Source: an uncultured delta proteobacterium
Lineage (GTDB): Bacteria > Myxococcota_A > UBA9160 > JAFDET01
Reading direction: 5' to 3'
NCBI GenBank assembly: GCA_947259215.1
Contig: CAMYLJ010000011.1
Location: 50,037-114,036, forward strand
DNA: 64,000 nt
Positions 1 to 64,000 of this stretch are shown here, in pieces (within the stretch, counting starts at the first letter, position 1; each line of letters opens with the position of its first letter). The notes beneath the pieces are model-generated. The model had not been told where the DNA came from. It saw only the letters and a program-made list of their open reading frames with translations, and made no database searches. The position numbers and the translations under genes were made by a program.

Positions 1-1
1 C

Positions 2-766
2 TCGAACCCGTCGCGGCCCGCCGTGGTGGGGACGTTGAATCTCGCCCACGAGGAGTTGGCCGCTGCGACGGACGGGGCGTACGCGTACGTTGTTGAGCAA
101 CGCGTGTCCGATTTCGGGAGAAGCCTGGCCGTCGTCGACATCCGAGTTCCTTCGGCACCCTCTCTGGCTGCGCGACTCGCTCTCCCGGGGAACCCCCGAG
201 GTGCAGGAATTGATGTCGACGGCTCGCTCGCATATGTCTCCACCACAGATGCAGGTCTTCAGATTATCGATGTCAGCGACCCGCGAGCGCCTCGAATCAT
301 CGGCGGTACTGCGACTAGCTTCCTTGCGAATCGCGTCGCCGTGGACGGAGGCGTCGCGTTCCTCCACTCGTTTGGCAGCCTGTCCGTTGTCGACGCCCGC
401 GATCCGCGGAACGCATTCGAAGGGACACGAGGTCCGTTCGAGATCTACGGTGCGGACGCGGCAGCGGGCATACTGGTCTGGGCCGACCGTGCCGGCGTCC
501 GGACTGCGGACGCGTCGAACCCGAGCACGATCAGACTGCTCGGAAGCGTGAGCGGCGGAGGTCGGGGCCTTGCGATACTGGGCGACTACGCGTTCGAGGG
601 CACTTCAGCTGGGGTACGCGCCCTCGACATCTCGGATCCTACGCGCCCTGAGGTTGTTGACGATATCAAGCTGGCAGGTGGCATCCTGGAAGTGGTTGCG
701 GGAGGCAACCTGGTGCTCGCTGTGGATGGTTCGCTTAGCCTAAGCGTGATCTCCCTGGATCCGTAG
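2..766 (+). CDS. LVIVD beta-propeller repeat protein, 3' part
   Basis: The reading frame is open from the left edge, so only the C-terminal part (about 254 residues) is present; the first in-window ATG at 23 is internal. The protein is built from repeats of roughly 40 residues ending in a V-D-x-S-D-P-x-x-P signature (IIDVSDPRAPRIIG, VVDARDPRNA, ALDISDPTRPEVV). This is the LVIVD repeat, which folds into beta-propellers in secreted or surface proteins of deltaproteobacteria and relatives. Enzymatic residues are not visible; a structural or binding role outside the cytoplasm is inferred. A strong hairpin follows 25 bases after the stop, so this is the last gene of its transcript. Confidence 0.8.
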   Translation, partial: SNPSRPAVVGTLNLAHEELAAATDGAYAYVVEQRVSDFGRSLAVVDIRVPSAPSLAARLALPGNPRGAGIDVDGSLAYVSTTDAGLQIIDVSDPRAPRIIGGTATSFLANRVAVDGGVAFLHSFGSLSVVDARDPRNAFEGTRGPFEIYGADAAAGILVWADRAGVRTADASNPSTIRLLGSVSGGGRGLAILGDYAFEGTSAGVRALDISDPTRPEVVDDIKLAGGILEVVAGGNLVLAVDGSLSLSVISLDP

Positions 767-790
767 ACCGCTAGGTGAGAGTCGGCCCCT

Positions 791-828
791 GACAAGCGGG
801 GCGCCGGGGAACCGGCGCCCCGCTTGTC
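791..828 (+). terminator. Rho-independent terminator with GNRA loop
   Basis: A perfect 17-bp inverted repeat (791-807 with 812-828) closes on the tetraloop GGAA and is followed by only two T residues. It lies just after the LVIVD gene. The stem is perfect and GC-rich, but the U-tract is short. Confidence 0.8.
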
Positions 829-1210
829 TTCCCTGCTGGGGCAGCCCAGCCTGACGCGTCCGCGCCTGTGTTGTGTGGCACCAGCTCATGCCGCGGGTCC
901 GCGTTCCGCGCGTCTCGAACTCAGGCCAAGCAGGCCGCGCCAGGCGCCCTCGCGCGACGCGGACGCCCCGACTCCCGCGATCGGGCCCCGCCTCTTCTTG
1001 AAATCCCATGAATTCCTGCGCGAGGGCACCTGCGGGGGATTCGAGCCACAGAGCGCGTGCGCAGGGTGTTCGGATTCCGGACAGTAGGGGCTGCCCATAT
1101 CGAGGCGGCGGGAGAGCCGACCGCAGCGAGCAGGCCATCAAATCGTTATAGAACGAACGCTTGGGCCGATCCGCCTTGGATGCACGCTAACCCTCGTAGC
1201 AAGAGACGTC
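829..1210. other. Intergenic region, no gene recognised
   Basis: No convincing gene is seen. Open frames on both strands here have no recognisable domain. The only local structure of note is a 14-base inverted repeat (tcgttatagaacga, 1143-1156), about 60 bases upstream of the sigma-54 promoter, a plausible place for an activator-binding site. That role is inference. Confidence 0.5.
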
Positions 1211-1226
1211 GGGCACACAAGTTGCA
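1211..1226 (+). promoter_or_regulatory. Sigma-54 (-24/-12) promoter
   Basis: The sequence gggcacacaagttgca matches the RpoN consensus: GGCAC, a 5-base spacer, then TTGCA, with the invariant GG and GC 12 bases apart. A start near 1237 would give a leader of about 160 bases to the secreted protein at 1400. A sigma-54 activator gene lies 2.1 kb downstream. Confidence 0.7.
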
Positions 1227-1317
1227 TTGTGCACAGCATGGGTGTCGGCAAGGATTCGTTGAGCGGGGCGTAGCATCACCCTGCGGGGGAGGAGCTTTCG
1301 TCATCCGTTGCAGCGAT

Positions 1318-1340
1318 GCCGCGCCACCGGGTGGCGCGGC
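1318..1340 (+). promoter_or_regulatory. Leader hairpin upstream of the secreted protein gene
   Basis: A perfect 10-bp stem (gccgcgccac with gtggcgcggc) and 3-base loop lies in the predicted 5' leader, 60 bases before the start codon. No U-tract follows, so it is not an obvious terminator. It may affect mRNA stability or translation. Confidence 0.4.
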
Positions 1341-1399
1341 GGTTCGCTTCGTCCGCGCCGGACAATGCCGGATTGGACCATCAGGGCAAAGAGGAGAGA

Positions 1400-3337
1400 A
1401 TGATGATGGCAACAGGGAGAAAGAGTCGGTGGGTGACCATAGCCGCCGGAGTTCTGACGTTAAGTTGGCTTCTCGGGGGTTCGGAAGCGCGCGCGGGACT
1501 TGGTGCCGACCTGCAATGTGCGCCCCAGGATGTCGCGCCGGGGGATTTGCTTGACTGTCTAACGACCGCGGGCTTCTTCGAGGCAGCGCCGGCTGGTACT
1601 TCCGTTGACCCCGTGGTGCTCATAACGGAGAACCCGACGAACCCCCTGCCGGACGACTTGTTGGGAATCGGAATCTCTGGCGGGCTCATCGATATCCCTC
1701 AAAATTCAGCGGCGATCTGCCGTGACACCACCAACGAGCCTGCTCCTGATCCTCCGTTCACGCAGGACTTCGATAACAACAGCGCTATTTTGGTGGAGAA
1801 CAACGCGGCGTGCACTCTTAGGGGCAGTCCGGGGACAGCTTGCACAGTCGATGCGGCCGGAAACCCAGTTCCTGCTGGCAGCTGCACTTTGCCCTGCATC
1901 GTTTGCGAGCAGTCTACGGTCGGGAACCCGTTCGGGCCAGAGCCCGCGAGCGGCCTCACTTGTCCGGGCGACGCGGGTGTTCTACTCGCTAGAGGACAGG
2001 TTACGTTCGAGAATGACCCTCCCGACTGCGTGGTGCCCGACGTGTGCCCGGGCACTGAACGACCGGATATGCCTGGAACGTTCTTGTTCAGGGGATTTAC
2101 CAACTGGGAAGGTGAGGTAGGCGTCGGGCAGAACCCAGGTCTGACGGCAGGGGCCCTGGATACGTTCGATTTCAATTGTCGCGGGGGCTGTCCGGTCGTC
2201 GACCTCGAGAAGGAGTGCATTCGGGACCCGAACACTGGGCAGTGCGAGGGTGACATCGAGATCACGATCACCAACTCCTCGGCGAACCTAGCCGACGCTC
2301 CCGCTACGATGTGCACGGTCACGGATACGCTGGACCCCGACGGGGCTCCCATCAACATCCCGCTGACTTGTACGAGCGCGATGCAGGGCGTAGTGGATCC
2401 GGTGGCAGGTTTCGACATCCCCGTGGATGACGTCGTGACGTGCATGGGGGACACGGGCCCGCTGGCGGGGACCACGGTCGACGAGGCGTCCGTGGACTGC
2501 GAGGGGATCAACGACGAGCCGCCCGGGTGCATCTACGACGACACCGATCGTGCCACGTGCGCTTGTGACGTTGACAACTTCAAGTGCTACGCCGCCAAGT
2601 TCCCGCCGCGGGAACGGTTCCGGAAGCAGAGGGTGGACATCGTCGACCAGTTCGGCACTGCCACCGTTCTCGCCGTGCGCCCCACCGAGATCTGCAACCC
2701 GGTCGACAAGAACGGCGAGGGGATCGAGGATCCCGAGGCGCATCTGATGTGCTACAAGGTGCGCAAGCTCCTCCCGCGGGGCAGGAGTGGTCGTTGGGCG
2801 ATCCGCGGCACCGACCAGTTCGGGTCGGAGGAGCTGCGCGTCTCCCGGCATCGGGAGATCTGCCTGCCGGCGCTCAAGAACTGCGTGCCGGACGATACGG
2901 TGGACCCGCCGGTCACCTGCGATCTCGACGCGCTCGAGCAGAGGCTGGCGCACCTGCAGTGCTACCTCGGTCGGACGGAGCGGGGGACGCCTGCGCTCAC
3001 TCCCATTGCGGGGCTGAGCCTGGAGGACCAGTTCGAGAGCCAGAGCTACGACGCGAGGAAGGCGTCACTGTGGTGCAACCCGCTCTTCCAGAAGAACGCG
3101 GAGCAGTTCACTCCGCCGCAGTGGTCCGATCCCCTGCCGTTCCCGGTGCCTGGCACCGAGACGCCGTCGCAAGACGTGCACTACAAGTGCTACGACATCG
3201 GGGACTCGGACAACCAGGATCGGTTCCGCGGACGGACGGTGGAGATCGAGGATCAGTTCCACCCGAATGGTCAGACCGTTCGAGCGGGACGGCCGACTCG
3301 CCTGTGCGAGCCTGCCGTCAAGCAGCTGCTCAACTAG
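1400..3337 (+). CDS. Secreted protein with four C-terminal Cys/DQFG repeats
   Basis: The 645-residue protein starts at ATG 1400 behind the Shine-Dalgarno sequence GAGGAGAG; the frame opens further upstream, but nothing there looks coded. Residues 1-33 form a signal peptide (basic start, hydrophobic core, SEARAG). The middle is Cys-rich, with a segment around residues 270-340 resembling a DUF11-like beta domain (EITITNSSANL). The C-terminal 240 residues hold four copies of a unit with K/L-C-Y at the start, D-Q-F in the middle and L-C-x-P at the end, as in DUF7450-type secreted proteins. The Cys spacing suggests disulfides. The function is unknown. Expression is probably sigma-54 dependent, from the promoter at 1211. 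Confidence 0.85.
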   Translation: MMMATGRKSRWVTIAAGVLTLSWLLGGSEARAGLGADLQCAPQDVAPGDLLDCLTTAGFFEAAPAGTSVDPVVLITENPTNPLPDDLLGIGISGGLIDIPQNSAAICRDTTNEPAPDPPFTQDFDNNSAILVENNAACTLRGSPGTACTVDAAGNPVPAGSCTLPCIVCEQSTVGNPFGPEPASGLTCPGDAGVLLARGQVTFENDPPDCVVPDVCPGTERPDMPGTFLFRGFTNWEGEVGVGQNPGLTAGALDTFDFNCRGGCPVVDLEKECIRDPNTGQCEGDIEITITNSSANLADAPATMCTVTDTLDPDGAPINIPLTCTSAMQGVVDPVAGFDIPVDDVVTCMGDTGPLAGTTVDEASVDCEGINDEPPGCIYDDTDRATCACDVDNFKCYAAKFPPRERFRKQRVDIVDQFGTATVLAVRPTEICNPVDKNGEGIEDPEAHLMCYKVRKLLPRGRSGRWAIRGTDQFGSEELRVSRHREICLPALKNCVPDDTVDPPVTCDLDALEQRLAHLQCYLGRTERGTPALTPIAGLSLEDQFESQSYDARKASLWCNPLFQKNAEQFTPPQWSDPLPFPVPGTETPSQDVHYKCYDIGDSDNQDRFRGRTVEIEDQFHPNGQTVRAGRPTRLCEPAVKQLLN

Positions 3338-3376
3338 AGCGGGGTCGGTTCAGCTCTCTGAGCTGAGACAGAGACA

Positions 3377-3404
3377 CGCCCCACCGCCGAGAGGCGGTGG
3401 GGCG
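3377..3404 (+). terminator. Rho-independent terminator with GAGA loop
   Basis: A perfect 12-bp stem (3377-3388 with 3393-3404) with a GNRA loop is followed by cgtcttt, 39 bases after the stop codon of the secreted repeat protein. Confidence 0.75.
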
Positions 3405-3544
3405 TCGTCTTTGTGGGCACCCGGGCTGCCTTCGGGGCCAGCTCCGGATGACAAGGTCCCCCGTGGGGCCACGCCCCGAGTGTCAGCTACCCCGCACAGG
3501 GCTGTCCGAGATACCGAAACGGTGTCGGGGAAGGGAGGGCTCCG

Positions 3545-5008
3545 CTAGCCGCGGGGCTGGCGCGGCTGGGCGTCTTCGCGTGCCGCGGGCTCCGGGATCC
3601 CGTGGCGGCGCATCAGCTCGTAGAGCTGGGTGCGGCTGATGCCCAGGGTGCGGGCGGCCTCGGACTTGTTCCAGCCCGTGTGCTCGAGTGCGGCGCGCAG
3701 GCACTCGATCTCGGCGGCGTGGCGCGCCTCGCGCAACAGGAAGGTCGTCGGCTGGCGGGCGCAGGCCTGGTCGAGGTCGAGATCCGCCAGGGTGACCCGC
3801 GATCCCTCCGCGACGACGACGGCGCGGCGCACGCGGTTGATCAGCTCGCGCACGTTGCCCGGCCACGCGGCGCGCAGGATGGCTCGCTGGGCGTCGTCGT
3901 CGAAGCCCTCGAAGGCCCGCCCGGCCTCGGCCGCGTAGCCCTCCAGGAACCGGTCGGCCAGCAGGGCCGCGTCCGCGCCCCGTTCGCGCAGGGGCGGCAG
4001 GTGCAGGCTGAAGACGTTGAGGCGGTAGAAGAGGTCCTCGCGGAAGCTGCCGTCGGCGACGGCGCCGCGCAGGTCGTGGTTGGTGGCCGCGATCACGCGC
4101 ACGTCGAGGGGGATGCGGCGCAGCCCGCCCACGTGCTCCACCACGTGGTCCTCGAGGAAGCGCAGGATCTTCACCTGCACCGGGGGAGTGAGATCGCCGA
4201 TCTCGTCGAGGAAGAGCGTTCCCCCGTGGGCCGTCTCGAAGCGCCCGCGCTGGGCCGTGGTAGCGCCCGTGAAGGCGCCCTTCTCGCGACCGAAGAGCTC
4301 CGACTCGAGCAGATTCTCGGGGACCGCTGCGCAGTTGATGGGAACGAAGGGGCCCTTCGCCCGGGGGCTGAACTCATGGATGGAGAGCGCGGCGAGCTCC
4401 TTTCCCGTCCCGCTCTCGCCGGTGATGAGAACCGGGACGTCGCTCACCGCCACGCGGCGGATCAGCGTCACGATGCTCCGGATCTGCGGGCTGTCTCCGA
4501 CGAGACGGTTGAAATCCTCGACGGAGGACTCGGCCTGCCTCGCTGCGAGAACGGGTGCGTTCGGTGTGAGAACGGGTCCGTTCGTTCGCGCGCCCTCCTG
4601 CTCCATGCGACGCATGGCGGCCGCCGCGCGCAACCGCTCCGCGCAGGTCTCCGCGCCGGCCTCGGGGCTCAGGACCTCCCAGGCGCCGGCGGCCGCCGCG
4701 GCACGCGCTCCATCGGAATCCTTACCCGGCACGAGCACCAGGACGCGCGCGCGCGGATCCCGCTCCCGGATGCGCCCGAGGATCCCGCGGACAATCGGGC
4801 CGCGCGTCGCGTCGGGGATGGTCTCGCTGTCGATCAAGGTCGCGTCGCACCCGGCGGCCCAGTCGCCGGCGTCCGCGTCCTCGAGCGCGGCCATCACGGT
4901 GAATTCCACCTTGAGGTCCGACGGCAACGCCGACGCGATCTGCGCTTCGAGGCCGGCGGGAACGCCGGCTAGGAGGACCCGCATCCCCTGAGGATTCGCC
5001 TCTTCCAC
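3545..5008 (-). CDS. Sigma-54-dependent response-regulator-like activator
   Basis: The 487-residue protein is an NtrC-type enhancer-binding protein. Residues 9-135 form a receiver-like domain with a candidate phosphoacceptor at Asp60 (LIDSE), but the usual N-terminal acidic pair is absent, so phosphorylation is uncertain. The AAA+ domain has Walker A GESGTGKE (197-204), the sigma-54 contact loop GAFTGA (244-249) and Walker B LFLDEIGD. A Fis-type helix-turn-helix (NKSEAARTLGISRTQLYEL) ends the protein. No histidine kinase is adjacent. Sigma-54 promoters at 1211 and 8591 are candidate targets. A PrsR-like role in PEP-CTERM/exosortase regulation is possible given the exosortase locus, but not shown. 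Confidence 0.9.
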   Translation of the reverse strand: MEEANPQGMRVLLAGVPAGLEAQIASALPSDLKVEFTVMAALEDADAGDWAAGCDATLIDSETIPDATRGPIVRGILGRIRERDPRARVLVLVPGKDSDGARAAAAAGAWEVLSPEAGAETCAERLRAAAAMRRMEQEGARTNGPVLTPNAPVLAARQAESSVEDFNRLVGDSPQIRSIVTLIRRVAVSDVPVLITGESGTGKELAALSIHEFSPRAKGPFVPINCAAVPENLLESELFGREKGAFTGATTAQRGRFETAHGGTLFLDEIGDLTPPVQVKILRFLEDHVVEHVGGLRRIPLDVRVIAATNHDLRGAVADGSFREDLFYRLNVFSLHLPPLRERGADAALLADRFLEGYAAEAGRAFEGFDDDAQRAILRAAWPGNVRELINRVRRAVVVAEGSRVTLADLDLDQACARQPTTFLLREARHAAEIECLRAALEHTGWNKSEAARTLGISRTQLYELMRRHGIPEPAAREDAQPRQPRG

Positions 5009-5056
5009 GTGTTTCCCGCCCCATCCTGCCGGGGGTCCAGCGCCCCGAAGACGAAC

Positions 5057-5119
5057 CCTAGCGTCCCGATCGCTCAGTATAAGCGCCTACAGGTACCTAC
5101 ACCGAAAAAATACGCTAGG
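5057..5119. promoter_or_regulatory. AT-richer upstream region with inverted repeats
   Basis: Upstream of the activator gene, the 7-mers CCTAGCG (5057-5063) and CGCTAGG (5113-5119) form an inverted repeat around a stretch containing the palindrome aggtacct and a minus-strand TATACT (5076-5081). This is a plausible promoter/operator area; no good -35 is visible. Confidence 0.3.
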
Positions 5120-5198
5120 AAAACAAACCGTGTTCGAATGTCGGCTGAACGACCTGCGTGGGTGCAAGGGCGTCAGCACCCGTGGGGGCCCACAGGGG

Positions 5199-5885
5199 TC
5201 AGAAGAGGATCAAACGCCGAAACGCTTCGGCTGGGAAGCCGCGCTCCGCTTGTACACTGTGTTCTTCGGCGTCGGTCTCTTCGAAGAGGCGGCGGGGAAG
5301 CTGGCTCACGTGAAAGGCCAACGCAGAGCGTTTGTTGGCGCGAGTCGGACTCGTATCGACGAAGTGATCGGGCTCTGCCGTGTCAAAAAACCACACCTCG
5401 CGCACCATCCAGGGCGAAAATCCCCTCGCAGTGAGCTCGGGATAGTAGCTCCGCAGCTCCGCTCGCGGGTGGATCGCGTCGAGTGTGGCCACCCCGGCGG
5501 CTCGGTTGTCGCTGTGTCCGAGTCGCATCGCGTCATTGACTTTTCGCCAGAGGTTCGTCGGATCGTGGGTCAGGATGAGCTCCGGCCGCCTGCGCCGGAC
5601 CTCCTTCACGATGGCGCGGCGCACGGGCTCGGTGGCCTCGAGCTGGCCGTCCGGGTATCCCAGGAATACGACCTGTTCCGCCGAGAGCGCCTCCGCCGCC
5701 CGCTCGGCCTCCCCGCGCCGGACGCTCGCCAGATCTTCCTCGGCCCCGAAGCCGCGCGCCCCGTCGGTGCAGACCAGGATCGTGACCGAGGCGCCCTTGC
5801 GAGCCATCTCGCTCAGCGTGGCACCCGCGTAGAACTCGACGTCGCCTGGATGCGCACCGATGGCGAGAACGTGCTTCGGGTGCAT
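5199..5885 (-). CDS. PIG-L/LmbE-family deacetylase
   Basis: The 228-residue protein has the family fold: N-terminal AHPGDVEF (the usual AHPDD with one Asp replaced by Gly), THDP in the middle and the His motif HSDNRAAG. These place it with zinc-dependent N-acetylglucosaminyl deacetylases such as LmbE, MshB and PIG-L relatives. The replaced Asp (AHPGD) may alter the general base, so activity should not be assumed. ATG 5885 is preferred over upstream GTG 5891 because GAGGTG lies just before it. The substrate is unknown. It is transcribed alone, away from the decayed region upstream. Confidence 0.8.
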   Translation of the reverse strand: MHPKHVLAIGAHPGDVEFYAGATLSEMARKGASVTILVCTDGARGFGAEEDLASVRRGEAERAAEALSAEQVVFLGYPDGQLEATEPVRRAIVKEVRRRRPELILTHDPTNLWRKVNDAMRLGHSDNRAAGVATLDAIHPRAELRSYYPELTARGFSPWMVREVWFFDTAEPDHFVDTSPTRANKRSALAFHVSQLPRRLFEETDAEEHSVQAERGFPAEAFRRLILF

Positions 5886-6299
5886 CAACACCTCGCTGGG
5901 GAGCTCATCTCGCTCCTCTGCAGGCAGCGCGAGGGGCTATGCGCGGGAACGGCGCCCCCGGGACCCGGCCCCGGCCGGCGAAGCCCGACGTTCGTCCGAC
6001 GCCCGACGCGAGCCCGGGCCGCCCGCGAATTTCCGCTGCACTGCCCCGTGAGTCGACCCTTCCACTCCCCCGCCACGGCGCATGGACGCAAGTGCTGTGC
6101 CAAGGTGACGTGGATGGGGCGGCGGCTTGCGCGCACGAGCGCCCCGCTCCTCCGACGGGAATTCCCCTCCGCCGTCCGGAAAACCGGACGCCGCGCGTCC
6201 GGTTGTTCCCGGAGGCGCACAGGCGCGGGGCGGGCGTTCAGACCAGGCGGGCCAGCGCTGCGACGCCGATTCGGCAGCTGCGGGCGAACCGACGGGCAA
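5886..6299. other. Unassigned region between PIG-L gene and IclR remnant
   Basis: About 410 bases without a recognisable gene. Frames are open on both strands but give low-complexity Arg/Pro/Ala-rich translations typical of non-coding GC-rich DNA. It may hold the unrecognisable 5' part of the IclR remnant that follows. Confidence 0.4.
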
Positions 6300-6542
6300 G
6301 CACGCTTTGCGCTCCACCGCAGGGAGCTCGTCCGCATCCGCAAGCGCGGCTACGCAACCTACCGGGGGGAGTGGCTGCGTGACGTGGCATCGATTGGAGC
6401 CGTGATCCGAGGCTGGGACCGTCGCGCCGAAGGCGCGATCGTGATCGCCGCTCCGGCGGAACGGCTCCCTCGAAGCCGCGTCGCGGAGCTCGGCAAGAAG
6501 GTCGTCGCGGCCGCGAACGAGATCAGCAGCCGGTCCGATTGA
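6300..6542 (+). pseudogene. IclR-family regulator, C-terminal remnant
   Basis: The last 77 or so codons read like the end of an IclR effector-binding domain: LVRIRKRGYATYRGEW matches the typical 'L..IR.rGyA...gE', followed by IVIAAPAERL and an ending VAAANEISSRSD that resembles the family's final helix. There is no helix-turn-helix domain upstream in any frame, and the expected 'G..alaAPv.d..g' region is already shortened. The open frame continues far upstream but is not coding-like. I read it as a truncated remnant. It ends tail to tail, with a 20-base overlap, against an acyl-CoA dehydrogenase remnant. Confidence 0.65.
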
Positions 6543-6808
6543 CGCGAAGGCGGCGGGGTCGCGGCCCGCCGCCCTCGTACGACCGGGGCAGGCCCAGGTC
6601 CCATTCGCTCACGAAGTTCAGGATCATCTCGCGCGACACTGGTGCGGTCTTCAGCAGGCGGGCTCCGTTGTACATGTCGAGGAAGCCGTACTCCTCGGTG
6701 AACCCGTTGCCGCCGTGCACCTCGATGCAGACGTCCGCGCTGCGCAGCGCCAACCAGATGGAGGCGGTGGTGGCGCGGCTCCGGAAACGCGAGCCGAAGT
6801 TTTCCGAC
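6523..6808 (-). pseudogene. Acyl-CoA dehydrogenase, C-terminal remnant
   Basis: About 95 codons encode the last helices of an acyl-CoA dehydrogenase: WLALRSADVCIEVHGGNGF followed by TEEYGFLDMYNGARLLKTA, the well-known 'A.qvhGG.Gyt.eyp..r..Rd.r' region near the FAD and dimer interface. The N-terminal and middle domains that bind substrate and carry the catalytic Glu are missing. The readable homology stops near 6808, and the neighbouring sigma-54 activator gene begins at 6826. A full gene is about 1.1-1.2 kb, so at least two thirds has been lost. Confidence 0.75.
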
Positions 6809-6825
6809 CCCGAAAGCTGACCCGC

Positions 6826-8457
<1,632 letters not shown>

Positions 8458-8470
8458 GGCTCCACGATTC

Positions 8471-8525
8471 GACGAAATCTCGTCCTTGGCAAGCGAAATC
8501 TCGCTGATGACGATTCTTCGTCATC
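8471..8525. promoter_or_regulatory. Three inverted-repeat operators (CGA-N4-TCG)
   Basis: Three palindromes share the core CGA-N4-TCG: gacgaaatctcgtc (8471-8484), agcgaaatctcgct (8492-8505) and gatgacgattcttcgtcatc (8506-8525). The centres are 21 and 17 bases apart. They lie 65-120 bases upstream of the sigma-54 promoter, the normal position for enhancer sites, and beside the activator gene. A weaker related palindrome (cgattgaatcg) is at 8554-8564. Confidence 0.65.
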
Positions 8526-8590
8526 GCCAGACGATCGGGCTGATCTCTTCAAGCGATTGAATCGATTGAGCTTTTCTCCCTTCCTCTGGC

Positions 8591-8608
8591 TTGGCACGAA
8601 GCCTGCTC
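8591..8608 (+). promoter_or_regulatory. Sigma-54 (-24/-12) promoter of the DJ-1/PfpI remnant
   Basis: TTGGCACGAAGCCTGCTC has the invariant GG and GC 12 bases apart and matches the RpoN consensus at nearly all positions. It lies 30 bases before the ATG at 8638. Confidence 0.8.
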
Positions 8609-8637
8609 TATCCGGAACGAAGCCAAAGAGAAGGAAC

Positions 8638-9069
8638 ATGCCCAGGCCGCCGCGCTCCCACCTCCGCCAGCCGGGATTCCGGCTCGGCGTCTACGTCTTC
8701 AAGGACGCGGAGGTGATCGACTACGCCGCCCCGATCGGCGTCTTCTCGGTGGCGCGACGCTTCGATCCCGAGCTCGACGCCTTCCTGGTGGCCGAGGCCG
8801 GGCATCCCGGGCAGACCCAGGCCGGCCTGACCGTCGTCCCCAGCTACTGCTTCAACGACCGCCCTGCCCTCGACGCCTTCCTGATTGCCGGCCGCATCGT
8901 CAGCGCCGGCGGCATCAGCGCCGGCATGGAGATGGGCTTCCACCTGCTGCGCCGCGCGGGCTACGACGAGTCGTTCATCGACGAGGTGGCGCGGGTGATG
9001 GAGTAGCACCGCGCCTACGACGTGCTGCGAAACGACATCGAGTACGCGGCCGGCGTTGCCGCCGCATAG
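8638..9069 (+). pseudogene. DJ-1/PfpI-family protein with internal deletion and stop
   Basis: The first 80 residues are a normal DJ-1/PfpI N-terminus (VYVFKDAEVIDYAAPIGVF, then VPSYCFNDRPALDAFLI). The text then jumps straight to the family's C-terminal piece (AGRIVSAGGISAGMEMGFHL, DEVARVME). About 80 residues that normally carry the GG loop and the nucleophile Cys elbow are missing, in frame. At 9004-9006 TAG replaces the usual Tyr codon of the MEYHRAY-type ending; the same frame continues as HRAYDVLRNDIEYAAG to a second stop at 9067. The protein could not be active. A good Shine-Dalgarno sequence and a sigma-54 promoter remain upstream. Confidence 0.8.
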
Positions 9070-9080
9070 GGAGGACGACC

Positions 9081-9275
9081 ATGATCGCCGCCATGATGAC
9101 CTACGAGCGACCCGCAGCGGTTCGAACGACGACGCTCCTGGACCTGGTGTCCGAGCTGGTGGACGCCGGAGGCAGCGACCGGGAAGTGGTGACGTCGGTC
9201 CTCGACCTGATCGATCGGGGTCGAGTACGGCTCGTCGGCCAGATCCGCGAACCCGACCTGCGGGTTCGCATCTGA
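9081..9275 (+). CDS. Small hypothetical protein
   Basis: The 64-residue product is preceded by GGGAGGA at a good distance. It has no signal peptide or membrane segment. The middle reads LLDLVSELVDAGGSD then VVTSVLDLIDRGRVRLVGQ, a helical pattern ending in a short beta strand, seen in small uncharacterised proteins of GC-rich proteobacteria. An 8-bp hairpin (gcgaaccc with gggttcgc) overlaps its 3' end and may act as a weak terminator. It follows the PfpI remnant by 11 bases and may have been its operon partner. Confidence 0.55.
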   Translation: MIAAMMTYERPAAVRTTTLLDLVSELVDAGGSDREVVTSVLDLIDRGRVRLVGQIREPDLRVRI

Positions 9276-9323
9276 CGAAGCCGCGCGCGGTTCACCTGGC
9301 CCGGACGAGAAGGAGAAGCCGAA

Positions 9324-9737
9324 ATGCGTGATCCGATCCCGATGACCCGAGGCGTGCATCACGTCGGCCTCACGGTCCCGAACCTGGCGGAGACCCGCAC
9401 GTTCTTCCTGGAGACCCTGGGCTACCGGCAGGTGGGCGAGGCGCCCGACTACCCCGCCGTGTTCCTCTCCGACGGCCAGGTGATGGTCACGCTGTGGCAG
9501 GCCGAGGAGCCGCAGCAGGCGCGCCCCTTCGACCGCAAGCGCGGCATCGGGCTTCATCACCTGGCACTGGCCGTGGAGAACGAGGTCGCGCTGAAGGGGC
9601 TCCACGCGCGGCTGGCGCGCGCGTCCGGCGTGACGGTCGAGTTCGCTCCCGAGCCCCTCGGCGGCGGCCCCAGCCAGCACATGATGTGCGCGATCCCGGG
9701 CGGCATCCGGGTCGAGTTCATCGCGCCGGCGGCGTAG
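9324..9737 (+). CDS. VOC-superfamily (glyoxalase/dioxygenase-like) protein
   Basis: The 137-residue protein is a single two-module vicinal oxygen chelate domain. The likely metal ligands are His in GVHHVGLTV (about residue 12), His in LHHLALAV (about residue 75) and Glu in IRVEFIAP near the end. This is the layout of glyoxalase I-like and fosfomycin/bleomycin-resistance-like proteins; the substrate cannot be assigned. A GAGAAGGAG ribosome site precedes the ATG. The next gene starts 11 bases downstream on the same strand. Confidence 0.8.
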   Translation: MRDPIPMTRGVHHVGLTVPNLAETRTFFLETLGYRQVGEAPDYPAVFLSDGQVMVTLWQAEEPQQARPFDRKRGIGLHHLALAVENEVALKGLHARLARASGVTVEFAPEPLGGGPSQHMMCAIPGGIRVEFIAPAA

Positions 9738-9747
9738 GATCGGCTCG

Positions 9748-11388
9748 ATGGCGGGCGAGTCTCCGTTTCACGAGGGCGAGCAGCGGGTGCAGACGCGGCT
9801 CGGGGTCCGTGAGGAGATCGAGCCGTGGGCCCGACGCGTGGTCCGACCGTTCCTCCCCGAGGAGCACCGGGCGTTCTACAGCCAGCTGCCATTCCTCGTG
9901 GCGGTGGCGCGCGATGCGAACGGCCGGCCGTGGGCCACGCTGCTGGCCGAGGGGCCCGGCTTCGTCTCCTCCCCCGACCCGCGCTCGCTGCACGTCGCCG
10001 CCGTTCCCGCGCCCGGCGACGCCCTGGCGGGTGCGCTCGGCGCCGGCGCCGACGTCGGGTTGCTCGGGATCGAGCTCGAGAGCCGGCGCCGCAACCGCGT
10101 CAACGGGCGAGTCTCCCACAACGAGGCCGGGGCCTTCGTCCTGGCGGTGGAGCAGGGTTTCGGAAACTGCCCCCAGTACATCACGGAGCGCAGCTGGCGG
10201 CGCGCCGAGGCGGAGGCGCGGCCCGTGGACGCCCGCCTCGACAGCACCCTGTCGGATTCCCAGCAGCAGCTCATCGGGCGCGCCGACACCTTCTTCATCG
10301 CGACGGGCTATCGCGAGGGCGACCGCGAGAGCGAGACCTTCGGCATGGACGCCTCGCACCGGGGCGGCGCCCCCGGCTTCGTCCAGATCCGGGACGCGCG
10401 AACCCTCGTCTTCCCCGACTACGCGGGCAACAACCACTTCAATACGATCGGAAACCTCCTGCTCGACCCGCGGGTGGGGCTCCTCTTCGTGGACTTCGAG
10501 CAGGGCGATCTGCTCCAGCTGAGCGGCACGGCGGAGATCGACTGGGACTCGCCGGAGGTCGCTCGCTTCCCCGGCGCCCGCCGACTCGTCCGGATCGCGA
10601 TCGAGGAGGTGGTGGAGCTGCGCGGAGCGCTGCCGCTGCGCTGGGATGCGGAGGGCGAGGCGATCCGCGAGCTGCGTGTGGTCGGGAAGCAGAGGGAGAG
10701 CGCGGAGGTGACGTCCTTCCTGTTCGAAGCGCGGGACGGGAGTCCCCTGCCCGGCTTCGTCGCCGGGCAGTACCTGCCCCTCGAGCTGGAGATCCCGGGC
10801 CAGCCGGCGCCGGTGGTGCGCACCTACTCCCTCTCGAGCGCGCCGGATGCCGCCCGCTACCGGATCAGTGTGAAGCGCCACTCACAGGGTCTGGCATCCC
10901 GCCACCTGCACGACCGGATCGAGCTGGGCGACTTCGTTTCGGCCCGAGCCGCCCGCGGCGAGTTCGTGCTCGACTGCTCGGGCGCGCGGCCGGTCGTGCT
11001 GGCGAGTGCGGGCGTGGGACTGACGCCCCTGGTGAGCATGCTGCACCGGCTGGCCGTGCAGAGCGAGCGTCCGGTCTGGTTCGTCCACGGCGCTCGCGAC
11101 GGCGACCACCATCCGCTTCGCCAGGAGATCGAGCGGCTGGCCGAAGACAGACCCGACGTACGGCTGCACGTCGCGTACAGCCGCCCGCGCCCCGGAGACC
11201 ACGCCGGACGCGACTTCCAGAGCGAAGGCCGGGTCGACGGCGCCCTGCTGGAGAAGCTCGTTCCCGGCCTCGGGGCCGACTTCTACCTGTGCGGCCCCAC
11301 CGGCTTCATGGCGGCGATCCAGGAACAGCTGGAAGCGCGGGGCGTCCCCGAAGCGCACATCCACAGCGAATCGTTCGGGCCCGCCTGA
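9748..11388 (+). CDS. PNPOx-like/ferredoxin reductase-like fusion flavoprotein
   Basis: The 546-residue protein joins two modules. Residues 1-300 resemble the pyridoxamine-phosphate-oxidase-like split barrel (FLPEEHRAFYSQLPFLVAVA, and later NNHFNTIGNLLLDPRVGLLF), which binds FMN or related cofactors. Residues 310-546 form a ferredoxin-NADP reductase module with the FAD motif RTYSLSS, the pyridine-nucleotide loop AGVGLTPLVSML and the CGPTGFM signature. The C-terminal 2Fe-2S domain found in many relatives is absent. It probably moves electrons from NAD(P)H to a small substrate. It shares a transcript with the VOC protein, and a strong hairpin overlaps the stop. Confidence 0.85.
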   Translation: MAGESPFHEGEQRVQTRLGVREEIEPWARRVVRPFLPEEHRAFYSQLPFLVAVARDANGRPWATLLAEGPGFVSSPDPRSLHVAAVPAPGDALAGALGAGADVGLLGIELESRRRNRVNGRVSHNEAGAFVLAVEQGFGNCPQYITERSWRRAEAEARPVDARLDSTLSDSQQQLIGRADTFFIATGYREGDRESETFGMDASHRGGAPGFVQIRDARTLVFPDYAGNNHFNTIGNLLLDPRVGLLFVDFEQGDLLQLSGTAEIDWDSPEVARFPGARRLVRIAIEEVVELRGALPLRWDAEGEAIRELRVVGKQRESAEVTSFLFEARDGSPLPGFVAGQYLPLELEIPGQPAPVVRTYSLSSAPDAARYRISVKRHSQGLASRHLHDRIELGDFVSARAARGEFVLDCSGARPVVLASAGVGLTPLVSMLHRLAVQSERPVWFVHGARDGDHHPLRQEIERLAEDRPDVRLHVAYSRPRPGDHAGRDFQSEGRVDGALLEKLVPGLGADFYLCGPTGFMAAIQEQLEARGVPEAHIHSESFGPA

Positions 11389-11430
11389 CGGGCACACGCA
11401 AGCCCCGTGGGGCGACGTGTGATGCCCGTC
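11387..11430 (+). terminator. Nested hairpin after the fusion flavoprotein gene
   Basis: The arms gacgggca (11387-11394) and tgcccgtc (11423-11430) enclose further pairing (cacg/cgtg and gcccc/ggggc) around a 2-base loop. It overlaps the stop codon. There is no U-tract, so termination is likely but not certain. Confidence 0.5.
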
Positions 11431-11484
11431 CCTTGGCTGGAGCCTCCGTTCGGCCGATCCAGGAATCGGAAGGAGGTCTCTCGC

Positions 11485-11688
11485 ATGGGCAAGATCATTG
11501 GCTGGATGCTCGTCGCTGCCGTCGCCTGGGCGGGCTGGCAGCTCCACAGCAAGGGCGCGGAGGAAGCCTTCGGCGGCGCGCTGGCGCCGAGCGCGGCCGC
11601 CACCGACGACGAGAAGGAAGCCCTGGGCGCACGCCCCACCCGGCTCTCGCCTGCGGCCCAGATGGCGCCGATTCCCGGCGTCGACTGA
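11485..11688 (+). CDS. Small membrane-anchored protein
   Basis: The 67-residue product starts at ATG 11485 behind a strong GAAGGAGG. Residues 4-20 form one hydrophobic segment (IIGWMLVAAVAWAGWQL). The rest is Ala/Pro-rich and acidic, with no Cys and no sorting signal. It could be an anchored periplasmic peptide or have an uncleaved signal. It is the first gene of the exosortase locus, followed 120 bases later by the 53-residue PEP-CTERM peptide. I do not recognise the family. Confidence 0.6.
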   Translation: MGKIIGWMLVAAVAWAGWQLHSKGAEEAFGGALAPSAAATDDEKEALGARPTRLSPAAQMAPIPGVD

Positions 11689-11807
11689 GTCCTTCCCGGG
11701 CACGAAGACAAGGCGCAAGTCCGCAGCGCGTTTCTCGCGCGCTCCTGACACCTGCAGGGGCCGGGGGGCCACTTCCATCCTGGATTCGAAACCCCAGGAG
11801 GACCCTT

Positions 11808-11969
11808 ATGCGCGTCTCCAGCTTCCTCGTCGCAGCGGCCGCCGTGCTGGCCAGCAAGCCCGCGGCAGCGGCCGTTCTCGCCAGCATCCCGGAGCCTGCC
11901 GGCCTGACCATGGTCGGGCTGGCCGCGGCTGCCGGATTCGTCGTGTACCAGGTCCGCAAGCGCCGCTAG
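11808..11969 (+). CDS. 53-residue PEP-CTERM protein
   Basis: This short gene starts at ATG 11808 with CAGGAGG upstream. Residues 1-22 form a signal peptide (MRVSSFLVAAAAVLASKPAA). A classic PEP-CTERM exosortase signal begins almost at once: PEP at 28-30, a hydrophobic helix (LTMVGLAAAAGFVVYQV) and a basic end (RKRR). The mature part between the signal peptide and the PEP motif is only a handful of residues, far below the usual size of PEP-CTERM substrates. The exosortase gene lies 850 bases downstream on the same strand. It may be a dedicated substrate, a processed peptide or a decayed gene reduced to its targeting signals. Confidence 0.75.
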   Translation: MRVSSFLVAAAAVLASKPAAAAVLASIPEPAGLTMVGLAAAAGFVVYQVRKRR

Positions 11970-11979
11970 CCCGCAGCCG

Positions 11980-12819
11980 ATGGAGCGGCTCCTGGTCGCC
12001 AGCCCGGCAATCGTGCACGGGTCCATCCTGATCGCGGCGATCCTCGCCGTGGGTGCGTGGGAGACGCGAGCGCCGCGTCGCGCACTCAAGGCGGCGCTCG
12101 CCCCGCGCTGGGTGAGCAACTTCGGCCTGGCGCTCGTGAACAGCGTCACGGTCTACCGGATCTTCCCGCTCTTCGGCTTCAGCCTGGCGCTCGTCGCCGA
12201 GAGCCGCGGCTGGGGTCTCTTCAACGCCGTACCGCTCCCGCTCGGGATCCCGGTGCTCGCAACGCTGCTGCTGCTGGATCTGGGCCACTACACGCGCCAC
12301 CGGATCTTCCACGCCGTTCCCCTGCTCTGGTCGGTGCACCGCATCCACCACGCCGACCCGGACGTGGATCTCACCACCAGCCTGCGATTCCATCCCGTCG
12401 AGGCGCTCGGCTTCGCGGCGTTCGATCTCGCGATGGTGTTCGCCCTCGGCGCGCCGCCGATCGCGGTGCTGCTCTACCACGCCATCAACGCCGGCCTCGG
12501 CCCGATCCAGCACGCAAATGCCCGCTACCCACAGCCCGTCGATCGCATCCTGCGCGCCTTCCTCGTCACGCCGGAGCTCCACCGCGTGCACCACTCCACG
12601 CGGGTCGCGGAGGCAAACAGCAACTTCGGCGCCATGCTTCCCTGGTGGGATGTCCTCTTCGGCACCTATCGCGCGCAGCCCGAGGGCGGCCACGAGGGGA
12701 TGGCGATCGGACTCACGGAGTACGACGAGCCCGCACGGCTCTCCCTCGTCCGACTGCTGGCCGACCCGATCTGGCCGGCCCGGGACGGGGGCCATCGGGT
12801 CGCGGGAGCGGCCCGATGA
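11980..12819 (+). CDS. Sterol desaturase/fatty acid hydroxylase-family enzyme
   Basis: The 279-residue integral membrane protein carries the family's three His boxes: H103-x3-H107-x3-H111 (HYTRHRIFH), HRIHH (120-124) and HRVHH (201-205). These hold a di-iron centre that hydroxylates or desaturates lipid chains. Four to five hydrophobic segments are visible. It begins 10 bases after the PEP-CTERM peptide gene, and its stop overlaps the exosortase start (ATGA), so the three are co-expressed. The lipid substrate is unknown; a role in modifying the envelope or a lipid used with the exosortase system is speculation. Confidence 0.85.
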   Translation: MERLLVASPAIVHGSILIAAILAVGAWETRAPRRALKAALAPRWVSNFGLALVNSVTVYRIFPLFGFSLALVAESRGWGLFNAVPLPLGIPVLATLLLLDLGHYTRHRIFHAVPLLWSVHRIHHADPDVDLTTSLRFHPVEALGFAAFDLAMVFALGAPPIAVLLYHAINAGLGPIQHANARYPQPVDRILRAFLVTPELHRVHHSTRVAEANSNFGAMLPWWDVLFGTYRAQPEGGHEGMAIGLTEYDEPARLSLVRLLADPIWPARDGGHRVAGAAR

Positions 12820-13835
12820 ACGCCTCGCTGCGCGACCTGGGACTCGCAGCCGCGGGCGGCTCGCTGCTGGCGCTGAGCCCGCTGACCACCCACCAGCTGC
12901 TGCCGTCGGTCGCCATCGGCACGGCCGGCGGCGCCCTGGCGTTCGGCTTCCTGCTCCGGCGCCGCGGGTCGGAAGCCGGCGACGTACACCCGAGGACCGC
13001 ACGTCCCGCGGGCAGCGCACACGCGCTGCCGCTCGCGGTGCTGGGGCTGCTCGCCCTGCACGCGCTGGTCTTCGCTCCGACCCTGGTCTGGATGTTCGAG
13101 CACTGGAGCCGGGACCTCTGGCTGAACAACCACGGGCTCTTCGTCCCTCCCCTGGTGGCGGTCCTTTCCTGGCTGATCCTGTCCCGGGACGACGACCGCA
13201 GCGTGGACGCGTCGGCCTGGGGCTTCGCCTTGCTGGTGCCCGGCCTGCTGATGCTCGTCGCGGATGCGGTGATCCGGAGCCATTACCTGGCCGCGCTCGG
13301 ATTCGTCGCGACCCTGCCCGGGCTGTCGCTGCTGCTGCTCGGCGTCCGCCGCACCCGGCTGCTGGCGGTGCCGCTCGCCCTCACGTTGCTGATGCTGCCC
13401 GTTCCGCGCACCCTGGCGACCCACCTTCAGCTGCAGGAGATCACGGCCTGGGGCTCTCACCTCGTGCTCGTGGGCCTGGGGCTCCCGATCACGCGCGAAG
13501 GGATCGTCCTGTCCGGCGCCGGTCAGACGTGGACGGTGCGCGAAGCGTGCAGCGGGTTCTCCACGCTCTACGCCGCCTTCGCCGTGTCGCTGATCCTGGC
13601 CTGCTTCGCCCGCTCCCACGCGAGGCGCGGCCTGCTGCTGCTGGCGGCCCCGGCCCTCGCCATGCTGGCCAACGTCCTGCGCGCAGCGGCGCTCGTCGTC
13701 CTCAGCCACTTCGCCGGCCGCTGGACCCTCGACACCTGGCTCCACGGCGCGTCGGGCGTCGCTGCCCTGCTGGCCGCGCTCTGCGTGATCTTCCTGCTGG
13801 CGGATCGGCAGGGTCTGCGGGAGAGCTTCTCGTGA
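12816..13835 (+). CDS. Exosortase/archaeosortase-family transpeptidase
   Basis: The 339-residue polytopic protein has all exosortase landmarks: NNHGLFVPP near residue 104 after the first loop, the catalytic Cys245 in REACSGFSTLY, Arg289 in NVLRAAALV and His310 in LHGASG. About eight membrane segments surround them. Exosortases cleave PEP-CTERM proteins at the outer face of the inner membrane and are thought to transfer them to an envelope glycan or lipid. The likely substrate is the 53-residue peptide at 11808. No EpsI domain is fused; only a 28-codon stub follows with a GTGA overlap. The subtype cannot be named from sequence alone. Confidence 0.9.
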   Translation: MNASLRDLGLAAAGGSLLALSPLTTHQLLPSVAIGTAGGALAFGFLLRRRGSEAGDVHPRTARPAGSAHALPLAVLGLLALHALVFAPTLVWMFEHWSRDLWLNNHGLFVPPLVAVLSWLILSRDDDRSVDASAWGFALLVPGLLMLVADAVIRSHYLAALGFVATLPGLSLLLLGVRRTRLLAVPLALTLLMLPVPRTLATHLQLQEITAWGSHLVLVGLGLPITREGIVLSGAGQTWTVREACSGFSTLYAAFAVSLILACFARSHARRGLLLLAAPALAMLANVLRAAALVVLSHFAGRWTLDTWLHGASGVAALLAALCVIFLLADRQGLRESFS

Positions 13836-13918
13836 TCCCGCTCTCGAGCCGCTACGCCGCGCCCGCCATCCTGATGCTGGCGCTGGCCGGCGCCCTGGTC
13901 TGGCTGGCCGGCGCCTAG
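13832..13918 (+). CDS. 28-residue stub, possibly truncated EpsI-like gene
   Basis: GTG 13832 overlaps the exosortase stop as GTGA. The 28-residue product is one hydrophobic segment (AAPAILMLALAGALVWLAGA) and then stops. Exosortases are often followed by the EpsI (DUF3485) partner, which begins with just such a membrane anchor, so this looks like an EpsI gene cut after its first helix. The stop overlaps the 3' end of the convergent DUF47 gene by four bases. A functional micro-protein is the alternative. Confidence 0.4.
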   Translation: MIPLSSRYAAPAILMLALAGALVWLAGA

Positions 13919-14583
13919 CTCGCGATCAGGAGACGCAGCCGGTTGCCGACGCGCTCGGCGTAGTCCGCCAGGTCGGCGATCCAGCCGATCATCTCGTACC
14001 AGAAGACCGTGCCCACACCGAGCTCCGACTCCATGGCGAAGAGCCGGCGCGCCAGGCTCTCGGCCAGGGCGTCGGTGTCCGTCTCGATGCGGCCGAGAGA
14101 CTCGATCATCTCCTCGACCCGGCTGACCTCGCGACCCCGGAAGCCGGTCTCGACCAGCTCGTCGAGCTCGTCGATCACGGCCTGGGCCTGCTCGCAGGTC
14201 GCCACGACCTTCTGCACGAGCTGCTGCAACGGCTCGCGCAGCGACTCGGGCACGGTCATCTGCCGCTGGTCGGCGAGCCCCGCCACGTCCTGGGCCGTGT
14301 CGGCGATGCTGTCCTGGGCGTCCAGGATCTCGAGCATGTCGCGACGGTCCATCGCCATGAAGAGACGCCGCGGGAGGTTCGCGCGGATCTCGTTCTTGAC
14401 CTGATCGGCCCGGTGCTCGAGCTCGTCGATCTCCCGCCGCACCTGGCGCACGCGCTCGTGATCCGCCGCGATCATCGCCTCGATCAGCTCCGGAACCTTG
14501 CGGGCGCACGCCACCACGACCCGCATGTGCTCCTGCATGGGCTTCACGGGCGAGCTGCGGAAGAGGTTCTGGATCCAGGTCAT
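13915..14583 (-). CDS. DUF47/PhoU-like phosphate transport accessory protein
   Basis: The 222-residue, largely helical and highly charged protein belongs to the TIGR00153/DUF47 family (AHERVRQVRREIDELEHRAD, LDAQDSIADTAQDVAGLA, WIADLADYAERVGNRLRLLI). Members are PhoU-like regulators usually paired with PiT phosphate transporters, which they are thought to modulate. Here the start ATG is one base from the stop of the pit gene, on the same strand, so the two are translationally linked. It ends convergent with the exosortase locus. Confidence 0.9.
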   Translation of the reverse strand: MTWIQNLFRSSPVKPMQEHMRVVVACARKVPELIEAMIAADHERVRQVRREIDELEHRADQVKNEIRANLPRRLFMAMDRRDMLEILDAQDSIADTAQDVAGLADQRQMTVPESLREPLQQLVQKVVATCEQAQAVIDELDELVETGFRGREVSRVEEMIESLGRIETDTDALAESLARRLFAMESELGVGTVFWYEMIGWIADLADYAERVGNRLRLLIAS

Positions 14584-14584
14584 G

Positions 14585-15850
14585 TCAGTCTCCCAGGAGT
14601 CCCTTGAAGAAGTAGAAGAAGAAGACGGAGAGGAGTGCCCCGGTAGGCAGGGTCACGACCCAGGAGACGGCGATCGAGCCCACCACGCGCAGGTCGAGCG
14701 CCCCGATGCCCCGGGCGAGACCCACTCCCAGCACCGCGCCCACCAGGGTGTGGGTGGTCGAGATCGGGATTCCGAGCCGAGACGCGATCACGATCGTCAG
14801 CGCCGCCGCCAGCTCGGCGGCGAAGCCGCGGCTCGGCGTGAGCTCCGTGATCTTCTTGCCGACGGTCTCCATCACACGGTAGCCGTAGGTCGCGAGTCCC
14901 AGCACGATGCCGAGCCCCCCGATGCCGAGCATCCAGGGCGCGATCTCGGCCTTCTTGCCGAGCTCCTCGACTCCGGTGGTCTGGAAGACGGCCGCCAGCG
15001 GGCCGATGGCGTTGGCCACGTCGTTCGAGCCGTGGGCGAACGCCACGGCGCAGGCGGTCATCACCTGGAGCACCCCGAAGATCATCTCCACGCGCCGGAA
15101 GTGGAAGGCGCGATCCTCGGTCTCCGGAACCCGCACGCGCGCGAGGATCACGCGGCCCACCAGCGCGCCGACGACCCCGAGCGCCGTCGCCGCCAGCAGG
15201 GCCTGCTGGAGATCCAGGTCGAGCTTCACGTTCTTGAGGCCCTTGAAGAGGGTCACGAGGGCCAGGGTGAAGATCACGACGAAGACGAAGTACGGCCCCA
15301 CCCGGCGGGCGCGGTCGATCGGGTCGGCCTGGTCGAGGACGCTGGCGCGGATGATCGAGAAGATCAGGAACGCGAGCGTCCCCGAGATGAGCGGCGAGGT
15401 GAGCCAGGAGAGCGCAATCTGCCCGACCTTTCCCCAGGCCACGGCGTCCATCCCGATTCCGACGGCGCCGAAGCCGACGATGGCGCCCACGATGGAGTGG
15501 GTGGTGGAGACGGGCCAGCCGGCGCGGCTCGCCAGCAGCAGCCAGGTGCCGGCGGCGGCCAGGGAAGCCAGCATCCCGTAGACCAGCAGGTCGGGGCTGT
15601 CCGCGAACAGTGCGGGGTCGAGGATCCCCTTGCGCACGGTGTCCGTGACGTGGCCTCCCGCCAGGAAGGCGCCGCCGAACTCGAACACCCCCGCCACCAG
15701 GATGGCGCCCCGGATCGTGAGCGCGCCGGAGCCGACGCTCGTCCCCATGGCGTTGGCGACGTCGTTGGCCCCGATGGCCCACGCCATGTAGAGGGCCAGA
15801 CCGGCGCCGATCAGCATCGGCAGCGGAACGTCGAGAAGCTGCTCGAACAT
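14585..15850 (-). CDS. pit: Inorganic phosphate transporter, PiT family
   Basis: The 421-residue protein has about ten membrane helices and two copies of the PiT signature: GANDVANAMGTSVGSGALT near the start and GSNDVANAIGPLAA in the middle, each followed by a short S-T-T-H motif (PVSTTHS, PISTTHT). These residues form the phosphate and cation path. It imports phosphate using a proton or sodium gradient. ATG 15850 is chosen; a second ATG at 15871 would add seven residues. The gene is divergent from the paralogous membrane cluster and followed by its DUF47 partner. Confidence 0.95.
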   Translation of the reverse strand: MFEQLLDVPLPMLIGAGLALYMAWAIGANDVANAMGTSVGSGALTIRGAILVAGVFEFGGAFLAGGHVTDTVRKGILDPALFADSPDLLVYGMLASLAAAGTWLLLASRAGWPVSTTHSIVGAIVGFGAVGIGMDAVAWGKVGQIALSWLTSPLISGTLAFLIFSIIRASVLDQADPIDRARRVGPYFVFVVIFTLALVTLFKGLKNVKLDLDLQQALLAATALGVVGALVGRVILARVRVPETEDRAFHFRRVEMIFGVLQVMTACAVAFAHGSNDVANAIGPLAAVFQTTGVEELGKKAEIAPWMLGIGGLGIVLGLATYGYRVMETVGKKITELTPSRGFAAELAAALTIVIASRLGIPISTTHTLVGAVLGVGLARGIGALDLRVVGSIAVSWVVTLPTGALLSVFFFYFFKGLLGD

Positions 15851-15955
15851 GCAGGCGAGAGAATGGCACAAGCCGCCGCGCCAGGCGGGCGGTGGGGGGA
15901 CGCCCCTCGGGGGTCAACCCGGCGCCGGCGTGCGAAATCGGGTACAAGCCGCGGG

Positions 15956-17785
15956 ATGCGGTCGCTGATGCTCCCGCTCGCCTACCTCCCGGCACTCGCC
16001 ACGGGACTGCTCGTGTGCCAGCACGCGGAGAACGTTCCGGTCTGGGACGACTTCGATCGCGTGCCGCTGCTAGAGCGCTTCGCCGAGGGCGAGCTCGGCT
16101 TCCAGGACCTGTACGCGGCGCACATCGACCACCGCATCGTGATGACGCGTCTGGTCATCCTCGCCAACGCGAAGCTCAGCGGCGGAAACCTCGTGTGGGA
16201 GAACTGGGTCACGTTCGCCATCGTGGTGGGGACGGCCGTAGTGCTGGGCGCGCTCTTGCGCCGCAGCCTGCCCGATGCACCGGCCACGTGCTTCGCGGCG
16301 GTGCTGGGGATGAACGCGCTGGTCTTCTCGCCGCTCCAGTGGGAGAACTTCCTGTGGGCGATCCAGACCGCGTTCGTCCTGCCCATGGCATGCCTGGTAG
16401 CGGCCCTTCTGGCGCTGGAGCTGGGGCTCTCGCTGTGGGTCCGTTTCGGTCTGGCGCTGGCGGCGGCCGTGGTGGGCACCCACAGCTTCTCCCATGGGCT
16501 GTTGATCTGGGGCGCCGTCCCGGCCTGGGTACTGCTGCGGGGATCGGCCCCGAACGGCGCAGGGGACTCCCGCAGGGCCTTCGTGATGGCATGGGCGCTC
16601 GCGGCGGCTGCGATCCTGCTGCCGTACTTCCTCGCGGACTACCGTGTCGCCACCAGTCACGCGTACGGCGTGGAGGCCGGCGAGCATACGCCGTTCGTCG
16701 CCTACGCTGCCGAGGCCGCAAGCCGCCCTCGGCTCGCGGCCAATTTCTACCTCTCGATGGTCGGCAGCCCGCTTTCCCGACTGGGACCCTGGGCGCCCCG
16801 AGACGTGGCCCTGGCGTGGGGACTCGCCGTGCACGGACTCCTCGCCGTCGCCCTGACCCGCGTGGTGCTGGCGAGAGACCGCGCGCTCTGGGAGCGCAGC
16901 CTGCCCTGGATCGTCCTCGCCGGCGTGACCCTGATTGCGTGCGGCCTGACGGCGCTGGGGCGAGCCGTTCCCACCAACGCGCTCTACGCGCTGGCTCCGC
17001 GCTACGTGAGCGTCTCGCAGTACGCGCTGGTGGCGCTCGTGGCGCTGGGGGCGCTCCTCGCGACGCGGAGCCCGCGTGCGCGCCTGGTCGTGGTGGCGGT
17101 CGCAGGTCTGCTGGCCCTGCCGGTGGCTGCCGGCTGGAAGGCCGGAGTCGACGGAATGGTCGGCTGGCAGACCACTCGGCTCCAGGCGCGCACCTCGCTC
17201 CTGTTCATCCGGGACTTCGCGCCCCGCTACGTCAAGCGCCTCGATCGCGACTACGAGATGGTTCGCGGGCCGGCGGAGACGTTGGACCGCTACGGCTACC
17301 TGGATCCTCCCCTGGCTCGCGACCGGCGTCCCGACGCATTCGAGTTCGCGCAGCCAGGGGTGGATGGAGTCTCGGGGCGCATCGACTCGGCTCGGGTCGG
17401 GCCCGGCCGGCTGTCCGTCCGGGGCCACGCCGCGCTCGGGCGAGGCCCGGGTCGCGAGGCGCACGGGGTGCTCCTCACGCTGGGCGACGAGGGCGCGCGT
17501 CGCGTCGTGGGGATCGGCGAGGGCAGAGCGCGGCCCCCGGGTCGCCTGTACCGGCACGACCACCTGCACGGCGAGATCGAGCTCGATCCCGCCAAGCCCA
17601 CCGACGTCTGGCGGGCCCGGGTGGACGCGGCGCAGCTTCCCGAAGCCCCGGTCGTTCACATCGAGGCCTTCGTGGTGGATTCGGACCGCATGCGTCTGCA
17701 CCCGCTTCCCCAGCGACTTCGCGTCACGCGCAGCGCGGGCGAACTGCGGGTCGAGGTCGAGTCCTCCGACGAGTCAGGTCGCTAG
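15956..17785 (+). CDS. Polytopic membrane protein, paralogue 1 of 3
   Basis: The 609-residue protein starts at ATG 15956. A signal-anchor helix is followed by a loop with VPVWDDFDR (about residue 24) and HIDHRIVMTRL (about residue 55). About nine further helices carry SPLQWENFLW, THSFSHGLLIWG and GSPLSRLG. After the last helix, WQTTRLQARTSLLFI leads into a beta-rich C-terminal domain of roughly 160 residues (GRLSVRGHA, HGVLLTLGDEG, EAFVVDSDRMRLHPL). The acidic pair in the first outer loop is typical of GT-C glycosyltransferases, so an envelope sugar transfer role is likely but unproven. Two paralogues follow directly. Confidence 0.8.
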   Translation: MRSLMLPLAYLPALATGLLVCQHAENVPVWDDFDRVPLLERFAEGELGFQDLYAAHIDHRIVMTRLVILANAKLSGGNLVWENWVTFAIVVGTAVVLGALLRRSLPDAPATCFAAVLGMNALVFSPLQWENFLWAIQTAFVLPMACLVAALLALELGLSLWVRFGLALAAAVVGTHSFSHGLLIWGAVPAWVLLRGSAPNGAGDSRRAFVMAWALAAAAILLPYFLADYRVATSHAYGVEAGEHTPFVAYAAEAASRPRLAANFYLSMVGSPLSRLGPWAPRDVALAWGLAVHGLLAVALTRVVLARDRALWERSLPWIVLAGVTLIACGLTALGRAVPTNALYALAPRYVSVSQYALVALVALGALLATRSPRARLVVVAVAGLLALPVAAGWKAGVDGMVGWQTTRLQARTSLLFIRDFAPRYVKRLDRDYEMVRGPAETLDRYGYLDPPLARDRRPDAFEFAQPGVDGVSGRIDSARVGPGRLSVRGHAALGRGPGREAHGVLLTLGDEGARRVVGIGEGRARPPGRLYRHDHLHGEIELDPAKPTDVWRARVDAAQLPEAPVVHIEAFVVDSDRMRLHPLPQRLRVTRSAGELRVEVESSDESGR

Positions 17786-17816
17786 CCCCGAGCGCGAAGG
17801 GCTACCGTTGGCCCCC

Positions 17817-19643
17817 GTGTCGAAGCGCGATCGGTCCTCCGTGGCGCGTGCCATCCTCTGGCTGCTCGCGTTCTCTCCGGCGGCAGCCGGCGCCCTGCTC
17901 GTGGCGCAGCACGGCGTGAACGTGCCGGTCGCCGGGGATTGGGATCGCGCCGGGCTCGTGAACGGGGGGCTCGACCCGTCGCCCCTGGGCGAGCGAATCG
18001 CGATTCCCCGTCTGGTGGCCCTGGCGAACCTTCGCTGGTTCGGCAACGACCTCACCCTCGAGATGGGTCTCGCGTACGTCCTCGTGCTGGCGACCGCGTT
18101 CTGCGTGTACGGCCTCTTGCGCCGGACCCTCGCGCGGGAGGACGGCACGCTCTACGGGACGGCCTTCCTGTGCAACCTGCTGCTCTTCTTGCCGATGCAG
18201 TGGGAGAACTTCCTGTGGGCCGAGCGCGCCTGGTTCCTGTTCCCGTCGGCTGCGGTGTGTGCCTCGCTGCTCGCGCTCGGGTCCCGGTGGCTCGTCTGGC
18301 AGAAGTTCGCGGCCTGCGCGCTCCTGGCCACCGCGGCCAGCCTGACGGCGCCCCATGGCCTCTCGCTGTGGGTGCTGGTCTTCGCCTCGGGTGCCCTCGG
18401 CGGGGCGTTCGGTTCGGGTCGCGCCCGCCTCGGATTCCTCGCGGTCTGGGCGGCTCTCACCGCAGCGGCGCTGACGGCGCATGGGCTCGGCGTAGCGCGG
18501 CCCGTCGACCTCTCCGCCGCCCCGGCGCTGGAGCAGCCTCTCGAGGTCCTGCGCTTCTCCGCAACCCTGCTGGGGAGCCCCTTCTCCCGCACGACGCTGG
18601 TGCCGCCGGGGCAGCTGGCGCCGCTCTTCGGCCTGCTGGGGATGGCGCTCTTCGTGGCGGGCGCGGCCTACGGCGGCAGGCGCTGGTGCGACGCGGCCTT
18701 CCGGGACCGCCGGCTCCCCTGGCTTCTTCTGGGTGGCTACGCCCTGGGGCTGAGCGTCCTCGCCGCGCTGGGACCGGACGCCGGGGAGCGGGGCCGACCG
18801 CTCCTGCCTCGCTACACGAGCATCTCCCTGTTTCTCTGGCTCGCCTCGCTTCCCCTCAGCGTGCTCGCCGTGCTCGACCTCCGCACCCGGGTCCCGGCGT
18901 CCCGGCGAGGGCTTCGCGCGCTGCTCGAATGGGGACCGGCGTTTGCCGCCGGGGCCCTGCTGGTCAGCGTCGGGCTGGGCTGGCTGGTCGGAATCCAGGG
19001 GATGGGGGAGTGGAGGTCGGCGCGACTCCAGGCCCGGACGTCGCTGGTGTTTCTGGAGCGCTTCGCGCCCGGCGACCTGCGCCGGGTGGACGGACGTCCC
19101 GGAGCTTCCCTGGCAGAGCTCCGCCGCGCGGTCGGAATCCTCCAGGGCGGCGGCTACCTCGATCTCGCGCGAGCGGACGGCGAGGGCCTCGAGCCGTTCG
19201 CCCTCGGCGCTCCCCTCCCGGCCGAGGCCGGAAACGTCGAGCGGGTCCGCGCGCGCGAGGGGCGGCTCGACCTGACCGGCTTCGCCTGGCTGCCGCACGC
19301 GAACCGCCGCGCCGACGGCGTGCTGCTGACCGCGCGCGACGCCAGTGGCTCGCGCCGCGTGATCGCGCTGGCCGAGCTGCGCCCGATGCCGCTCCCTCCC
19401 ATCCCCGAGCACGACCACATCTACAACCACGCCCGGACTCCCGGCGTCGATGAGACCGCCGCCTGGCGGGCGCTGGTTCCGAGCGATCGGCTGCCCCGCG
19501 CCGCCAGCGTCCAGCTCGAGGCCTTCGCCGTGGACAGCGACGCAATGCGCCTGCACCCCCTCGCCGCTCGGGTGGTGGTGCACCCCACGGCCGCTGGGCT
19601 CTCGGCGGAGCTGCGCCGGCCTGAGAACGGGGGCACCCGGTGA
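17817..19643 (+). CDS. Polytopic membrane protein, paralogue 2 of 3
   Basis: The 608-residue protein starts at GTG 17817 (a TTG nine bases earlier is possible). It keeps the overall plan of its neighbours: PMQWENFLW, APHGLSLWVL, LLGSPFSRTTL, GEWRSARLQARTSLVFL and the C-terminal EAFAVDSDAMRLHPL. The first loop differs: VPVWDD is replaced by VPVAGDWDR, and the H-I-x-H-R motif is gone (GERIAIPRL). If those residues are catalytic in the paralogues, this copy is probably inactive as an enzyme and may act as a partner subunit. Its stop overlaps the next start as GTGA. Confidence 0.8.
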   Translation: MSKRDRSSVARAILWLLAFSPAAAGALLVAQHGVNVPVAGDWDRAGLVNGGLDPSPLGERIAIPRLVALANLRWFGNDLTLEMGLAYVLVLATAFCVYGLLRRTLAREDGTLYGTAFLCNLLLFLPMQWENFLWAERAWFLFPSAAVCASLLALGSRWLVWQKFAACALLATAASLTAPHGLSLWVLVFASGALGGAFGSGRARLGFLAVWAALTAAALTAHGLGVARPVDLSAAPALEQPLEVLRFSATLLGSPFSRTTLVPPGQLAPLFGLLGMALFVAGAAYGGRRWCDAAFRDRRLPWLLLGGYALGLSVLAALGPDAGERGRPLLPRYTSISLFLWLASLPLSVLAVLDLRTRVPASRRGLRALLEWGPAFAAGALLVSVGLGWLVGIQGMGEWRSARLQARTSLVFLERFAPGDLRRVDGRPGASLAELRRAVGILQGGGYLDLARADGEGLEPFALGAPLPAEAGNVERVRAREGRLDLTGFAWLPHANRRADGVLLTARDASGSRRVIALAELRPMPLPPIPEHDHIYNHARTPGVDETAAWRALVPSDRLPRAASVQLEAFAVDSDAMRLHPLAARVVVHPTAAGLSAELRRPENGGTR

Positions 19644-21646
19644 CGCGGATGGCCCGTCTGGCGTGCCTGCTGCTCGCCTTCTCGCCGGCGGTGCTATCGG
19701 CGGCGATCGTGGCGCATCACGCCGTCGAGGTCCCGGTCTGGGACGACCTCGAGCGGGCCACGCTGCTGCAGAAATGGGCCGATGGCAGCCTGGACTGGCG
19801 GTACGTCTACTCGCCCCACATCGAGCACCGGATGGGGGTCCCGAGGCTGATCACCCTGCTGAGCGCGAGCCTGGGCGATGGCAGCCTGCTCACCGAGCAG
19901 GTCGTCATCTTCGGGATCGTCGTGGCGACCGCCCTCCTGGTGCACGTCCTCCTGCGACAGACCTTCCCGGGGCGGAGCGCGACCGTCTACGGACTCAGCT
20001 TCCTGGCCAACGTCCTGCTCTTCTCGCCCCTGCAGTGGGAGACCTTCCTCTTCAGCATCCAGACGACGTTCGTCATGCCGCCCTTCGCCCTCTGCCTCAT
20101 CCTGGCGGTCTTGGGCTCACGGCTCGGGCATGCAGCGAAGTTCGCCCTCTGCTTCGTCGCGGCATTGCTCGCCAGCAACAGCTTCTCGCACGGTCTCGCG
20201 CTGTGGGGCCTGGTGTTCGCCGCGGTCGTGCTCCAGCGGGGGTTCGGACCGACTCGCGTACGGGTCGTCTTCCTGGCCGCATGGCTGGCGGTCACGACCG
20301 CGGTGCTCGTGCCCCACTTCACGGTCGACGGCTACGCGAACACCTCCGACTTCTCGTACGTCGAGAAGGGGGAGAGGGCCCCGGGCCTGGCCCTGAGCTC
20401 TCTGCCGGCACGCGTTCCGCGGGCGCTGGACTTCTTCGGCGCCATCCTGGGAAGCCCATTCGCGCGCAACACCGTGCTGGATCCGCGCGCCGTCGCGCCC
20501 TACACCGCGCTGGGGTTGCTGGCCCTGTTTGGCCTGGGGGTAGCCCATGCGCTCTGGCGTCGGCGGGACGCACGCCTGTGGGACCGCCAGCTTCCGTGGC
20601 TGGCCATGGGCGGCTACGCCGTGGTGACGTGTGCGGCCGTCGCCATCGGCCGCTCGGCCGTCAACAAGTGGAGCTACGGGCTGGTCCCACACTACCTGAC
20701 GGTGTCGACGTACCTGCTGCTGGCGAGCGTCGTCCTGTTCGGCCTCCTGGTGGAGGACGTGGGGACACGGGCCCGACGCCCGCGGCTGCGGGCCGCCCTC
20801 CCCCGGGCGGCGGCGCTCGGGGCCGGGGCGCTGCTGGCGTTCCAGGCGCTCCAATGGGGTATCGGCGTGGTCGGCATGCGCGAGTGGCGGTCGGCGCGCC
20901 TCCAGTCGCGCACCGCCATGCTCTACATCAACCACTTCGAGCCGGAGTACGTTCGCCGTCTGGGGGAGACCCTCGAGGCCCCGTACAAGCTCGTGAACCG
21001 ATTGGACCAGACCGGATACCTCGAGCCGGCGCTCCTCCCGGACACGCGACTCTGCCACTTCGCGATCGACGAGACCCCGCTCGACGAGAACGATGCGAGC
21101 CTGCAGATGGCGCGCTTCTCGCAGTCGACGCTGGCGGTGAGGGGCTACGCGCGCCTGCCGGAAGACGGGCGCCGGGCGGATGGGGTCCTGCTGACGGGTC
21201 TCGACGAGACAGGCCAGCGCATCGTCGTGGCGTCGCTGGAGATGTCGGGTGTTCCGTTCGTGGCGATCCCCGAGGCCGACCACCGGCTCAACGCGGTCGT
21301 CCTGCCCGGGCTCGAGACCTTCGCGCCCTTCCGGGGGAGGGTCCCGGCCCAGCGCCTGGCGCTGCTCGACACCCGAGAGATCCAGGCCTGGGCCGTCGAC
21401 AGCCAGCGCATGCGCGTGCGGCCGCTGCCGCAGCACGTGGCGATCATCGACACGGCCGCTGGGCCACGAGCCGAGCTCCGCTTCGGGCCGGGTGAGATGC
21501 GAAGCCGCGATGGCCTTCCGCAGCCCGGCTGCGGTCCCGGTCAGGCGCGGCGCCATTCCTGGACCTGGACCGGAGAGCGCGCCCCGGATCTGGCAGCGCA
21601 GCCGGCCGAGCCCGTACCATCCCCGGCTCGGCGCACCCATGGCTGA
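19640..21646 (+). CDS. Polytopic membrane protein, paralogue 3 of 3
   Basis: The 668-residue protein starts at GTG 19640, overlapping the previous stop; ATG 19649 is an alternative. It has VPVWDDLERATLL, HIEHRMGVPRL, SPLQWETFLF, NSFSHGLALWGL, GSPFARNTV, MREWRSARLQSRTAML and the C-terminal AWAVDSQRMRVRPL. It thus keeps the motifs lost in paralogue 2. The last 50 residues are an extra Arg/Pro-rich tail without counterpart in the others, possibly read-through into former intergenic DNA. Its stop lies inside the next gene (8-base overlap), so all four plus-strand genes form one operon. Confidence 0.8.
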   Translation: MTRMARLACLLLAFSPAVLSAAIVAHHAVEVPVWDDLERATLLQKWADGSLDWRYVYSPHIEHRMGVPRLITLLSASLGDGSLLTEQVVIFGIVVATALLVHVLLRQTFPGRSATVYGLSFLANVLLFSPLQWETFLFSIQTTFVMPPFALCLILAVLGSRLGHAAKFALCFVAALLASNSFSHGLALWGLVFAAVVLQRGFGPTRVRVVFLAAWLAVTTAVLVPHFTVDGYANTSDFSYVEKGERAPGLALSSLPARVPRALDFFGAILGSPFARNTVLDPRAVAPYTALGLLALFGLGVAHALWRRRDARLWDRQLPWLAMGGYAVVTCAAVAIGRSAVNKWSYGLVPHYLTVSTYLLLASVVLFGLLVEDVGTRARRPRLRAALPRAAALGAGALLAFQALQWGIGVVGMREWRSARLQSRTAMLYINHFEPEYVRRLGETLEAPYKLVNRLDQTGYLEPALLPDTRLCHFAIDETPLDENDASLQMARFSQSTLAVRGYARLPEDGRRADGVLLTGLDETGQRIVVASLEMSGVPFVAIPEADHRLNAVVLPGLETFAPFRGRVPAQRLALLDTREIQAWAVDSQRMRVRPLPQHVAIIDTAAGPRAELRFGPGEMRSRDGLPQPGCGPGQARRHSWTWTGERAPDLAAQPAEPVPSPARRTHG

Positions 21647-23558
21647 CTTCGAAGACCCTTCTTTCGACGCAACGGGTCGACTGCGCCGGGTCCGGATCGT
21701 ACTCGGAGCGGTCTTGCTCGGGCTGGTGGTGCACCTGCTGGTGGGCGAGAAGCCCTGGGATGCGGAGGTGCCGGGGCGCTTCGAACCCGTCGAGCCCGGC
21801 CGGCTCTTCGATGTGCTCGGCTGCTACCGCTACTGGATCAGCGCCGGCAACGCGGTCCTGGTCGCCCTGCTGTGGTGGTGGGCCCCGCGCTGGCTGGGTC
21901 CCCGCGAGGCCCCCGTCGATCCCTCGCTCGCCGCGCCGGCGTCGCGCAGCCGCGCCTTCGCATGGCTGGTGGCCGGAGCCGTCGCGCTGGCGGCGATCCT
22001 CGCCTGGCCGCGCCTCGAGTTCGGCTTCTGGGACGACGAGATATCCACGGTCTTCTATTTCGCCGACGGGGGGTACGTCAGCGACCGCAAGGGAGGAGCC
22101 GTCGCCTGGCAGCCGAGCTGGCGCCGGACGTTCCACTACGGGACCAAGAAATCCTACGGCGCGAACAACCACGTCCCGCACACCATCCTCGTGCGACTCA
22201 CGCTCGGCGCCTGGCGCGCCGTGGCGCAGCCGGAGGTCCGCTGGCCGGACGAACGCGTCGCGCGGATCCCGGCCTTCCTGGCCGGCCTCGGGGCGATCGT
22301 GGCGACGGCCCTCCTGCTGCGCCGGCTCGGCTTTCCGGTGGCGGGCGTCTTCGTGGCATGGCTGCTGGCGATCCACCCGTGGTACCTGCGATACGTCTCC
22401 GAGGCTCGCGGGTACTCGCTGCTCATGCTCCTCGTGCCGCTGCTCCTCTACGCGCTGCTCGACGCGTTCGAGCGGAGCAGCTGGCGGCGCTGGCTGGCCT
22501 TCGCGGGAGCGGGCGCCGCCGTGCTGTGGACGTTTCCCGGCGCACTGCTCGTGGTCGTGGCAGCGAACCTCACCGCGCTGGCCGAGCTCGCCCGGCGCCG
22601 ACAGCAGGCCGGCGTCGCGGTGCGCGCCAGCCGCTGGCTCGTCGCCAACCTCCTGGCGGCGGGAGTCTGGGCGCAGCTCATGCTGCCCAACCTGCTCCTG
22701 TTCGCGCTCCACATCTCCTGGGAGGTCCAGGAGCCACACCGGAGCCTGGTCTACGACCTCCTGAGCCATGTGTGGTCCGGGACCGCCTGGGCCTACCCGC
22801 GGTCCGGCGACCACTACGCCGAGCTGGCCGACTTCGCCGGCGCCTGGCCTGGGCCCTTCCAGGGACTCGTCGCGGCGGCGGTCGGGCTGGCGCTGCTCGG
22901 CGCCGTGCGACTGCTTCGCCGGGGCCGTCTGCACGCCTGGCTCGTCGCGGTGCTGGCCCTGCCGGCGCCCCTGGCCGTGGCGGTGCAGATGTGGCGACAC
23001 GCGCTCTTCCATCCCTGGTACGCGATCTACGCCGTGCCGGGCCTCGCGATCCTGCTCGCGATCGGGCTCGAGACCGTGTTCGTGCGCCTGCGCGCCCCAC
23101 GCGCGCGGATGCTCGCAACCGCGGGTGGGATGGCGGCCTTCTGGCTGGGCTACGCCGCCACCAGCCACTTCGCGCTCCGCGCGCTTCGCACCAGCCCGGT
23201 GATGCAGACCCGCGAGGTGGCCGCCGTCATGCGACCGGTGCGGGATCCCTTCGACCCGGCCAACGAGCGCGTGCTCACGGCCTCCTGGCGCAGGGCGTTC
23301 TTGTACTACGACCCGCTGAGCCGCCGGCTCTCGGAGCCCGGCGAGCTGCGGAGCCTGATGGACCAGGCGGACGCCATGGGACAGGAGCTCTTCGTCACCT
23401 TCCAGGATCCGTGGGCGACCGGCCGGAAGCGCCGCGAGCTGACGGACATCGTGCGCGACGAGACGCGGTTCGCGGAGGTCGCGCAGTTCTACGGCTTCGA
23501 GCCGCGCGGACACTGGATCGTGTACCGCTACCTGCGGCGCACACCCGCCGGCCGCTAG
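21639..23558 (+). CDS. GT-C-type membrane glycosyltransferase-like protein
   Basis: The 639-residue protein has about twelve membrane helices. After helix 3 the loop FGFWDDEISTVFYF carries the acidic triplet typical of lipid-phosphate-sugar-dependent GT-C transferases (PMT/ArnT type). LLAIHPWYLRYVSEARGYSL is another hallmark of the family. The C-terminal 130 residues are soluble (ELFVTFQDPWATGRKR, FYGFEPRGHWIVYRY). It would work at the outer face of the inner membrane, taking sugars from a polyprenyl carrier. It is the last gene of the plus-strand operon and converges on a second gene of the same type. Confidence 0.75.
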   Translation: MADFEDPSFDATGRLRRVRIVLGAVLLGLVVHLLVGEKPWDAEVPGRFEPVEPGRLFDVLGCYRYWISAGNAVLVALLWWWAPRWLGPREAPVDPSLAAPASRSRAFAWLVAGAVALAAILAWPRLEFGFWDDEISTVFYFADGGYVSDRKGGAVAWQPSWRRTFHYGTKKSYGANNHVPHTILVRLTLGAWRAVAQPEVRWPDERVARIPAFLAGLGAIVATALLLRRLGFPVAGVFVAWLLAIHPWYLRYVSEARGYSLLMLLVPLLLYALLDAFERSSWRRWLAFAGAGAAVLWTFPGALLVVVAANLTALAELARRRQQAGVAVRASRWLVANLLAAGVWAQLMLPNLLLFALHISWEVQEPHRSLVYDLLSHVWSGTAWAYPRSGDHYAELADFAGAWPGPFQGLVAAAVGLALLGAVRLLRRGRLHAWLVAVLALPAPLAVAVQMWRHALFHPWYAIYAVPGLAILLAIGLETVFVRLRAPRARMLATAGGMAAFWLGYAATSHFALRALRTSPVMQTREVAAVMRPVRDPFDPANERVLTASWRRAFLYYDPLSRRLSEPGELRSLMDQADAMGQELFVTFQDPWATGRKRRELTDIVRDETRFAEVAQFYGFEPRGHWIVYRYLRRTPAGR

Positions 23559-23580
23559 CCGCGCGCGCCAGCGCGAGACT

Positions 23581-25473
23581 TTATTCGCGCGCCTCAGCAA
23601 GCGGTGCTCCCGTGTAGCGCAGCAGCCGGATCAGCCGCTCGACCTCGCTTCCGTCGAAGAGCGCGATCTCGCGGAAGTAGGCCGGGTCGTCGAGCCAGCG
23701 AAACGGGCCCGGCCGCTGCTTGCGGTTCTTCCCCGGGTAGCCGTACGCGACGAAGAGCGGCTTCCCGGTGACGCGCGCCTCGGCGCAGAGTTCGGCCAGC
23801 CCCTGGGCGTCGTCGAACTCGCGGATCCAGGGGTCGTAGGCCTCGATGTGATTGTTGCCGCCCACCAGACCGAGCATCCCGCGGATGCCGGCGGCGGGGT
23901 CGCCGCCGGTCTCCCGGTCCCAGCGCGCCACCAGCTCCCGGGAGGCGGTGAAGGGCCGGGTCAGCAGGACGCGGGTCTTGGCCGCGACGAAGGCCTGGAA
24001 GCCGAGCAGTCCGAGCACCAGCCCGGCCGCGACGCCGAGCCGCTGCGCGCGCGCCGAGGGCCAGGGCAGCGCGGCCAGCAGACCCTCGAGCCCCACGGCG
24101 ATCAGCCCCACCACCAGGGGCAGGACGAAGATCGCGAAGCGCGGGTACCACTGCCCGCCCTGGATCGCCGTGACGGCCAGGGCCAGGGGCACGCCGGCGC
24201 CCCAGCCCAGGGTCACCCACGCGGGTGGACCGCGGCGCCCGAGCACCCGCACGAGCCCGGCGACGAGCAGCAGCGGGATGAGGCCCAGGGCGACCGGATA
24301 CACCCACCAGCCGCCGTCGCGGGCTGTCGACGCGAGACTCGGGTAGGCGCCGGGCTTCCGCTCGGGCACGTCCGGCTGGCGCGCTTCGACGCCCGTGGCC
24401 GCGAGGGACCAGAGGTGACCCAGGGCGGCGGGAGTGACCGCGTTCCGGCCCCCGGCGAAGCGGCCCCACTCCGGGAACTGAGCCAGGTTCGGCGCCATCA
24501 CCTGGAGGACGAGCATGCCGGCGGCCAGGTGGGCGACGACGAGCCGCGCCAGCCGGCGCCGGGGCCGTGTGCCGGCCGCGACGATCGCCACCGCCCCGGC
24601 CGCCGCCAGGCCGACCACGAGGTAGATCGCGATGGGCTGGGCCCAGAGCAGCCCGAAGACGGCAAGCGCGTACCCGAGCCAGGCCCGACCCCGCCCGGTG
24701 GAGAGCGCTCGGGTCAGGGCCCAGGCCGCGGCCGTCGCGAAGAGCACCACCAGGCTGTAGGCACGCCCGTCGCTGCCGTACACCAGGTGCCAGGGATGCA
24801 CGGCCAGCAGGAAGGCGGCGGCGACTCCCGCGCGCGGGAGTCCCCAGTCCGCCAGCAGGAGGCCGATCAGCACGATCGACGCGACCGCGGCGACGAGCGA
24901 CGGCAGCCGCAGCGCGAACTCGTCGAAGGCCGGGGGATCGCGGTCCGCGACGATGCGCCATCCCCCGATGCTCGCCCGCGCCAGGACACTGTAGAGGACG
25001 TGGTTCGTCGGCCGCTCGTACGACCACAGGGTCTCGCGCCAGCCGACTTCGTGCAGCACCAGCCGCGACGGGTCGCGGCGCGAGCGCTCCTCCATCCCGG
25101 TAATCGTGTTGCGGACCGACCAGCCCTCGTCCGCCCAGAGGCCCGAGTGGGCGAGGTTCCAGCGCAGGGCGCCGCCCAGCACGGCGGCCAGCAGCAGCAG
25201 CAGCACGAGCCGGCGCCCCGGGCGCGGCGGCAGGGGCAGCACCGCTCCCACGTCGGCGCCGGCCCAGCGCCGCGCCGTGGCCAGGAGCAGCAGGCACAGC
25301 AGCGCGTTGGCGGCCGCCGCCCACCACATCGCGATGGCGACCGTCGCCGAGAGCGGACGACCGGCGGCGGCGAAATCCGGGCCGCCTTCCCAGCTCCACG
25401 GCGGGGGCGCGGCGACCAGGAACGCGGCGAGTCCCGCCAGCGCCAGCACCAGGACGATGCGCGCGCGTCTCAC
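23581..25473 (-). CDS. GT-C-type membrane glycosyltransferase-like protein
   Basis: The 630-residue protein starts at GTG 25473, overlapping the stop of a 46-codon gene as GTGA. The open frame extends further upstream, but that part is not coding-like. The outer loop has SGLWADEGWSVRNTI, and the second signature is LLAVHPWHLVYGSDGRAYSL, closely matching the plan of the convergent gene at 21639. The C-terminal soluble part (KPLFVAYGYPGKNRKQRPG, LFDGSEVERLIRLLRY) also corresponds. The two are probably old paralogues flanking one cluster and likely decorate the same envelope polymer or protein. The acceptor is unknown. Confidence 0.75.
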   Translation of the reverse strand: MRRARIVLVLALAGLAAFLVAAPPPWSWEGGPDFAAAGRPLSATVAIAMWWAAAANALLCLLLLATARRWAGADVGAVLPLPPRPGRRLVLLLLLAAVLGGALRWNLAHSGLWADEGWSVRNTITGMEERSRRDPSRLVLHEVGWRETLWSYERPTNHVLYSVLARASIGGWRIVADRDPPAFDEFALRLPSLVAAVASIVLIGLLLADWGLPRAGVAAAFLLAVHPWHLVYGSDGRAYSLVVLFATAAAWALTRALSTGRGRAWLGYALAVFGLLWAQPIAIYLVVGLAAAGAVAIVAAGTRPRRRLARLVVAHLAAGMLVLQVMAPNLAQFPEWGRFAGGRNAVTPAALGHLWSLAATGVEARQPDVPERKPGAYPSLASTARDGGWWVYPVALGLIPLLLVAGLVRVLGRRGPPAWVTLGWGAGVPLALAVTAIQGGQWYPRFAIFVLPLVVGLIAVGLEGLLAALPWPSARAQRLGVAAGLVLGLLGFQAFVAAKTRVLLTRPFTASRELVARWDRETGGDPAAGIRGMLGLVGGNNHIEAYDPWIREFDDAQGLAELCAEARVTGKPLFVAYGYPGKNRKQRPGPFRWLDDPAYFREIALFDGSEVERLIRLLRYTGAPLAEARE

Positions 25474-25610
25474 GCTCGCGTCTCGCCGCCGCGCGTGCCC
25501 TGCACCTGGACCTCCCCGCCGTCTCCGCCGCGTCGGAGCACGAGGCCCGCGAGGGCCAGGGTCGTCCCCGAGCCGAGGACGAGCAGGACGGCTCGCACGG
25601 GGCGCAGCAT
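25470..25610 (-). CDS. 46-residue membrane peptide coupled to the GT-C gene
   Basis: ATG 25610 opens a 46-codon frame: a basic start, one hydrophobic segment (AVLLVLGSGTTLALAGLVL) and a charged tail. Its TGA overlaps the GTG start of the glycosyltransferase gene. The four-base overlap matches the junction style of confirmed genes here, which is the main reason to call it. No family is recognised and the ribosome site is weak. Confidence 0.4.
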   Translation of the reverse strand: MLRPVRAVLLVLGSGTTLALAGLVLRRGGDGGEVQVQGTRGGETRA

Positions 25611-25806
25611 AGCCGCTCCGGACGTCCCTCCCGCGCGGACAAGAGCGTCGTCCCGGGTCCAGCAACGGAAGACCCGTTCCCCTGCTGCGAAAGACTCTTT
25701 CCTCGAGACGCCGCGTCCAGCTTCGGCGTCTGTCCCACAAGTATCTGTTTCTGCTTGAGAATCGACTTTCCGGGGGAATAGGCACCAACTTGCTCAGGAA
25801 CTGCGT

Positions 25807-25854
25807 GGGGAAGGGGATTCGTCCTCCGGGACGCGTCCCCTTCCCCTTTTTTTT
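25807..25854 (+). terminator. Strong Rho-independent terminator with T8 tract
   Basis: An 11-bp stem (ggggaagggga 25807-25817 with tccccttcccc 25836-25846) encloses a smaller stem (cgtcc/ggacg) and is followed by eight T residues. There is no plus-strand gene between 23558 and here, so it must end a short untranslated transcript or act as a leader attenuator for the gene at 25906. Confidence 0.85.
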
Positions 25855-25905
25855 GTGCGCACGAGAGCTCCCGGCTCCTCGTCGCAACTGAGGGAAGAGG
25901 ACGAA

Positions 25906-26527
25906 ATGCGGATCAGACGTCTCCTACGCCTCCTGGTGATCGCGCTCGCGATCGTGACCGCGCGGGCGGAGCACGCGGCAGCCATCTCCGTGACGGTCGC
26001 CGGGACCACCTACGACCTCACCGCGTTCGCCGACACCGTCATCTCCTTCAACTTCCAGGGCACCTTCGGAGGGGGAGCCACGGTCATCGGTCAGGCCGTC
26101 CTCGGGCCCAATACCGAGACCTATGCCGACTTCAAGCCGGCCACGGCGGGTCAGTACATCCAGGTCGGGTTCACCGAACATGATCGTCAACGATCCCGGG
26201 AACGACATCGCCGTGTACGACCTCTTCGTGGAGACGGATGAGTTCAACCTCTCCCTGACCCTGGGCGGCACCAGCGTCAACGCCACGATCGTCGACACCG
26301 GATTCGTCAACGCGAACGGCCAGGCGATCACCGTCGCGTACTTCGACCTGACCGACCTCGGCGTCGCCGCCGGCGCCAGCATCACCTCGCTCTACGTGAA
26401 CTCGCCCAAGAGCACCGAGCTGGCCGTCATCGGCTCGCTGAACGGCGTCGTGGTTCCCGAGTCCTCCACGCTCCTGCTCCTGTTCTCGGGACTGCTGGGG
26501 TTGATCTGGGCGGGGCAGCGGCCGTAG
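25906..26527 (+). pseudogene. PEP-CTERM-like exported protein with a +1 frameshift
   Basis: ATG 25906 begins a signal peptide (LLRLLVIALAIVTARAEHAAA), followed by a beta-rich secreted domain. The frame breaks near 26176: frame 1 reads through YIQVGFT and then turns to Arg-rich nonsense ending at 26241, while frame 2 picks up at once with NMIVNDPGNDIAVYDLF and runs to 26527. Skipping one G at 26176 restores a continuous protein of about 206 residues. It ends VVPESSTLLLLFSGLLGLIW and AGQRP, a PEP-CTERM-like sorting signal with PES for PEP. Assembly error or true frameshift cannot be told apart here. Confidence 0.7.
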
Positions 26528-26576
26528 CTCCGCTCGCCTCTTTCCAGATCCGCGTCAGGGACTACCCTCCTCTGCG

Positions 26577-27101
26577 ATGCGCGTCATCGCAACCGCCCTC
26601 TTCCTGCTGTGCAGCGCCGGAATCTCGGCCGCGGAAGCGCTGGCGCCGGGGTCCAAGGCGCCGCCGTTCTCGCTGCTGGGGTCCGATGGGCGCACCCACA
26701 CGCTCGCCGAGTACGCCGGCAAGCAGGCCGTCGTGCTGGCCTGGTTTCCGAAGGCTTTCACCCCCGGCTGAAGCGAGGAGCTCAAGGCGCTGCGTGACAG
26801 CGCCGACGCCCTCGCGGCCTTCGACGCCGCCGTCTTCATGGTGAGCCTGGACGAGCCCGAGAAGAACCGCGCCTTTGCCAAGGAGCTCCAGGCGCGCCAC
26901 GTCCTGCTCTCGGACCCCGGGGGCGAGGCCGCTCGCGCCTACGGAGTCACCGCGCTCGGCGGCCTGTACGCGCGCCGCTGGACCTTCTACATCGACGCGG
27001 AAGGCATCATCCGGGAAATCGACAAGGACGTCGACGTGCGCTCCGCGGGCCAGGACATCGCCGGCAACCTGGCGCGGCTGGGATTCCCGAAGAAGAAGTA
27101 G
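26577..27101 (+). CDS. Exported selenocysteine peroxiredoxin
   Basis: One frame runs from ATG 26577 to 27101, interrupted only by TGA at 26769-26771. A signal peptide (MRVIATALFLLCSAGISAAE) precedes an AhpC/TSA domain: KAPPFSLLGSDGRTHTLAEY, WFPKAFTPG, TGA, SEELKAL, and later FYIDAEGIIREIDKD. In peroxiredoxins the residue after F-T-P-G is the peroxidatic Cys, so the UGA sits exactly at the catalytic position (residue 65), as in known PrxU-type selenoproteins. A SECIS-like hairpin follows 15 bases later. The mature protein has no Cys, so it would be a one-Sec enzyme needing an external reductant. A plain nonsense mutation is unlikely, because the downstream codons are intact to the normal end. 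Confidence 0.85.
26786..26804 (+). promoter_or_regulatory. Bacterial SECIS-like hairpin
   Basis: A perfect 7-bp stem (ggcgctg 26786-26792 with cagcgcc 26798-26804) holds the 5-base loop CGTGA. The loop begins 22 bases after the UGA and contains G and U, which matches the distance and loop needs of bacterial SECIS elements that recruit SelB. It lies inside the coding region, as expected. Confidence 0.65.
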
Positions 27102-27111
27102 GCGCTCGTGG

Positions 27112-27579
27112 TCAGATTGCCCGCGACGGGCCCGGCGGCTCGCCCGGCCGGCGCAGCATCTTCTCCACCTCACCGATGTGCTTGGTCTCGTCGCTGATCA
27201 GGCGACGCGCGTACTCCTCGAGCAGGATCGAACGGCCGTCCACCAGCGCCAGCAGCTCGCGGTAGACGTCGAGGCCGGCGGACTCGTGCTCCAACGATTC
27301 CCGCAGGATGTCGCCGACGTCGTGGCTGTGGCTCCCCAGCAGCTTCCCGATCCCGAGGGAGGGATGGCCGCCGAGCTGGGTGATCAGCTCTCCCGCCTCC
27401 TGGGCGTGGAGCAGCGACTCGCTCGCCTGCCCCTGGAGCCAGGACACGATCGGAATGCGTGTGTAGCCGGACACCATGAAGGAGTAGTGCGTGTAACGGA
27501 CCACCCCCGCCAGCTCGATCTCGAGGATCCGGTTCAGGATCGATGCGGCCGCTTCTGTGTCGAATCCGGTATCGGTCAT
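27112..27579 (-). CDS. Bacterioferritin-like iron storage/ferroxidase protein
   Basis: The 155-residue four-helix protein has ferritin-type metal ligands: Glu in RILEIELAGVVRYTHY, the E-x2-H pairs in ESLLHAQEAGEL and SDETKHIGEVEKML, and Glu in ESLEHESAGLDVY. These form a di-iron ferroxidase site. It is convergent with the selenocysteine peroxiredoxin (10 bases between stops), so the two sit together as oxidative-stress functions without sharing a transcript. The length matches bacterioferritin. Heme binding cannot be judged with confidence. Confidence 0.85.
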   Translation of the reverse strand: MTDTGFDTEAAASILNRILEIELAGVVRYTHYSFMVSGYTRIPIVSWLQGQASESLLHAQEAGELITQLGGHPSLGIGKLLGSHSHDVGDILRESLEHESAGLDVYRELLALVDGRSILLEEYARRLISDETKHIGEVEKMLRRPGEPPGPSRAI

Positions 27580-27593
27580 GCTATCTGCCTCTC

Positions 27594-27788
27594 TCAGTCT
27601 TCCCGCTGCAGGCCCTCGGATGAGACGCTCTTCCCGCGGGCCGCCTCGCGCTTCTCCCGCTCAGCGCGCCGCCGCAGCCACACGTTGGAGCTCGCCACCA
27701 GGACCGCGATCGTGAGGAGCAGGGCGAGGAGCCCGACGTTGAGACCTTCGGGCAACGATCCGCACTCCCTTCCTCCGGAGGCTAGCAC
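27594..27788 (-). CDS. Small single-span membrane protein
   Basis: The 64-residue product starts at GTG 27788 or a later codon. It has one hydrophobic helix (LNVGLLALLLTIAVLVASSNVWL) split here only for description, and a strongly basic tail (RRRAEREKREAARGK). It lies 14 bases upstream of bacterioferritin on the same strand and may share its transcript. The family is not recognised. Confidence 0.45.
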   Translation of the reverse strand: MLASGGRECGSLPEGLNVGLLALLLTIAVLVASSNVWLRRRAEREKREAARGKSVSSEGLQRED

Positions 27789-27840
27789 CGCGCTCGCGAA
27801 CGCCTACCCGCCGGCGGCGGGCAGCCGGCGGCCAGCTGAC

Positions 27841-27899
27841 GGAGCCCGAAGGGCTCCGTTTGCGGCGCAAGCCGACTCAAGACTTCGGCTTGGGTCGGC
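27841..27899 (-). terminator. Double hairpin after the minus-strand operon
   Basis: Two hairpins lie just past the methyltransferase stop: gccgactcaag (27871-27881) with cttgggtcggc (27889-27899), one G-U pair, loop acttcgg; and ggagccc/gggctcc (27841-27857) with loop gaa. Neither has a U-tract. They probably end the long operon that starts near 33937. Confidence 0.5.
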
Positions 27900-27902
27900 C
27901 TG

Positions 27903-28541
27903 CTAGCCGGGGCGCGAGGCGATCGTGAGCACCGAGGGCAGCACCAGGGTCGCAGGCACGCGCAGCACGATCCGCTGGGATTCCACCCGGAAGCCCGCAT
28001 CCTCCACCAGGGCGCGCATCCGCCCGCGCGTGGGCCAGTGGGCCGGCTCGCCGAGGAGCCGCGAGAGCCGGCTCCCCGCCCGGCTCATGGCCTCGAGCGG
28101 CGGGTTCACCAGCGAGACCAGGAGCCGCCCCCTCGGCGCCAGCACGCGCAGGAACTCCGCCAGCGCCCGCGGCTGGTCCGGGAACCAGTGGAAGGCCTCG
28201 GTGGAGACGACGGCGTCGAAGCTGGCGTCGCGGAACGGCAGGTCCAGCGCGCTCCCCTGGGCGGCGGCCACGACGCGCTCGTGGGCGGCGGCCTGGGCCA
28301 GCATGCCGCGCGAGAAGTCGACGCCCACGACGCTCGTGTCGGGCAGCTCGCGCCGGATGCGCGCCGCCAGCAGACCGGTTCCGCACGCCACGTCGAGGAT
28401 GCGGCGGCCGCCGCCGCGGCCCAGGCCGCGCAGCACGGCGTCGTGCTCGGGCCGGTACGTCAGCCGCTGCACCAGGGGCGCGTCGTAGAAGCGCGACCAG
28501 ACGTCGAAGAACCAGCGGTCGGGCCCGCCCCGCTCGCTCAC
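27903..28541 (-). CDS. Class I SAM-dependent methyltransferase
   Basis: The 212-residue protein starts at GTG 28541, overlapping the transporter stop (GTGA). It has motif I ILDVACGTGLLAARI, the acidic end of strand 2 in VVGVDFSRGML, and the Methyltransf_11 pattern ALDLPFRDASFDAVVST followed by FHWFPDQPRALAEFLRVLAP. The substrate is not evident; ubiquinone/menaquinone-like or small-molecule methyltransferases share this plan. It is the last gene of the six-gene minus-strand chain. Confidence 0.85.
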   Translation of the reverse strand: MSERGGPDRWFFDVWSRFYDAPLVQRLTYRPEHDAVLRGLGRGGGRRILDVACGTGLLAARIRRELPDTSVVGVDFSRGMLAQAAAHERVVAAAQGSALDLPFRDASFDAVVSTEAFHWFPDQPRALAEFLRVLAPRGRLLVSLVNPPLEAMSRAGSRLSRLLGEPAHWPTRGRMRALVEDAGFRVESQRIVLRVPATLVLPSVLTIASRPG

Positions 28542-29941
28542 GGCCGCGCGGCTCCCGATGCCGACGCGGCGCGACTGGCCGCGAGGCGGATCGTGATCTC
28601 GGTGTGGCGGTGACGCGTGAGCGGGTAGCGGGTGGCGATCCAGCAGGCGACCAGCAGGAAGAAGACCGGGCCGAGGGTCACGAGCAGGCGGATGGCCAGC
28701 AGCGCGCTCTCCGGCTGGTCCTTCGCCCCGCGCACGAAGCCGGCGCCCTCGAGGGCGAAGCCGGCCAGGGCCACGCCGGAGGCGCCGCCGAGCTTGCGCA
28801 GGAAGGTGAAGGAACCGGCGTAGATCCCGTCGCGCCGCTCGCCGCCCTTCAGCTCGTCCTCGTCGATGACGTCGCCGAGCATGGCCCAGGGCACGAGGTC
28901 GGCGACGCCGTAGCCGGCCCCGGCGAGCCCCATCAGGGCGAACACCGCCCAGCGCGGCGTCTCCGGCTCCACCACCAGCAGCCCGAACAGGGTGAGGCTC
29001 CACAGGAGCCCCCCGGCGATGAACACGACGCGCTTGTCCATGCGCCGGGCGAGCCCGAGCCAGAGCGGGAGCGAGATCACGACCCCCGCGAGCATCAACC
29101 CGAGCGCGATGGGGAAGTCGTCGGGACGTCCGAGCCACCAGGTGAAGAAGAAGATCAGGAGCGCGCCGGCCACGTCGACGGCGATCCGCGCCGAGAGGAA
29201 GAGCCCGGTCAGGATGCGGTAGCTGCGGTGCGCCACGAGCCGGCGCATGGCGGTGCGCAGGTTCGGGGCGTCGGCGCGCCCGCGCAGGCCGGGGCGCTCC
29301 CAGGTGACGCCGAAGACCACGAGCCACGGGATCGCGACCCAGACGGCCAGCACGCGACCCGCGCCGGCCCAACCCCCGGCTTCTCCGCCGAAGGCCTTCA
29401 CCAGCACCGGCATGCCGATCGCCGCCAGCGCGATGGCCGCCACCACGCCGACCATCCGGTAGGAGTTCATGGACGTGCGCTCGTGGTAGTCGAGGGCGAT
29501 CTCGGGGAGCAGCGCCATGTACGGCACGGCCAGCACCGTCGAGCAGAGGGTGTTCAGCACGTAGACCGCGCCGTAGTAGAGCACGATGGCGTGCGCTTGG
29601 GTAAGGCCGCTGTCGGCCCAGAGCAGCGCGAAGGTGAGGCCGAAGGGCACGGCGCCCAGCAGGAAGTAGGGCCGCCGCCGCCCGCCGGACCAGCGCGTCT
29701 GGTCCGAGAGCCGGCCCATCAGCGGATCGGTGACGGCGTCCACGCCGCGGCCCGCGAGCAGCACGAGCCCCGCCCAGGACGGCGGGAGCCCGGCGATCTC
29801 CGTCAGGAAGAACAGGAAGAACAGCGAGACGGTGGCGAGCTGGACATTGACGGTGTGGTCGCCCAGGGCGAAGCCGGCCTTCACGTACGCCGGGATGCGT
29901 TCGCTGGCCGCGGCGTCCGGGCCCGCGGGTGCCGCCGTCAC
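28538..29941 (-). CDS. GPH/MelB-type MFS transporter
   Basis: Twelve membrane helices and the glycoside-pentoside-hexuronide pattern (FALGDHTVNVQLATVSLFFL, DPLMGRLSDQTRWSGGRRRP, GDVIDEDELKGGERRDG, GSFTFLRKLGGA) place it with MelB-like sodium symporters. GTG 29941 overlaps the SDR stop as GTGA and gives 467 residues; an ATG at 30001 would add 20 and overlap the SDR gene by 64 bases, so the GTG is preferred. Distant members of this family also move lipids such as lysophospholipids, so a sugar substrate should not be assumed. Confidence 0.85.
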   Translation of the reverse strand: MTAAPAGPDAAASERIPAYVKAGFALGDHTVNVQLATVSLFFLFFLTEIAGLPPSWAGLVLLAGRGVDAVTDPLMGRLSDQTRWSGGRRRPYFLLGAVPFGLTFALLWADSGLTQAHAIVLYYGAVYVLNTLCSTVLAVPYMALLPEIALDYHERTSMNSYRMVGVVAAIALAAIGMPVLVKAFGGEAGGWAGAGRVLAVWVAIPWLVVFGVTWERPGLRGRADAPNLRTAMRRLVAHRSYRILTGLFLSARIAVDVAGALLIFFFTWWLGRPDDFPIALGLMLAGVVISLPLWLGLARRMDKRVVFIAGGLLWSLTLFGLLVVEPETPRWAVFALMGLAGAGYGVADLVPWAMLGDVIDEDELKGGERRDGIYAGSFTFLRKLGGASGVALAGFALEGAGFVRGAKDQPESALLAIRLLVTLGPVFFLLVACWIATRYPLTRHRHTEITIRLAASRAASASGAARP

Positions 29942-30750
29942 TTCTGCATCCGGCGCGCCATCCGGCGCTCGAACCAGCCCGGCGCCAGGCGCGCCAGCCA
30001 TACGTAGAGCCCGGCCCGCCAGGGGATGAAGAGGTGGCTGCGCCGGCGCACCAGGGCGCCCACGACCGCGTCGGCCACCGCATCCGGCGACAAGGGCTGC
30101 GCATCGACCCCGGTGCGGGCGCCGGCCGGGCGGCCGTCGGGACCGAGCGCGTGGTCGCCGATTCCCGTGTCCACGAAGGACGGATCCACGATCAGCACCC
30201 CGAGCCCGTCGTCGCAGTGCTCCGCGCGCAGCGAGCCGAAGAAGCCGTGGAGGGCGTGCTTGCTGGCGGCGTAGCCGGCGCGGGTGGCCAGCGGCGCCTG
30301 TCCCGCGACGCTGCCCATCACCACGATCTGGCCGCGGCGCTCGAGGAGCGCCGGGAGCGCGGCCTGGGTCGCCTGGACCGCACCGAAGAAGTTCACGTCG
30401 AGGACGCGGCGCAGGACCTCCAGGTCGGTCTCGGCCACGCGGCCCACGTGGGTGATGCCGGCGTTGGCGACGAGGACGTCGATACCGCCCAGCGCGGCTT
30501 GCGCGGCCGCCACGGCCTCGCGGCAGGCCACCGGGTCGCTGACGTCGCAGGCGAAGGCGTGCGCAGCGTGCCCCTGGTCGCGGAGCGCGCGGGCGCCTTG
30601 CGCGGCCCCGTCCGCATCCCGGTCCAGGAGCGCCACGCGCGCGCCGGCCCGGGCGAGGCGGCGCGCGAGCGCGGCGCCGATGCCGGAAGCGGCGCCCGTC
30701 ACCACCACGGCGCGGTCGCGCAGCGGGGTGCCCTCGTTCGCGGTCCTCAC
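29938..30750 (-). CDS. Short-chain dehydrogenase/reductase
   Basis: The 270-residue protein starts at GTG 30750, which overlaps the CoA-transferase stop. It shows the classical SDR set: cofactor loop TGAASGIGAALA, NAG in LVANAGITHVG, catalytic Ser in VVMGSVAGQAP and YAASK. The Asp after strand 2 (LLDRDADGA) favours NAD over NADP. The C-terminal extension (FIPWRAGLYVWLARLAPGWF) is hydrophobic and typical of lipid- or steroid-acting SDRs. The substrate is unknown. Confidence 0.9.
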   Translation of the reverse strand: MRTANEGTPLRDRAVVVTGAASGIGAALARRLARAGARVALLDRDADGAAQGARALRDQGHAAHAFACDVSDPVACREAVAAAQAALGGIDVLVANAGITHVGRVAETDLEVLRRVLDVNFFGAVQATQAALPALLERRGQIVVMGSVAGQAPLATRAGYAASKHALHGFFGSLRAEHCDDGLGVLIVDPSFVDTGIGDHALGPDGRPAGARTGVDAQPLSPDAVADAVVGALVRRRSHLFIPWRAGLYVWLARLAPGWFERRMARRMQK

Positions 30751-31967
30751 GCTGCAGGGCCCGAGACGATCCCCTCGTCGTGGAGCTTGCCGACGTGCGA
30801 CTCGCTCAAGGCCAGGACGTCGAGCAGGATCTCGTCGGTGTGCTCCCCCAGCAGCGGCGCCCGCCTCGGACCCTGCCGAGGCACCGCTCCGAACTGGAGC
30901 GGCGAACCGGGCATCAGGAAGGTCCCGATCCCCGGCTGCTCCACCATGGCGAACATGGGGTTCTCGGGCGAGCAGTCCGGGTCCTTCTCCACGACTTCGC
31001 GGATCGTGCGGTAGGGCGCCCAGCACACCCGGTTGGCGTCGAAGAGCTTGCGGATCTCGGCGAGCATCCGGCTGCGGAACCAGGGGTCGAAGACCCGCGC
31101 CATCTCGCGACGGGCCCGGTAGCGGTCGCCCTCCCGATCCAGGTCGAGCCCGAGGCGCTCTCCCAGGGCGTCGAGCTGGTCGCCCAGGCCCGTGGCCTCG
31201 CGCAGGCTCTTCCACTGGGCCCGGGTCAGCGCCACCACCATCAGGCGCTTGCCGTCGAGGGTCTCGAAGTCGCGGCCGAACGCGCCGTAGAGGTAGTTTC
31301 CGTCCTTGGGTCGATCGGCGTCGTTGACGGTCACCTCGGCGATCTTCCCCAGGTTGCCGAGCATGGCGAGGGCGACGTCGGCCAGCGCGATCTTCACGAG
31401 CTGGCCCTCGCCGGTGCGCCGCCGGTAGCGCTCCGCGGCGAGAAGGCCCATGGCTGCCATCTGGCCGGTGATGGCGTCCCAGGCGGGCAGCAGGTGGTTC
31501 ACCGGGCGGGGACTATCCCGGGGGCCGGTGACGGCGGGGAAGCCGACGGCCGGGTTCACGGTGTAATCGACCTCGGAGCTCCCGTCGCGGCGGCCGGTGA
31601 TGTTGACCATGATCAGGTCTTCGCGGTGCGCCTTCAGGCTCTCGTAGTCCAGCCAGCCGCGCGCCGGAAAGTTGGTCAGGAAGAGTCCCGCGTCCTCGCC
31701 GGGAGCGCAGATCAGCGCGGTCAGGATCTCCTGGCCGCGGGGAGAGCGGAGGTCGACGGCGATGGAGCGCTTGCCCTTGTTGAAGCCCGCCCAGAAGAGG
31801 CTCCGGCCCTCGGCGGTGACGGGCCAGCGCGTGTAGTCGAGTCCGCCGCCGATGGGATCGAAGCGGATCACGTCGGCGCCGAGCTGCGCCAGGGTCATGC
31901 CGCCCAGGGGAATGGCGACGAAAGCCGATCCCTCCACGATCCGCATGCCCTCGAGGATTCCCGCCAT
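30747..31967 (-). CDS. mct: Family III CoA transferase, mesaconyl-CoA C1-C4 transferase-like
   Basis: The 406-residue protein starts at ATG 31967 after GGGAGGAAG. It is a CaiB/BaiF-type CoA transferase. Its wording (EGSAFVAIPLGGMTLAQLGA, DVIRFDPIGGGLDYTRWPV, ITGRRDGSSEVDYTVNP, NPMFAMVEQPGIGTFLMPGS) is that of mesaconyl-CoA C1-C4 CoA transferase of the 3-hydroxypropionate bicycle as I recall it, rather than a general formyl- or succinyl-CoA transferase. The enzyme moves CoA within one mesaconate molecule. The catalytic Asp is expected in the VKIALADVAL region. Its neighbours encode a matching hydratase and lyase, which strengthens the call. Confidence 0.75.
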   Translation of the reverse strand: MAGILEGMRIVEGSAFVAIPLGGMTLAQLGADVIRFDPIGGGLDYTRWPVTAEGRSLFWAGFNKGKRSIAVDLRSPRGQEILTALICAPGEDAGLFLTNFPARGWLDYESLKAHREDLIMVNITGRRDGSSEVDYTVNPAVGFPAVTGPRDSPRPVNHLLPAWDAITGQMAAMGLLAAERYRRRTGEGQLVKIALADVALAMLGNLGKIAEVTVNDADRPKDGNYLYGAFGRDFETLDGKRLMVVALTRAQWKSLREATGLGDQLDALGERLGLDLDREGDRYRARREMARVFDPWFRSRMLAEIRKLFDANRVCWAPYRTIREVVEKDPDCSPENPMFAMVEQPGIGTFLMPGSPLQFGAVPRQGPRRAPLLGEHTDEILLDVLALSESHVGKLHDEGIVSGPAA

Positions 31968-31989
31968 CTGTCTTCCTCCCCTGGTCTCT

Positions 31990-33021
31990 TCAGGCCATCA
32001 GTCCGAGGGCGCGCCAGTCGAGCACCAGGACGTCCTCGCCCGGCTCGGGGGCCTCGGCTCCGCGCTCGGCGTATACCCGCGTGCGCAGGTCCAGGAGGCC
32101 GCCCCCGCCCGCGAGCGGATGCTTGGCCTCGACCTCGAACTCGCTCCGGAGCACGTCTCCCTCGAAGACCGGCGCCGTGTGGTCGCAGCTCCGCCAGGCG
32201 ATGAAGGTCACGAGATTCGGCAGGGCGCGGGTGAGCTGCGCCGCCGCCGTAGAGATCGTGTGGCCGCCGTAGACGAGACGCCGGCCGTGGCTGCTGGCGC
32301 CCGCGTCCGTGTGCGCGCCGGCGACGTTCAGGGTCAGGCGCGCGATCTCCGGCGCACACGTCACCGTGTCGCGGCCCTCGACGGCGAAGGTCGCGGTGTC
32401 GGGAACGTCGCCGAAGTGGACGCCCGAGAGCCGCTCCCGAAACGTGTCGAGCCGCCAGTCCGGGGGCACGGCGGCGCGGACCCGATCCATGTCGAGGTCC
32501 GTCGCAATGGTGTCGAAGGAGTCCGCGTGGCCGGTGTCCGCTTCGGGATCGCGGCAGGGCAGCATTGGGCAGCGCCAGAAATGGAGCACGGTCTCGCCGC
32601 GCTGGTTCTCGACGTGCATCTCGAACACGGCCATGCCCGTAGCCGGTCGCTCCGGCCGGGGGCGGTTCTGGCGCAGCGCAGCGATCGTCGTGCTGGTGCG
32701 AAGCGTGTCCCCCAGATGCACGGGGCGCTGGAGCACCAGGCCGCGGTAGAAGAGGTTGCCGATCACCCGGCCCGAGGGGAAGGTCGTCTGACCGATGGCT
32801 ACGTTGCAGACGAGATTCGGGTTGGCGAGCGTGCGATCGCTCCCCGTCACGGCTCGGGAGAGCTCCGCGTCGAGGGGCAGGCGCAGGCGGTCGCCGAAGA
32901 CGGCCTCGTGGAGCGCCGCGTGCCCCGAAGTCAGGGTCACGGCGGGCGCGTCGTCGAAGGCCTGGCCCAGCTTCAGGTCCTCGAACCACGGGCTCCCGAT
33001 CCCGAGCCGCTCAGGAGCCAT
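31990..33021 (-). CDS. MaoC-like double-hotdog hydratase, mesaconyl-CoA hydratase-like
   Basis: The 343-residue protein has two hotdog repeats: FEDLKLGQAFDDAPAVTLT at the start and the active-site-like RRLVYGGHTISTAAAQLTRA near residue 245. The length, the 'G-x-R-(I/L)-V-Y-G-G-H' motif and the SEFEVEAK strand fit mesaconyl-C1-CoA hydratase (beta-methylmalyl-CoA dehydratase). It would interconvert beta-methylmalyl-CoA and mesaconyl-C1-CoA in the cytoplasm. ATG 33021 overlaps the CitE gene by 11 bases, and the CoA-transferase gene follows 22 bases after its stop. Confidence 0.75.
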   Translation of the reverse strand: MAPERLGIGSPWFEDLKLGQAFDDAPAVTLTSGHAALHEAVFGDRLRLPLDAELSRAVTGSDRTLANPNLVCNVAIGQTTFPSGRVIGNLFYRGLVLQRPVHLGDTLRTSTTIAALRQNRPRPERPATGMAVFEMHVENQRGETVLHFWRCPMLPCRDPEADTGHADSFDTIATDLDMDRVRAAVPPDWRLDTFRERLSGVHFGDVPDTATFAVEGRDTVTCAPEIARLTLNVAGAHTDAGASSHGRRLVYGGHTISTAAAQLTRALPNLVTFIAWRSCDHTAPVFEGDVLRSEFEVEAKHPLAGGGGLLDLRTRVYAERGAEAPEPGEDVLVLDWRALGLMA

Positions 33022-33937
33022 CGCCGGCCTCCGCGGCGGAGAGGATCCCGGCGCGACGGGCCCGCTCGAGGACGCGTCGCTGGGCCGCCACCAGCGGCGC
33101 GTCCACCATCTTGCCGTCGACGGTGAAGACGCCCCGGCCCTCGCAGGCGGCCTCTTCGGAGGCGTCGAGCACACGCCGGGCGTAGGCGATCTGCTCCTTC
33201 GTGGGCGTGTGGACCTCGTTGGCGATCCCCACCTGGAGCGGGTGGATGCAGAGCTTTCCCTCGAAGCCGAGTCGGAGGCCCAGCTCTGCGTCGCGGCGAA
33301 ACGCCTGCTCGTCGCGCACGTCGAGACAGACCGTGTCGATCGGCGCGACCCCGCCGGCCCGCGCGGCGATCGCGAGCGCGCAGCGCGCGTGGAAGATCAC
33401 GCCCTCCGACGCGTCGGGCTCGGCGAGCCCCATGTCGCGCGAGAAGTCTGCGTGGCCGAAGCAGAGCGCGTCGATCTGCGCGGAGGCGCCCGCCAATGAC
33501 GTCACGTGCGCGATTCCCGCGGCGGTCTCCACCAGGGCGAGGAGCCTCACGGCTCCGTCGCGCTCCTCGCCGGATCGCGCCTCCAGTGCGCCAATCCGCT
33601 CGGCGACCTCCCGGAGCTCCTGCGTGCTCTGCGACTTCGGCAGCATGATCGCCGAGGCCCCGGAGGCGACGGCCGCCGCCAGATCCTCTTCGAAGTACGG
33701 CGTGGCGAGCGGGTTCACGCGAACGCCGGGCTCCGCGCCGCCGAAGTCGCCCTCGGCGAGGAAGTCAGCAACGAGCTGACGGGCGCGCCCCTTCTCGGCG
33801 GGCGCCACCGAGTCCTCGAGGTCGAGCAGCAGCGTGTCCGCCCCCGCGCCGCGGGCCTTCTCGAGCTTGCGGGGCTCGCCCCCGGGCACGAAGCAGAGCG
33901 AGCGCCGGAGCGGGCGCTGCGTTTCCTCGCTGCTCAT
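33011..33937 (-). CDS. CitE/HpcH-family CoA-ester lyase, malyl/methylmalyl-CoA lyase-like
   Basis: The 308-residue TIM-barrel protein starts at ATG 33937; the frame extends upstream but is not coding-like. Typical residues are SLCFVPGGEPRKLEKARGA, LLLDLEDSVAPAEK, RVNPLATPYFEED, the acid in LALVETAAGI and the Asp in CFGHADFSRDMG, which together hold Mg and the CoA ester. Family members split or form malyl-CoA, beta-methylmalyl-CoA or citramalyl-CoA. Given the downstream hydratase and C1-C4 transferase, glyoxylate plus propionyl-CoA condensation (or the reverse) is the likeliest reaction. It is the first gene of the operon. Confidence 0.8.
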   Translation of the reverse strand: MSSEETQRPLRRSLCFVPGGEPRKLEKARGAGADTLLLDLEDSVAPAEKGRARQLVADFLAEGDFGGAEPGVRVNPLATPYFEEDLAAAVASGASAIMLPKSQSTQELREVAERIGALEARSGEERDGAVRLLALVETAAGIAHVTSLAGASAQIDALCFGHADFSRDMGLAEPDASEGVIFHARCALAIAARAGGVAPIDTVCLDVRDEQAFRRDAELGLRLGFEGKLCIHPLQVGIANEVHTPTKEQIAYARRVLDASEEAACEGRGVFTVDGKMVDAPLVAAQRRVLERARRAGILSAAEAGDGS

Positions 33938-34067
33938 GGATCCGTCCCCTTCCACCTGGCTCCACACGACGTGACGCCCTGTCGGCTGCCCGACATCCTG
34001 GCCGGCACGCCGGGTACCCATGATAGCCTTGCGGGGGCCGACATCGGAGATCCAAGGAGGTGGGCAG

Positions 34068-35720
34068 ATGACGGAGCGCGAGCGCTGGGACGCGATCGTG
34101 ATCGGATCGGGACTGGGCGGCCTCACCTGCGCGGCCTACCTGTGCGCGATCGGGAAGCGGACCCTGGTGCTCGAAGCCCACTATGTGGCCGGCGGCAACT
34201 CCCAGGCCTTCCGGCGCCAGATCCGCGACCGCCAGTACGAGTTCGACGTGGGCGTCCACTACATCGGCGAGTGCGGCCCCGACGGCCTGATCACCCAGAT
34301 GCTGAACGGCCTCGGGCTGGCCGAGCGCATCGTCTTCCGGCCGCTCGACCCGGACGGCTACTCCACCCTCTACTTCCCCGGCCTCACCTTCCGCGTGCCG
34401 GCGAGCTGGGACCGCTACCGGACGCGGCTGCTCGACACCTTCCCCGAGGAGAAGGAGCCGCTGGGGAAGGTCGTCGACGTGCTGCGCCAGGTGGCCGAGC
34501 AGGGCCGCCGCTTCCAACGGGGCGAGCTCGCGCTGGAGGACATGGCGGGCGAGGCGCCGCTCTTCCTGCAGTGGGGCCTGCGTCCGGTGACGGACCTCTT
34601 CGCCGAGCACGGCATCTCGGAGGCCGCCTCCGCGGTGTTGCTGGGCGAGCAGGGCGACTACGCGGTGCGCCCGTCGAAGACGCCGACCGCGCTGGCCGCC
34701 GGCCTCACCGACCACTACATGCGGGGCGCCTTCTACCCGGAGGGCGGAGGCCAGGCCATGGCCGGCCGCCTGGTGGAGGCGATCCGCGCGTACGGCGGCG
34801 AGGTGCGCACCCGGGCGCCGGTGAAGCGCGTGCGCGTCGAAGGCGGGCGCGCCGTGGGGGTCGAGCTGGAGAAGACCGGCGCGGAGCTCGATGCGCCGAT
34901 CGTCGTCTCCAACGCCGACCTGAAGCGCACGGTCCTGGAGCTGGTGGGCGAGGAGCACTTCGCCGCTGAGACGGTGGAGCGCGTGCGCGGCTTCCGCATG
35001 TCGCTGCCGCTCTTCGCCGTCTACGCCGGGCTCGACGTGGACCTCGTGGCCGAAGGGCTTCCCAACACCAACCACTGGCTCTGGGGCAGCACCGACATCG
35101 AGGGGATCTACGCGCAGGTCGAGGACGGGCAGCTCCCCGACGAGAACCTGGCCTACGTCACCGTGACGTCCCTGCGCGACCCCGAAAGCCGGCACATCGC
35201 GCCCGAGGGCTACACGAACCTCCAGGTGATGACCCTCGTGCCCCACGACTACGACGTCTGGAACGTCGAGCGCGGCCCGGCCGAGGGCGGGCGCTACCAC
35301 CGGGATCCCGAGTACCGGCGGCGCAAGACGGACCTGATGGAGGAGCTCCTCGAGACGGCCGAGCGCGTCGTCCCGGGGCTGCGGGAGCACACCCACTGGA
35401 AGGAGGCCGCCACCCCGGTGACCCAGGAGCGCTTCACCCACTCGACGGGCGGAACCTCCTACGGGATCGAGTACGCGACGGACCAGATGGGGCCCGCGCG
35501 GATCGGCTACACCACCGACGTGGAGGGCCTTTTCCTGTGCGGGGCGAGCACGCCAGCGGGCCACGGCATCGCCAACGTGATGTTCTCGGGCCTGCGCGCC
35601 GCGGAGGCCGCCACGGGAGCGGACCTGCGACGCGCGGTCCTGGCGGGCGAGGTGCTCGGCGACCGCGGCCTGCTGCCGGCGCTCACGGACGCCTGGGACG
35701 CCTGGCGCGAGAGCCACTGA
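34068..35720 (+). CDS. CrtI/retinol-saturase-like FAD oxidoreductase
   Basis: The 550-residue flavoprotein starts at ATG 34068 behind a strong AAGGAGG. The dinucleotide fold is AIVIGSGLGGLTCAAYL with the second part VLEAHYVAGGNSQAF, and the C-terminal FAD contact is GLFLCGASTPAGHGIANVM. This is the phytoene desaturase/carotenoid isomerase/all-trans-retinol saturase superfamily. No other carotenoid genes are nearby, so the polyene substrate is unknown. It is divergent from the CitE operon and convergent with arsM. Confidence 0.8.
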   Translation: MTERERWDAIVIGSGLGGLTCAAYLCAIGKRTLVLEAHYVAGGNSQAFRRQIRDRQYEFDVGVHYIGECGPDGLITQMLNGLGLAERIVFRPLDPDGYSTLYFPGLTFRVPASWDRYRTRLLDTFPEEKEPLGKVVDVLRQVAEQGRRFQRGELALEDMAGEAPLFLQWGLRPVTDLFAEHGISEAASAVLLGEQGDYAVRPSKTPTALAAGLTDHYMRGAFYPEGGGQAMAGRLVEAIRAYGGEVRTRAPVKRVRVEGGRAVGVELEKTGAELDAPIVVSNADLKRTVLELVGEEHFAAETVERVRGFRMSLPLFAVYAGLDVDLVAEGLPNTNHWLWGSTDIEGIYAQVEDGQLPDENLAYVTVTSLRDPESRHIAPEGYTNLQVMTLVPHDYDVWNVERGPAEGGRYHRDPEYRRRKTDLMEELLETAERVVPGLREHTHWKEAATPVTQERFTHSTGGTSYGIEYATDQMGPARIGYTTDVEGLFLCGASTPAGHGIANVMFSGLRAAEAATGADLRRAVLAGEVLGDRGLLPALTDAWDAWRESH

Positions 35721-35738
35721 AGCGTACGGTCAGGGACG

Positions 35739-36557
35739 CTACTTGCGCGCGAACACGTGGAGGCTGGTCACGGACTCGGCGTAGGTCTTCGCCTCTTCCG
35801 GCGAGATCCCGAGCCGGTCCATCACCTCCTGCACCCGCGGATCATCGAGCCCCAGGGCGTCGGCGAAGTGGGCCTCGCCGTCGACGCGTACCTCGCGGAA
35901 GCCCGCCTTGGCGATGGTCTCCAGGTACTCCGTTCGCAGGCTCGCGCCGCCGACGCAGCCGAGGTAGGCGTCGATGCTCTCGATCACCGCGGGCGGGAGC
36001 GGCCGCTCCAGCACGATGTCCGAGACCATCACGCGCCCGCCCGGCCGCAGCACCCGGAAGGCCTCGCGGTAGACGCGGTCCTTCTCGGGGGAGAGGTTGA
36101 TCACGCAGTTCGAGAGGATCACGTCGACACTCTCGTCCTCGACGGGCAGCTCCTCGATCCGGCCCTTGCGGAACTCCACGTTCTCCACGCCGACCTTGCG
36201 CGCGTTCTCGCGCGCCTTCGCCAGCATGGCGTCGGTCATGTCCACCCCGATCACCCAGCCCGTGGGTCCCACCTGGCGCGCCGCCAGGAAGGCGTCCATG
36301 CCGGCGCCCGAGCCCAGGTCCACGACCACCTCGCCGGGGCGCAGGGCGTCGATCGCCGTGGGGTTGCCGCAGCCCACGCCGAGGTTGGCTCCCTCCGGCA
36401 CCGCCGCGAGATCGTCGTCGCTGTAGCCGATGCGGCGAGCCACCCCTTCGGCACGGGGCGCATCCGATGCATCCAGCTCCTCCGCGACGCGGGTGTAGCC
36501 TTCGCGCACCATCTCCCGGATCCGGTCCGGGTCCTGCGGTCGTCGCTCGTCCGTCAT
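35739..36557 (-). CDS. arsM: Arsenite S-adenosylmethionine methyltransferase
   Basis: The 272-residue enzyme starts at ATG 36557, overlapping the arsR stop. It has the ArsM layout: [23 protein letters not shown] motif [32 protein letters not shown] and [14 protein letters not shown]. The cysteines in those three segments correspond to the arsenite-binding set of the family. It methylates As(III) to less retained or volatile forms in the cytoplasm. Co-transcription with an ArsR repressor fits arsenic-induced expression. Confidence 0.9.
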
Positions 36558-36871
36558 GAGGTCGCTCCTCGGCTGCGCGGGCGGCGCACGCCCTGGCAGC
36601 AGTTCTCGGTCAGGAAGCGCAGCAGATCCTGCATGGCGCTGAAGTCGGGGCGGTAGATCCGCGCGCGACCGTCCCGCTCGCAGCACAGGAGCCCCGCGCT
36701 CTTCAGCTCCTTCAGGTGGAAGGAAAGGGTAGCGGCGGGAACCCCGAGCTCGTCGCCGATCTCCCCCGCCGCGAGGCCCTCGGGCCCGGCCCGGACCAGC
36801 AGGCGGAAGACGTCCAGCCGCGTCTCCTGGGCCAGGGCCGCGAGTGCGCCGACGACGAGCTGTTTTTCCAT
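36554..36871 (-). CDS. arsR: ArsR-family arsenic-responsive repressor
   Basis: The 105-residue winged-helix protein has [18 protein letters not shown], the recognition region [20 protein letters not shown] and the wing DGRARIYR. Cysteines are present as a CC pair before the wing (LLCCERDG) and another near the C-terminus (ENCCQG), a pattern of ArsR types that sense As(III) outside the classical CxC helix. ATG 36871 is the only sensible start. A perfect palindrome lies two bases upstream, so the protein probably represses its own operon by blocking initiation. Confidence 0.9.
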
Positions 36872-36873
36872 AA

Positions 36874-36889
36874 TTCGATAAATATCGAA
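36874..36889. promoter_or_regulatory. ArsR operator palindrome
   Basis: The 16-base inverted repeat ttcgataaatatcgaa lies two bases upstream of the arsR start codon, in a short AT-rich island that stands out from the GC-rich surroundings. Its position replaces a Shine-Dalgarno sequence, so the transcript may be leaderless or nearly so. Confidence 0.7.
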
Positions 36890-36930
36890 ATATGGCGAAC
36901 CCGTCAACCCCCGCGGGCGCGCCTTCCGCC

Positions 36931-37482
36931 TCAGGACTTCGGCGGCAGGTGGGCGTCGAGCTCGTCGAGCAGGATCTTCGCGACGCGGGCCGCCTGCTGG
37001 CCGAAGGCGGCGGTGTGCTCGAAGGAGGTGTCGCTCGAGATGCGCCCCGAGCGGGCGAGATCGCGGCCCTGGTCCCGGGTGTGCTCCACGATCCCTTCCC
37101 AGATCTTGTGCTCGACGTCGTTGGCCACGTCCCGCACCCAGTCCTCCACCAGCTTGCGCGCCTCGGGGTCCAGGCTGCCGAGGAGCTCCTCGCCCACGAG
37201 GTGGGGCTCGTCGCCCTTCTCGAAGTGGGGCTCCATGCGCTGGAGCTCCTGCGCCAGCTCGGGACAGACTTCCTTGGCGGCGTAGGCCTCGGAGGAGTGG
37301 TAGCCCCACTCCTGCTCCCACTCGTGCATGCGGTCGGCGACGTGGGCCCGGGCGGCGCGCCAGGCGTCGGCCTCCGCGTGCCGGCGGACCTCCTGTTCGA
37401 AGCGCTCCACCAGCTGGGCGGGGTCTCCGTGAACGGCGGCGGGGTGATCCTTCAACCAAGCAAGCACGGCCTCGCGGTCCAT
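36931..37482 (-). CDS. Hypothetical acidic helical protein
   Basis: The 183-residue cytoplasmic protein starts at ATG 37482 after a GAGGAGG-like site. It is rich in Glu, His and Trp, with long predicted helices ([39 protein letters not shown]). There is no signal peptide, membrane span or known motif. It lies 59 bases upstream of the arsR-arsM pair on the same strand, beyond the ars operator, so it has its own promoter. I do not recognise the family. Confidence 0.65.
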
Positions 37483-37674
37483 CGCGGCCTCCTCGTTCGA
37501 CTTCCAGCCGATGATGGTAGATCGTAGGCGCAGGCACGGCCGGCTGGCGTCATCCGCGCGACACGCCATCGCATGGCGGGGATCCCTGCGGGGGAAAAAC
37601 GCCGGCCCCGGCTTGACGCGGACGGCGGACCCGGAGGACTGTCCCTCGAAGCACTATTCGAGGAACGTCCCCGG

Positions 37675-38067
37675 ATGAGCCTGCGTTCGGCCCGCTGGCT
37701 GTTGTTCCTGGCGATCGGGCTCACGGCACCCTTGCCCATGCTCGGGCCGTTCGGCGCCTGGGTGCCGCCGGCGCGCTACCTGCTGCTGACCCTGGCCACG
37801 GCCTCGGTGGCGGTGACGGAAGGCGCCGCCGGGCCCGTGCCCGGAATCCTGGCGCTCTTCGGGGCGCATGCCCTGGTCGGCTTCCTGCTCGCCGGGCTGC
37901 TCGGGTGGGTCGTGGCGCGCTTCACGCGGCCGCTCTCGCCCGGGGCGCGGCGGCTCGTCGTCCTCGGCATCTGCGGCGCCCTCCTCCTCGGCGCCGTCGC
38001 GTTCGAGGTCTACCGCACGCCCTTCGGAAGGGCGCCCACCGCGAACCTGCTGGGGGTGCTCTCGTGA
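37675..38067 (+). CDS. Small four-helix membrane protein
   Basis: The 130-residue protein has four hydrophobic segments and few charges (LLFLAIGLTAPLPMLGPFG, ALFGAHALVGFLLAGLLGWV, LGICGALLLGAVAFEV). No family is recognised. ATG 37675 is the first good start. Its stop overlaps the GTG of the DUF3604 gene (GTGA), so the two proteins are made together and may work at the same membrane. Confidence 0.65.
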   Translation: MSLRSARWLLFLAIGLTAPLPMLGPFGAWVPPARYLLLTLATASVAVTEGAAGPVPGILALFGAHALVGFLLAGLLGWVVARFTRPLSPGARRLVVLGICGALLLGAVAFEVYRTPFGRAPTANLLGVLS

Positions 38068-39974
38068 AGGCCGCGGCGGCCGGGCTGCTGGTGCTCGCCA
38101 TCGCCGGTGCCGCCCGCGCGCAGGAGCCCGGCTTTGCGCGCAGCGAGGAACGCGAGCCCTGCGCCCACCACGACCCGCTGCGGCAGCCCTTCTTCGGCGA
38201 CACTCACGTCCACACCGCGTTCTCCTTCGACGCCTGGGGCCAGGGAACCCTGGCGGGGCCCCGCGACGCCTACCGCTACGCCCGCGGCGAGGCCATCGGG
38301 ATCCAGCCCTACGACCGCGAGGGGCGCGCCGGCGGCAGCGTCCGGCTGCGCCGACCGCTCGACTACGCGGTGGTGACCGACCACAGCGACCTCATGGGCG
38401 AGACGCGGATCTGCGGCAGCGAAGCGCTGGCGGGCCACGACTCGCTGGTCTGCCGCGTGGTGCGCCGATTCCCGAAGCTCGGCTACATGCTCGTGAACGG
38501 CCACGTCTACAGCAGCGAGGCGCCCAAGCGGTACTCCTTCTGCGGCCCGCAGGGCGCCCGCTGTCGAGACGCCGCGCGCGGGCCCTGGCAGGAGACCCGC
38601 GACGCCGCCGAGGCGTTCTACGACCGCAGCGCCGCCTGCCGCTTCACCACCTTCGTCGGCTACGAGTGGACCGGCATGCCCGGCGGCTACAACGTCCACC
38701 GCAACGTGATCTTCCGCAATGCGGTGGTGCAGGAGCGGCCCACCAGCTACATCGAGACGCCCAGCCAGGAAGGGCTCTGGAGCGCCCTCCAGCGGGAGTG
38801 CCTGGACGCGGGGAGCGGCTGCGACGCCATCGCCATCCCCCACAACTCCAACGTGAGCGGCGGGCGCATGTTCACGACGACCCGGCCCGACGGCGCGCCG
38901 ATCACGGCGCAGGACGCGCGCACCCGCGCGCGCCTCGAGACCCTGGTGGAGGTGACCCAGCACAAGGGCGACAGCGAGTGCCGCCCGAGCGCGGAGGATC
39001 CCCTCTGCGACTACGAGAAGCTGCGCTACCCGCGCATGATGGAGATGCTGACGACGCGCACCGCGCCGGAGGCGCTCCCGCCGCGGATCTACGCCCGCGA
39101 GGTCCTGACCGAAGGGCTCGCGCAGGAACGACGCCTCGGAGCGAACCCCTTCCAGTTCGGCCTCATCGGCGCCAGCGACACCCACTTCGCGGCGCCAGGC
39201 ATGGTGGACGAGGACGAGTACGTCGGTCACGCCGCCGGCACCGTCGACGCGCGCTTCGGCGTGCCGCCCTTCCCGGACCGGATGGACTTCAACCCGGGCG
39301 GTCTCGGCGTGCTGTGGGCGGAGGAGAACTCCCGCGACGCCCTCTTCGCCGCGATGCGCCGGCGCGAGGCCTACGGCACCAGCGGCCCTCGCATGCGCGT
39401 GCGCTTCTTCGGCGGCTGGGACTACCCGGAGGGCCTGTGCGAGGAGCCGGACTTCGTCGCCCGGGGCTACGCCGGCGGCGTGCCCATGGGTGGCCAGCTT
39501 CCGCCCGGCGCAGCGGACGGCGCGCCGCGGCTCGCGGTCTGGGCGCTGCGCGACCCGGGCGGAAGCGGCGTCCCCAGCACGCCGCTCCAGCGCGTCCAGA
39601 TCGTGAAGGGCTGGTTGGAAGACGGCGAGGGGCGCGAGCGCGTGTACGAGGTGGCGGGCGATCCCGCGAACGGCGCGGACGTGGACCTGGCCAGCTGCAC
39701 CCCGCGCGGCTCCGGCTTCGCCGAGCTCTGCCGCGTCTGGAGCGACCCGGACTTCGATCCTGCGGCGCCGGCCTTCTACTACGCGCGGGTGGTGGAGAAC
39801 CCGAGCTGCCGCTGGAACGCCTGGGTCTGCAACGCCCAGGGCGTCGACTGCTCGGACCCGGGCGCGGTGCCGCGGGAGCTGCGGGCCTGCTGCGATCCAG
39901 AGGCGCCACGGACGATCCAGGAGCGCGCCTGGACCTCGCCCATCTGGTACACGCCGCCCGATTCCCAGGCGTGA
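38064..39974 (+). CDS. DUF3604 exported metal-dependent hydrolase-like protein
   Basis: The 636-residue protein has a signal peptide (AAAAGLLVLAIAGAARAQ). The domain opens with FFGDTHVHTAFSFDA, a PHP-like metal motif, followed by YAVVTDHSDLMGE, AIPHNSNVSGGRMF and GLIGASDTHFAAPG, all carrying His/Asp candidates for a metal site. This is the DUF3604 family, common in marine and soil proteobacteria but without an assigned reaction. About ten cysteines suit the periplasm. It is translationally coupled to the small membrane protein upstream. Confidence 0.85.
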   Translation: MKAAAAGLLVLAIAGAARAQEPGFARSEEREPCAHHDPLRQPFFGDTHVHTAFSFDAWGQGTLAGPRDAYRYARGEAIGIQPYDREGRAGGSVRLRRPLDYAVVTDHSDLMGETRICGSEALAGHDSLVCRVVRRFPKLGYMLVNGHVYSSEAPKRYSFCGPQGARCRDAARGPWQETRDAAEAFYDRSAACRFTTFVGYEWTGMPGGYNVHRNVIFRNAVVQERPTSYIETPSQEGLWSALQRECLDAGSGCDAIAIPHNSNVSGGRMFTTTRPDGAPITAQDARTRARLETLVEVTQHKGDSECRPSAEDPLCDYEKLRYPRMMEMLTTRTAPEALPPRIYAREVLTEGLAQERRLGANPFQFGLIGASDTHFAAPGMVDEDEYVGHAAGTVDARFGVPPFPDRMDFNPGGLGVLWAEENSRDALFAAMRRREAYGTSGPRMRVRFFGGWDYPEGLCEEPDFVARGYAGGVPMGGQLPPGAADGAPRLAVWALRDPGGSGVPSTPLQRVQIVKGWLEDGEGRERVYEVAGDPANGADVDLASCTPRGSGFAELCRVWSDPDFDPAAPAFYYARVVENPSCRWNAWVCNAQGVDCSDPGAVPRELRACCDPEAPRTIQERAWTSPIWYTPPDSQA

Positions 39975-40039
39975 TCCGGGTCACCACCTCGGGCCCACGG
40001 GCCGCCGATCCCGCACGGGGCGCCCGCGGGCGGGACGGC

Positions 40040-40069
40040 TTGTCCTGCCGCCGCCTGGGGCCTTACACT
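40040..40069 (+). promoter_or_regulatory. Sigma-70-like promoter
   Basis: TTGTCC (40040-40045) and TACACT (40064-40069) are separated by 18 bases and lie 50 bases upstream of the serine protease start codon. Each hexamer departs from consensus at two positions or fewer per half; the match is fair. Confidence 0.4.
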
Positions 40070-40117
40070 GAGGACCGACCCCGGACGGGCTCTCAGGAAG
40101 CCGCAGGAGGAGCGTGA

Positions 40118-42568
40118 ATGACTGCCTCCCGGTCCGCTCCCGCCGCCGCCCTTGCGGCCCGCACCTCGCTGGCTGCATTGCTCCTCCTCGTGCTGGGCCT
40201 CTCCGCTGCGCCGGCCCAGGCCCAGGGCCCGCCGGGGTCGGGCAGCCCGGCCGACCTGCGCGCACGCGCCGCCCGGCTGCGGGCCGTCATGGACGTGAAG
40301 CGGCGACGCGCGCCCGAGCTGATGGCGCTGCCCGACGTGGTCGGGACGGGCACGGCGCTCGGCGCGGACGGCGAGCCCGAGATCCGGGTCTTCACCGTGC
40401 GACCCGGCGTCGCGCTGCCGGCGCGCCTCGAGGGCGTGCGGGTGCGCGCACGCACCACGGGCCGCTTCTACGCCCGTCGCGGCCCCACCTGCGAGGCCAG
40501 CGGCGACGGGATCTGCGCCACGGCGGAGCGCTGGCCGCTGCCGGTTCCCATCGGCGTCTCGGTGGGCCATCCGGCCATCACGGCGGGCACCATCGGCGCC
40601 CGGGTGAGCGACGGCGTGGACGTGTTCGCGCTCAGCAACAACCACGTGCTGGCCAACAGCAACCAGTCCAGCATCGGCGACGCGGCGCTCCAGCCCGGGA
40701 CCTTCGACGGCGGCTCCGTGGCGGCCGGCGACGCCATCGGCAGCCTGGCCGACTTCGAGCCGATCCTCTTCTGTCCGGTCTTCCCGTTCTGCCCCGACAC
40801 GAACTTCTACGATGCCGCCATCGCCCTCACCTCGCCCGCCGAGCTGGGCGTCGCGACGCCGACCGGCGAGCACGGCTCGCTCGTGGGCTACGGGGTCCCC
40901 AACCCCGTGATCCACTCGGCCTTCGGCGACCCGGCCGTGCTCGGCGACGAGGATCTCCTCCAGCTGCTGGGGCTGGGCGTCCAGAAGGTCGGCCGCACCA
41001 CGGGCCTGACCACCGGCAGCATCGCCACGGTCGGGGTGGCGGCCAACATCTGCTACGACGACAGCTGCAGCCTGATCGCCTACTTCGACGAGCAGATCTC
41101 GATCCCGGGGGCGTTCAGCGGAGGGGGCGACTCGGGCTCCCTGATCGTCACGAACGACGGCCAGCGCCACCCGGTGGCGCTGCTCTTCGCGGGGAGCGAC
41201 ACCGACACGCTCGCGAGTCCGATCGATCGCGTCCTCCTGCGTTTCGGAGTCGGGATCGACGACGGCGGGAGCACGGTCCCCGTGACCGACGCGTCGGTGA
41301 CCGGCCTGGCCCCGCCCGGCTTCGCGCTGGTCGGTCAGACGGCCACGGTGGGCGTGGACGTGCGCAACGCCGGCAACCAGCCGTTGCCGGCCTTCGACGT
41401 GATCTTCTACGACGACACCGAGGTCACCAGCAGCGTGCTGACCGCGCCGACCCTCGGCCCGGGCGCGACCGCGCGTCTCGACTTCTCGTGGACACCGACC
41501 CAGACCGGTCCCCACGACCTGCGCGCCGTCCTCCAGCTCGCCGACGACGACGCCAGCAACGACACCGGCACCGCGCAGGCGACGGTGCTGCTGGAGCCGC
41601 CCCCGCTGACACTCGAGCTCTGGAGTGGAACCGTGCGCACGGACGCCTGGACCCAGGTGAACCTCGGCGTGGACTACGGCAACGAGATGGTCGTGATCTG
41701 CACCCCGCGCTACGACGTGACCGCCCTCGGCCCGATGCTGGCGCGCGTGCGCAACGCCGCCGGCACGAGCTTCGAGGTCGGGCTCGGTCGCCCCTGGTTC
41801 GGCGCCTTTCCCGGAGACCACGGCAGCGCCGAGGTGGACTGCATGGTGGTGCGCGCGGGCGTCTACGATCAGTGGGTCGACCGTCCGCGGATGGAGGCCG
41901 TGAGGATCGACAGCTTCGCGGCAAAGGACGACGCCTACGGCTGGGTCGGCCAGGCTCGCAGCTACGCCCAGACGTACGTCGACCCCGTGGTGGTGGGGCA
42001 GGTGATCTCGCCCGCCACGGGTATCCCCGGCGAGCTCGGCGTCTGGTCCAGCTTCTGGGCCCGCGGCGCGAGCGCGACGCATCCGCCCTCGCCCAGCCAG
42101 CTCTTCGTGGGCAGGCACACCGGGGAGGACCCGACGGCGCGCGCACCCGTCTCCTTGGCCTACATCGTGGTGGAGGCGGGGCCGGGCTGGATGGGCAAGA
42201 CGGCGTTCACGGCCGGCACCGGCGCAGACACCCTGCGCGGGGTGGGCGACGCGCCGCCCTACGCCTACCCGTTCTCGGCCATCACTACCGCGACTCACGC
42301 CGTCGTCAGCTCCGCCGGCATGGACGGGACCGAGGGGGGCTGGCCGATCCTCTACGGCACCGGCGCGGCGACCCCGGGCGCCCTGCGCCTGGCCATCGAG
42401 GAGGACTGGTGGTTCGACCCGGAGCGCTCCCACCCGACGGAGCAGGCGGCCTACATCGTCTTCGGATCGCGGGGAGGGAGCTGCGGGATCGGCTTCGAGC
42501 TGGTCTTCCTGACCCCGCTGCTCGCCGCGCTCCAGCGTCGGCGCCTGCGCCGACGGCGCGCCGGCTAG
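40118..42568 (+). CDS. Secreted trypsin-like protease with CARDB and C-terminal sorting tail
   Basis: The 816-residue protein starts at ATG 40118 after GGAGGAGCG. Residues 1-36 are a signal peptide (ending AQAQ). A serine-protease-like domain follows with the triad His176 (ALSNNHVLANS), Asp232 (FYDAAIALTS) and Ser339 (SGGGDSGSLI). Residues 365-460 form a CARDB-type adhesion domain (VTGLAPPGFALVGQTATVGV). A long beta-rich segment precedes the end: a Cys-Gly (GGSCGIGFEL), a hydrophobic helix (VFLTPLLAALQ) and RRRLRRRR. That tripartite end resembles cell-surface sorting signals processed at Cys, distinct from PEP-CTERM. It probably acts at the cell surface. Confidence 0.8.
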   Translation: MTASRSAPAAALAARTSLAALLLLVLGLSAAPAQAQGPPGSGSPADLRARAARLRAVMDVKRRRAPELMALPDVVGTGTALGADGEPEIRVFTVRPGVALPARLEGVRVRARTTGRFYARRGPTCEASGDGICATAERWPLPVPIGVSVGHPAITAGTIGARVSDGVDVFALSNNHVLANSNQSSIGDAALQPGTFDGGSVAAGDAIGSLADFEPILFCPVFPFCPDTNFYDAAIALTSPAELGVATPTGEHGSLVGYGVPNPVIHSAFGDPAVLGDEDLLQLLGLGVQKVGRTTGLTTGSIATVGVAANICYDDSCSLIAYFDEQISIPGAFSGGGDSGSLIVTNDGQRHPVALLFAGSDTDTLASPIDRVLLRFGVGIDDGGSTVPVTDASVTGLAPPGFALVGQTATVGVDVRNAGNQPLPAFDVIFYDDTEVTSSVLTAPTLGPGATARLDFSWTPTQTGPHDLRAVLQLADDDASNDTGTAQATVLLEPPPLTLELWSGTVRTDAWTQVNLGVDYGNEMVVICTPRYDVTALGPMLARVRNAAGTSFEVGLGRPWFGAFPGDHGSAEVDCMVVRAGVYDQWVDRPRMEAVRIDSFAAKDDAYGWVGQARSYAQTYVDPVVVGQVISPATGIPGELGVWSSFWARGASATHPPSPSQLFVGRHTGEDPTARAPVSLAYIVVEAGPGWMGKTAFTAGTGADTLRGVGDAPPYAYPFSAITTATHAVVSSAGMDGTEGGWPILYGTGAATPGALRLAIEEDWWFDPERSHPTEQAAYIVFGSRGGSCGIGFELVFLTPLLAALQRRRLRRRRAG

Positions 42569-42572
42569 CGGG

Positions 42573-42986
42573 TCAGCCCTGCGGCGGATGCGGCGGTCCC
42601 TGCGCGTGCTGGGGCAGGTCGTCGCGGATCTCGTACCAGGGTGCCTTCTCGCTGACCCAGACGTGCACGCCCGGACGCACGCCGGGATCGGAATCCAGAG
42701 TGCCGGCGCGCACGCTCATGAACTTCGGGTTGACCGGGTTGTGCTTGAAGAGCGGCGAGCCGCAGCGGGTGCAGAAGTGCCGCTGGTTCCCGGGGGAGGA
42801 CTCGTGGAAGCCCACGGCCTCCTCCCCGGCCACGATCCGGAAGCCGTCCCGGGCGATGAAGAGGGTCGTGTTGAAGGCCGAGCCGGTGGCGCGCCGGCAC
42901 TCCCCGCAGTGGCAGTACGCCATGCCCAGGGGCTCGGACGTGATCTCGTAGCGTACGGCGCCGCAGAGGCAGTGTCCCATCAGCAT
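42573..42986 (-). CDS. GFA/CENP-V-fold zinc protein
   Basis: The 137-residue protein has the GFA (glutathione-dependent formaldehyde-activating enzyme) zinc pattern: C-x-C in GHCLCGAVRYE, CHCGEC in YCHCGECRRATGS and CTRCGSPLF. Family members bind two zinc ions; many are not formaldehyde enzymes, so no reaction is assigned. Its start overlaps the stop of the ferredoxin-like gene upstream by seven bases. Confidence 0.85.
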   Translation of the reverse strand: MLMGHCLCGAVRYEITSEPLGMAYCHCGECRRATGSAFNTTLFIARDGFRIVAGEEAVGFHESSPGNQRHFCTRCGSPLFKHNPVNPKFMSVRAGTLDSDPGVRPGVHVWVSEKAPWYEIRDDLPQHAQGPPHPPQG

Positions 42987-43372
42987 TTTGGCGACTCCAG
43001 CGGATGCGTGAGCAGCACGTACTCCTCCACCGGCTTCCCGCCCTTCAGGTGCTCCTGGATGATGCGCTCCAGCACCTCGGGCGTGCACGAGTGGTACCAG
43101 ACGCCGTCGGGGTACACGACGGCGACGGGGCCCTTGCTGCAGATCTGGAGGCAGTTGGCCTTGGTGCGGTAGACCCCGCCCTCGCCCAGCAACCCCTCCT
43201 CGGCCAGGCGCCGCTTCAGGTAGTCCCAGGCCTCGAGACCCTCGGGCTTGCTGCTGCACTTGGGCTTGGTCTGGTCCGCGCACAGGAAGATGTGACGGCG
43301 GATGCGCTCGACGCCGAGCTCGTCGGCCGTCTCGCGGGCCTTGCGCAGCAGGATGGCGTCGCGTGCCGACAT
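42980..43372 (-). CDS. Thioredoxin-like [2Fe-2S] ferredoxin
   Basis: The 130-residue protein has the thioredoxin-like ferredoxin layout: IFLCADQTKPKC and, 35 residues later, CLQICSKGPVAVVYPDGVWY, giving four cluster-binding cysteines. The ending PEVLERIIQEHLKGGKPVEE is the usual C-terminal helix. Such proteins pass electrons to or from dehydrogenases. It lies between the glutamate-synthase-like gene and the GFA protein on the same strand; an electron-transfer link to the former is possible but not shown. Confidence 0.85.
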   Translation of the reverse strand: MSARDAILLRKARETADELGVERIRRHIFLCADQTKPKCSSKPEGLEAWDYLKRRLAEEGLLGEGGVYRTKANCLQICSKGPVAVVYPDGVWYHSCTPEVLERIIQEHLKGGKPVEEYVLLTHPLESPKC

Positions 43373-43401
43373 GGCTGGCCCGGAGGGTAGCCGCACCTCC
43401 C

Positions 43402-45009
43402 TCAGGCTGCCGCGTCGACGGCGTCCGGATAGGGGAAGAGCGCGTCGGCGCTGTAGCTGCGGCCGAAGGCGTCCCGGTAGACGGCGTGTCTCCGCTCGAA
43501 CCCGGTGGGCGAGCGCAGGCCCGCGGCCGCCGCCAGCGAGGTCAACCCCGCGCGCAGGGTGACGATGTAGTTGAGCACCCGCCAGCGCTTCTCGTCCACC
43601 ACCAGGGCGCGCATCAGGCGCTCGTCGGTGGTGGCGACGCCCACCGGGCAGGTGTTCGAGTGGCAGCGCTGGGCCTGGATGCAGCCGACCGAGATCATCA
43701 GGCCGCGCGCGACCGTCACGGCGTCGGCGCCGAGGGCGAGCGCCAGCGCGATCCGGTCCGGGGAGGTGAGCTTGCCCGAGGCGAAGAGCCGCACCCGATC
43801 GCGCACGCCGTGGCGGCGCAGCGCATCGTCCGCCTCCACGATGCCCGAGCTCACCGGGAGGCCCATGCTGTCCGCCATCTCCTGGTAGGTGGCGCCCGAG
43901 CCGCCCTCGCCGCCGTCGACCGCGATCCAGTCGGGCCCCGCGCCGTGGCGGGCGATGGCCTCGGCCAACGGGTCCAGGGAGCCGGGGCCACCCGCCACCA
44001 CCTTGATGCCCACCGGCTTGCCGGCGCTGGCGCGCATCCGCGCCACGTGCTCCAACGCGTCGTCCACGCTGCGGAACATGGGAAAGCGGTTCGGGGAGTC
44101 GATCGCACGACCGACGGGAACGCCGCGAATCGCCGCGATCTCGGGCGTGACCTTGGCGCCCTCCACGTGTCCGCCGCGGATCTTCGCGCCCTGGTGGAAC
44201 TTCAGCTCGAAGCCGCGCACCTGGGCGACGTCCGCCTGACGCCGGAAGGCATCCCAGCTCCACTCGCCGTGCTCGTCGCGCACGCCGAACAGGCCCGGCC
44301 CGACCTGGAACACCACGTCGCCCCCGCCGACCAGGTGGTGGTCCGCGAGGCCGCCCTCACCCGTGTTCATCCACGTGCCGGTGGCGTCCGCCAGGCCGTA
44401 GGAGAGGGCCTGGATCGCGTTCCGCCCCAGGGCCCCGTAGGACATGGCGCTCATGCCGACCAGCCCGCGCAAGAGCCAGGGCTGCGCCAGGTCGCCGCCC
44501 AGGCTGACGGCGAACTCGTCGGACAGGGTCCAGGGCGCGACGTCGCGCTCCACCAGGTGCTCGCGGCGCGCGAACAGGCCCTCGGCGTCGATCTCGTAGC
44601 GCCGGGTGTGGACCCGCGGCTCGCGGCGCGCGCCCATGTCCTCCAGCAAGGTGGGAAGGAGGGCGTTGCGCAGGTACCAGCCGGGCTCCTCGAAGTCGCG
44701 CTTCGAGCCGAAGGAGATCAGGGTCTTCAGGTACTTCCCGGCGAACACGATCGTGCGGTAGCCCTCGCGCGTGAAGGGCTTGCCCTCGAGGTCGGCGTCG
44801 AAGAGGTACTGGCGCAGCTCGGGACCGACGTGCTCCAGCAGGTAGCGCACGCGGCCCAGGATCGGGAAGTTGCGCAGCACCGCGTGCTGGGTCTGGCGTC
44901 GGTCGGACAGGTAGAGCAGGCCGAGCACGAGCGGCGGCCCGAGGAACATCGCGAACAGCAGGGCGAAGATCGCGAGGACCGCGAGCTGCGTGAGGGCGTC
45001 GGACGACAT
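43402..45009 (-). CDS. Membrane-anchored FMN glutamate-synthase-like protein
   Basis: The 535-residue protein has an N-terminal membrane helix (LAVLAIFALLFAMFLGPPLV). The rest is the FMN domain of the glutamate synthase large subunit: MSAMSYGALGRNAIQALSYG, NTGEGGLADHH, KFHQGAKIRGG, IAVDGGEGGSGA and the 3Fe-4S motif C-x5-C-x4-C in CIQAQRCHSNTCPVG. It lacks the glutaminase domain and the long C-terminal beta-helix, as in the stand-alone 'FMN-binding glutamate synthase family'. The true reaction of this group is not established. The ferredoxin-like gene 30 bases downstream may supply electrons. Confidence 0.85.
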   Translation of the reverse strand: MSSDALTQLAVLAIFALLFAMFLGPPLVLGLLYLSDRRQTQHAVLRNFPILGRVRYLLEHVGPELRQYLFDADLEGKPFTREGYRTIVFAGKYLKTLISFGSKRDFEEPGWYLRNALLPTLLEDMGARREPRVHTRRYEIDAEGLFARREHLVERDVAPWTLSDEFAVSLGGDLAQPWLLRGLVGMSAMSYGALGRNAIQALSYGLADATGTWMNTGEGGLADHHLVGGGDVVFQVGPGLFGVRDEHGEWSWDAFRRQADVAQVRGFELKFHQGAKIRGGHVEGAKVTPEIAAIRGVPVGRAIDSPNRFPMFRSVDDALEHVARMRASAGKPVGIKVVAGGPGSLDPLAEAIARHGAGPDWIAVDGGEGGSGATYQEMADSMGLPVSSGIVEADDALRRHGVRDRVRLFASGKLTSPDRIALALALGADAVTVARGLMISVGCIQAQRCHSNTCPVGVATTDERLMRALVVDEKRWRVLNYIVTLRAGLTSLAAAAGLRSPTGFERRHAVYRDAFGRSYSADALFPYPDAVDAAA

Positions 45010-45053
45010 GGTGTCACCTCCGCCCTCAGTCTAGGCGGCCCGGGAGCGACGCC

Positions 45054-47036
45054 CTAGGGCGTCACGATCGCAAAGTCCGGATCCGGGCGATCGAGCAGCC
45101 GGAAGAACCCCAGCAGGTCCAGGCGGCTGCCGTCGATGTCCAGCTCGTCGGACATGACCAGCTCGCGGGCTCCCGCGCGGCCCGTGAAGAGCCGCACCAG
45201 CAGCGCCTGGGTGATGCGGATCGTCACGTTCGCCTGCGGGTCGGGCTCGCGGCGCTGGTGGTGGAGGACCGCGTTCTCGAGGGTCAGGACGTAGGATTCG
45301 TCCACGTCCGTGAAGACGAAGTTCAGGGTCAGCTCCTGGCCCTCGGCCGCGCTGGCGTCGATCCGGGTGGCCATGGCCTCGAGGAAGCGCTCGATGGGCG
45401 TGCGCTCGAGCAGCTCCACCGCTGCCGCCAGGCTGAAGCTCTGCTCCGGCAGGCCGTGGCGCAGCTCGTAGGCGCCGCTCAGGTAGACGTCGCGCCAGGG
45501 GCCGGACTCGGCCTGGTAGCCGAGCTGCTCGTAGGCGCGGGCCAGCAGCTCCCGCGCGTACGCGTTCTCCGGCTCGGCGAAGACCAGGTGGTCCAGCACC
45601 GTCGCCGCCCAACGGTACTCCCCCGCCTCGAACGACTCCCCCGCCTTCCGCAACACCTCGGCGGCGCCGCCCATGAAGGCCACGTACTTCACGGCGGCGT
45701 CGCGCGGGGGCAACGGATCGAGGTTCGCCGGCACGCCGTCGTACCAGCCGAAGTACCACTGGTAGACGGCCTTCGAGTTGTGGCGGACCGTGCCGTAGTA
45801 GCCGCGGTTGGCAAAGTGGGGCCGCAGGCTCTCGGGCAGCGCCAGGGCCTCGGCGATCTCGCGCGGCGTGTAGCCGGCGTTCGCCAGGCGCAGGGTCTGG
45901 TCGTGCAGGAACTTGTAGGTGTCCCGCTGCCGCTTCAGGTACGCGCGCACCCGGTCGTTGCCCCAGGTGGGCCAGTGGTGGCTCGCGAAGACCACCTCGG
46001 CCTCGCCGAAGAGGTCGAGCGCCTCGTCGATGTAGCCGCTCCAGCGCAGGGCGTCGCGCACCTTGGCGCCGCGCAGGGTGTAGAGGTTGTGCATGGTGTG
46101 GGTGACGATCTCGGCGCCGCAGAAGGCCTTGCGGTCCGGCAGGTAGAAGGTCAGCTCCGCCGGCGCCTCGGATTCGGGCGCGTACTGGAACACGAAGCGC
46201 ACGCCGTCGATCTCCATTTCCTGGGGCGTGCGGTCCACCAGCCGCGTCGGCGCCACCAGGCCCACACTGCCGAAGGCCGGGCTCTTGCCGAGTCCCGAGT
46301 CCACGTGACCGCGTTCGCTGCGGGCGAGCCGGCGGCCGTACATGAAGCTGGCCCGCCGGCTCATGGCGATGCCGGCCAGGACGTTCTCGCTGGTCGCCTC
46401 CTCCAGGAAGCGCGCCGGCGCCACGATCGGCACACCCTCCGCGGCCCCCGGCAGCACGCCGCGGATGCCGCCGAAGTGGTCGATGTGGCTGTGGGTGAAG
46501 ATCACCGCCGAGACCGGGCGCTCGCCCAGGTGGCGGCGCGCCAGGTCGAAGGCCGCCGCGGCGGTCTCGCGGGCCGTCAGGGGATCCACGACGATCCAGC
46601 CCGTCGCGCCCTCGATCAGGGTCATGTTGGAGAGGTCGTAGCCGCGGACCTGGTAGACGCCCTCGGTCACCTGGAAGAGCCCGTGCCGGTTGTTCAGGCG
46701 CGCCTGGCGCCACAGGCTCGGGTGGACGCTCTCGGGCGCGTCGCCCTCCTGGAACGCGTAGGCGCGGGTGTCCCACACGGGGCTGCCGTCGGCGGCCGCC
46801 ACCACGACGTCGGGATCGCGGGCCACGAGCCCGCGCTCGGCAGCCTCGAAGTCCTGGGCGTCGGTCAGGGGCAGCGCGGCGCCGGCGCGCGCGTTGGCGT
46901 CGCGGGTGGACGCCGTGGGAGCCGTGTGCCCCTGGGCGTCGGCGTCGGGTGCCCAGGCGCTGCGCCCGGGCTGCTCGGGGCCGCAGGCCGCGGCCCCCGC
47001 CAGAACCAGAAGAAACACGCCGCTGCGGCAACCCAT
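45054..47036 (-). CDS. SdsA-type alkylsulfatase lipoprotein
   Basis: The 660-residue protein has a lipobox (FLLVLAGAAAC, Cys18). The metallo-beta-lactamase domain carries IFTHSHIDHFGG for the first metal site, with further ligands in EIVTHTMHNLYTLRGAKV and VVFASHHWPTWGND. The dimerisation domain and a C-terminal SCP2-like domain (RFLEAMATRIDASAAEGQEL onward) complete the SdsA1 layout. The enzyme splits sulfate from alkyl sulfates such as dodecyl sulfate. Being lipid-anchored it would act in the periplasm or at the outer membrane. Confidence 0.9.
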   Translation of the reverse strand: MGCRSGVFLLVLAGAAACGPEQPGRSAWAPDADAQGHTAPTASTRDANARAGAALPLTDAQDFEAAERGLVARDPDVVVAAADGSPVWDTRAYAFQEGDAPESVHPSLWRQARLNNRHGLFQVTEGVYQVRGYDLSNMTLIEGATGWIVVDPLTARETAAAAFDLARRHLGERPVSAVIFTHSHIDHFGGIRGVLPGAAEGVPIVAPARFLEEATSENVLAGIAMSRRASFMYGRRLARSERGHVDSGLGKSPAFGSVGLVAPTRLVDRTPQEMEIDGVRFVFQYAPESEAPAELTFYLPDRKAFCGAEIVTHTMHNLYTLRGAKVRDALRWSGYIDEALDLFGEAEVVFASHHWPTWGNDRVRAYLKRQRDTYKFLHDQTLRLANAGYTPREIAEALALPESLRPHFANRGYYGTVRHNSKAVYQWYFGWYDGVPANLDPLPPRDAAVKYVAFMGGAAEVLRKAGESFEAGEYRWAATVLDHLVFAEPENAYARELLARAYEQLGYQAESGPWRDVYLSGAYELRHGLPEQSFSLAAAVELLERTPIERFLEAMATRIDASAAEGQELTLNFVFTDVDESYVLTLENAVLHHQRREPDPQANVTIRITQALLVRLFTGRAGARELVMSDELDIDGSRLDLLGFFRLLDRPDPDFAIVTP

Positions 47037-47114
47037 GAGAGGTCCTCCACCTCCCGTGGTACCGCCACTGGCGGGTCTCGGCCAGCGCCCCGCAGGATCG
47101 CGAGGCGCCGCAGC

Positions 47115-48377
47115 CTAGCGCCTCCGGTTCCGCTTCGGCTTCTTCACGCGCTTCCAGCGGCCCGCGTAGGACGTCAGCTCCGTCCCGCTGGCGTCGCGGC
47201 CGACGGCGCGGATCTGGACCTTGGCGCCCTTCTCGTCGATCGTCGGAACGGTCCAGGTGTGGGTCCCGCCCGAGAGCCCCTTCCAGGTGTAGGCCCCGCC
47301 CGAGAGCCCCTGGGCGATGGGAGTCCAGGTCGCTTCCTCGAAGCGGCCTCGGACTCCGGGCCGCTTCCAGGAGGCGCGGTAGAACAGGTCGACGCTCGCG
47401 ACGTCGGCCTCGGCCCAGCGGATCTCCGCAGACGAGCCCCCGCGCAGGCGCTTCAGCTTGCGGAGCCGGACCTCCGGGTCGCCGACCACGACCGGGGGGA
47501 CGACCCCACCGCCGCCGCCGCCGCCCGTGGAACCCCCGCCGCCGGTGGAGCCCCCGCCACCGCTGGAGCCACCGCCGCCGGACGGCACCACTTCGGCCCG
47601 GTAGGCCTCGAGCTGGTGCCGCACGAAGTCCAGGCTGTGCACCGCGTCGGCGCCGTTCGTCGCATCGCTGCGGGAGACGCCGCAGGGCTGACCCGAGCAG
47701 TCCAGGCCGGGGCTCGACACCTTGTACAGCTTCGGAGCCCCGTAGGCCGACTGGTACGCCATGACCGTCACGAAGAGTCCGTCCTCGCCGTGCCCGGCCG
47801 AGTGCTTGAAGGTGCCGCCTCCGGGATCCTGGCGGCGCGAGTGCACCAGCCCCGTGTTGTGGCCCAGCTCGTGAGCCAGCGTGTCCGCGGAGCAGTCGAT
47901 GCTCACGTGGCTGAAGGGATTGTCCTTGTCCCAGCTCGAGAACTGCCCGTTCCGCTGGTAGCCACCTACCCACGCGATGCCGCAGATCCCGTCGCTCGCG
48001 TAGGGCCGCATCAGGGTCACCAGGTCGGCGCCGTGGGTGTCGCGCAGCGCCGTGGCCTGGGTGTGGAGCGAGCTGCCGCCGGAGAGGTCGTCCAGCGCCT
48101 GATCGCTGTCCGTCGTGCTGCTGTACGACACCTGCTCGGTGTGCACCAGCCGCAGCCGCATCAGCACGCCGCTGTCCGCGAAGATCTGGTTGGCCACGGC
48201 CACCAGGTGCTGGATGCGCGTGGGCGCGTCGCCGCCGTAGCGCGCGTCGGCTTCCGCCGTGTAGAGGACCAGGAGATCCACGGTGCTCAGGTCCACGGCC
48301 GTCGCCGGCCCGGCTGTGAGGCCGAGCGCCAGAGCGGCCGCCACCGCACACGTTCTTGCGTTTCGTAGCCATCCCAT
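47115..48377 (-). CDS. Secreted M12-type zinc metalloprotease
   Basis: The 420-residue protein has a signal peptide (AVAAALALGLTAGPATA). The reprolysin-like domain shows VDLLVLYTAEADARYGG, the zinc motif HELGHNTGLVH (169-179) and a Met-turn (VTVMAYQSAYG). A natural (Gly4-Ser/Thr)n linker around residue 268 leads to a C-terminal beta domain (LRKLKRLRGGSSAEIRW) that ends in basic residues. There is no propeptide in front of the catalytic domain. A propeptide-like domain is instead encoded by the gene immediately upstream, whose stop overlaps this start (TGATG). Confidence 0.9.
   Translation of the reverse strand: MGWLRNARTCAVAAALALGLTAGPATAVDLSTVDLLVLYTAEADARYGGDAPTRIQHLVAVANQIFADSGVLMRLRLVHTEQVSYSSTTDSDQALDDLSGGSSLHTQATALRDTHGADLVTLMRPYASDGICGIAWVGGYQRNGQFSSWDKDNPFSHVSIDCSADTLAHELGHNTGLVHSRRQDPGGGTFKHSAGHGEDGLFVTVMAYQSAYGAPKLYKVSSPGLDCSGQPCGVSRSDATNGADAVHSLDFVRHQLEAYRAEVVPSGGGGSSGGGGSTGGGGSTGGGGGGGVVPPVVVGDPEVRLRKLKRLRGGSSAEIRWAEADVASVDLFYRASWKRPGVRGRFEEATWTPIAQGLSGGAYTWKGLSGGTHTWTVPTIDEKGAKVQIRAVGRDASGTELTSYAGRWKRVKKPKRNRRR
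47505..47581 (-). repeat. Short coding repeat for a (Gly4-Ser/Thr)n linker
   Basis: Tandem codons encode GGGGSS, GGGGST, GGGGST and a final run of seven Gly. The DNA is a degenerate 18-base repeat of cc(g/a)cc units. Slippage could change linker length between strains. Confidence 0.65.
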
Positions 48378-49051
48378 CAGGAGTCCTCCTCCACTGGCGG
48401 AATCCGCATGTCGGAGATCGAGTGGTCCACCAGGCGAGCTTCGAGGTCGTCGAAGTGCAGCCAGCCGGCGCCGTCGGCGAACTCGCCGGTCCAGGTTCCG
48501 CCGGGCGTGGTGAGATTCACGAAGGTGCGGACCGGTCCCACCGTCACGATCACCGGATAGTCCTGCTCCAGGTCCGCCAGGTGCCCCTGGATCAGCAGGG
48601 TCCCCGGCTGCGGCTCGCTCTTGCGCTGCACGATCACGTCCACACTGCCGCCGATCGGCAGCGGCATGCTCACGCGATCACCCACCGCGACGTCGAACAG
48701 CACGGACTCGTCCAGCCGCGCCGACGCGGCGGGGACGTCGTGGCTGCCGATGCGCACGGCGAGCCCCGGTCGGCCGTCGAGCCACCAGGCCACGGGCAGC
48801 GCGCCGGAGGGACCCGGCGGCGCCGTCCAGGGAGCGAATCGGCGCTCCGGCCGCGGCGCGGGCGACGCGCGCTCGGATGCGACCGCGCCGGGCGCGCGCG
48901 CCTCCGCCGGCCGCTGCGACCGCGCCGTGGCGGCTCGCGCCGGCTCGGCGGTCCGCGACGCCTGCGCCGGCGTGGACTGCCAGGCGCGCCACGCGAGGCC
49001 GGCGCCGGCGAACACCAGGGCCGCCACGACGAGCGCAGTGCGGATCCGCAT
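48377..49051 (-). CDS. Exported propeptide-like partner of the metalloprotease
   Basis: The 224-residue protein has a signal anchor (ALVVAALVFAGAGLAW), an Ala/Pro/Arg-rich linker to residue 70, and a beta-rich domain (DESVLFDVAVGDRVSMPLPI, TVGPVRTFVNLTTPGGTWTG, LEARLVDHSISDMRIPP). This domain resembles the N-terminal propeptide region that is normally fused in front of secreted reprolysin-like proteases. Here the gene ends TGATG, with the protease start inside its stop. A chaperone or inhibitor role in trans is inferred. Confidence 0.65.
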   Translation of the reverse strand: MRIRTALVVAALVFAGAGLAWRAWQSTPAQASRTAEPARAATARSQRPAEARAPGAVASERASPAPRPERRFAPWTAPPGPSGALPVAWWLDGRPGLAVRIGSHDVPAASARLDESVLFDVAVGDRVSMPLPIGGSVDVIVQRKSEPQPGTLLIQGHLADLEQDYPVIVTVGPVRTFVNLTTPGGTWTGEFADGAGWLHFDDLEARLVDHSISDMRIPPVEEDS

Positions 49052-49214
49052 GCCGTGTTCATCGGCCCCCTCGGCGATTCCCCGGAGTGATGCCGATCAC
49101 CGGAGCTCGCAAATCGGCAGGTCGCGCGCAGACGCGGCGCAGCTCGCCGGCAAAGGGGAGGCATGCAGCCGCAGCGCTCGGCGCGACCGACCACGGCCGC
49201 GCTCGCGCGGCGGG

Positions 49215-51149
49215 TCAGCGGAGGTCGTAGTCGGAGAGGTCCGGCTCGCGGGTCCAGCGCCAGTAGTCGAGCAGGCGCCAGGGCGAGGTCGTGGTCACCC
49301 TGCCCTTCCGGTTCTTGTACCAGCTGTCCATGCCGGGGTGCGACCAGACCATCCGGGACATGGTCTCGTCGAGCCGCCGGTTGAAGTCGTCGCAGACCTT
49401 CGACCGGCACTCCATGGCCTGCGCGCCGCGCTCGAGCAGCGCCCGGAGGCAGCCCATCGCGTAGCGGACCTGGCACTCGGAGTGGAAGATGATGCTCCCG
49501 GCGTGCGCCAGGTTGGTGGCGGGGCCGTAGAGGCAGAAGAGATTGGGGAAGCCCGGCACGCTGATGCCGAGGTAGGCTCGCGGGTCGTCGCCCCAGGCGT
49601 CCGCCAGCCGCAGCCCGTCGCGGCCCACCACGTCCATGGGCCAGAGGAAGCGATTGGCATGGAAGCCCGTGGCGAAGACGATCAGGTCCACCGGGTACTC
49701 GCTCCCGTCCTCGCAGACGATCCCGCGTGGCGTGATCTCGCGGATGCCCGTGGTGACGAGCTCCACGTTGGGACGCTTCAGCGCGGCCAGCCAGCTGCCG
49801 TTGTCCTGGAGCATCCGCTTCCCGAAGGGCGGGTAGCTCGGCACCACCTTCGCCAGCAGCTCGGGGTCGTCCCCGACCTGCTCCTCCATGTAGCGGGTGA
49901 AGATCTGGCGCATGCCCTCGTTGGCCGCGTTCACCGAGCGTTCCGGGTGCGGCCACTCCGGGTCGATCACCAGCGACGGCAGGAGGCCGTCGGAGCCAGG
50001 CCAGAAGAGCAGGAAGCGGTACCAGCGCGCGTAGTACGGCACGTGCTTGAGCAGCCACTTCTTGCCGTCACTCACGCGGCGGTGGTAGTTGGGGTTGGGA
50101 ACCATCCAGGCCGGCGAGCGCTGGAAGACGAGGAGCTCCCCCGCCTGCTTGGCCAGCTCGGGCACGAGCTGCAGGGCGCTGGCGCCGCTGCCGATCACCG
50201 CCACGCGCCGGCCTGCGATCGGGTGCTCGTCCTGCCACCGCGCCGAGTGGAAGGCGGGCCCCTCGAACGACTCCAGACCCGGAATGTCCGGGCGCTTCGG
50301 GCGGTTCAGCTGGCCGACGGCGCTGATCACCGCGTTGGCGACGAGGGTCTCCTCGTCCCCGTCGGCCGCGCGCAGGTGCAGCCGCCAGCACGAGGTCGCC
50401 TCGTCGAAATGCATGGCCGCCACCTCGCAGCCGAAGCGGATGTGCTCGCGGATCCCGTACTTCGTGGCGCAGCGCTCGAAGTACTCCTGGAGCTCCTGGC
50501 GCTGGGAGAAGAACTCGGGCCAGTCGTGGCTGGGCTCGAAGGAGTAGCAGTAGAAGTGGTTGGCGATGTCGACCCGGCAGCCCGGATAGCGGTTCTCGAG
50601 CCAGGTGCCCCCGACGGCGGCGTTCTTCTCGAGGACGACGTAGGGGACGCCCGCCTCCTCCAGCCGGATCGCCGCCAACAGACCCGACATCCCGGCCCCG
50701 ACGACGACGACGCGAAAGCCCTCTCGGGCCGCCTTCGGCACGTCGTCCCACGTCACGTCCCGGGCGTCCTCGCCGTCGAGGGCCATCTCCTCCAGCATCA
50801 TGGGCACGTAGTCGGCGGGAACCTCTTCGCCCACCATGAAGCTCATCATGGCGTGGACCGTCTCGGGCGAGGGCGGCGGAGGCAGGCTGCAGCCGCGATC
50901 GCGGTAGGCCTTCAGGGCCTCGAGGGCACGAGCGCGGATCTCGGCCTTGTCGGCCTCCGACATCATGCCCTGGACCTCGCCCATGACGGCCTGCTGCGGC
51001 CGAATCGGTCCCTCGAGCAGGCTCGCGTCGCCCGTCAGGTGCACCAGCGACATCATCAGGGTGGGAATGCTGGCCCGCTCCAAGGCGGAGGCCAGGACGT
51101 CGTCGTCCTCGACGATCGGCGCCTCGGCGGGCTTCAGACGACGCGGCAT
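49215..51149 (-). CDS. Baeyer-Villiger monooxygenase, HAPMO-like
   Basis: The 644-residue flavoprotein starts at ATG 51149. An N-terminal helical extension of about 145 residues precedes VVVVGAGMSGLLAAIRL, as in 4-hydroxyacetophenone monooxygenase. The Baeyer-Villiger fingerprint F-x-G-x3-H-x3-W is present (FEGPAFHSARWQDE), followed by the NADPH site VAVIGSGASALQLV. It would insert oxygen next to a carbonyl using FAD and NADPH. The substrate (ketone, aryl ketone or steroid) is not known. The gene stands alone between the metalloprotease pair and lacZ. Confidence 0.9.
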   Translation of the reverse strand: MPRRLKPAEAPIVEDDDVLASALERASIPTLMMSLVHLTGDASLLEGPIRPQQAVMGEVQGMMSEADKAEIRARALEALKAYRDRGCSLPPPPSPETVHAMMSFMVGEEVPADYVPMMLEEMALDGEDARDVTWDDVPKAAREGFRVVVVGAGMSGLLAAIRLEEAGVPYVVLEKNAAVGGTWLENRYPGCRVDIANHFYCYSFEPSHDWPEFFSQRQELQEYFERCATKYGIREHIRFGCEVAAMHFDEATSCWRLHLRAADGDEETLVANAVISAVGQLNRPKRPDIPGLESFEGPAFHSARWQDEHPIAGRRVAVIGSGASALQLVPELAKQAGELLVFQRSPAWMVPNPNYHRRVSDGKKWLLKHVPYYARWYRFLLFWPGSDGLLPSLVIDPEWPHPERSVNAANEGMRQIFTRYMEEQVGDDPELLAKVVPSYPPFGKRMLQDNGSWLAALKRPNVELVTTGIREITPRGIVCEDGSEYPVDLIVFATGFHANRFLWPMDVVGRDGLRLADAWGDDPRAYLGISVPGFPNLFCLYGPATNLAHAGSIIFHSECQVRYAMGCLRALLERGAQAMECRSKVCDDFNRRLDETMSRMVWSHPGMDSWYKNRKGRVTTTSPWRLLDYWRWTREPDLSDYDLR

Positions 51150-51228
51150 CGGGTGCGTTCCTCGCGCGGGCGGGTTCGGGCCGGAGAGTAGCGCGACGGG
51201 ACGCGTCGCCGTGTCTCGTGCGCGCGCC

Positions 51229-54444
<3,216 letters not shown>

Positions 54445-54476
54445 CTACCGCACCCCGGACCGGCTACGTTGGCTTC

Positions 54477-55235
54477 ATGCCCCCCCGCCCGCCGCGGCGA
54501 CGTCCCGGAGCGCGGGACGTAGCCCGCACCCTGCTGGCGCTCCTGGCGATCGCGCCGGGGCTCCTGGTCGGGATCGCCGTGCTGGCCGCCCGCCGTGACC
54601 GCCGCCGCGCCCTGAACCGCGCCATCGGGGTCTGGGGCGACCTCGGCACCCGCGCCGCCGGCATCGAGCTCGACGTGACCGGCGCGGAGCACCTGCGGCG
54701 GCGCCCCGCCGTCTTCCTCATCAACCACCAGAGCGGGGTGGACCCCATCCTGCTCTGCGCCCTCCTGCGGCGCGACTTCGTCGGGGTCGCGAAGCACGAG
54801 ATCCGCAGGAACCCGGTGCTCGGCCCGGCGTTCGCCTTCGTGGGCACCGTGTTCGTGGACCGGACGGACCGGGAGCAGGCTGTGCGCGCCCTGGCCCCAG
54901 CGGTGGAGACGCTGCGCTCGGGGATCTCCGTGGCGGTGGCGCCCGAGGGCACCCGCAGTCCGGGGCGCGCGATCGGCCACTTCAAGAAGGGGGCCTTCCG
55001 CATCGCCATGGCGGCCGGCGTTCCCATCGTGCCCATCGTGATCTGCAACGCGGCCGACGTCCTGCCCCATGGCAGCTGGATCATGACCGCCGCCCGGGTC
55101 CGCGTACGCGTCCTAGCGCCGATCGACGTGCGCGACTGGAAGCTCGACGACCTGGAGCTGCACGTCGCAGAGGTGGAGGCGGCCTACGAGCGGGAGCTCG
55201 CGACCGACGCGGCGGCCGTCACTCGATCCCGGTGA
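54477..55235 (+). CDS. 1-acylglycerol-3-phosphate acyltransferase (PlsC-like)
   Basis: The 252-residue protein has an N-terminal membrane helix (LLALLAIAPGLLVGIAVLAA) and the acyltransferase motifs H84-x4-D89 (FLINHQSGVD), the substrate loop FVDRTDREQA and EGTRS in VAPEGTRSPGRAIG, followed by VPIVPIVI. It transfers an acyl chain to lysophosphatidic acid or a related lysolipid at the inner membrane. ATG 54477 is chosen; the frame extends upstream into the divergent lacZ promoter region. Confidence 0.85.
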   Translation: MPPRPPRRRPGARDVARTLLALLAIAPGLLVGIAVLAARRDRRRALNRAIGVWGDLGTRAAGIELDVTGAEHLRRRPAVFLINHQSGVDPILLCALLRRDFVGVAKHEIRRNPVLGPAFAFVGTVFVDRTDREQAVRALAPAVETLRSGISVAVAPEGTRSPGRAIGHFKKGAFRIAMAAGVPIVPIVICNAADVLPHGSWIMTAARVRVRVLAPIDVRDWKLDDLELHVAEVEAAYERELATDAAAVTRSR

Positions 55236-55425
55236 ACGTCACGAAGAAGGCGACCGGGTCGATGGGGTCACCGTTCTCGGTGAGCCAGGCTTCCTGGACG
55301 GGATCGCCGGTCGCCGCGGCGCGCGGCTCGGGCGCCTCGCTGCAGAGAGCCTCGAAGCGCTGCAGGAAGGCATCCCACTCGGCGCGGGCGGCATCCAGGT
55401 CGATGTCCAGCCGCTTGGACCCCAT
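55219..55425 (-). CDS. Small hypothetical acidic protein
   Basis: The 68-residue product starts at ATG 55425. It is acidic and soluble (DIDLDAARAEWDAFLQRFEA, ENGDPIDPVAFFVTFTGIE) with no motif. Its 3' end overlaps the acyltransferase gene by 17 bases on the opposite strand. The codon pattern is gene-like, but the family is not recognised. Confidence 0.5.
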   Translation of the reverse strand: MGSKRLDIDLDAARAEWDAFLQRFEALCSEAPEPRAAATGDPVQEAWLTENGDPIDPVAFFVTFTGIE

Positions 55426-55446
55426 GCGGGAACCTCAGCCGGGCGT

Positions 55447-55659
55447 CTAGCCCTCGTCGTCCTCGTCCGCACCGGAGTCGCGGATCTTCTGGATCACCCA
55501 GTCGCCGATCATGAAGGGCGCGGTGGCGATGAAGGCCGGGAGTGCGATCAACGCGGCGATCGGGTTGTCCTTCACGAAGCCGAGGTCGATGGCCTTGGCG
55601 GGCGCGGGCGCGGTGGCGCTCACGGCGAAAAAGAGCGCGGCGATCAGGACGGTCCTCAT
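55447..55659 (-). CDS. Small exported protein
   Basis: The 70-residue product starts at ATG 55659 after GGAGGTG. Residues 1-23 form a signal peptide (VLIAALFFAVSATAPAPAKA). The mature part is about 47 residues with a hydrophobic stretch (AALIALPAFIATAPFMIGD) and an acidic tail (GADEDDEG). It would be periplasmic or membrane-associated. No family is recognised. It is followed 21 bases later by the 68-residue gene. Confidence 0.6.
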   Translation of the reverse strand: MRTVLIAALFFAVSATAPAPAKAIDLGFVKDNPIAALIALPAFIATAPFMIGDWVIQKIRDSGADEDDEG

Positions 55660-55754
55660 GACACCTCCAGACGCGGGAAAAGACCCGGACACGGTCCCAC
55701 GCACCCCCATCCGTGTCAAGCGCGGGTCGCCCGGCGCGGCACCGAGCGCGCGGA

Positions 55755-56939
55755 TCAGCCCCGCGCACCTCCGCGCAGGGGGCGGAAGCAGGCGCGGATG
55801 TCCTCCACCAGCCGCTCGGGCTCCTCGGCCGGCGCGAAATGACCCCCCGCCGGCAGCTCGGACCAGTGGACGAGGTTCGTCTTCTCCTCGGCCCGGCGGC
55901 GCGGGATGAACAGCAGCTCGTACGGCAGCACCGCGATGCCGGTGGGCGCCTCGATCACCGGGCTGCGGTCGTGGGCGGGCTTCCAGGCGAGGCGCATGTT
56001 CTCCCAGTAGAAGCGCATCGAGGTCCCGATCGTGCGCGTCAGCCAGTAGAGGCTCACGGTCGTCAGCAGGTCGTCCTTGGAGAAGCGGCGCTCCACGTCG
56101 CCGTCGCAGTCGCTCCAGCTGCGGCGACGCTCGACGATCCAGGCCGCGAGGCCGACCGGCGAATCCTGGAAGGCGTAGGCCAGGGTCTGCGGATCGCTGC
56201 TGTGCACCTTGAGGTGGGCCGTGGCACTGCCGACCCTCTGGATCATCCGTTCGAAGCGGGGCCGCTCCTCGGGGCTGAACTCGTCGGGACCCAGGCGATC
56301 GAGATCGAAGGCCGGATGGGCCGGAATGGTGATGTGGATGCCGTGCAATCGGTCGGCGAAGCGGTGGCCGAGCTCGGCCGTGACGAAGGCGCCCCAGTCG
56401 CCGCCCTGGGCGGCGAAGCGCTCGTAGCCCAGCACGTCGCCCATCAGCCGCGCCCACAGGTCCGCCGTGGTGCTCCACGTGACGCCCGTGCGCCGCAAGG
56501 GCGACGAGAATCCGTACCCTGGCAGCGAAGGCACCACCACGTCGAAGGCGTCGGCGGGATCGCCACCGTGGGCGCCCGGATCGGCCAGGGGCCCGATCGT
56601 GCGGGCGTAGTCCCAGAAGGTCCACGGCCAGCCGTGGGAGAGCACGAGCGGCATCGGGTCGGGGCCCGTGCCGCGCACGTGGACGAAATGGATCGGCACG
56701 TCGTCGAGCACCACCCGGAAGTGGGGCACGGCGTTCATCTCGGCCTCGTGCTTGCGCCAGTCGTAGGCGTCGCGCCAGTACTCGACCAGCTCGCGCAGGT
56801 AGCCGCCCTCGACGCCGTAGCGCCAGTCGTCGTTGGCAAAGTCCTCCGCCAGCCGCGCGCGGACGAGCCGCTCGCGCAGATCCGCCAGGTCCGCATCCGG
56901 GATCGCGATCGCGAACGGCTCGGGCCGGGGCGCCCTCAC
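55755..56939 (-). CDS. Epoxide hydrolase, alpha/beta-hydrolase fold
   Basis: The 394-residue protein has the N-terminal epoxide hydrolase domain (ADLRERLVRARLAEDFANDD), the oxyanion motif SHGWPWTFWDY and the nucleophile elbow QGGDWGAF with Asp181. The lid Tyr residues are expected in the central region, and the catalytic His near GGHFAPAEEPE at the end. It opens epoxides by forming an ester with Asp181. GTG 56939 overlaps the stop of the VOC-like gene (GTGA), so the two are coupled. Confidence 0.9.
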   Translation of the reverse strand: MRAPRPEPFAIAIPDADLADLRERLVRARLAEDFANDDWRYGVEGGYLRELVEYWRDAYDWRKHEAEMNAVPHFRVVLDDVPIHFVHVRGTGPDPMPLVLSHGWPWTFWDYARTIGPLADPGAHGGDPADAFDVVVPSLPGYGFSSPLRRTGVTWSTTADLWARLMGDVLGYERFAAQGGDWGAFVTAELGHRFADRLHGIHITIPAHPAFDLDRLGPDEFSPEERPRFERMIQRVGSATAHLKVHSSDPQTLAYAFQDSPVGLAAWIVERRRSWSDCDGDVERRFSKDDLLTTVSLYWLTRTIGTSMRFYWENMRLAWKPAHDRSPVIEAPTGIAVLPYELLFIPRRRAEEKTNLVHWSELPAGGHFAPAEEPERLVEDIRACFRPLRGGARG

Positions 56940-57388
56940 GGCATCTCCAGCAGCTCGATCACGCTGCCCCCGAGCTCGGCCGGGGTCTCCAGGTAGGCCA
57001 CGGCGATCGTGGGACCGAAGCGCTTGTAGAGCACGGTCTCGAAGCCCTCGGCCTCGAGCTCGGCCCGCTTCGCATCCAGGGAGTCCACCCGGAAGCGCAC
57101 GTGGTGCAGCCCCTCACCGTGGGCGCGCAGGTGCTCGCTGTGGGTGGTCTCGCCCTCCAGCACCTGGATCAGCTCGACCTGCAGCGGGCCGCTCTCGCTG
57201 ACCGCCACCTTGAGCACGCAGTCGGCCTCGCTCCCGCGGATCGTGCAGCCCGGCATGGGCGCCTCTCCCACCCGGAACGGGCCGAAGAGCGCCTCGTAGC
57301 GCGGCAGCGCACGCTCCAGGTCCGACACCACGTAGCTCACCTGGTCGATGGGTCCGAGCCCATAGCGGGCCGCGATGGCGTCGGTCAC
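56936..57388 (-). CDS. VOC-superfamily protein, methylmalonyl-CoA epimerase-like
   Basis: The 150-residue protein starts at GTG 57388 after GGAGGAGG. Metal-ligand candidates are His-lacking at the first strand (IDQVSYVVSDL), Glu in QVELIQVLEGE, His in LHHVRFRVDSL and Glu in SVIELLEMP. The layout resembles methylmalonyl-CoA epimerase and related enzymes, but the first-strand His is replaced by Gln, so the metal site may be altered. It is translationally coupled to the epoxide hydrolase and divergent from the metallo-hydrolase at 57462. Confidence 0.75.
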   Translation of the reverse strand: MTDAIAARYGLGPIDQVSYVVSDLERALPRYEALFGPFRVGEAPMPGCTIRGSEADCVLKVAVSESGPLQVELIQVLEGETTHSEHLRAHGEGLHHVRFRVDSLDAKRAELEAEGFETVLYKRFGPTIAVAYLETPAELGGSVIELLEMP

Positions 57389-57461
57389 GTCGAATCCTCC
57401 TCCGGGGCGACCCGGGTGGGGCGCGCTTGGTATCGTAGGCCAGACCGCCACGGAGCCCCCG

Positions 57462-58721
57462 GTGCCCGAGCCCCTCTACCGTTCCCGCCCCGACGCCTTC
57501 GCGATCCAGCCCGCCTGCCAGCCCGAGGCGCGGGCGCTGAACGACTTCATCTACCTGTCCGAGGGCCTGTCCAACAGCTACCTGGTGGTCACCCCGGAAG
57601 GCCGGGTCGTCATCAACACGGGCATGGGCTTCGAGACGCCGGTCCACAAGCGCAACTACGATGCCGTGGACGCCGGCCCGGTCCGCTACATCCTGCTCAC
57701 CCAGGGCCACGTGGACCACGTCGGCGGCGTCGACCTGTTCCGGGAAAACGGAACGGAGGTCGTGGCCCAGGCGGGAAACCCGGCGCATCAGGCCGACGAC
57801 GCGCGCATCGCGCCCTTCCGCGCCCGCCGCAGTGCCTTCGCGTTCGCCGAAGCCATCGCGCGCGCCAACGCCTACATCCGCGAGCACCTGGGCGGAGCAC
57901 GCAACCCCCAGTCCACGCCCGAGCCCGACATCACCTTCGACGACCACTACGCGTTCGAGCTGGGCGGCATCCGCTTCGAGCTGCTGGCGACGCCCGGCGG
58001 CGAGACGACGGACTCGCTGGTGGTGTGGCTGCCGCAGCATCGCATCTGCTTCGCCGGCAACCTCTTCAGCGCTCTCTTCGGACACATCCCGAACCTGGTC
58101 ACGATCCGCGGGGACCGCTACCGGGAGGCGTTGCGCTTCGTGGACTCGCTCGACCGAGTGCTCGCCCTGGAGTCGGAGCTGCTGCTGGTGGGCCACGGCG
58201 GACCCATCGCGGGGCGCGAGCGGATTCGCGACGAGCTGCTACGCCTGCGCGGCGCGGTCCTGCACGTGCACGACGAGACCGTTCGGGGCATGAACGAGGG
58301 CCAGGACGTCCACACCCTGATGCGCGAGATCCGCCTGCCCCCGGAGCTCGAGGTGGGCGAGGGCTACGGCATGCTGGCCTGGGACGTGCGCGCCATCTGG
58401 GAGACCTACGCCGGCTGGTTCCACGGCCGCTCCACGACGGAGCTCTACGCGACCCCGCCCTGGAGCGTGCACCCGGACCTGGTCGAGCTCGCGGGCGGGC
58501 CCGGCCCCGTGGCGGAGCGCGCCCGCAAGCAGCTCGACGCCGGTGCGGCCGTGGAGGCGTTGCACCTGACCGAGGCGGCACTGGCCGCCGACCCGGACCA
58601 TCGCGGGGCGCTGGAGGTGAGCCTGGCGGCCCACGAACGACTCGAGGCCGACAGCCGGAACTTCTGGCTGACCTCCTGGATCCGTCGCGAGATCGCCAGC
58701 CTGAAGGAACGCCTGGCGTGA
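57462..58721 (+). CDS. Metallo-beta-lactamase-fold hydrolase
   Basis: The 419-residue protein starts at GTG 57462. The metal motif is LTQGHVDHVGGVD: the first His of H-x-H-x-D-H is replaced by Gln. Other ligands are in LLATPGGETTDSLVVW, where Gly-Gly-Glu replaces the usual G-H-(S/T) motif, and LLVGHGGPIAG. The C-terminal 130 residues are the alkylsulfatase-type dimerisation domain (YAGWFHGRSTTELY). With at least two ligand positions changed, one metal site is probably missing or reshaped. The next gene, a sulfotransferase, starts inside its stop (GTGA). Confidence 0.8.
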   Translation: MPEPLYRSRPDAFAIQPACQPEARALNDFIYLSEGLSNSYLVVTPEGRVVINTGMGFETPVHKRNYDAVDAGPVRYILLTQGHVDHVGGVDLFRENGTEVVAQAGNPAHQADDARIAPFRARRSAFAFAEAIARANAYIREHLGGARNPQSTPEPDITFDDHYAFELGGIRFELLATPGGETTDSLVVWLPQHRICFAGNLFSALFGHIPNLVTIRGDRYREALRFVDSLDRVLALESELLLVGHGGPIAGRERIRDELLRLRGAVLHVHDETVRGMNEGQDVHTLMREIRLPPELEVGEGYGMLAWDVRAIWETYAGWFHGRSTTELYATPPWSVHPDLVELAGGPGPVAERARKQLDAGAAVEALHLTEAALAADPDHRGALEVSLAAHERLEADSRNFWLTSWIRREIASLKERLA

Positions 58722-59968
58722 GCGATGCCGTCCGAATCGACGACCTGGCGAAGCCGCAGCTGACTCCGCTCCAGCGCGGCGCGATCGGGGGCGCCGCCGG
58801 GATTCCGGTGCAATTCGAAGAGCAGGTGGTGCTCGACGCGGCCCGCGAGCAGACCGGCCTCTCGGACTTCGGCCCCGACGACTTCCGCGAACGGCTCGGC
58901 GTGTGGCTCCAGAGCCTGGCCGAGGACGCGGAACTCGGGCCCGTGGGGCGCGTCGGCGCCTTCCGCGACTGCGTGCGCTACGCCGCCAACCGGCTGCGGC
59001 TGGAAGACCTGCTGAAGCGCCACCCCGAGATCCTGGACGTGGCGATCGTGCGCCCGATCATCGTGGCCGGGCTTCCGCGCTCGGGCACGACCCACCTGCT
59101 CAACCTGGTCGCCGCCGACGCGCGCCTGCGCTCCCTGCCCTACTGGGAGAGCCTCGAACCGATCCCGGACGCCGGAGAGCGCGTCGGACCCGAGGGCGAA
59201 GACTCCCGGCTGACTCGTTGCCGCAAGACGTGGGAGCTCCAGGACCGTCTGATGCCGCTGCTGAAGAACATGCACGAGATGTCGCCCGAGCACGTGCACG
59301 AGGAGATCGAGGTGCAGGCACTCGACTTCTCGTCCTACGAGCTCGAGTGGATCGCCACCGTGCCGCGCTGGCGCGACTACTACCTGGCCCACGACCAGAC
59401 GCCCCACTACGCCTACCTGAAGAAGGTGCTCCAGGCGCTCCAGTGGCTGCGCGGACCGGATCGCTGGATCCTCAAGTCTCCCCAGCACATGGAGCAGCTC
59501 GGCCCGCTGGCGGCGACCTTCCCGGACGCGACCGTCGCGATCACCCATCGCGACCCCGTCTCGGTGATCACGTCGGCGATCACCATGCTGGCCTACGGGG
59601 ACCGCTTGCGGCGCACGCGCGTCGATCCGCCCGCCGTGGCGGCGTACTGGAGCGACCGGGTCGAGCGCCTGCTGCGACGCTGCGTGCGCGACCGGGAGCT
59701 GCTGCCCGAAGCCCGCAGCATCGACGTCCTCTTCCACGAGTTCATGGCGGACGACGTGGCGATGGTCGAGCGCATCTACGCCCGGGCGGATCTTCCCATG
59801 ACGAACGCGGCGCGCGCCTCCCTCCAGGGCTACCTGGCCGCTCATCCGCGCGGCAGGCACGGTCGGGTCCTGTACGACCTGACGACCGACTTCGGCGTCG
59901 ATCCCGAGGCCCTGCGCGAGCGCTTCGCGTTCTACATCGAACGTTTCCCGGTGGAGGTGGAGCGGTGA
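58718..59968 (+). CDS. PAPS-dependent sulfotransferase
   Basis: The 416-residue protein has the 5'-phosphosulfate loop VAGLPRSGTTHLLNLV and the 3'-phosphate motif ATVAITHRDPVSVITSAITM, as in the Sulfotransfer_3 family. An N-terminal helical region of about 105 residues precedes the fold. FHEFMADDVAMVERIY is a further family segment. It transfers sulfate from PAPS to a hydroxyl on a small molecule or lipid. It begins in the stop of the metallo-hydrolase gene and ends in the start of a dehydrogenase gene, so the run 57462-61727 is one operon. Confidence 0.9.
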   Translation: MSDAVRIDDLAKPQLTPLQRGAIGGAAGIPVQFEEQVVLDAAREQTGLSDFGPDDFRERLGVWLQSLAEDAELGPVGRVGAFRDCVRYAANRLRLEDLLKRHPEILDVAIVRPIIVAGLPRSGTTHLLNLVAADARLRSLPYWESLEPIPDAGERVGPEGEDSRLTRCRKTWELQDRLMPLLKNMHEMSPEHVHEEIEVQALDFSSYELEWIATVPRWRDYYLAHDQTPHYAYLKKVLQALQWLRGPDRWILKSPQHMEQLGPLAATFPDATVAITHRDPVSVITSAITMLAYGDRLRRTRVDPPAVAAYWSDRVERLLRRCVRDRELLPEARSIDVLFHEFMADDVAMVERIYARADLPMTNAARASLQGYLAAHPRGRHGRVLYDLTTDFGVDPEALRERFAFYIERFPVEVER

Positions 59969-60978
59969 AGCAGGTGAACGTGCACGGGCCGGACGACGTG
60001 CGCCTGGACGAGATCCCCGAGCCCACGCCGGGCCCCCGGGACGCGGTGGTGCGCGTCACCGCCTGCGGCATCTGCGGCACGGACCTGCGCTACACGCGCC
60101 TGGGCGGTCTCGCCGGACCGAGCGGTCACCCCATGCCGCTGGGGCACGAGCTGGCGGGCGTCGTGGAGGCGGTGGGCGACGCGGTCCGCGACCTGGCAGT
60201 CGGAGATCGGGTGGCGCTGAACCCCACCGCGGGCGGGAACATGATCGGGAACGGGGGACGCGAAGGCGGCTTCGCCCCGCTGCTGCTGGTGCGCGACGCC
60301 GCCGCCGGAGGCCGGCTCTTCCCGATTCCCGACGAGATGCCGAGCGAGGTGGCGGCCCTGGCCGAGCCCCTGGGTGTAGGCATGAACGCCGTGGACCGCT
60401 GCGAGGCGCAGCCCGGGGAGAAGGTGGCGGTGTTCGGCGCCGGACCCATCGGGCTGGCCGCGATCGCGGCCCTGCGCGACCGCGGCGTGGAGGACGTGGT
60501 GGCGGTGGACCTCTCCCCCCGGCGGCTGGCGATCGCGCAAGAGCTGGGAGCGCGGGCGACGGTGGACGCCTCTCAGGACGATCCCTGGCGACGGCTGCGC
60601 GGCCTGCACGGCGAGGAGCCCGTGCTCGGCGCGCCGATGGCCGCCACCGACGCCTACATCGAGGCCTCGGGCGCCGCCGCGGTGATCCCCCAGGTGCTCC
60701 AGCACGCCAAGGGCGAGGCGCGCCTGGCGGTGGTCGCGCTCCACGACGAGCCGCGGCCCGTGAGCTTTCTGCTGGTGATTATGAAGCAGCTCACGTTGCG
60801 CGGCGCGATGGAGTACCCGGAAGACTACGCGCAGACCCTGGCGCTCCTCGGCCGCCGCGATCTCTCGCCCATGATCAGCCACCGCTTCCCGCTGGCGCAC
60901 TTCACCCAGGCGCTGGCGGTTGCCCGCGACCCGCAGGTCGCAGGGAAGGTGATGGTCGAGCCGGAGGGCCGGGCGTGA
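59965..60978 (+). CDS. Zinc-dependent alcohol/polyol dehydrogenase, MDR family
   Basis: The 337-residue protein has the catalytic zinc Cys in TACGICGTDLRY, the GHE motif PLGHELAGVVE and the cofactor fold VAVFGAGPIGLAAIAAL with Asp at the end of strand 2 (VVAVDLSPRR), favouring NAD. The structural-zinc lobe with four Cys is absent. It oxidises an alcohol; the substrate is not known. It is coupled at both ends by GTGA overlaps to the sulfotransferase and SDR genes. Confidence 0.9.
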   Translation: MKQVNVHGPDDVRLDEIPEPTPGPRDAVVRVTACGICGTDLRYTRLGGLAGPSGHPMPLGHELAGVVEAVGDAVRDLAVGDRVALNPTAGGNMIGNGGREGGFAPLLLVRDAAAGGRLFPIPDEMPSEVAALAEPLGVGMNAVDRCEAQPGEKVAVFGAGPIGLAAIAALRDRGVEDVVAVDLSPRRLAIAQELGARATVDASQDDPWRRLRGLHGEEPVLGAPMAATDAYIEASGAAAVIPQVLQHAKGEARLAVVALHDEPRPVSFLLVIMKQLTLRGAMEYPEDYAQTLALLGRRDLSPMISHRFPLAHFTQALAVARDPQVAGKVMVEPEGRA

Positions 60979-61727
60979 GCGGGCCGAGCGTGCGCTTCGA
61001 CTTCTCGGGCTGCCGCGTGCTGGTGACCGGCGGCTCGAGCGGCATCGGCGCCGGCATCGCCGGCGCCTTCCGCGACGCCGGCGCCGAGGTGACGATCAGC
61101 GGCACCCGCGGCTCCGCGTCGGAGTACGACCGCGACCTCTCGGGATTCGACTACCATCCGCTGCGTCTGACGGACGCCGACGCCATCGGCCGGCTGACCG
61201 ACGCGCTCGACCGGCTCGACGTGCTGGTGAACAACGCCGGTGCCAACCTGCCCGGCGGCCGCAACGAGTGGGAGCCCGACGTCTTCGAGGAAGCGGTGGC
61301 GATCAACCTGTTCGGGAGCTTCCGCATGGCCGTGGCGTGCAAGCCCAGGCTCGCCGCCAGCGAGCACCCGGGCGGCGCCGCGGTGGTGAACCTGGCCTCC
61401 ATGTCCTCGTTCTTCGCCGTCCCGATCGTCCCGGGCTACGGCGCCGCGAAGGCCGGGGTGGTGCAGCTCACCAAGAACCTGGCCGTCGCCTGGGCCGGCG
61501 ACGGCATCCGCGTGAACGCGGTAGCGCCGGGTCTGATCGAATCCAACATGACTGCGCCCATGAAAGGCATCGACGCTCTGGAGAAGCCGCAGATCGAGCG
61601 CACGCCGCTCGGGCGCTGGGGCACGCCGGAAGACGTCGCCCCCCCGGTCCTCTTCCTGGCCAGCCCGGCGGCGCGCTTCGTCACGGGCCAGACCTGGAAC
61701 GTGGACGGGGGCTACTCGATCGCGTGA
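60975..61727 (+). CDS. Short-chain dehydrogenase/reductase
   Basis: The 250-residue protein has the SDR cofactor loop VTGGSSGIGAGIAG, LVNNAGANLPG, the catalytic Ser in VNLASMSSFF and YGAAKAGVV, then the C-terminal ETGQT-like RFVTGQTWNVDGGYSI typical of fabG-like enzymes. It is the last gene of the operon 57462-61727 and ends at a hairpin shared with the convergent monooxygenase gene. Confidence 0.9.
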   Translation: MSGPSVRFDFSGCRVLVTGGSSGIGAGIAGAFRDAGAEVTISGTRGSASEYDRDLSGFDYHPLRLTDADAIGRLTDALDRLDVLVNNAGANLPGGRNEWEPDVFEEAVAINLFGSFRMAVACKPRLAASEHPGGAAVVNLASMSSFFAVPIVPGYGAAKAGVVQLTKNLAVAWAGDGIRVNAVAPGLIESNMTAPMKGIDALEKPQIERTPLGRWGTPEDVAPPVLFLASPAARFVTGQTWNVDGGYSIA

Positions 61728-61733
61728 GGGAGT

Positions 61734-61757
61734 CCGCGGCCGCACCTCAGGCCGCGG
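61734..61757. terminator. Shared hairpin between convergent genes
   Basis: A perfect 8-bp stem (ccgcggcc 61734-61741 with ggccgcgg 61750-61757), loop of 8 bases. The minus-strand stop codon lies in the loop. It could end transcripts from both sides; no U-tract on either strand. Confidence 0.45.
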
Positions 61758-63279
61758 GCGTGGGGCTCGCGACGACCGCCTCTTCCGGCCGCGGAACGAC
61801 CGCAGCCCGGGTGGCGCCGCGGTAGGCGCCCCGGTCGAAACGCCGCGTCCGCCACCAGTACTCGGCGGTGCTGCCGGACCAGTTGTTCGTGATCTCGCCG
61901 GCGGCGGTCTTGTACCAGCTCTTGCCCGCGGCCGCCCAGGCGGTCTTGGCCAGCTCCTGCTGGAGCCGCAGGTTGTACGCCTCCAGCACCTCGGGCCGCA
62001 GGTCCAGGTACGCGAGATCCTCCTCCCGCAGCGCACGCACGGCGTCGAGGATGTAGCGGGTCTGGCACTCGATCATGAAGATGATGGAGTTGTGGCCCAG
62101 GTTGGTGTTGGGCCCGTACATCATGAAGAAGTTCGGGTAGCCGGAGACCGTGAGCCCCAGGTAGGCCCGCGGCGAGTCGCCCCACTCCCGGCGCAGGGAG
62201 CGCCCGTCGAGCCCCTCGATCTCCATCGGCGCCAGGAAGGCGGTGGTCTGGAAGCCGGTGGCGAGGATCACCACGTCCACCTCCCGGCGACGACCGTCGG
62301 CAGCGACCACCGCAGCCTCCTCGACGTGGTCGATCCCACCGGTCACGACCTCCACGTTGTCGCGGGTCAGGGCCGGGTAGTAGTCGTCGGAGATCAGGAT
62401 GCGCTTGCCGCCGATGGGGTAGTCCGGCGTCAGGGCGCGGCGCAGCTCCGGGTCGTGGATCACGCCGTGCAGGTACTCCAGCGCGGCGCGCTCGCCGCGC
62501 GTGGACAAGAAGCGGTTGCGCCGGATCACCGGGTAGAAGAGCAGCTCCTGGCGCGCCCAGATGAACCAGCGGTAGAGCTTCGCCAGCCAGGGGCGGCGGC
62601 TGAAGCGGCGCTTCTCCGCCTCGCTGTAGGCGCGGTCGCCGCGCGGCAGCATCCAGTTGGCGCTGCGCTGGAAGACGTGGAGCTTCGCCACCCGGGGCGC
62701 GATCTGGGGAATGAACTGGATCGCACTGGCGGCGTTCCCCACCACCGCCACCCGCTTCCCGTCCAGGTCGAGCCCGTGGTCCCAGCGCGCCGAGTGGAAG
62801 GTCGGGCCGCCGAAGCGGTCCAGGCCGGGGAGCTTCGGGATCTGCGGCCGGTGTAGCTGGCCCACGCCGCTCACCAGGACCTCCGCCTCGAAGGCCTCGC
62901 CGTCGGCGGTCTCGAGCCGCCAGACGCCGCGCTCGGCGTCGAAGCGCGCGCTCGCCACCTCGCTGCCGAAGCGCACGTGGGGCAGGATCCCGTACTTCTC
63001 CGCGCAGTGGTCCATGTAGTCCAGGATCTCGGGCTGCGGCGACCACTTGCGCGACCAGTCCGTCTTCTGCTCGAAGGAGTAGCAGTAGGCGAAGGACATC
63101 AGGTCGCAGGCGGAGCCCGGGTAGCTGTTCTCGCGCCAGGTGCCGCCGAGGCGCTCGGCCTTCTCGAAGATCGTGAACGAGTCGACGCCCGACTGCTTCA
63201 GGCGGATCGCCAGGCACAGACCGGAGAAGCCGGAGCCGACGATGGCGATGCGGACGCGTCGCTGCGCTGCGCGGGACAT
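61747..63279 (-). CDS. Flavin-dependent monooxygenase (BVMO/FMO-like)
   Basis: The 510-residue protein starts at ATG 63279. It has IAIVGSGFSGLCLAIRL, the Baeyer-Villiger-type fingerprint FGGPTFHSARWDHG, the second dinucleotide fold VAVVGNAASAIQFIPQI (with Asn for the usual Gly/Ser) and the ATGF motif DVVILATGFQTTAFL. It lacks the long N-terminal extension of the monooxygenase at 49215. It would oxygenate a ketone or heteroatom compound with FAD and NADPH. The TauD-like gene lies directly upstream on the same strand, five bases away. Confidence 0.9.
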   Translation of the reverse strand: MSRAAQRRVRIAIVGSGFSGLCLAIRLKQSGVDSFTIFEKAERLGGTWRENSYPGSACDLMSFAYCYSFEQKTDWSRKWSPQPEILDYMDHCAEKYGILPHVRFGSEVASARFDAERGVWRLETADGEAFEAEVLVSGVGQLHRPQIPKLPGLDRFGGPTFHSARWDHGLDLDGKRVAVVGNAASAIQFIPQIAPRVAKLHVFQRSANWMLPRGDRAYSEAEKRRFSRRPWLAKLYRWFIWARQELLFYPVIRRNRFLSTRGERAALEYLHGVIHDPELRRALTPDYPIGGKRILISDDYYPALTRDNVEVVTGGIDHVEEAAVVAADGRRREVDVVILATGFQTTAFLAPMEIEGLDGRSLRREWGDSPRAYLGLTVSGYPNFFMMYGPNTNLGHNSIIFMIECQTRYILDAVRALREEDLAYLDLRPEVLEAYNLRLQQELAKTAWAAAGKSWYKTAAGEITNNWSGSTAEYWWRTRRFDRGAYRGATRAAVVPRPEEAVVASPTPAA

Positions 63280-63284
63280 GGCAG

Positions 63285-64000
63285 CTAGGCGGCCGGCCGC
63301 TCGCCGATGATCGTGACCCGATCCATCACCCGCTCCTGGGGCCAGTAGTCCGACGACGCGTAGTGCTGGGTGCTGCGGTTGTCCCAGAAGGCCAGCGAGT
63401 CGTTCTTCCAGCCGAAGCGCACCTGGTACTCGGGGATGTGCGCCTGGGCGTACAGGAAGGTCAGCAAGCGATCGCTCTCCTCGCGCTCCATGCCGACGAT
63501 GTGACTGGTGAAGATCGTGTTCACGTACAGGATCTGCTCGCCCGTCTCGGGATGACGGCGCACCACCGGATGGGTGGCGGGCGGAAACTCCTCCTGCTTC
63601 TTCGCCAGCTCCTCCGGGGACATCGCCAGCCCGAAGGTGTGCGTGAAGTCGTGGACGGCCTCGAGGCCCTCGATCCGCCGCTTCACCTCGTCGGGGAGCC
63701 CCTTCCACGCGGCCGCCATGTCCGCCCACAAGGTGTCCCCGCCGACGCGCGGCACCTCGACGGCGTGAAGGATGGAGCCCAGCGACGGGACCTCGCGCCA
63801 GGAAACGTCGCTGTGCCAGTTGTTCTCGACCCCCTTCGTGGTCTCGTCCTTCGCGAAGCGGATCACCTCCGGGCTCTCGCCCTCGGGCAGGAAGGGATGC
63901 ACCTCGAGCTCGCCGAAGTGGCGCGCGAAGGCCACCTGCTCCTCGGGCGACACCGGCTGGTCGCGGAAGAAGACGACCTTGCACTGGAGCAGCGCCCGCC
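63285..64000 (-). CDS. TauD/TfdA-family dioxygenase, 5' end beyond window
   Basis: The reading frame enters from the right edge; codons upstream of GTG 63953 still read as family sequence (LLQCKVVFFRDQPV), so the true start lies outside. The iron ligands are His and Asp in NNWHSDVSW and the distal His in FWDNRSTQHYA. The 2-oxoglutarate-binding Arg is expected near VMDRVTII. It couples oxidation of 2-oxoglutarate to hydroxylation, often of taurine, sulfonates or aryloxyacetates. It is probably co-transcribed with the flavin monooxygenase that follows. Confidence 0.9.
   Translation of the reverse strand, partial: RALLQCKVVFFRDQPVSPEEQVAFARHFGELEVHPFLPEGESPEVIRFAKDETTKGVENNWHSDVSWREVPSLGSILHAVEVPRVGGDTLWADMAAAWKGLPDEVKRRIEGLEAVHDFTHTFGLAMSPEELAKKQEEFPPATHPVVRRHPETGEQILYVNTIFTSHIVGMEREESDRLLTFLYAQAHIPEYQVRFGWKNDSLAFWDNRSTQHYASSDYWPQERVMDRVTIIGERPAA

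Follow-up and report, generated by a model that had tools for sequence, protein, structure and literature searches.

A bacterial peroxiredoxin gene with a selenocysteine UGA at the peroxidatic position and a predicted export signal

The locus and its interrupted frame

Our analysis of the window, the whole 64,000-nucleotide stretch of DNA considered here, centers on a plus-strand frame of 174 codons that opens with ATG, closes with TAG, and is interrupted in frame only once, by a TGA directly after F-T-P-G (Table 1). Translation with table 11 breaks this frame into open reading frames of 64 amino acids (26577–26771) and 87 amino acids (26838–27101); recoding of the UGA thus implies that ordinary gene finders would split the gene, as an earlier note on this DNA had anticipated. 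That note had also placed the TGA, as the sole interruption, at the position of the peroxidatic cysteine, and both the frame and the PF00578 motif bear this out. Coding sequence is conserved on either side of the UGA, a criterion for selenoprotein genes. On the sequence evidence assembled below, the UGA is best read as selenocysteine (Sec65) and not as a stop, and the frame as a genuine selenoprotein gene from a bacterium of Myxococcota type.

Table 1. Coordinates of the features of the selenoperoxiredoxin gene in the window.
Feature	Position	Strand	Remarks
Sec-peroxiredoxin coding sequence, UGA recoded	26577..27101	+	ATG to TAG, 174 residues including U65; Pfam and orthologues
Probable N-terminal export signal, about residues 1–22, MRVIATALFLLCSAGISAAEAL	26577..26642	+	Hydropathy; cleavage site approximate; holds the sole Cys (Cys12)
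Pro58 codon, first residue of P-x3-T-x2-U	26748..26750	+	Invariant column P58, alignment A2
Thr62 codon, active-site motif	26760..26762	+	Invariant column T62, alignment A2
Selenocysteine UGA codon (U65 of PxxxTxxU), where peroxiredoxins have the peroxidatic Cys	26769..26771	+	TGA or Cys codon in 62/62 orthologues
Bacterial SECIS hairpin	26786..26804	+	Stem GGCGCUG/CAGCGCC, 7 bp; loop CGUGA, G then U at loop positions 2–3
Arg134 codon, candidate conserved active-site Arg of peroxiredoxins	26976..26978	+	Invariant column R134, alignment A2

The gene is flanked upstream by a gene on the same strand (26123–26527), whose C-terminal end, VPESSTLLLLFSGLLGLIWAGQR, looks like a PEP-CTERM sorting signal and whose frame is seemingly split with 25855–26241. 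Downstream lies a convergent ferritin-like gene (27112–27579, minus strand; Pfam Ferritin, 61 bits), which is not conserved beside the orthologues.

A hairpin maintained through codon choice

The perfect 7-bp stem pairs 26786–26792 with 26798–26804 and begins 15 bases past the TGA, and folding confirmed this hairpin and its G/U-containing loop as the earlier note had described them. By itself the element folds with −12.1 kcal/mol, an energy equaled by 2 of 200 shuffled sequences, and it also forms within a 53-nucleotide context (−27.1 kcal/mol, z −2.6). Its folding energy alone beats chance only modestly; what makes the SECIS identity decisive is the comparative data, not folding alone. Passages of PMC13188914 set out criteria for bacterial SECIS elements, namely an apical loop of 3–9 nt, an upper stem of 4–16 bp, a G as first or second loop nucleotide with G or U after it, a spacing of 16–37 nt, and a minimum free energy of at most −7.5 kcal/mol. 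The hairpin lies within every one of these limits: its loop has 5 nt and its stem 7 bp, the second loop nucleotide is a G with a U after it, the loop is 21 nt away from the UGA, and the energy is the one given above. An Rfam search of the whole window returned nothing above threshold, as expected for a SECIS, since the bacterial elements are too variable.

Codon choice provides the stronger argument. Codons +6 to +10 read [GT]CG CT[GC] CG[TG] GA[CG] AG[CT] in all 44 orthologues that carry TGA, and the arginine codon in the loop is CGT or CGG in every one of them. The commonest arginine codon elsewhere in the same genes is CGC (144 of 352), which is also what the cysteine orthologues mostly use at the loop position. 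The SECIS core with a CG[UG] loop thus occurs in 44/44 TGA orthologues vs 1/18 cysteine orthologues, and 2000 synonymous redraws with the genes' own codon usage kept core and loop in a mean of 0.9, and a maximum of 5, of the 44. Covariation across the stem scores 0.224, as compared to 0.088 after shuffling, with 25 doubly changed cells, although the sequences are related and shuffle counts are accordingly not probabilities; a slid-structure control scored far lower than the true stem. Compensation is visible at stem pair 19–35, which is G-C, U-A, or U-G among the orthologues, and at the loop-closing pair, where three TGA orthologues from beyond the window's class (L049, L082, and L083) have C-G in place of G-C, with CTC and a glutamate GAG replacing leucine CTG and aspartate GAC. 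This last swap may stem from one change passed on by shared descent.

The same constraint can be turned into a search. Run over 80 genomes of the order, a DNA pattern consisting only of TGA and the SECIS core matched at 33 sites. All of these lie in the Sec-peroxiredoxin gene, and the genomes that contain them are precisely the 31 that have a TGA orthologue; the reversed control pattern found 0. The tight core CGCUGCGKGACAGYG, at a fixed distance from the UGA, hence constitutes a DNA signature with which the family can be found directly. Taken together, synonymous constraint and covariation strongly support reading the hairpin as a SECIS; what the earlier note had called SECIS-like now falls within the published limits, is conserved through codon choice in every TGA orthologue, and shows compensatory changes.

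Orthologues and selenocysteine machinery across the order

How widespread is the recoded gene, and does the machinery accompany it? Among 62 distinct orthologues, 44 have TGA at the Sec65 codon and the other 18 have TGC or TGT. The survey of 80 genomes of the order placed a TGA orthologue in 31 and a cysteine orthologue only in six more, and TGA orthologues occur elsewhere in the phylum as well as in Gammaproteobacteria and Verrucomicrobiota. The tree of the orthologues requires four changes between selenocysteine and cysteine; one cysteine clade (L023, L027, L078, and L079) is nested well within the selenocysteine branch and has lost the hairpin, and selB was found in none of the three genomes, 67–92% complete, of genus g15, the source of L023 and L027. 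As a separate observation, one orthologue (L029/L095, G004:C1:1712894) matches in frame only from about residue 51 onward, which may reflect a frameshift in that assembly.

In the window's genome, a 5.7-Mb draft in 128 contigs that is 95.7% complete, all four genes that the earlier note had proposed looking for are present: selA (505.5 bits), selB (269.5 bits, above cut-off and within a 650-codon open frame), selD (323.6 bits), and selC, the tRNA-Sec (73.7 bits, anticodon tca). Across the order, selB exceeds the cut-off in 27 of the 31 genomes whose orthologue carries TGA vs two of the six with cysteine only (nominal Fisher p 0.013), bearing in mind that these genomes are drafts and absences of machinery genes are soft. 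Counting tRNA-Sec only at 60 bits or above, we found it in 25 of the 31, and either selB or tRNA-Sec in 30; the remaining genome, G075 (76% complete), is the only one with neither above threshold. Weaker tRNA-Sec matches of 48–52 bits were discounted, the family cut-off being passed also by the controls Caulobacter vibrioides and Thermus composti. Conversely, G024 and G056 carry the cysteine form and keep the Sec machinery. Codon and machinery thus go together across the order, in an association that is not perfect.

A code in which TGA is reassigned genome-wide to an amino acid, or read as cysteine or tryptophan, is the least credible alternative and was rejected: nothing was found in its favor, TGA is the commonest stop and terminates 12 of the window's 18 likely genes, as an ordinary stop in an unreassigned code would, a standard tRNA-Sec stands beside selA, selB, and selD, and the orthologues have cysteine, never tryptophan, at this site. 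A coarse scan of the window for TGA-interrupted frames also flagged one at 6826 (minus strand), which we judged to be an ordinary gene end followed by an open frame; the threshold of that scan missed 26577–27101 as well, and the scan is hence not exhaustive.

Hardly more credible is a pseudogene, in which the TGA would be a recent nonsense mutation or a sequencing error in a cysteine peroxiredoxin. Cysteine orthologues do exist, and a single step leads from TGC or TGT to TGA, but 44 distinct orthologues, spread over at least three phyla, share this TGA, and the hairpin is kept in all 44 through codon choice. The earlier note had named two observations that would count against a selenoprotein gene, close relatives with neither a cysteine nor a selenocysteine codon at this position and a degenerate downstream part. 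The first was looked for and found in 0 of the 62 orthologues. As to the second, purifying selection acts downstream of the TGA as it does upstream, with codon positions 1 and 2 changing about half as often as position 3, which argues that the downstream part is translated and selected. With the recurrence of the TGA and a conserved downstream frame, the pseudogene reading was rejected.

Other genes of the window's genome bear in-frame TGA codons too. Its SelD (L108, G000:C5) has a UGA-encoded selenocysteine of its own, in LVPAGGUARK (translation residue 22), implying that UGA recoding in this genome is not confined to a single gene. Two further peroxiredoxin paralogues have TGA at the peroxidatic position (L104, G000:C14 near 76761, FTPGUTLEA; L105, G000:C9 near 246, WTPTUSQEV), and many thioredoxin-fold matches across the order likewise bear one TGA. 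The TGA codons in the paralogues and the thioredoxin-fold matches suggest a large selenoproteome. For annotation, the selenoperoxiredoxin gene confirms a class of genes that standard pipelines break in two, in an order most of whose genomes carry the Sec machinery.

Family, export and proposed mechanism

The read-through protein matches Pfam AhpC-TSA (PF00578) with 103.9 bits, as compared to a gathering cut-off of 26, and P58, T62, U/C65, and R134 are all invariant across alignment A2. An AlphaFold model (pLDDT 93.9) has a thioredoxin-like peroxiredoxin fold, for which the best Foldseek matches in the PDB are Bcp1 (3drn) and AhpE (1xxu and 4x1u), at E ~1e-14 and TM-scores to the target of 0.85–0.89; a sequence-profile search likewise returned Sulfolobus Bcp1 (3drn) and mycobacterial AhpE as the nearest solved structures. 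By sequence and predicted fold, the protein is a PF00578 peroxiredoxin nearest to Bcp/PrxQ and AhpE. It scores 37.4 bits against the NCBIfam PrxU model NF040737 and 71.7 bits against the Bcp model PRK09437, as compared to curated cut-offs of 270 and 140, respectively; for the other aligned members, too, these two models match best. The comparison with PrxU-type selenoproteins that the earlier note had suggested therefore has a divided outcome: the protein falls outside the PrxU equivalog (37.4 of 270 bits) and within the broader TxxU Sec peroxiredoxins.

The N-terminus reaches a hydropathy maximum of 2.5 over 11 residues, and on this basis the protein is likely exported via an N-terminal signal. 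A hydrophobic stretch precedes the domain in 55 of 58 full-length family members, with little else conserved there. Two distant selenocysteine members, L082 and L083, have lipobox-like N-termini (LAAAC and TAAAC) and may be lipoproteins. Selenoproteins outside the cytoplasm are already known, among them the Tat-exported formate dehydrogenase and the periplasmic NiFeSe hydrogenase. The earlier note's view of an exported selenoprotein as unusual thus holds insofar as the signal is likely, but exported selenoproteins as such are not new. It is conceivable that the protein, though a true selenoprotein, never leaves the cytoplasm or remains in the membrane as an uncleaved anchored form, its N-terminus being no working signal peptide. 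The support for export comes from hydropathy, and L032, L070, and L072 are weakly hydrophobic at the N-terminus with the starts chosen, yet the hydrophobic stretch recurs in nearly the whole family, where little else is conserved, and the lipobox-like sequences of L082 and L083 lie in that same stretch; we consider either of these outcomes improbable.

Cys12 is the only cysteine of the protein and lies within the predicted signal region, leaving none in the predicted mature part. The earlier statement that no cysteine remains is thus correct for the mature protein and needs amending for the precursor. With no resolving cysteine in the mature protein, the Sec65 protein answers in this respect to the description of a one-Cys peroxiredoxin with an AhpE-like mechanism. 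The same holds more widely for the UTxEL type, in which 33 of 34 full-length selenocysteine members lack a cysteine past the signal region, while in a UTxEC type, whose members come mostly from outside the window's class, a cysteine at +4 could act as the resolving residue.

In light of these data, we propose the following model. SelB would bind the hairpin that closely follows the UGA and bring Sec-tRNA(Sec), and the UGA would be read as Sec65. The product would be exported by its N-terminal signal sequence, which would be cleaved, with the periplasm as the enzyme's probable destination. With Pro58, Thr62, and Arg134 activating it, the Sec65 selenolate would reduce peroxide there and become a selenenic acid. 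Since the mature protein has no cysteine and hence no resolving residue, the selenenic acid would need an outside thiol, conceivably a small one or that of a thioredoxin-like protein in the periplasm, in a one-Sec mechanism. Beyond the gene's own overlapping frames and one genus-level block, the orthologues have no conserved neighbors, so that no operon partner presents itself as a candidate reductant. The recoding, the SECIS, the family, the active-site residues, and the lack of another cysteine in the mature part are strongly supported by sequence comparison, and we hold the account as a whole, a selenocysteine-dependent peroxiredoxin on the Bcp/PrxQ–AhpE side that is likely exported and would be reduced by an outside thiol, to be very probable.

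The alternative that survives best, though still unlikely, concerns function: the protein may depend on selenocysteine without being a general peroxidase, its peroxiredoxin fold serving instead, in the periplasm, as a redox relay, sensor, or repair enzyme. The lack of a resolving residue and of a conserved neighboring gene that could provide a reductant would fit such a role, but P, T, C/U, and R of the peroxiredoxin active site are all invariant, which favors a peroxidase.

What is the relevance of a peroxidase built in this way? If export holds, one may ask how reduction is achieved for a Sec-only peroxidase outside the cytoplasm, and why the window's UTxEL branch lacks the possible resolving cysteine of the UTxEC type. 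We speculate, at slightly under an even chance, that the gene represents an unnamed, widespread branch of exported selenoperoxiredoxins with selenocysteine as the only redox-active side chain of the mature form. The enzymes of such a branch would be periplasmic peroxidases that dispense with disulfide chemistry in an oxidizing compartment and are regenerated by a periplasmic reductant.

Bcp/PrxQ, represented by Sulfolobus Bcp1 (3drn), provides the closest solved structure by both sequence profile and fold, but the PrxQ resolving cysteine at +5, present in L041–L043, is missing from the window's protein. PrxQ is normally cytoplasmic. AhpE of Mycobacterium tuberculosis (1xxu, 4x1u), a 1-Cys peroxiredoxin regenerated by mycothiol/mycoredoxin, shares a similar fold, 34–35% identity, and a single catalytic residue, which is cysteine in AhpE and selenocysteine here. 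PrxU of Eubacterium acidaminophilum (NF040737) likewise has selenocysteine at the peroxidatic position, but the window's protein lies far below the cut-off of that family. The TxxU Sec peroxiredoxins (PF00578/COG1225) are a long-described bacterial family, to which, by its sequence features, the window's gene belongs; PMC2398784 counts 253 such sequences in the Global Ocean Sampling set, and the class is listed in passages of PMC9312934 and PMC13188914 as well. The open-access text and keyword passages covered contain no description of an exported, otherwise cysteine-free Sec peroxiredoxin branch, which is weak evidence, and the passages of PMC2398784, PMC9312934, and PMC13188914 make no mention of export for the class; a Sec peroxiredoxin of this kind appears to be little described. 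The window's protein shares with the TxxU class the PF00578 domain, TxxU with selenocysteine at the peroxidatic position, and a bacterial SECIS directly downstream, and its clade differs in the predicted N-terminal export signal and, in the UTxEL branch, in a mature part with no other cysteine.
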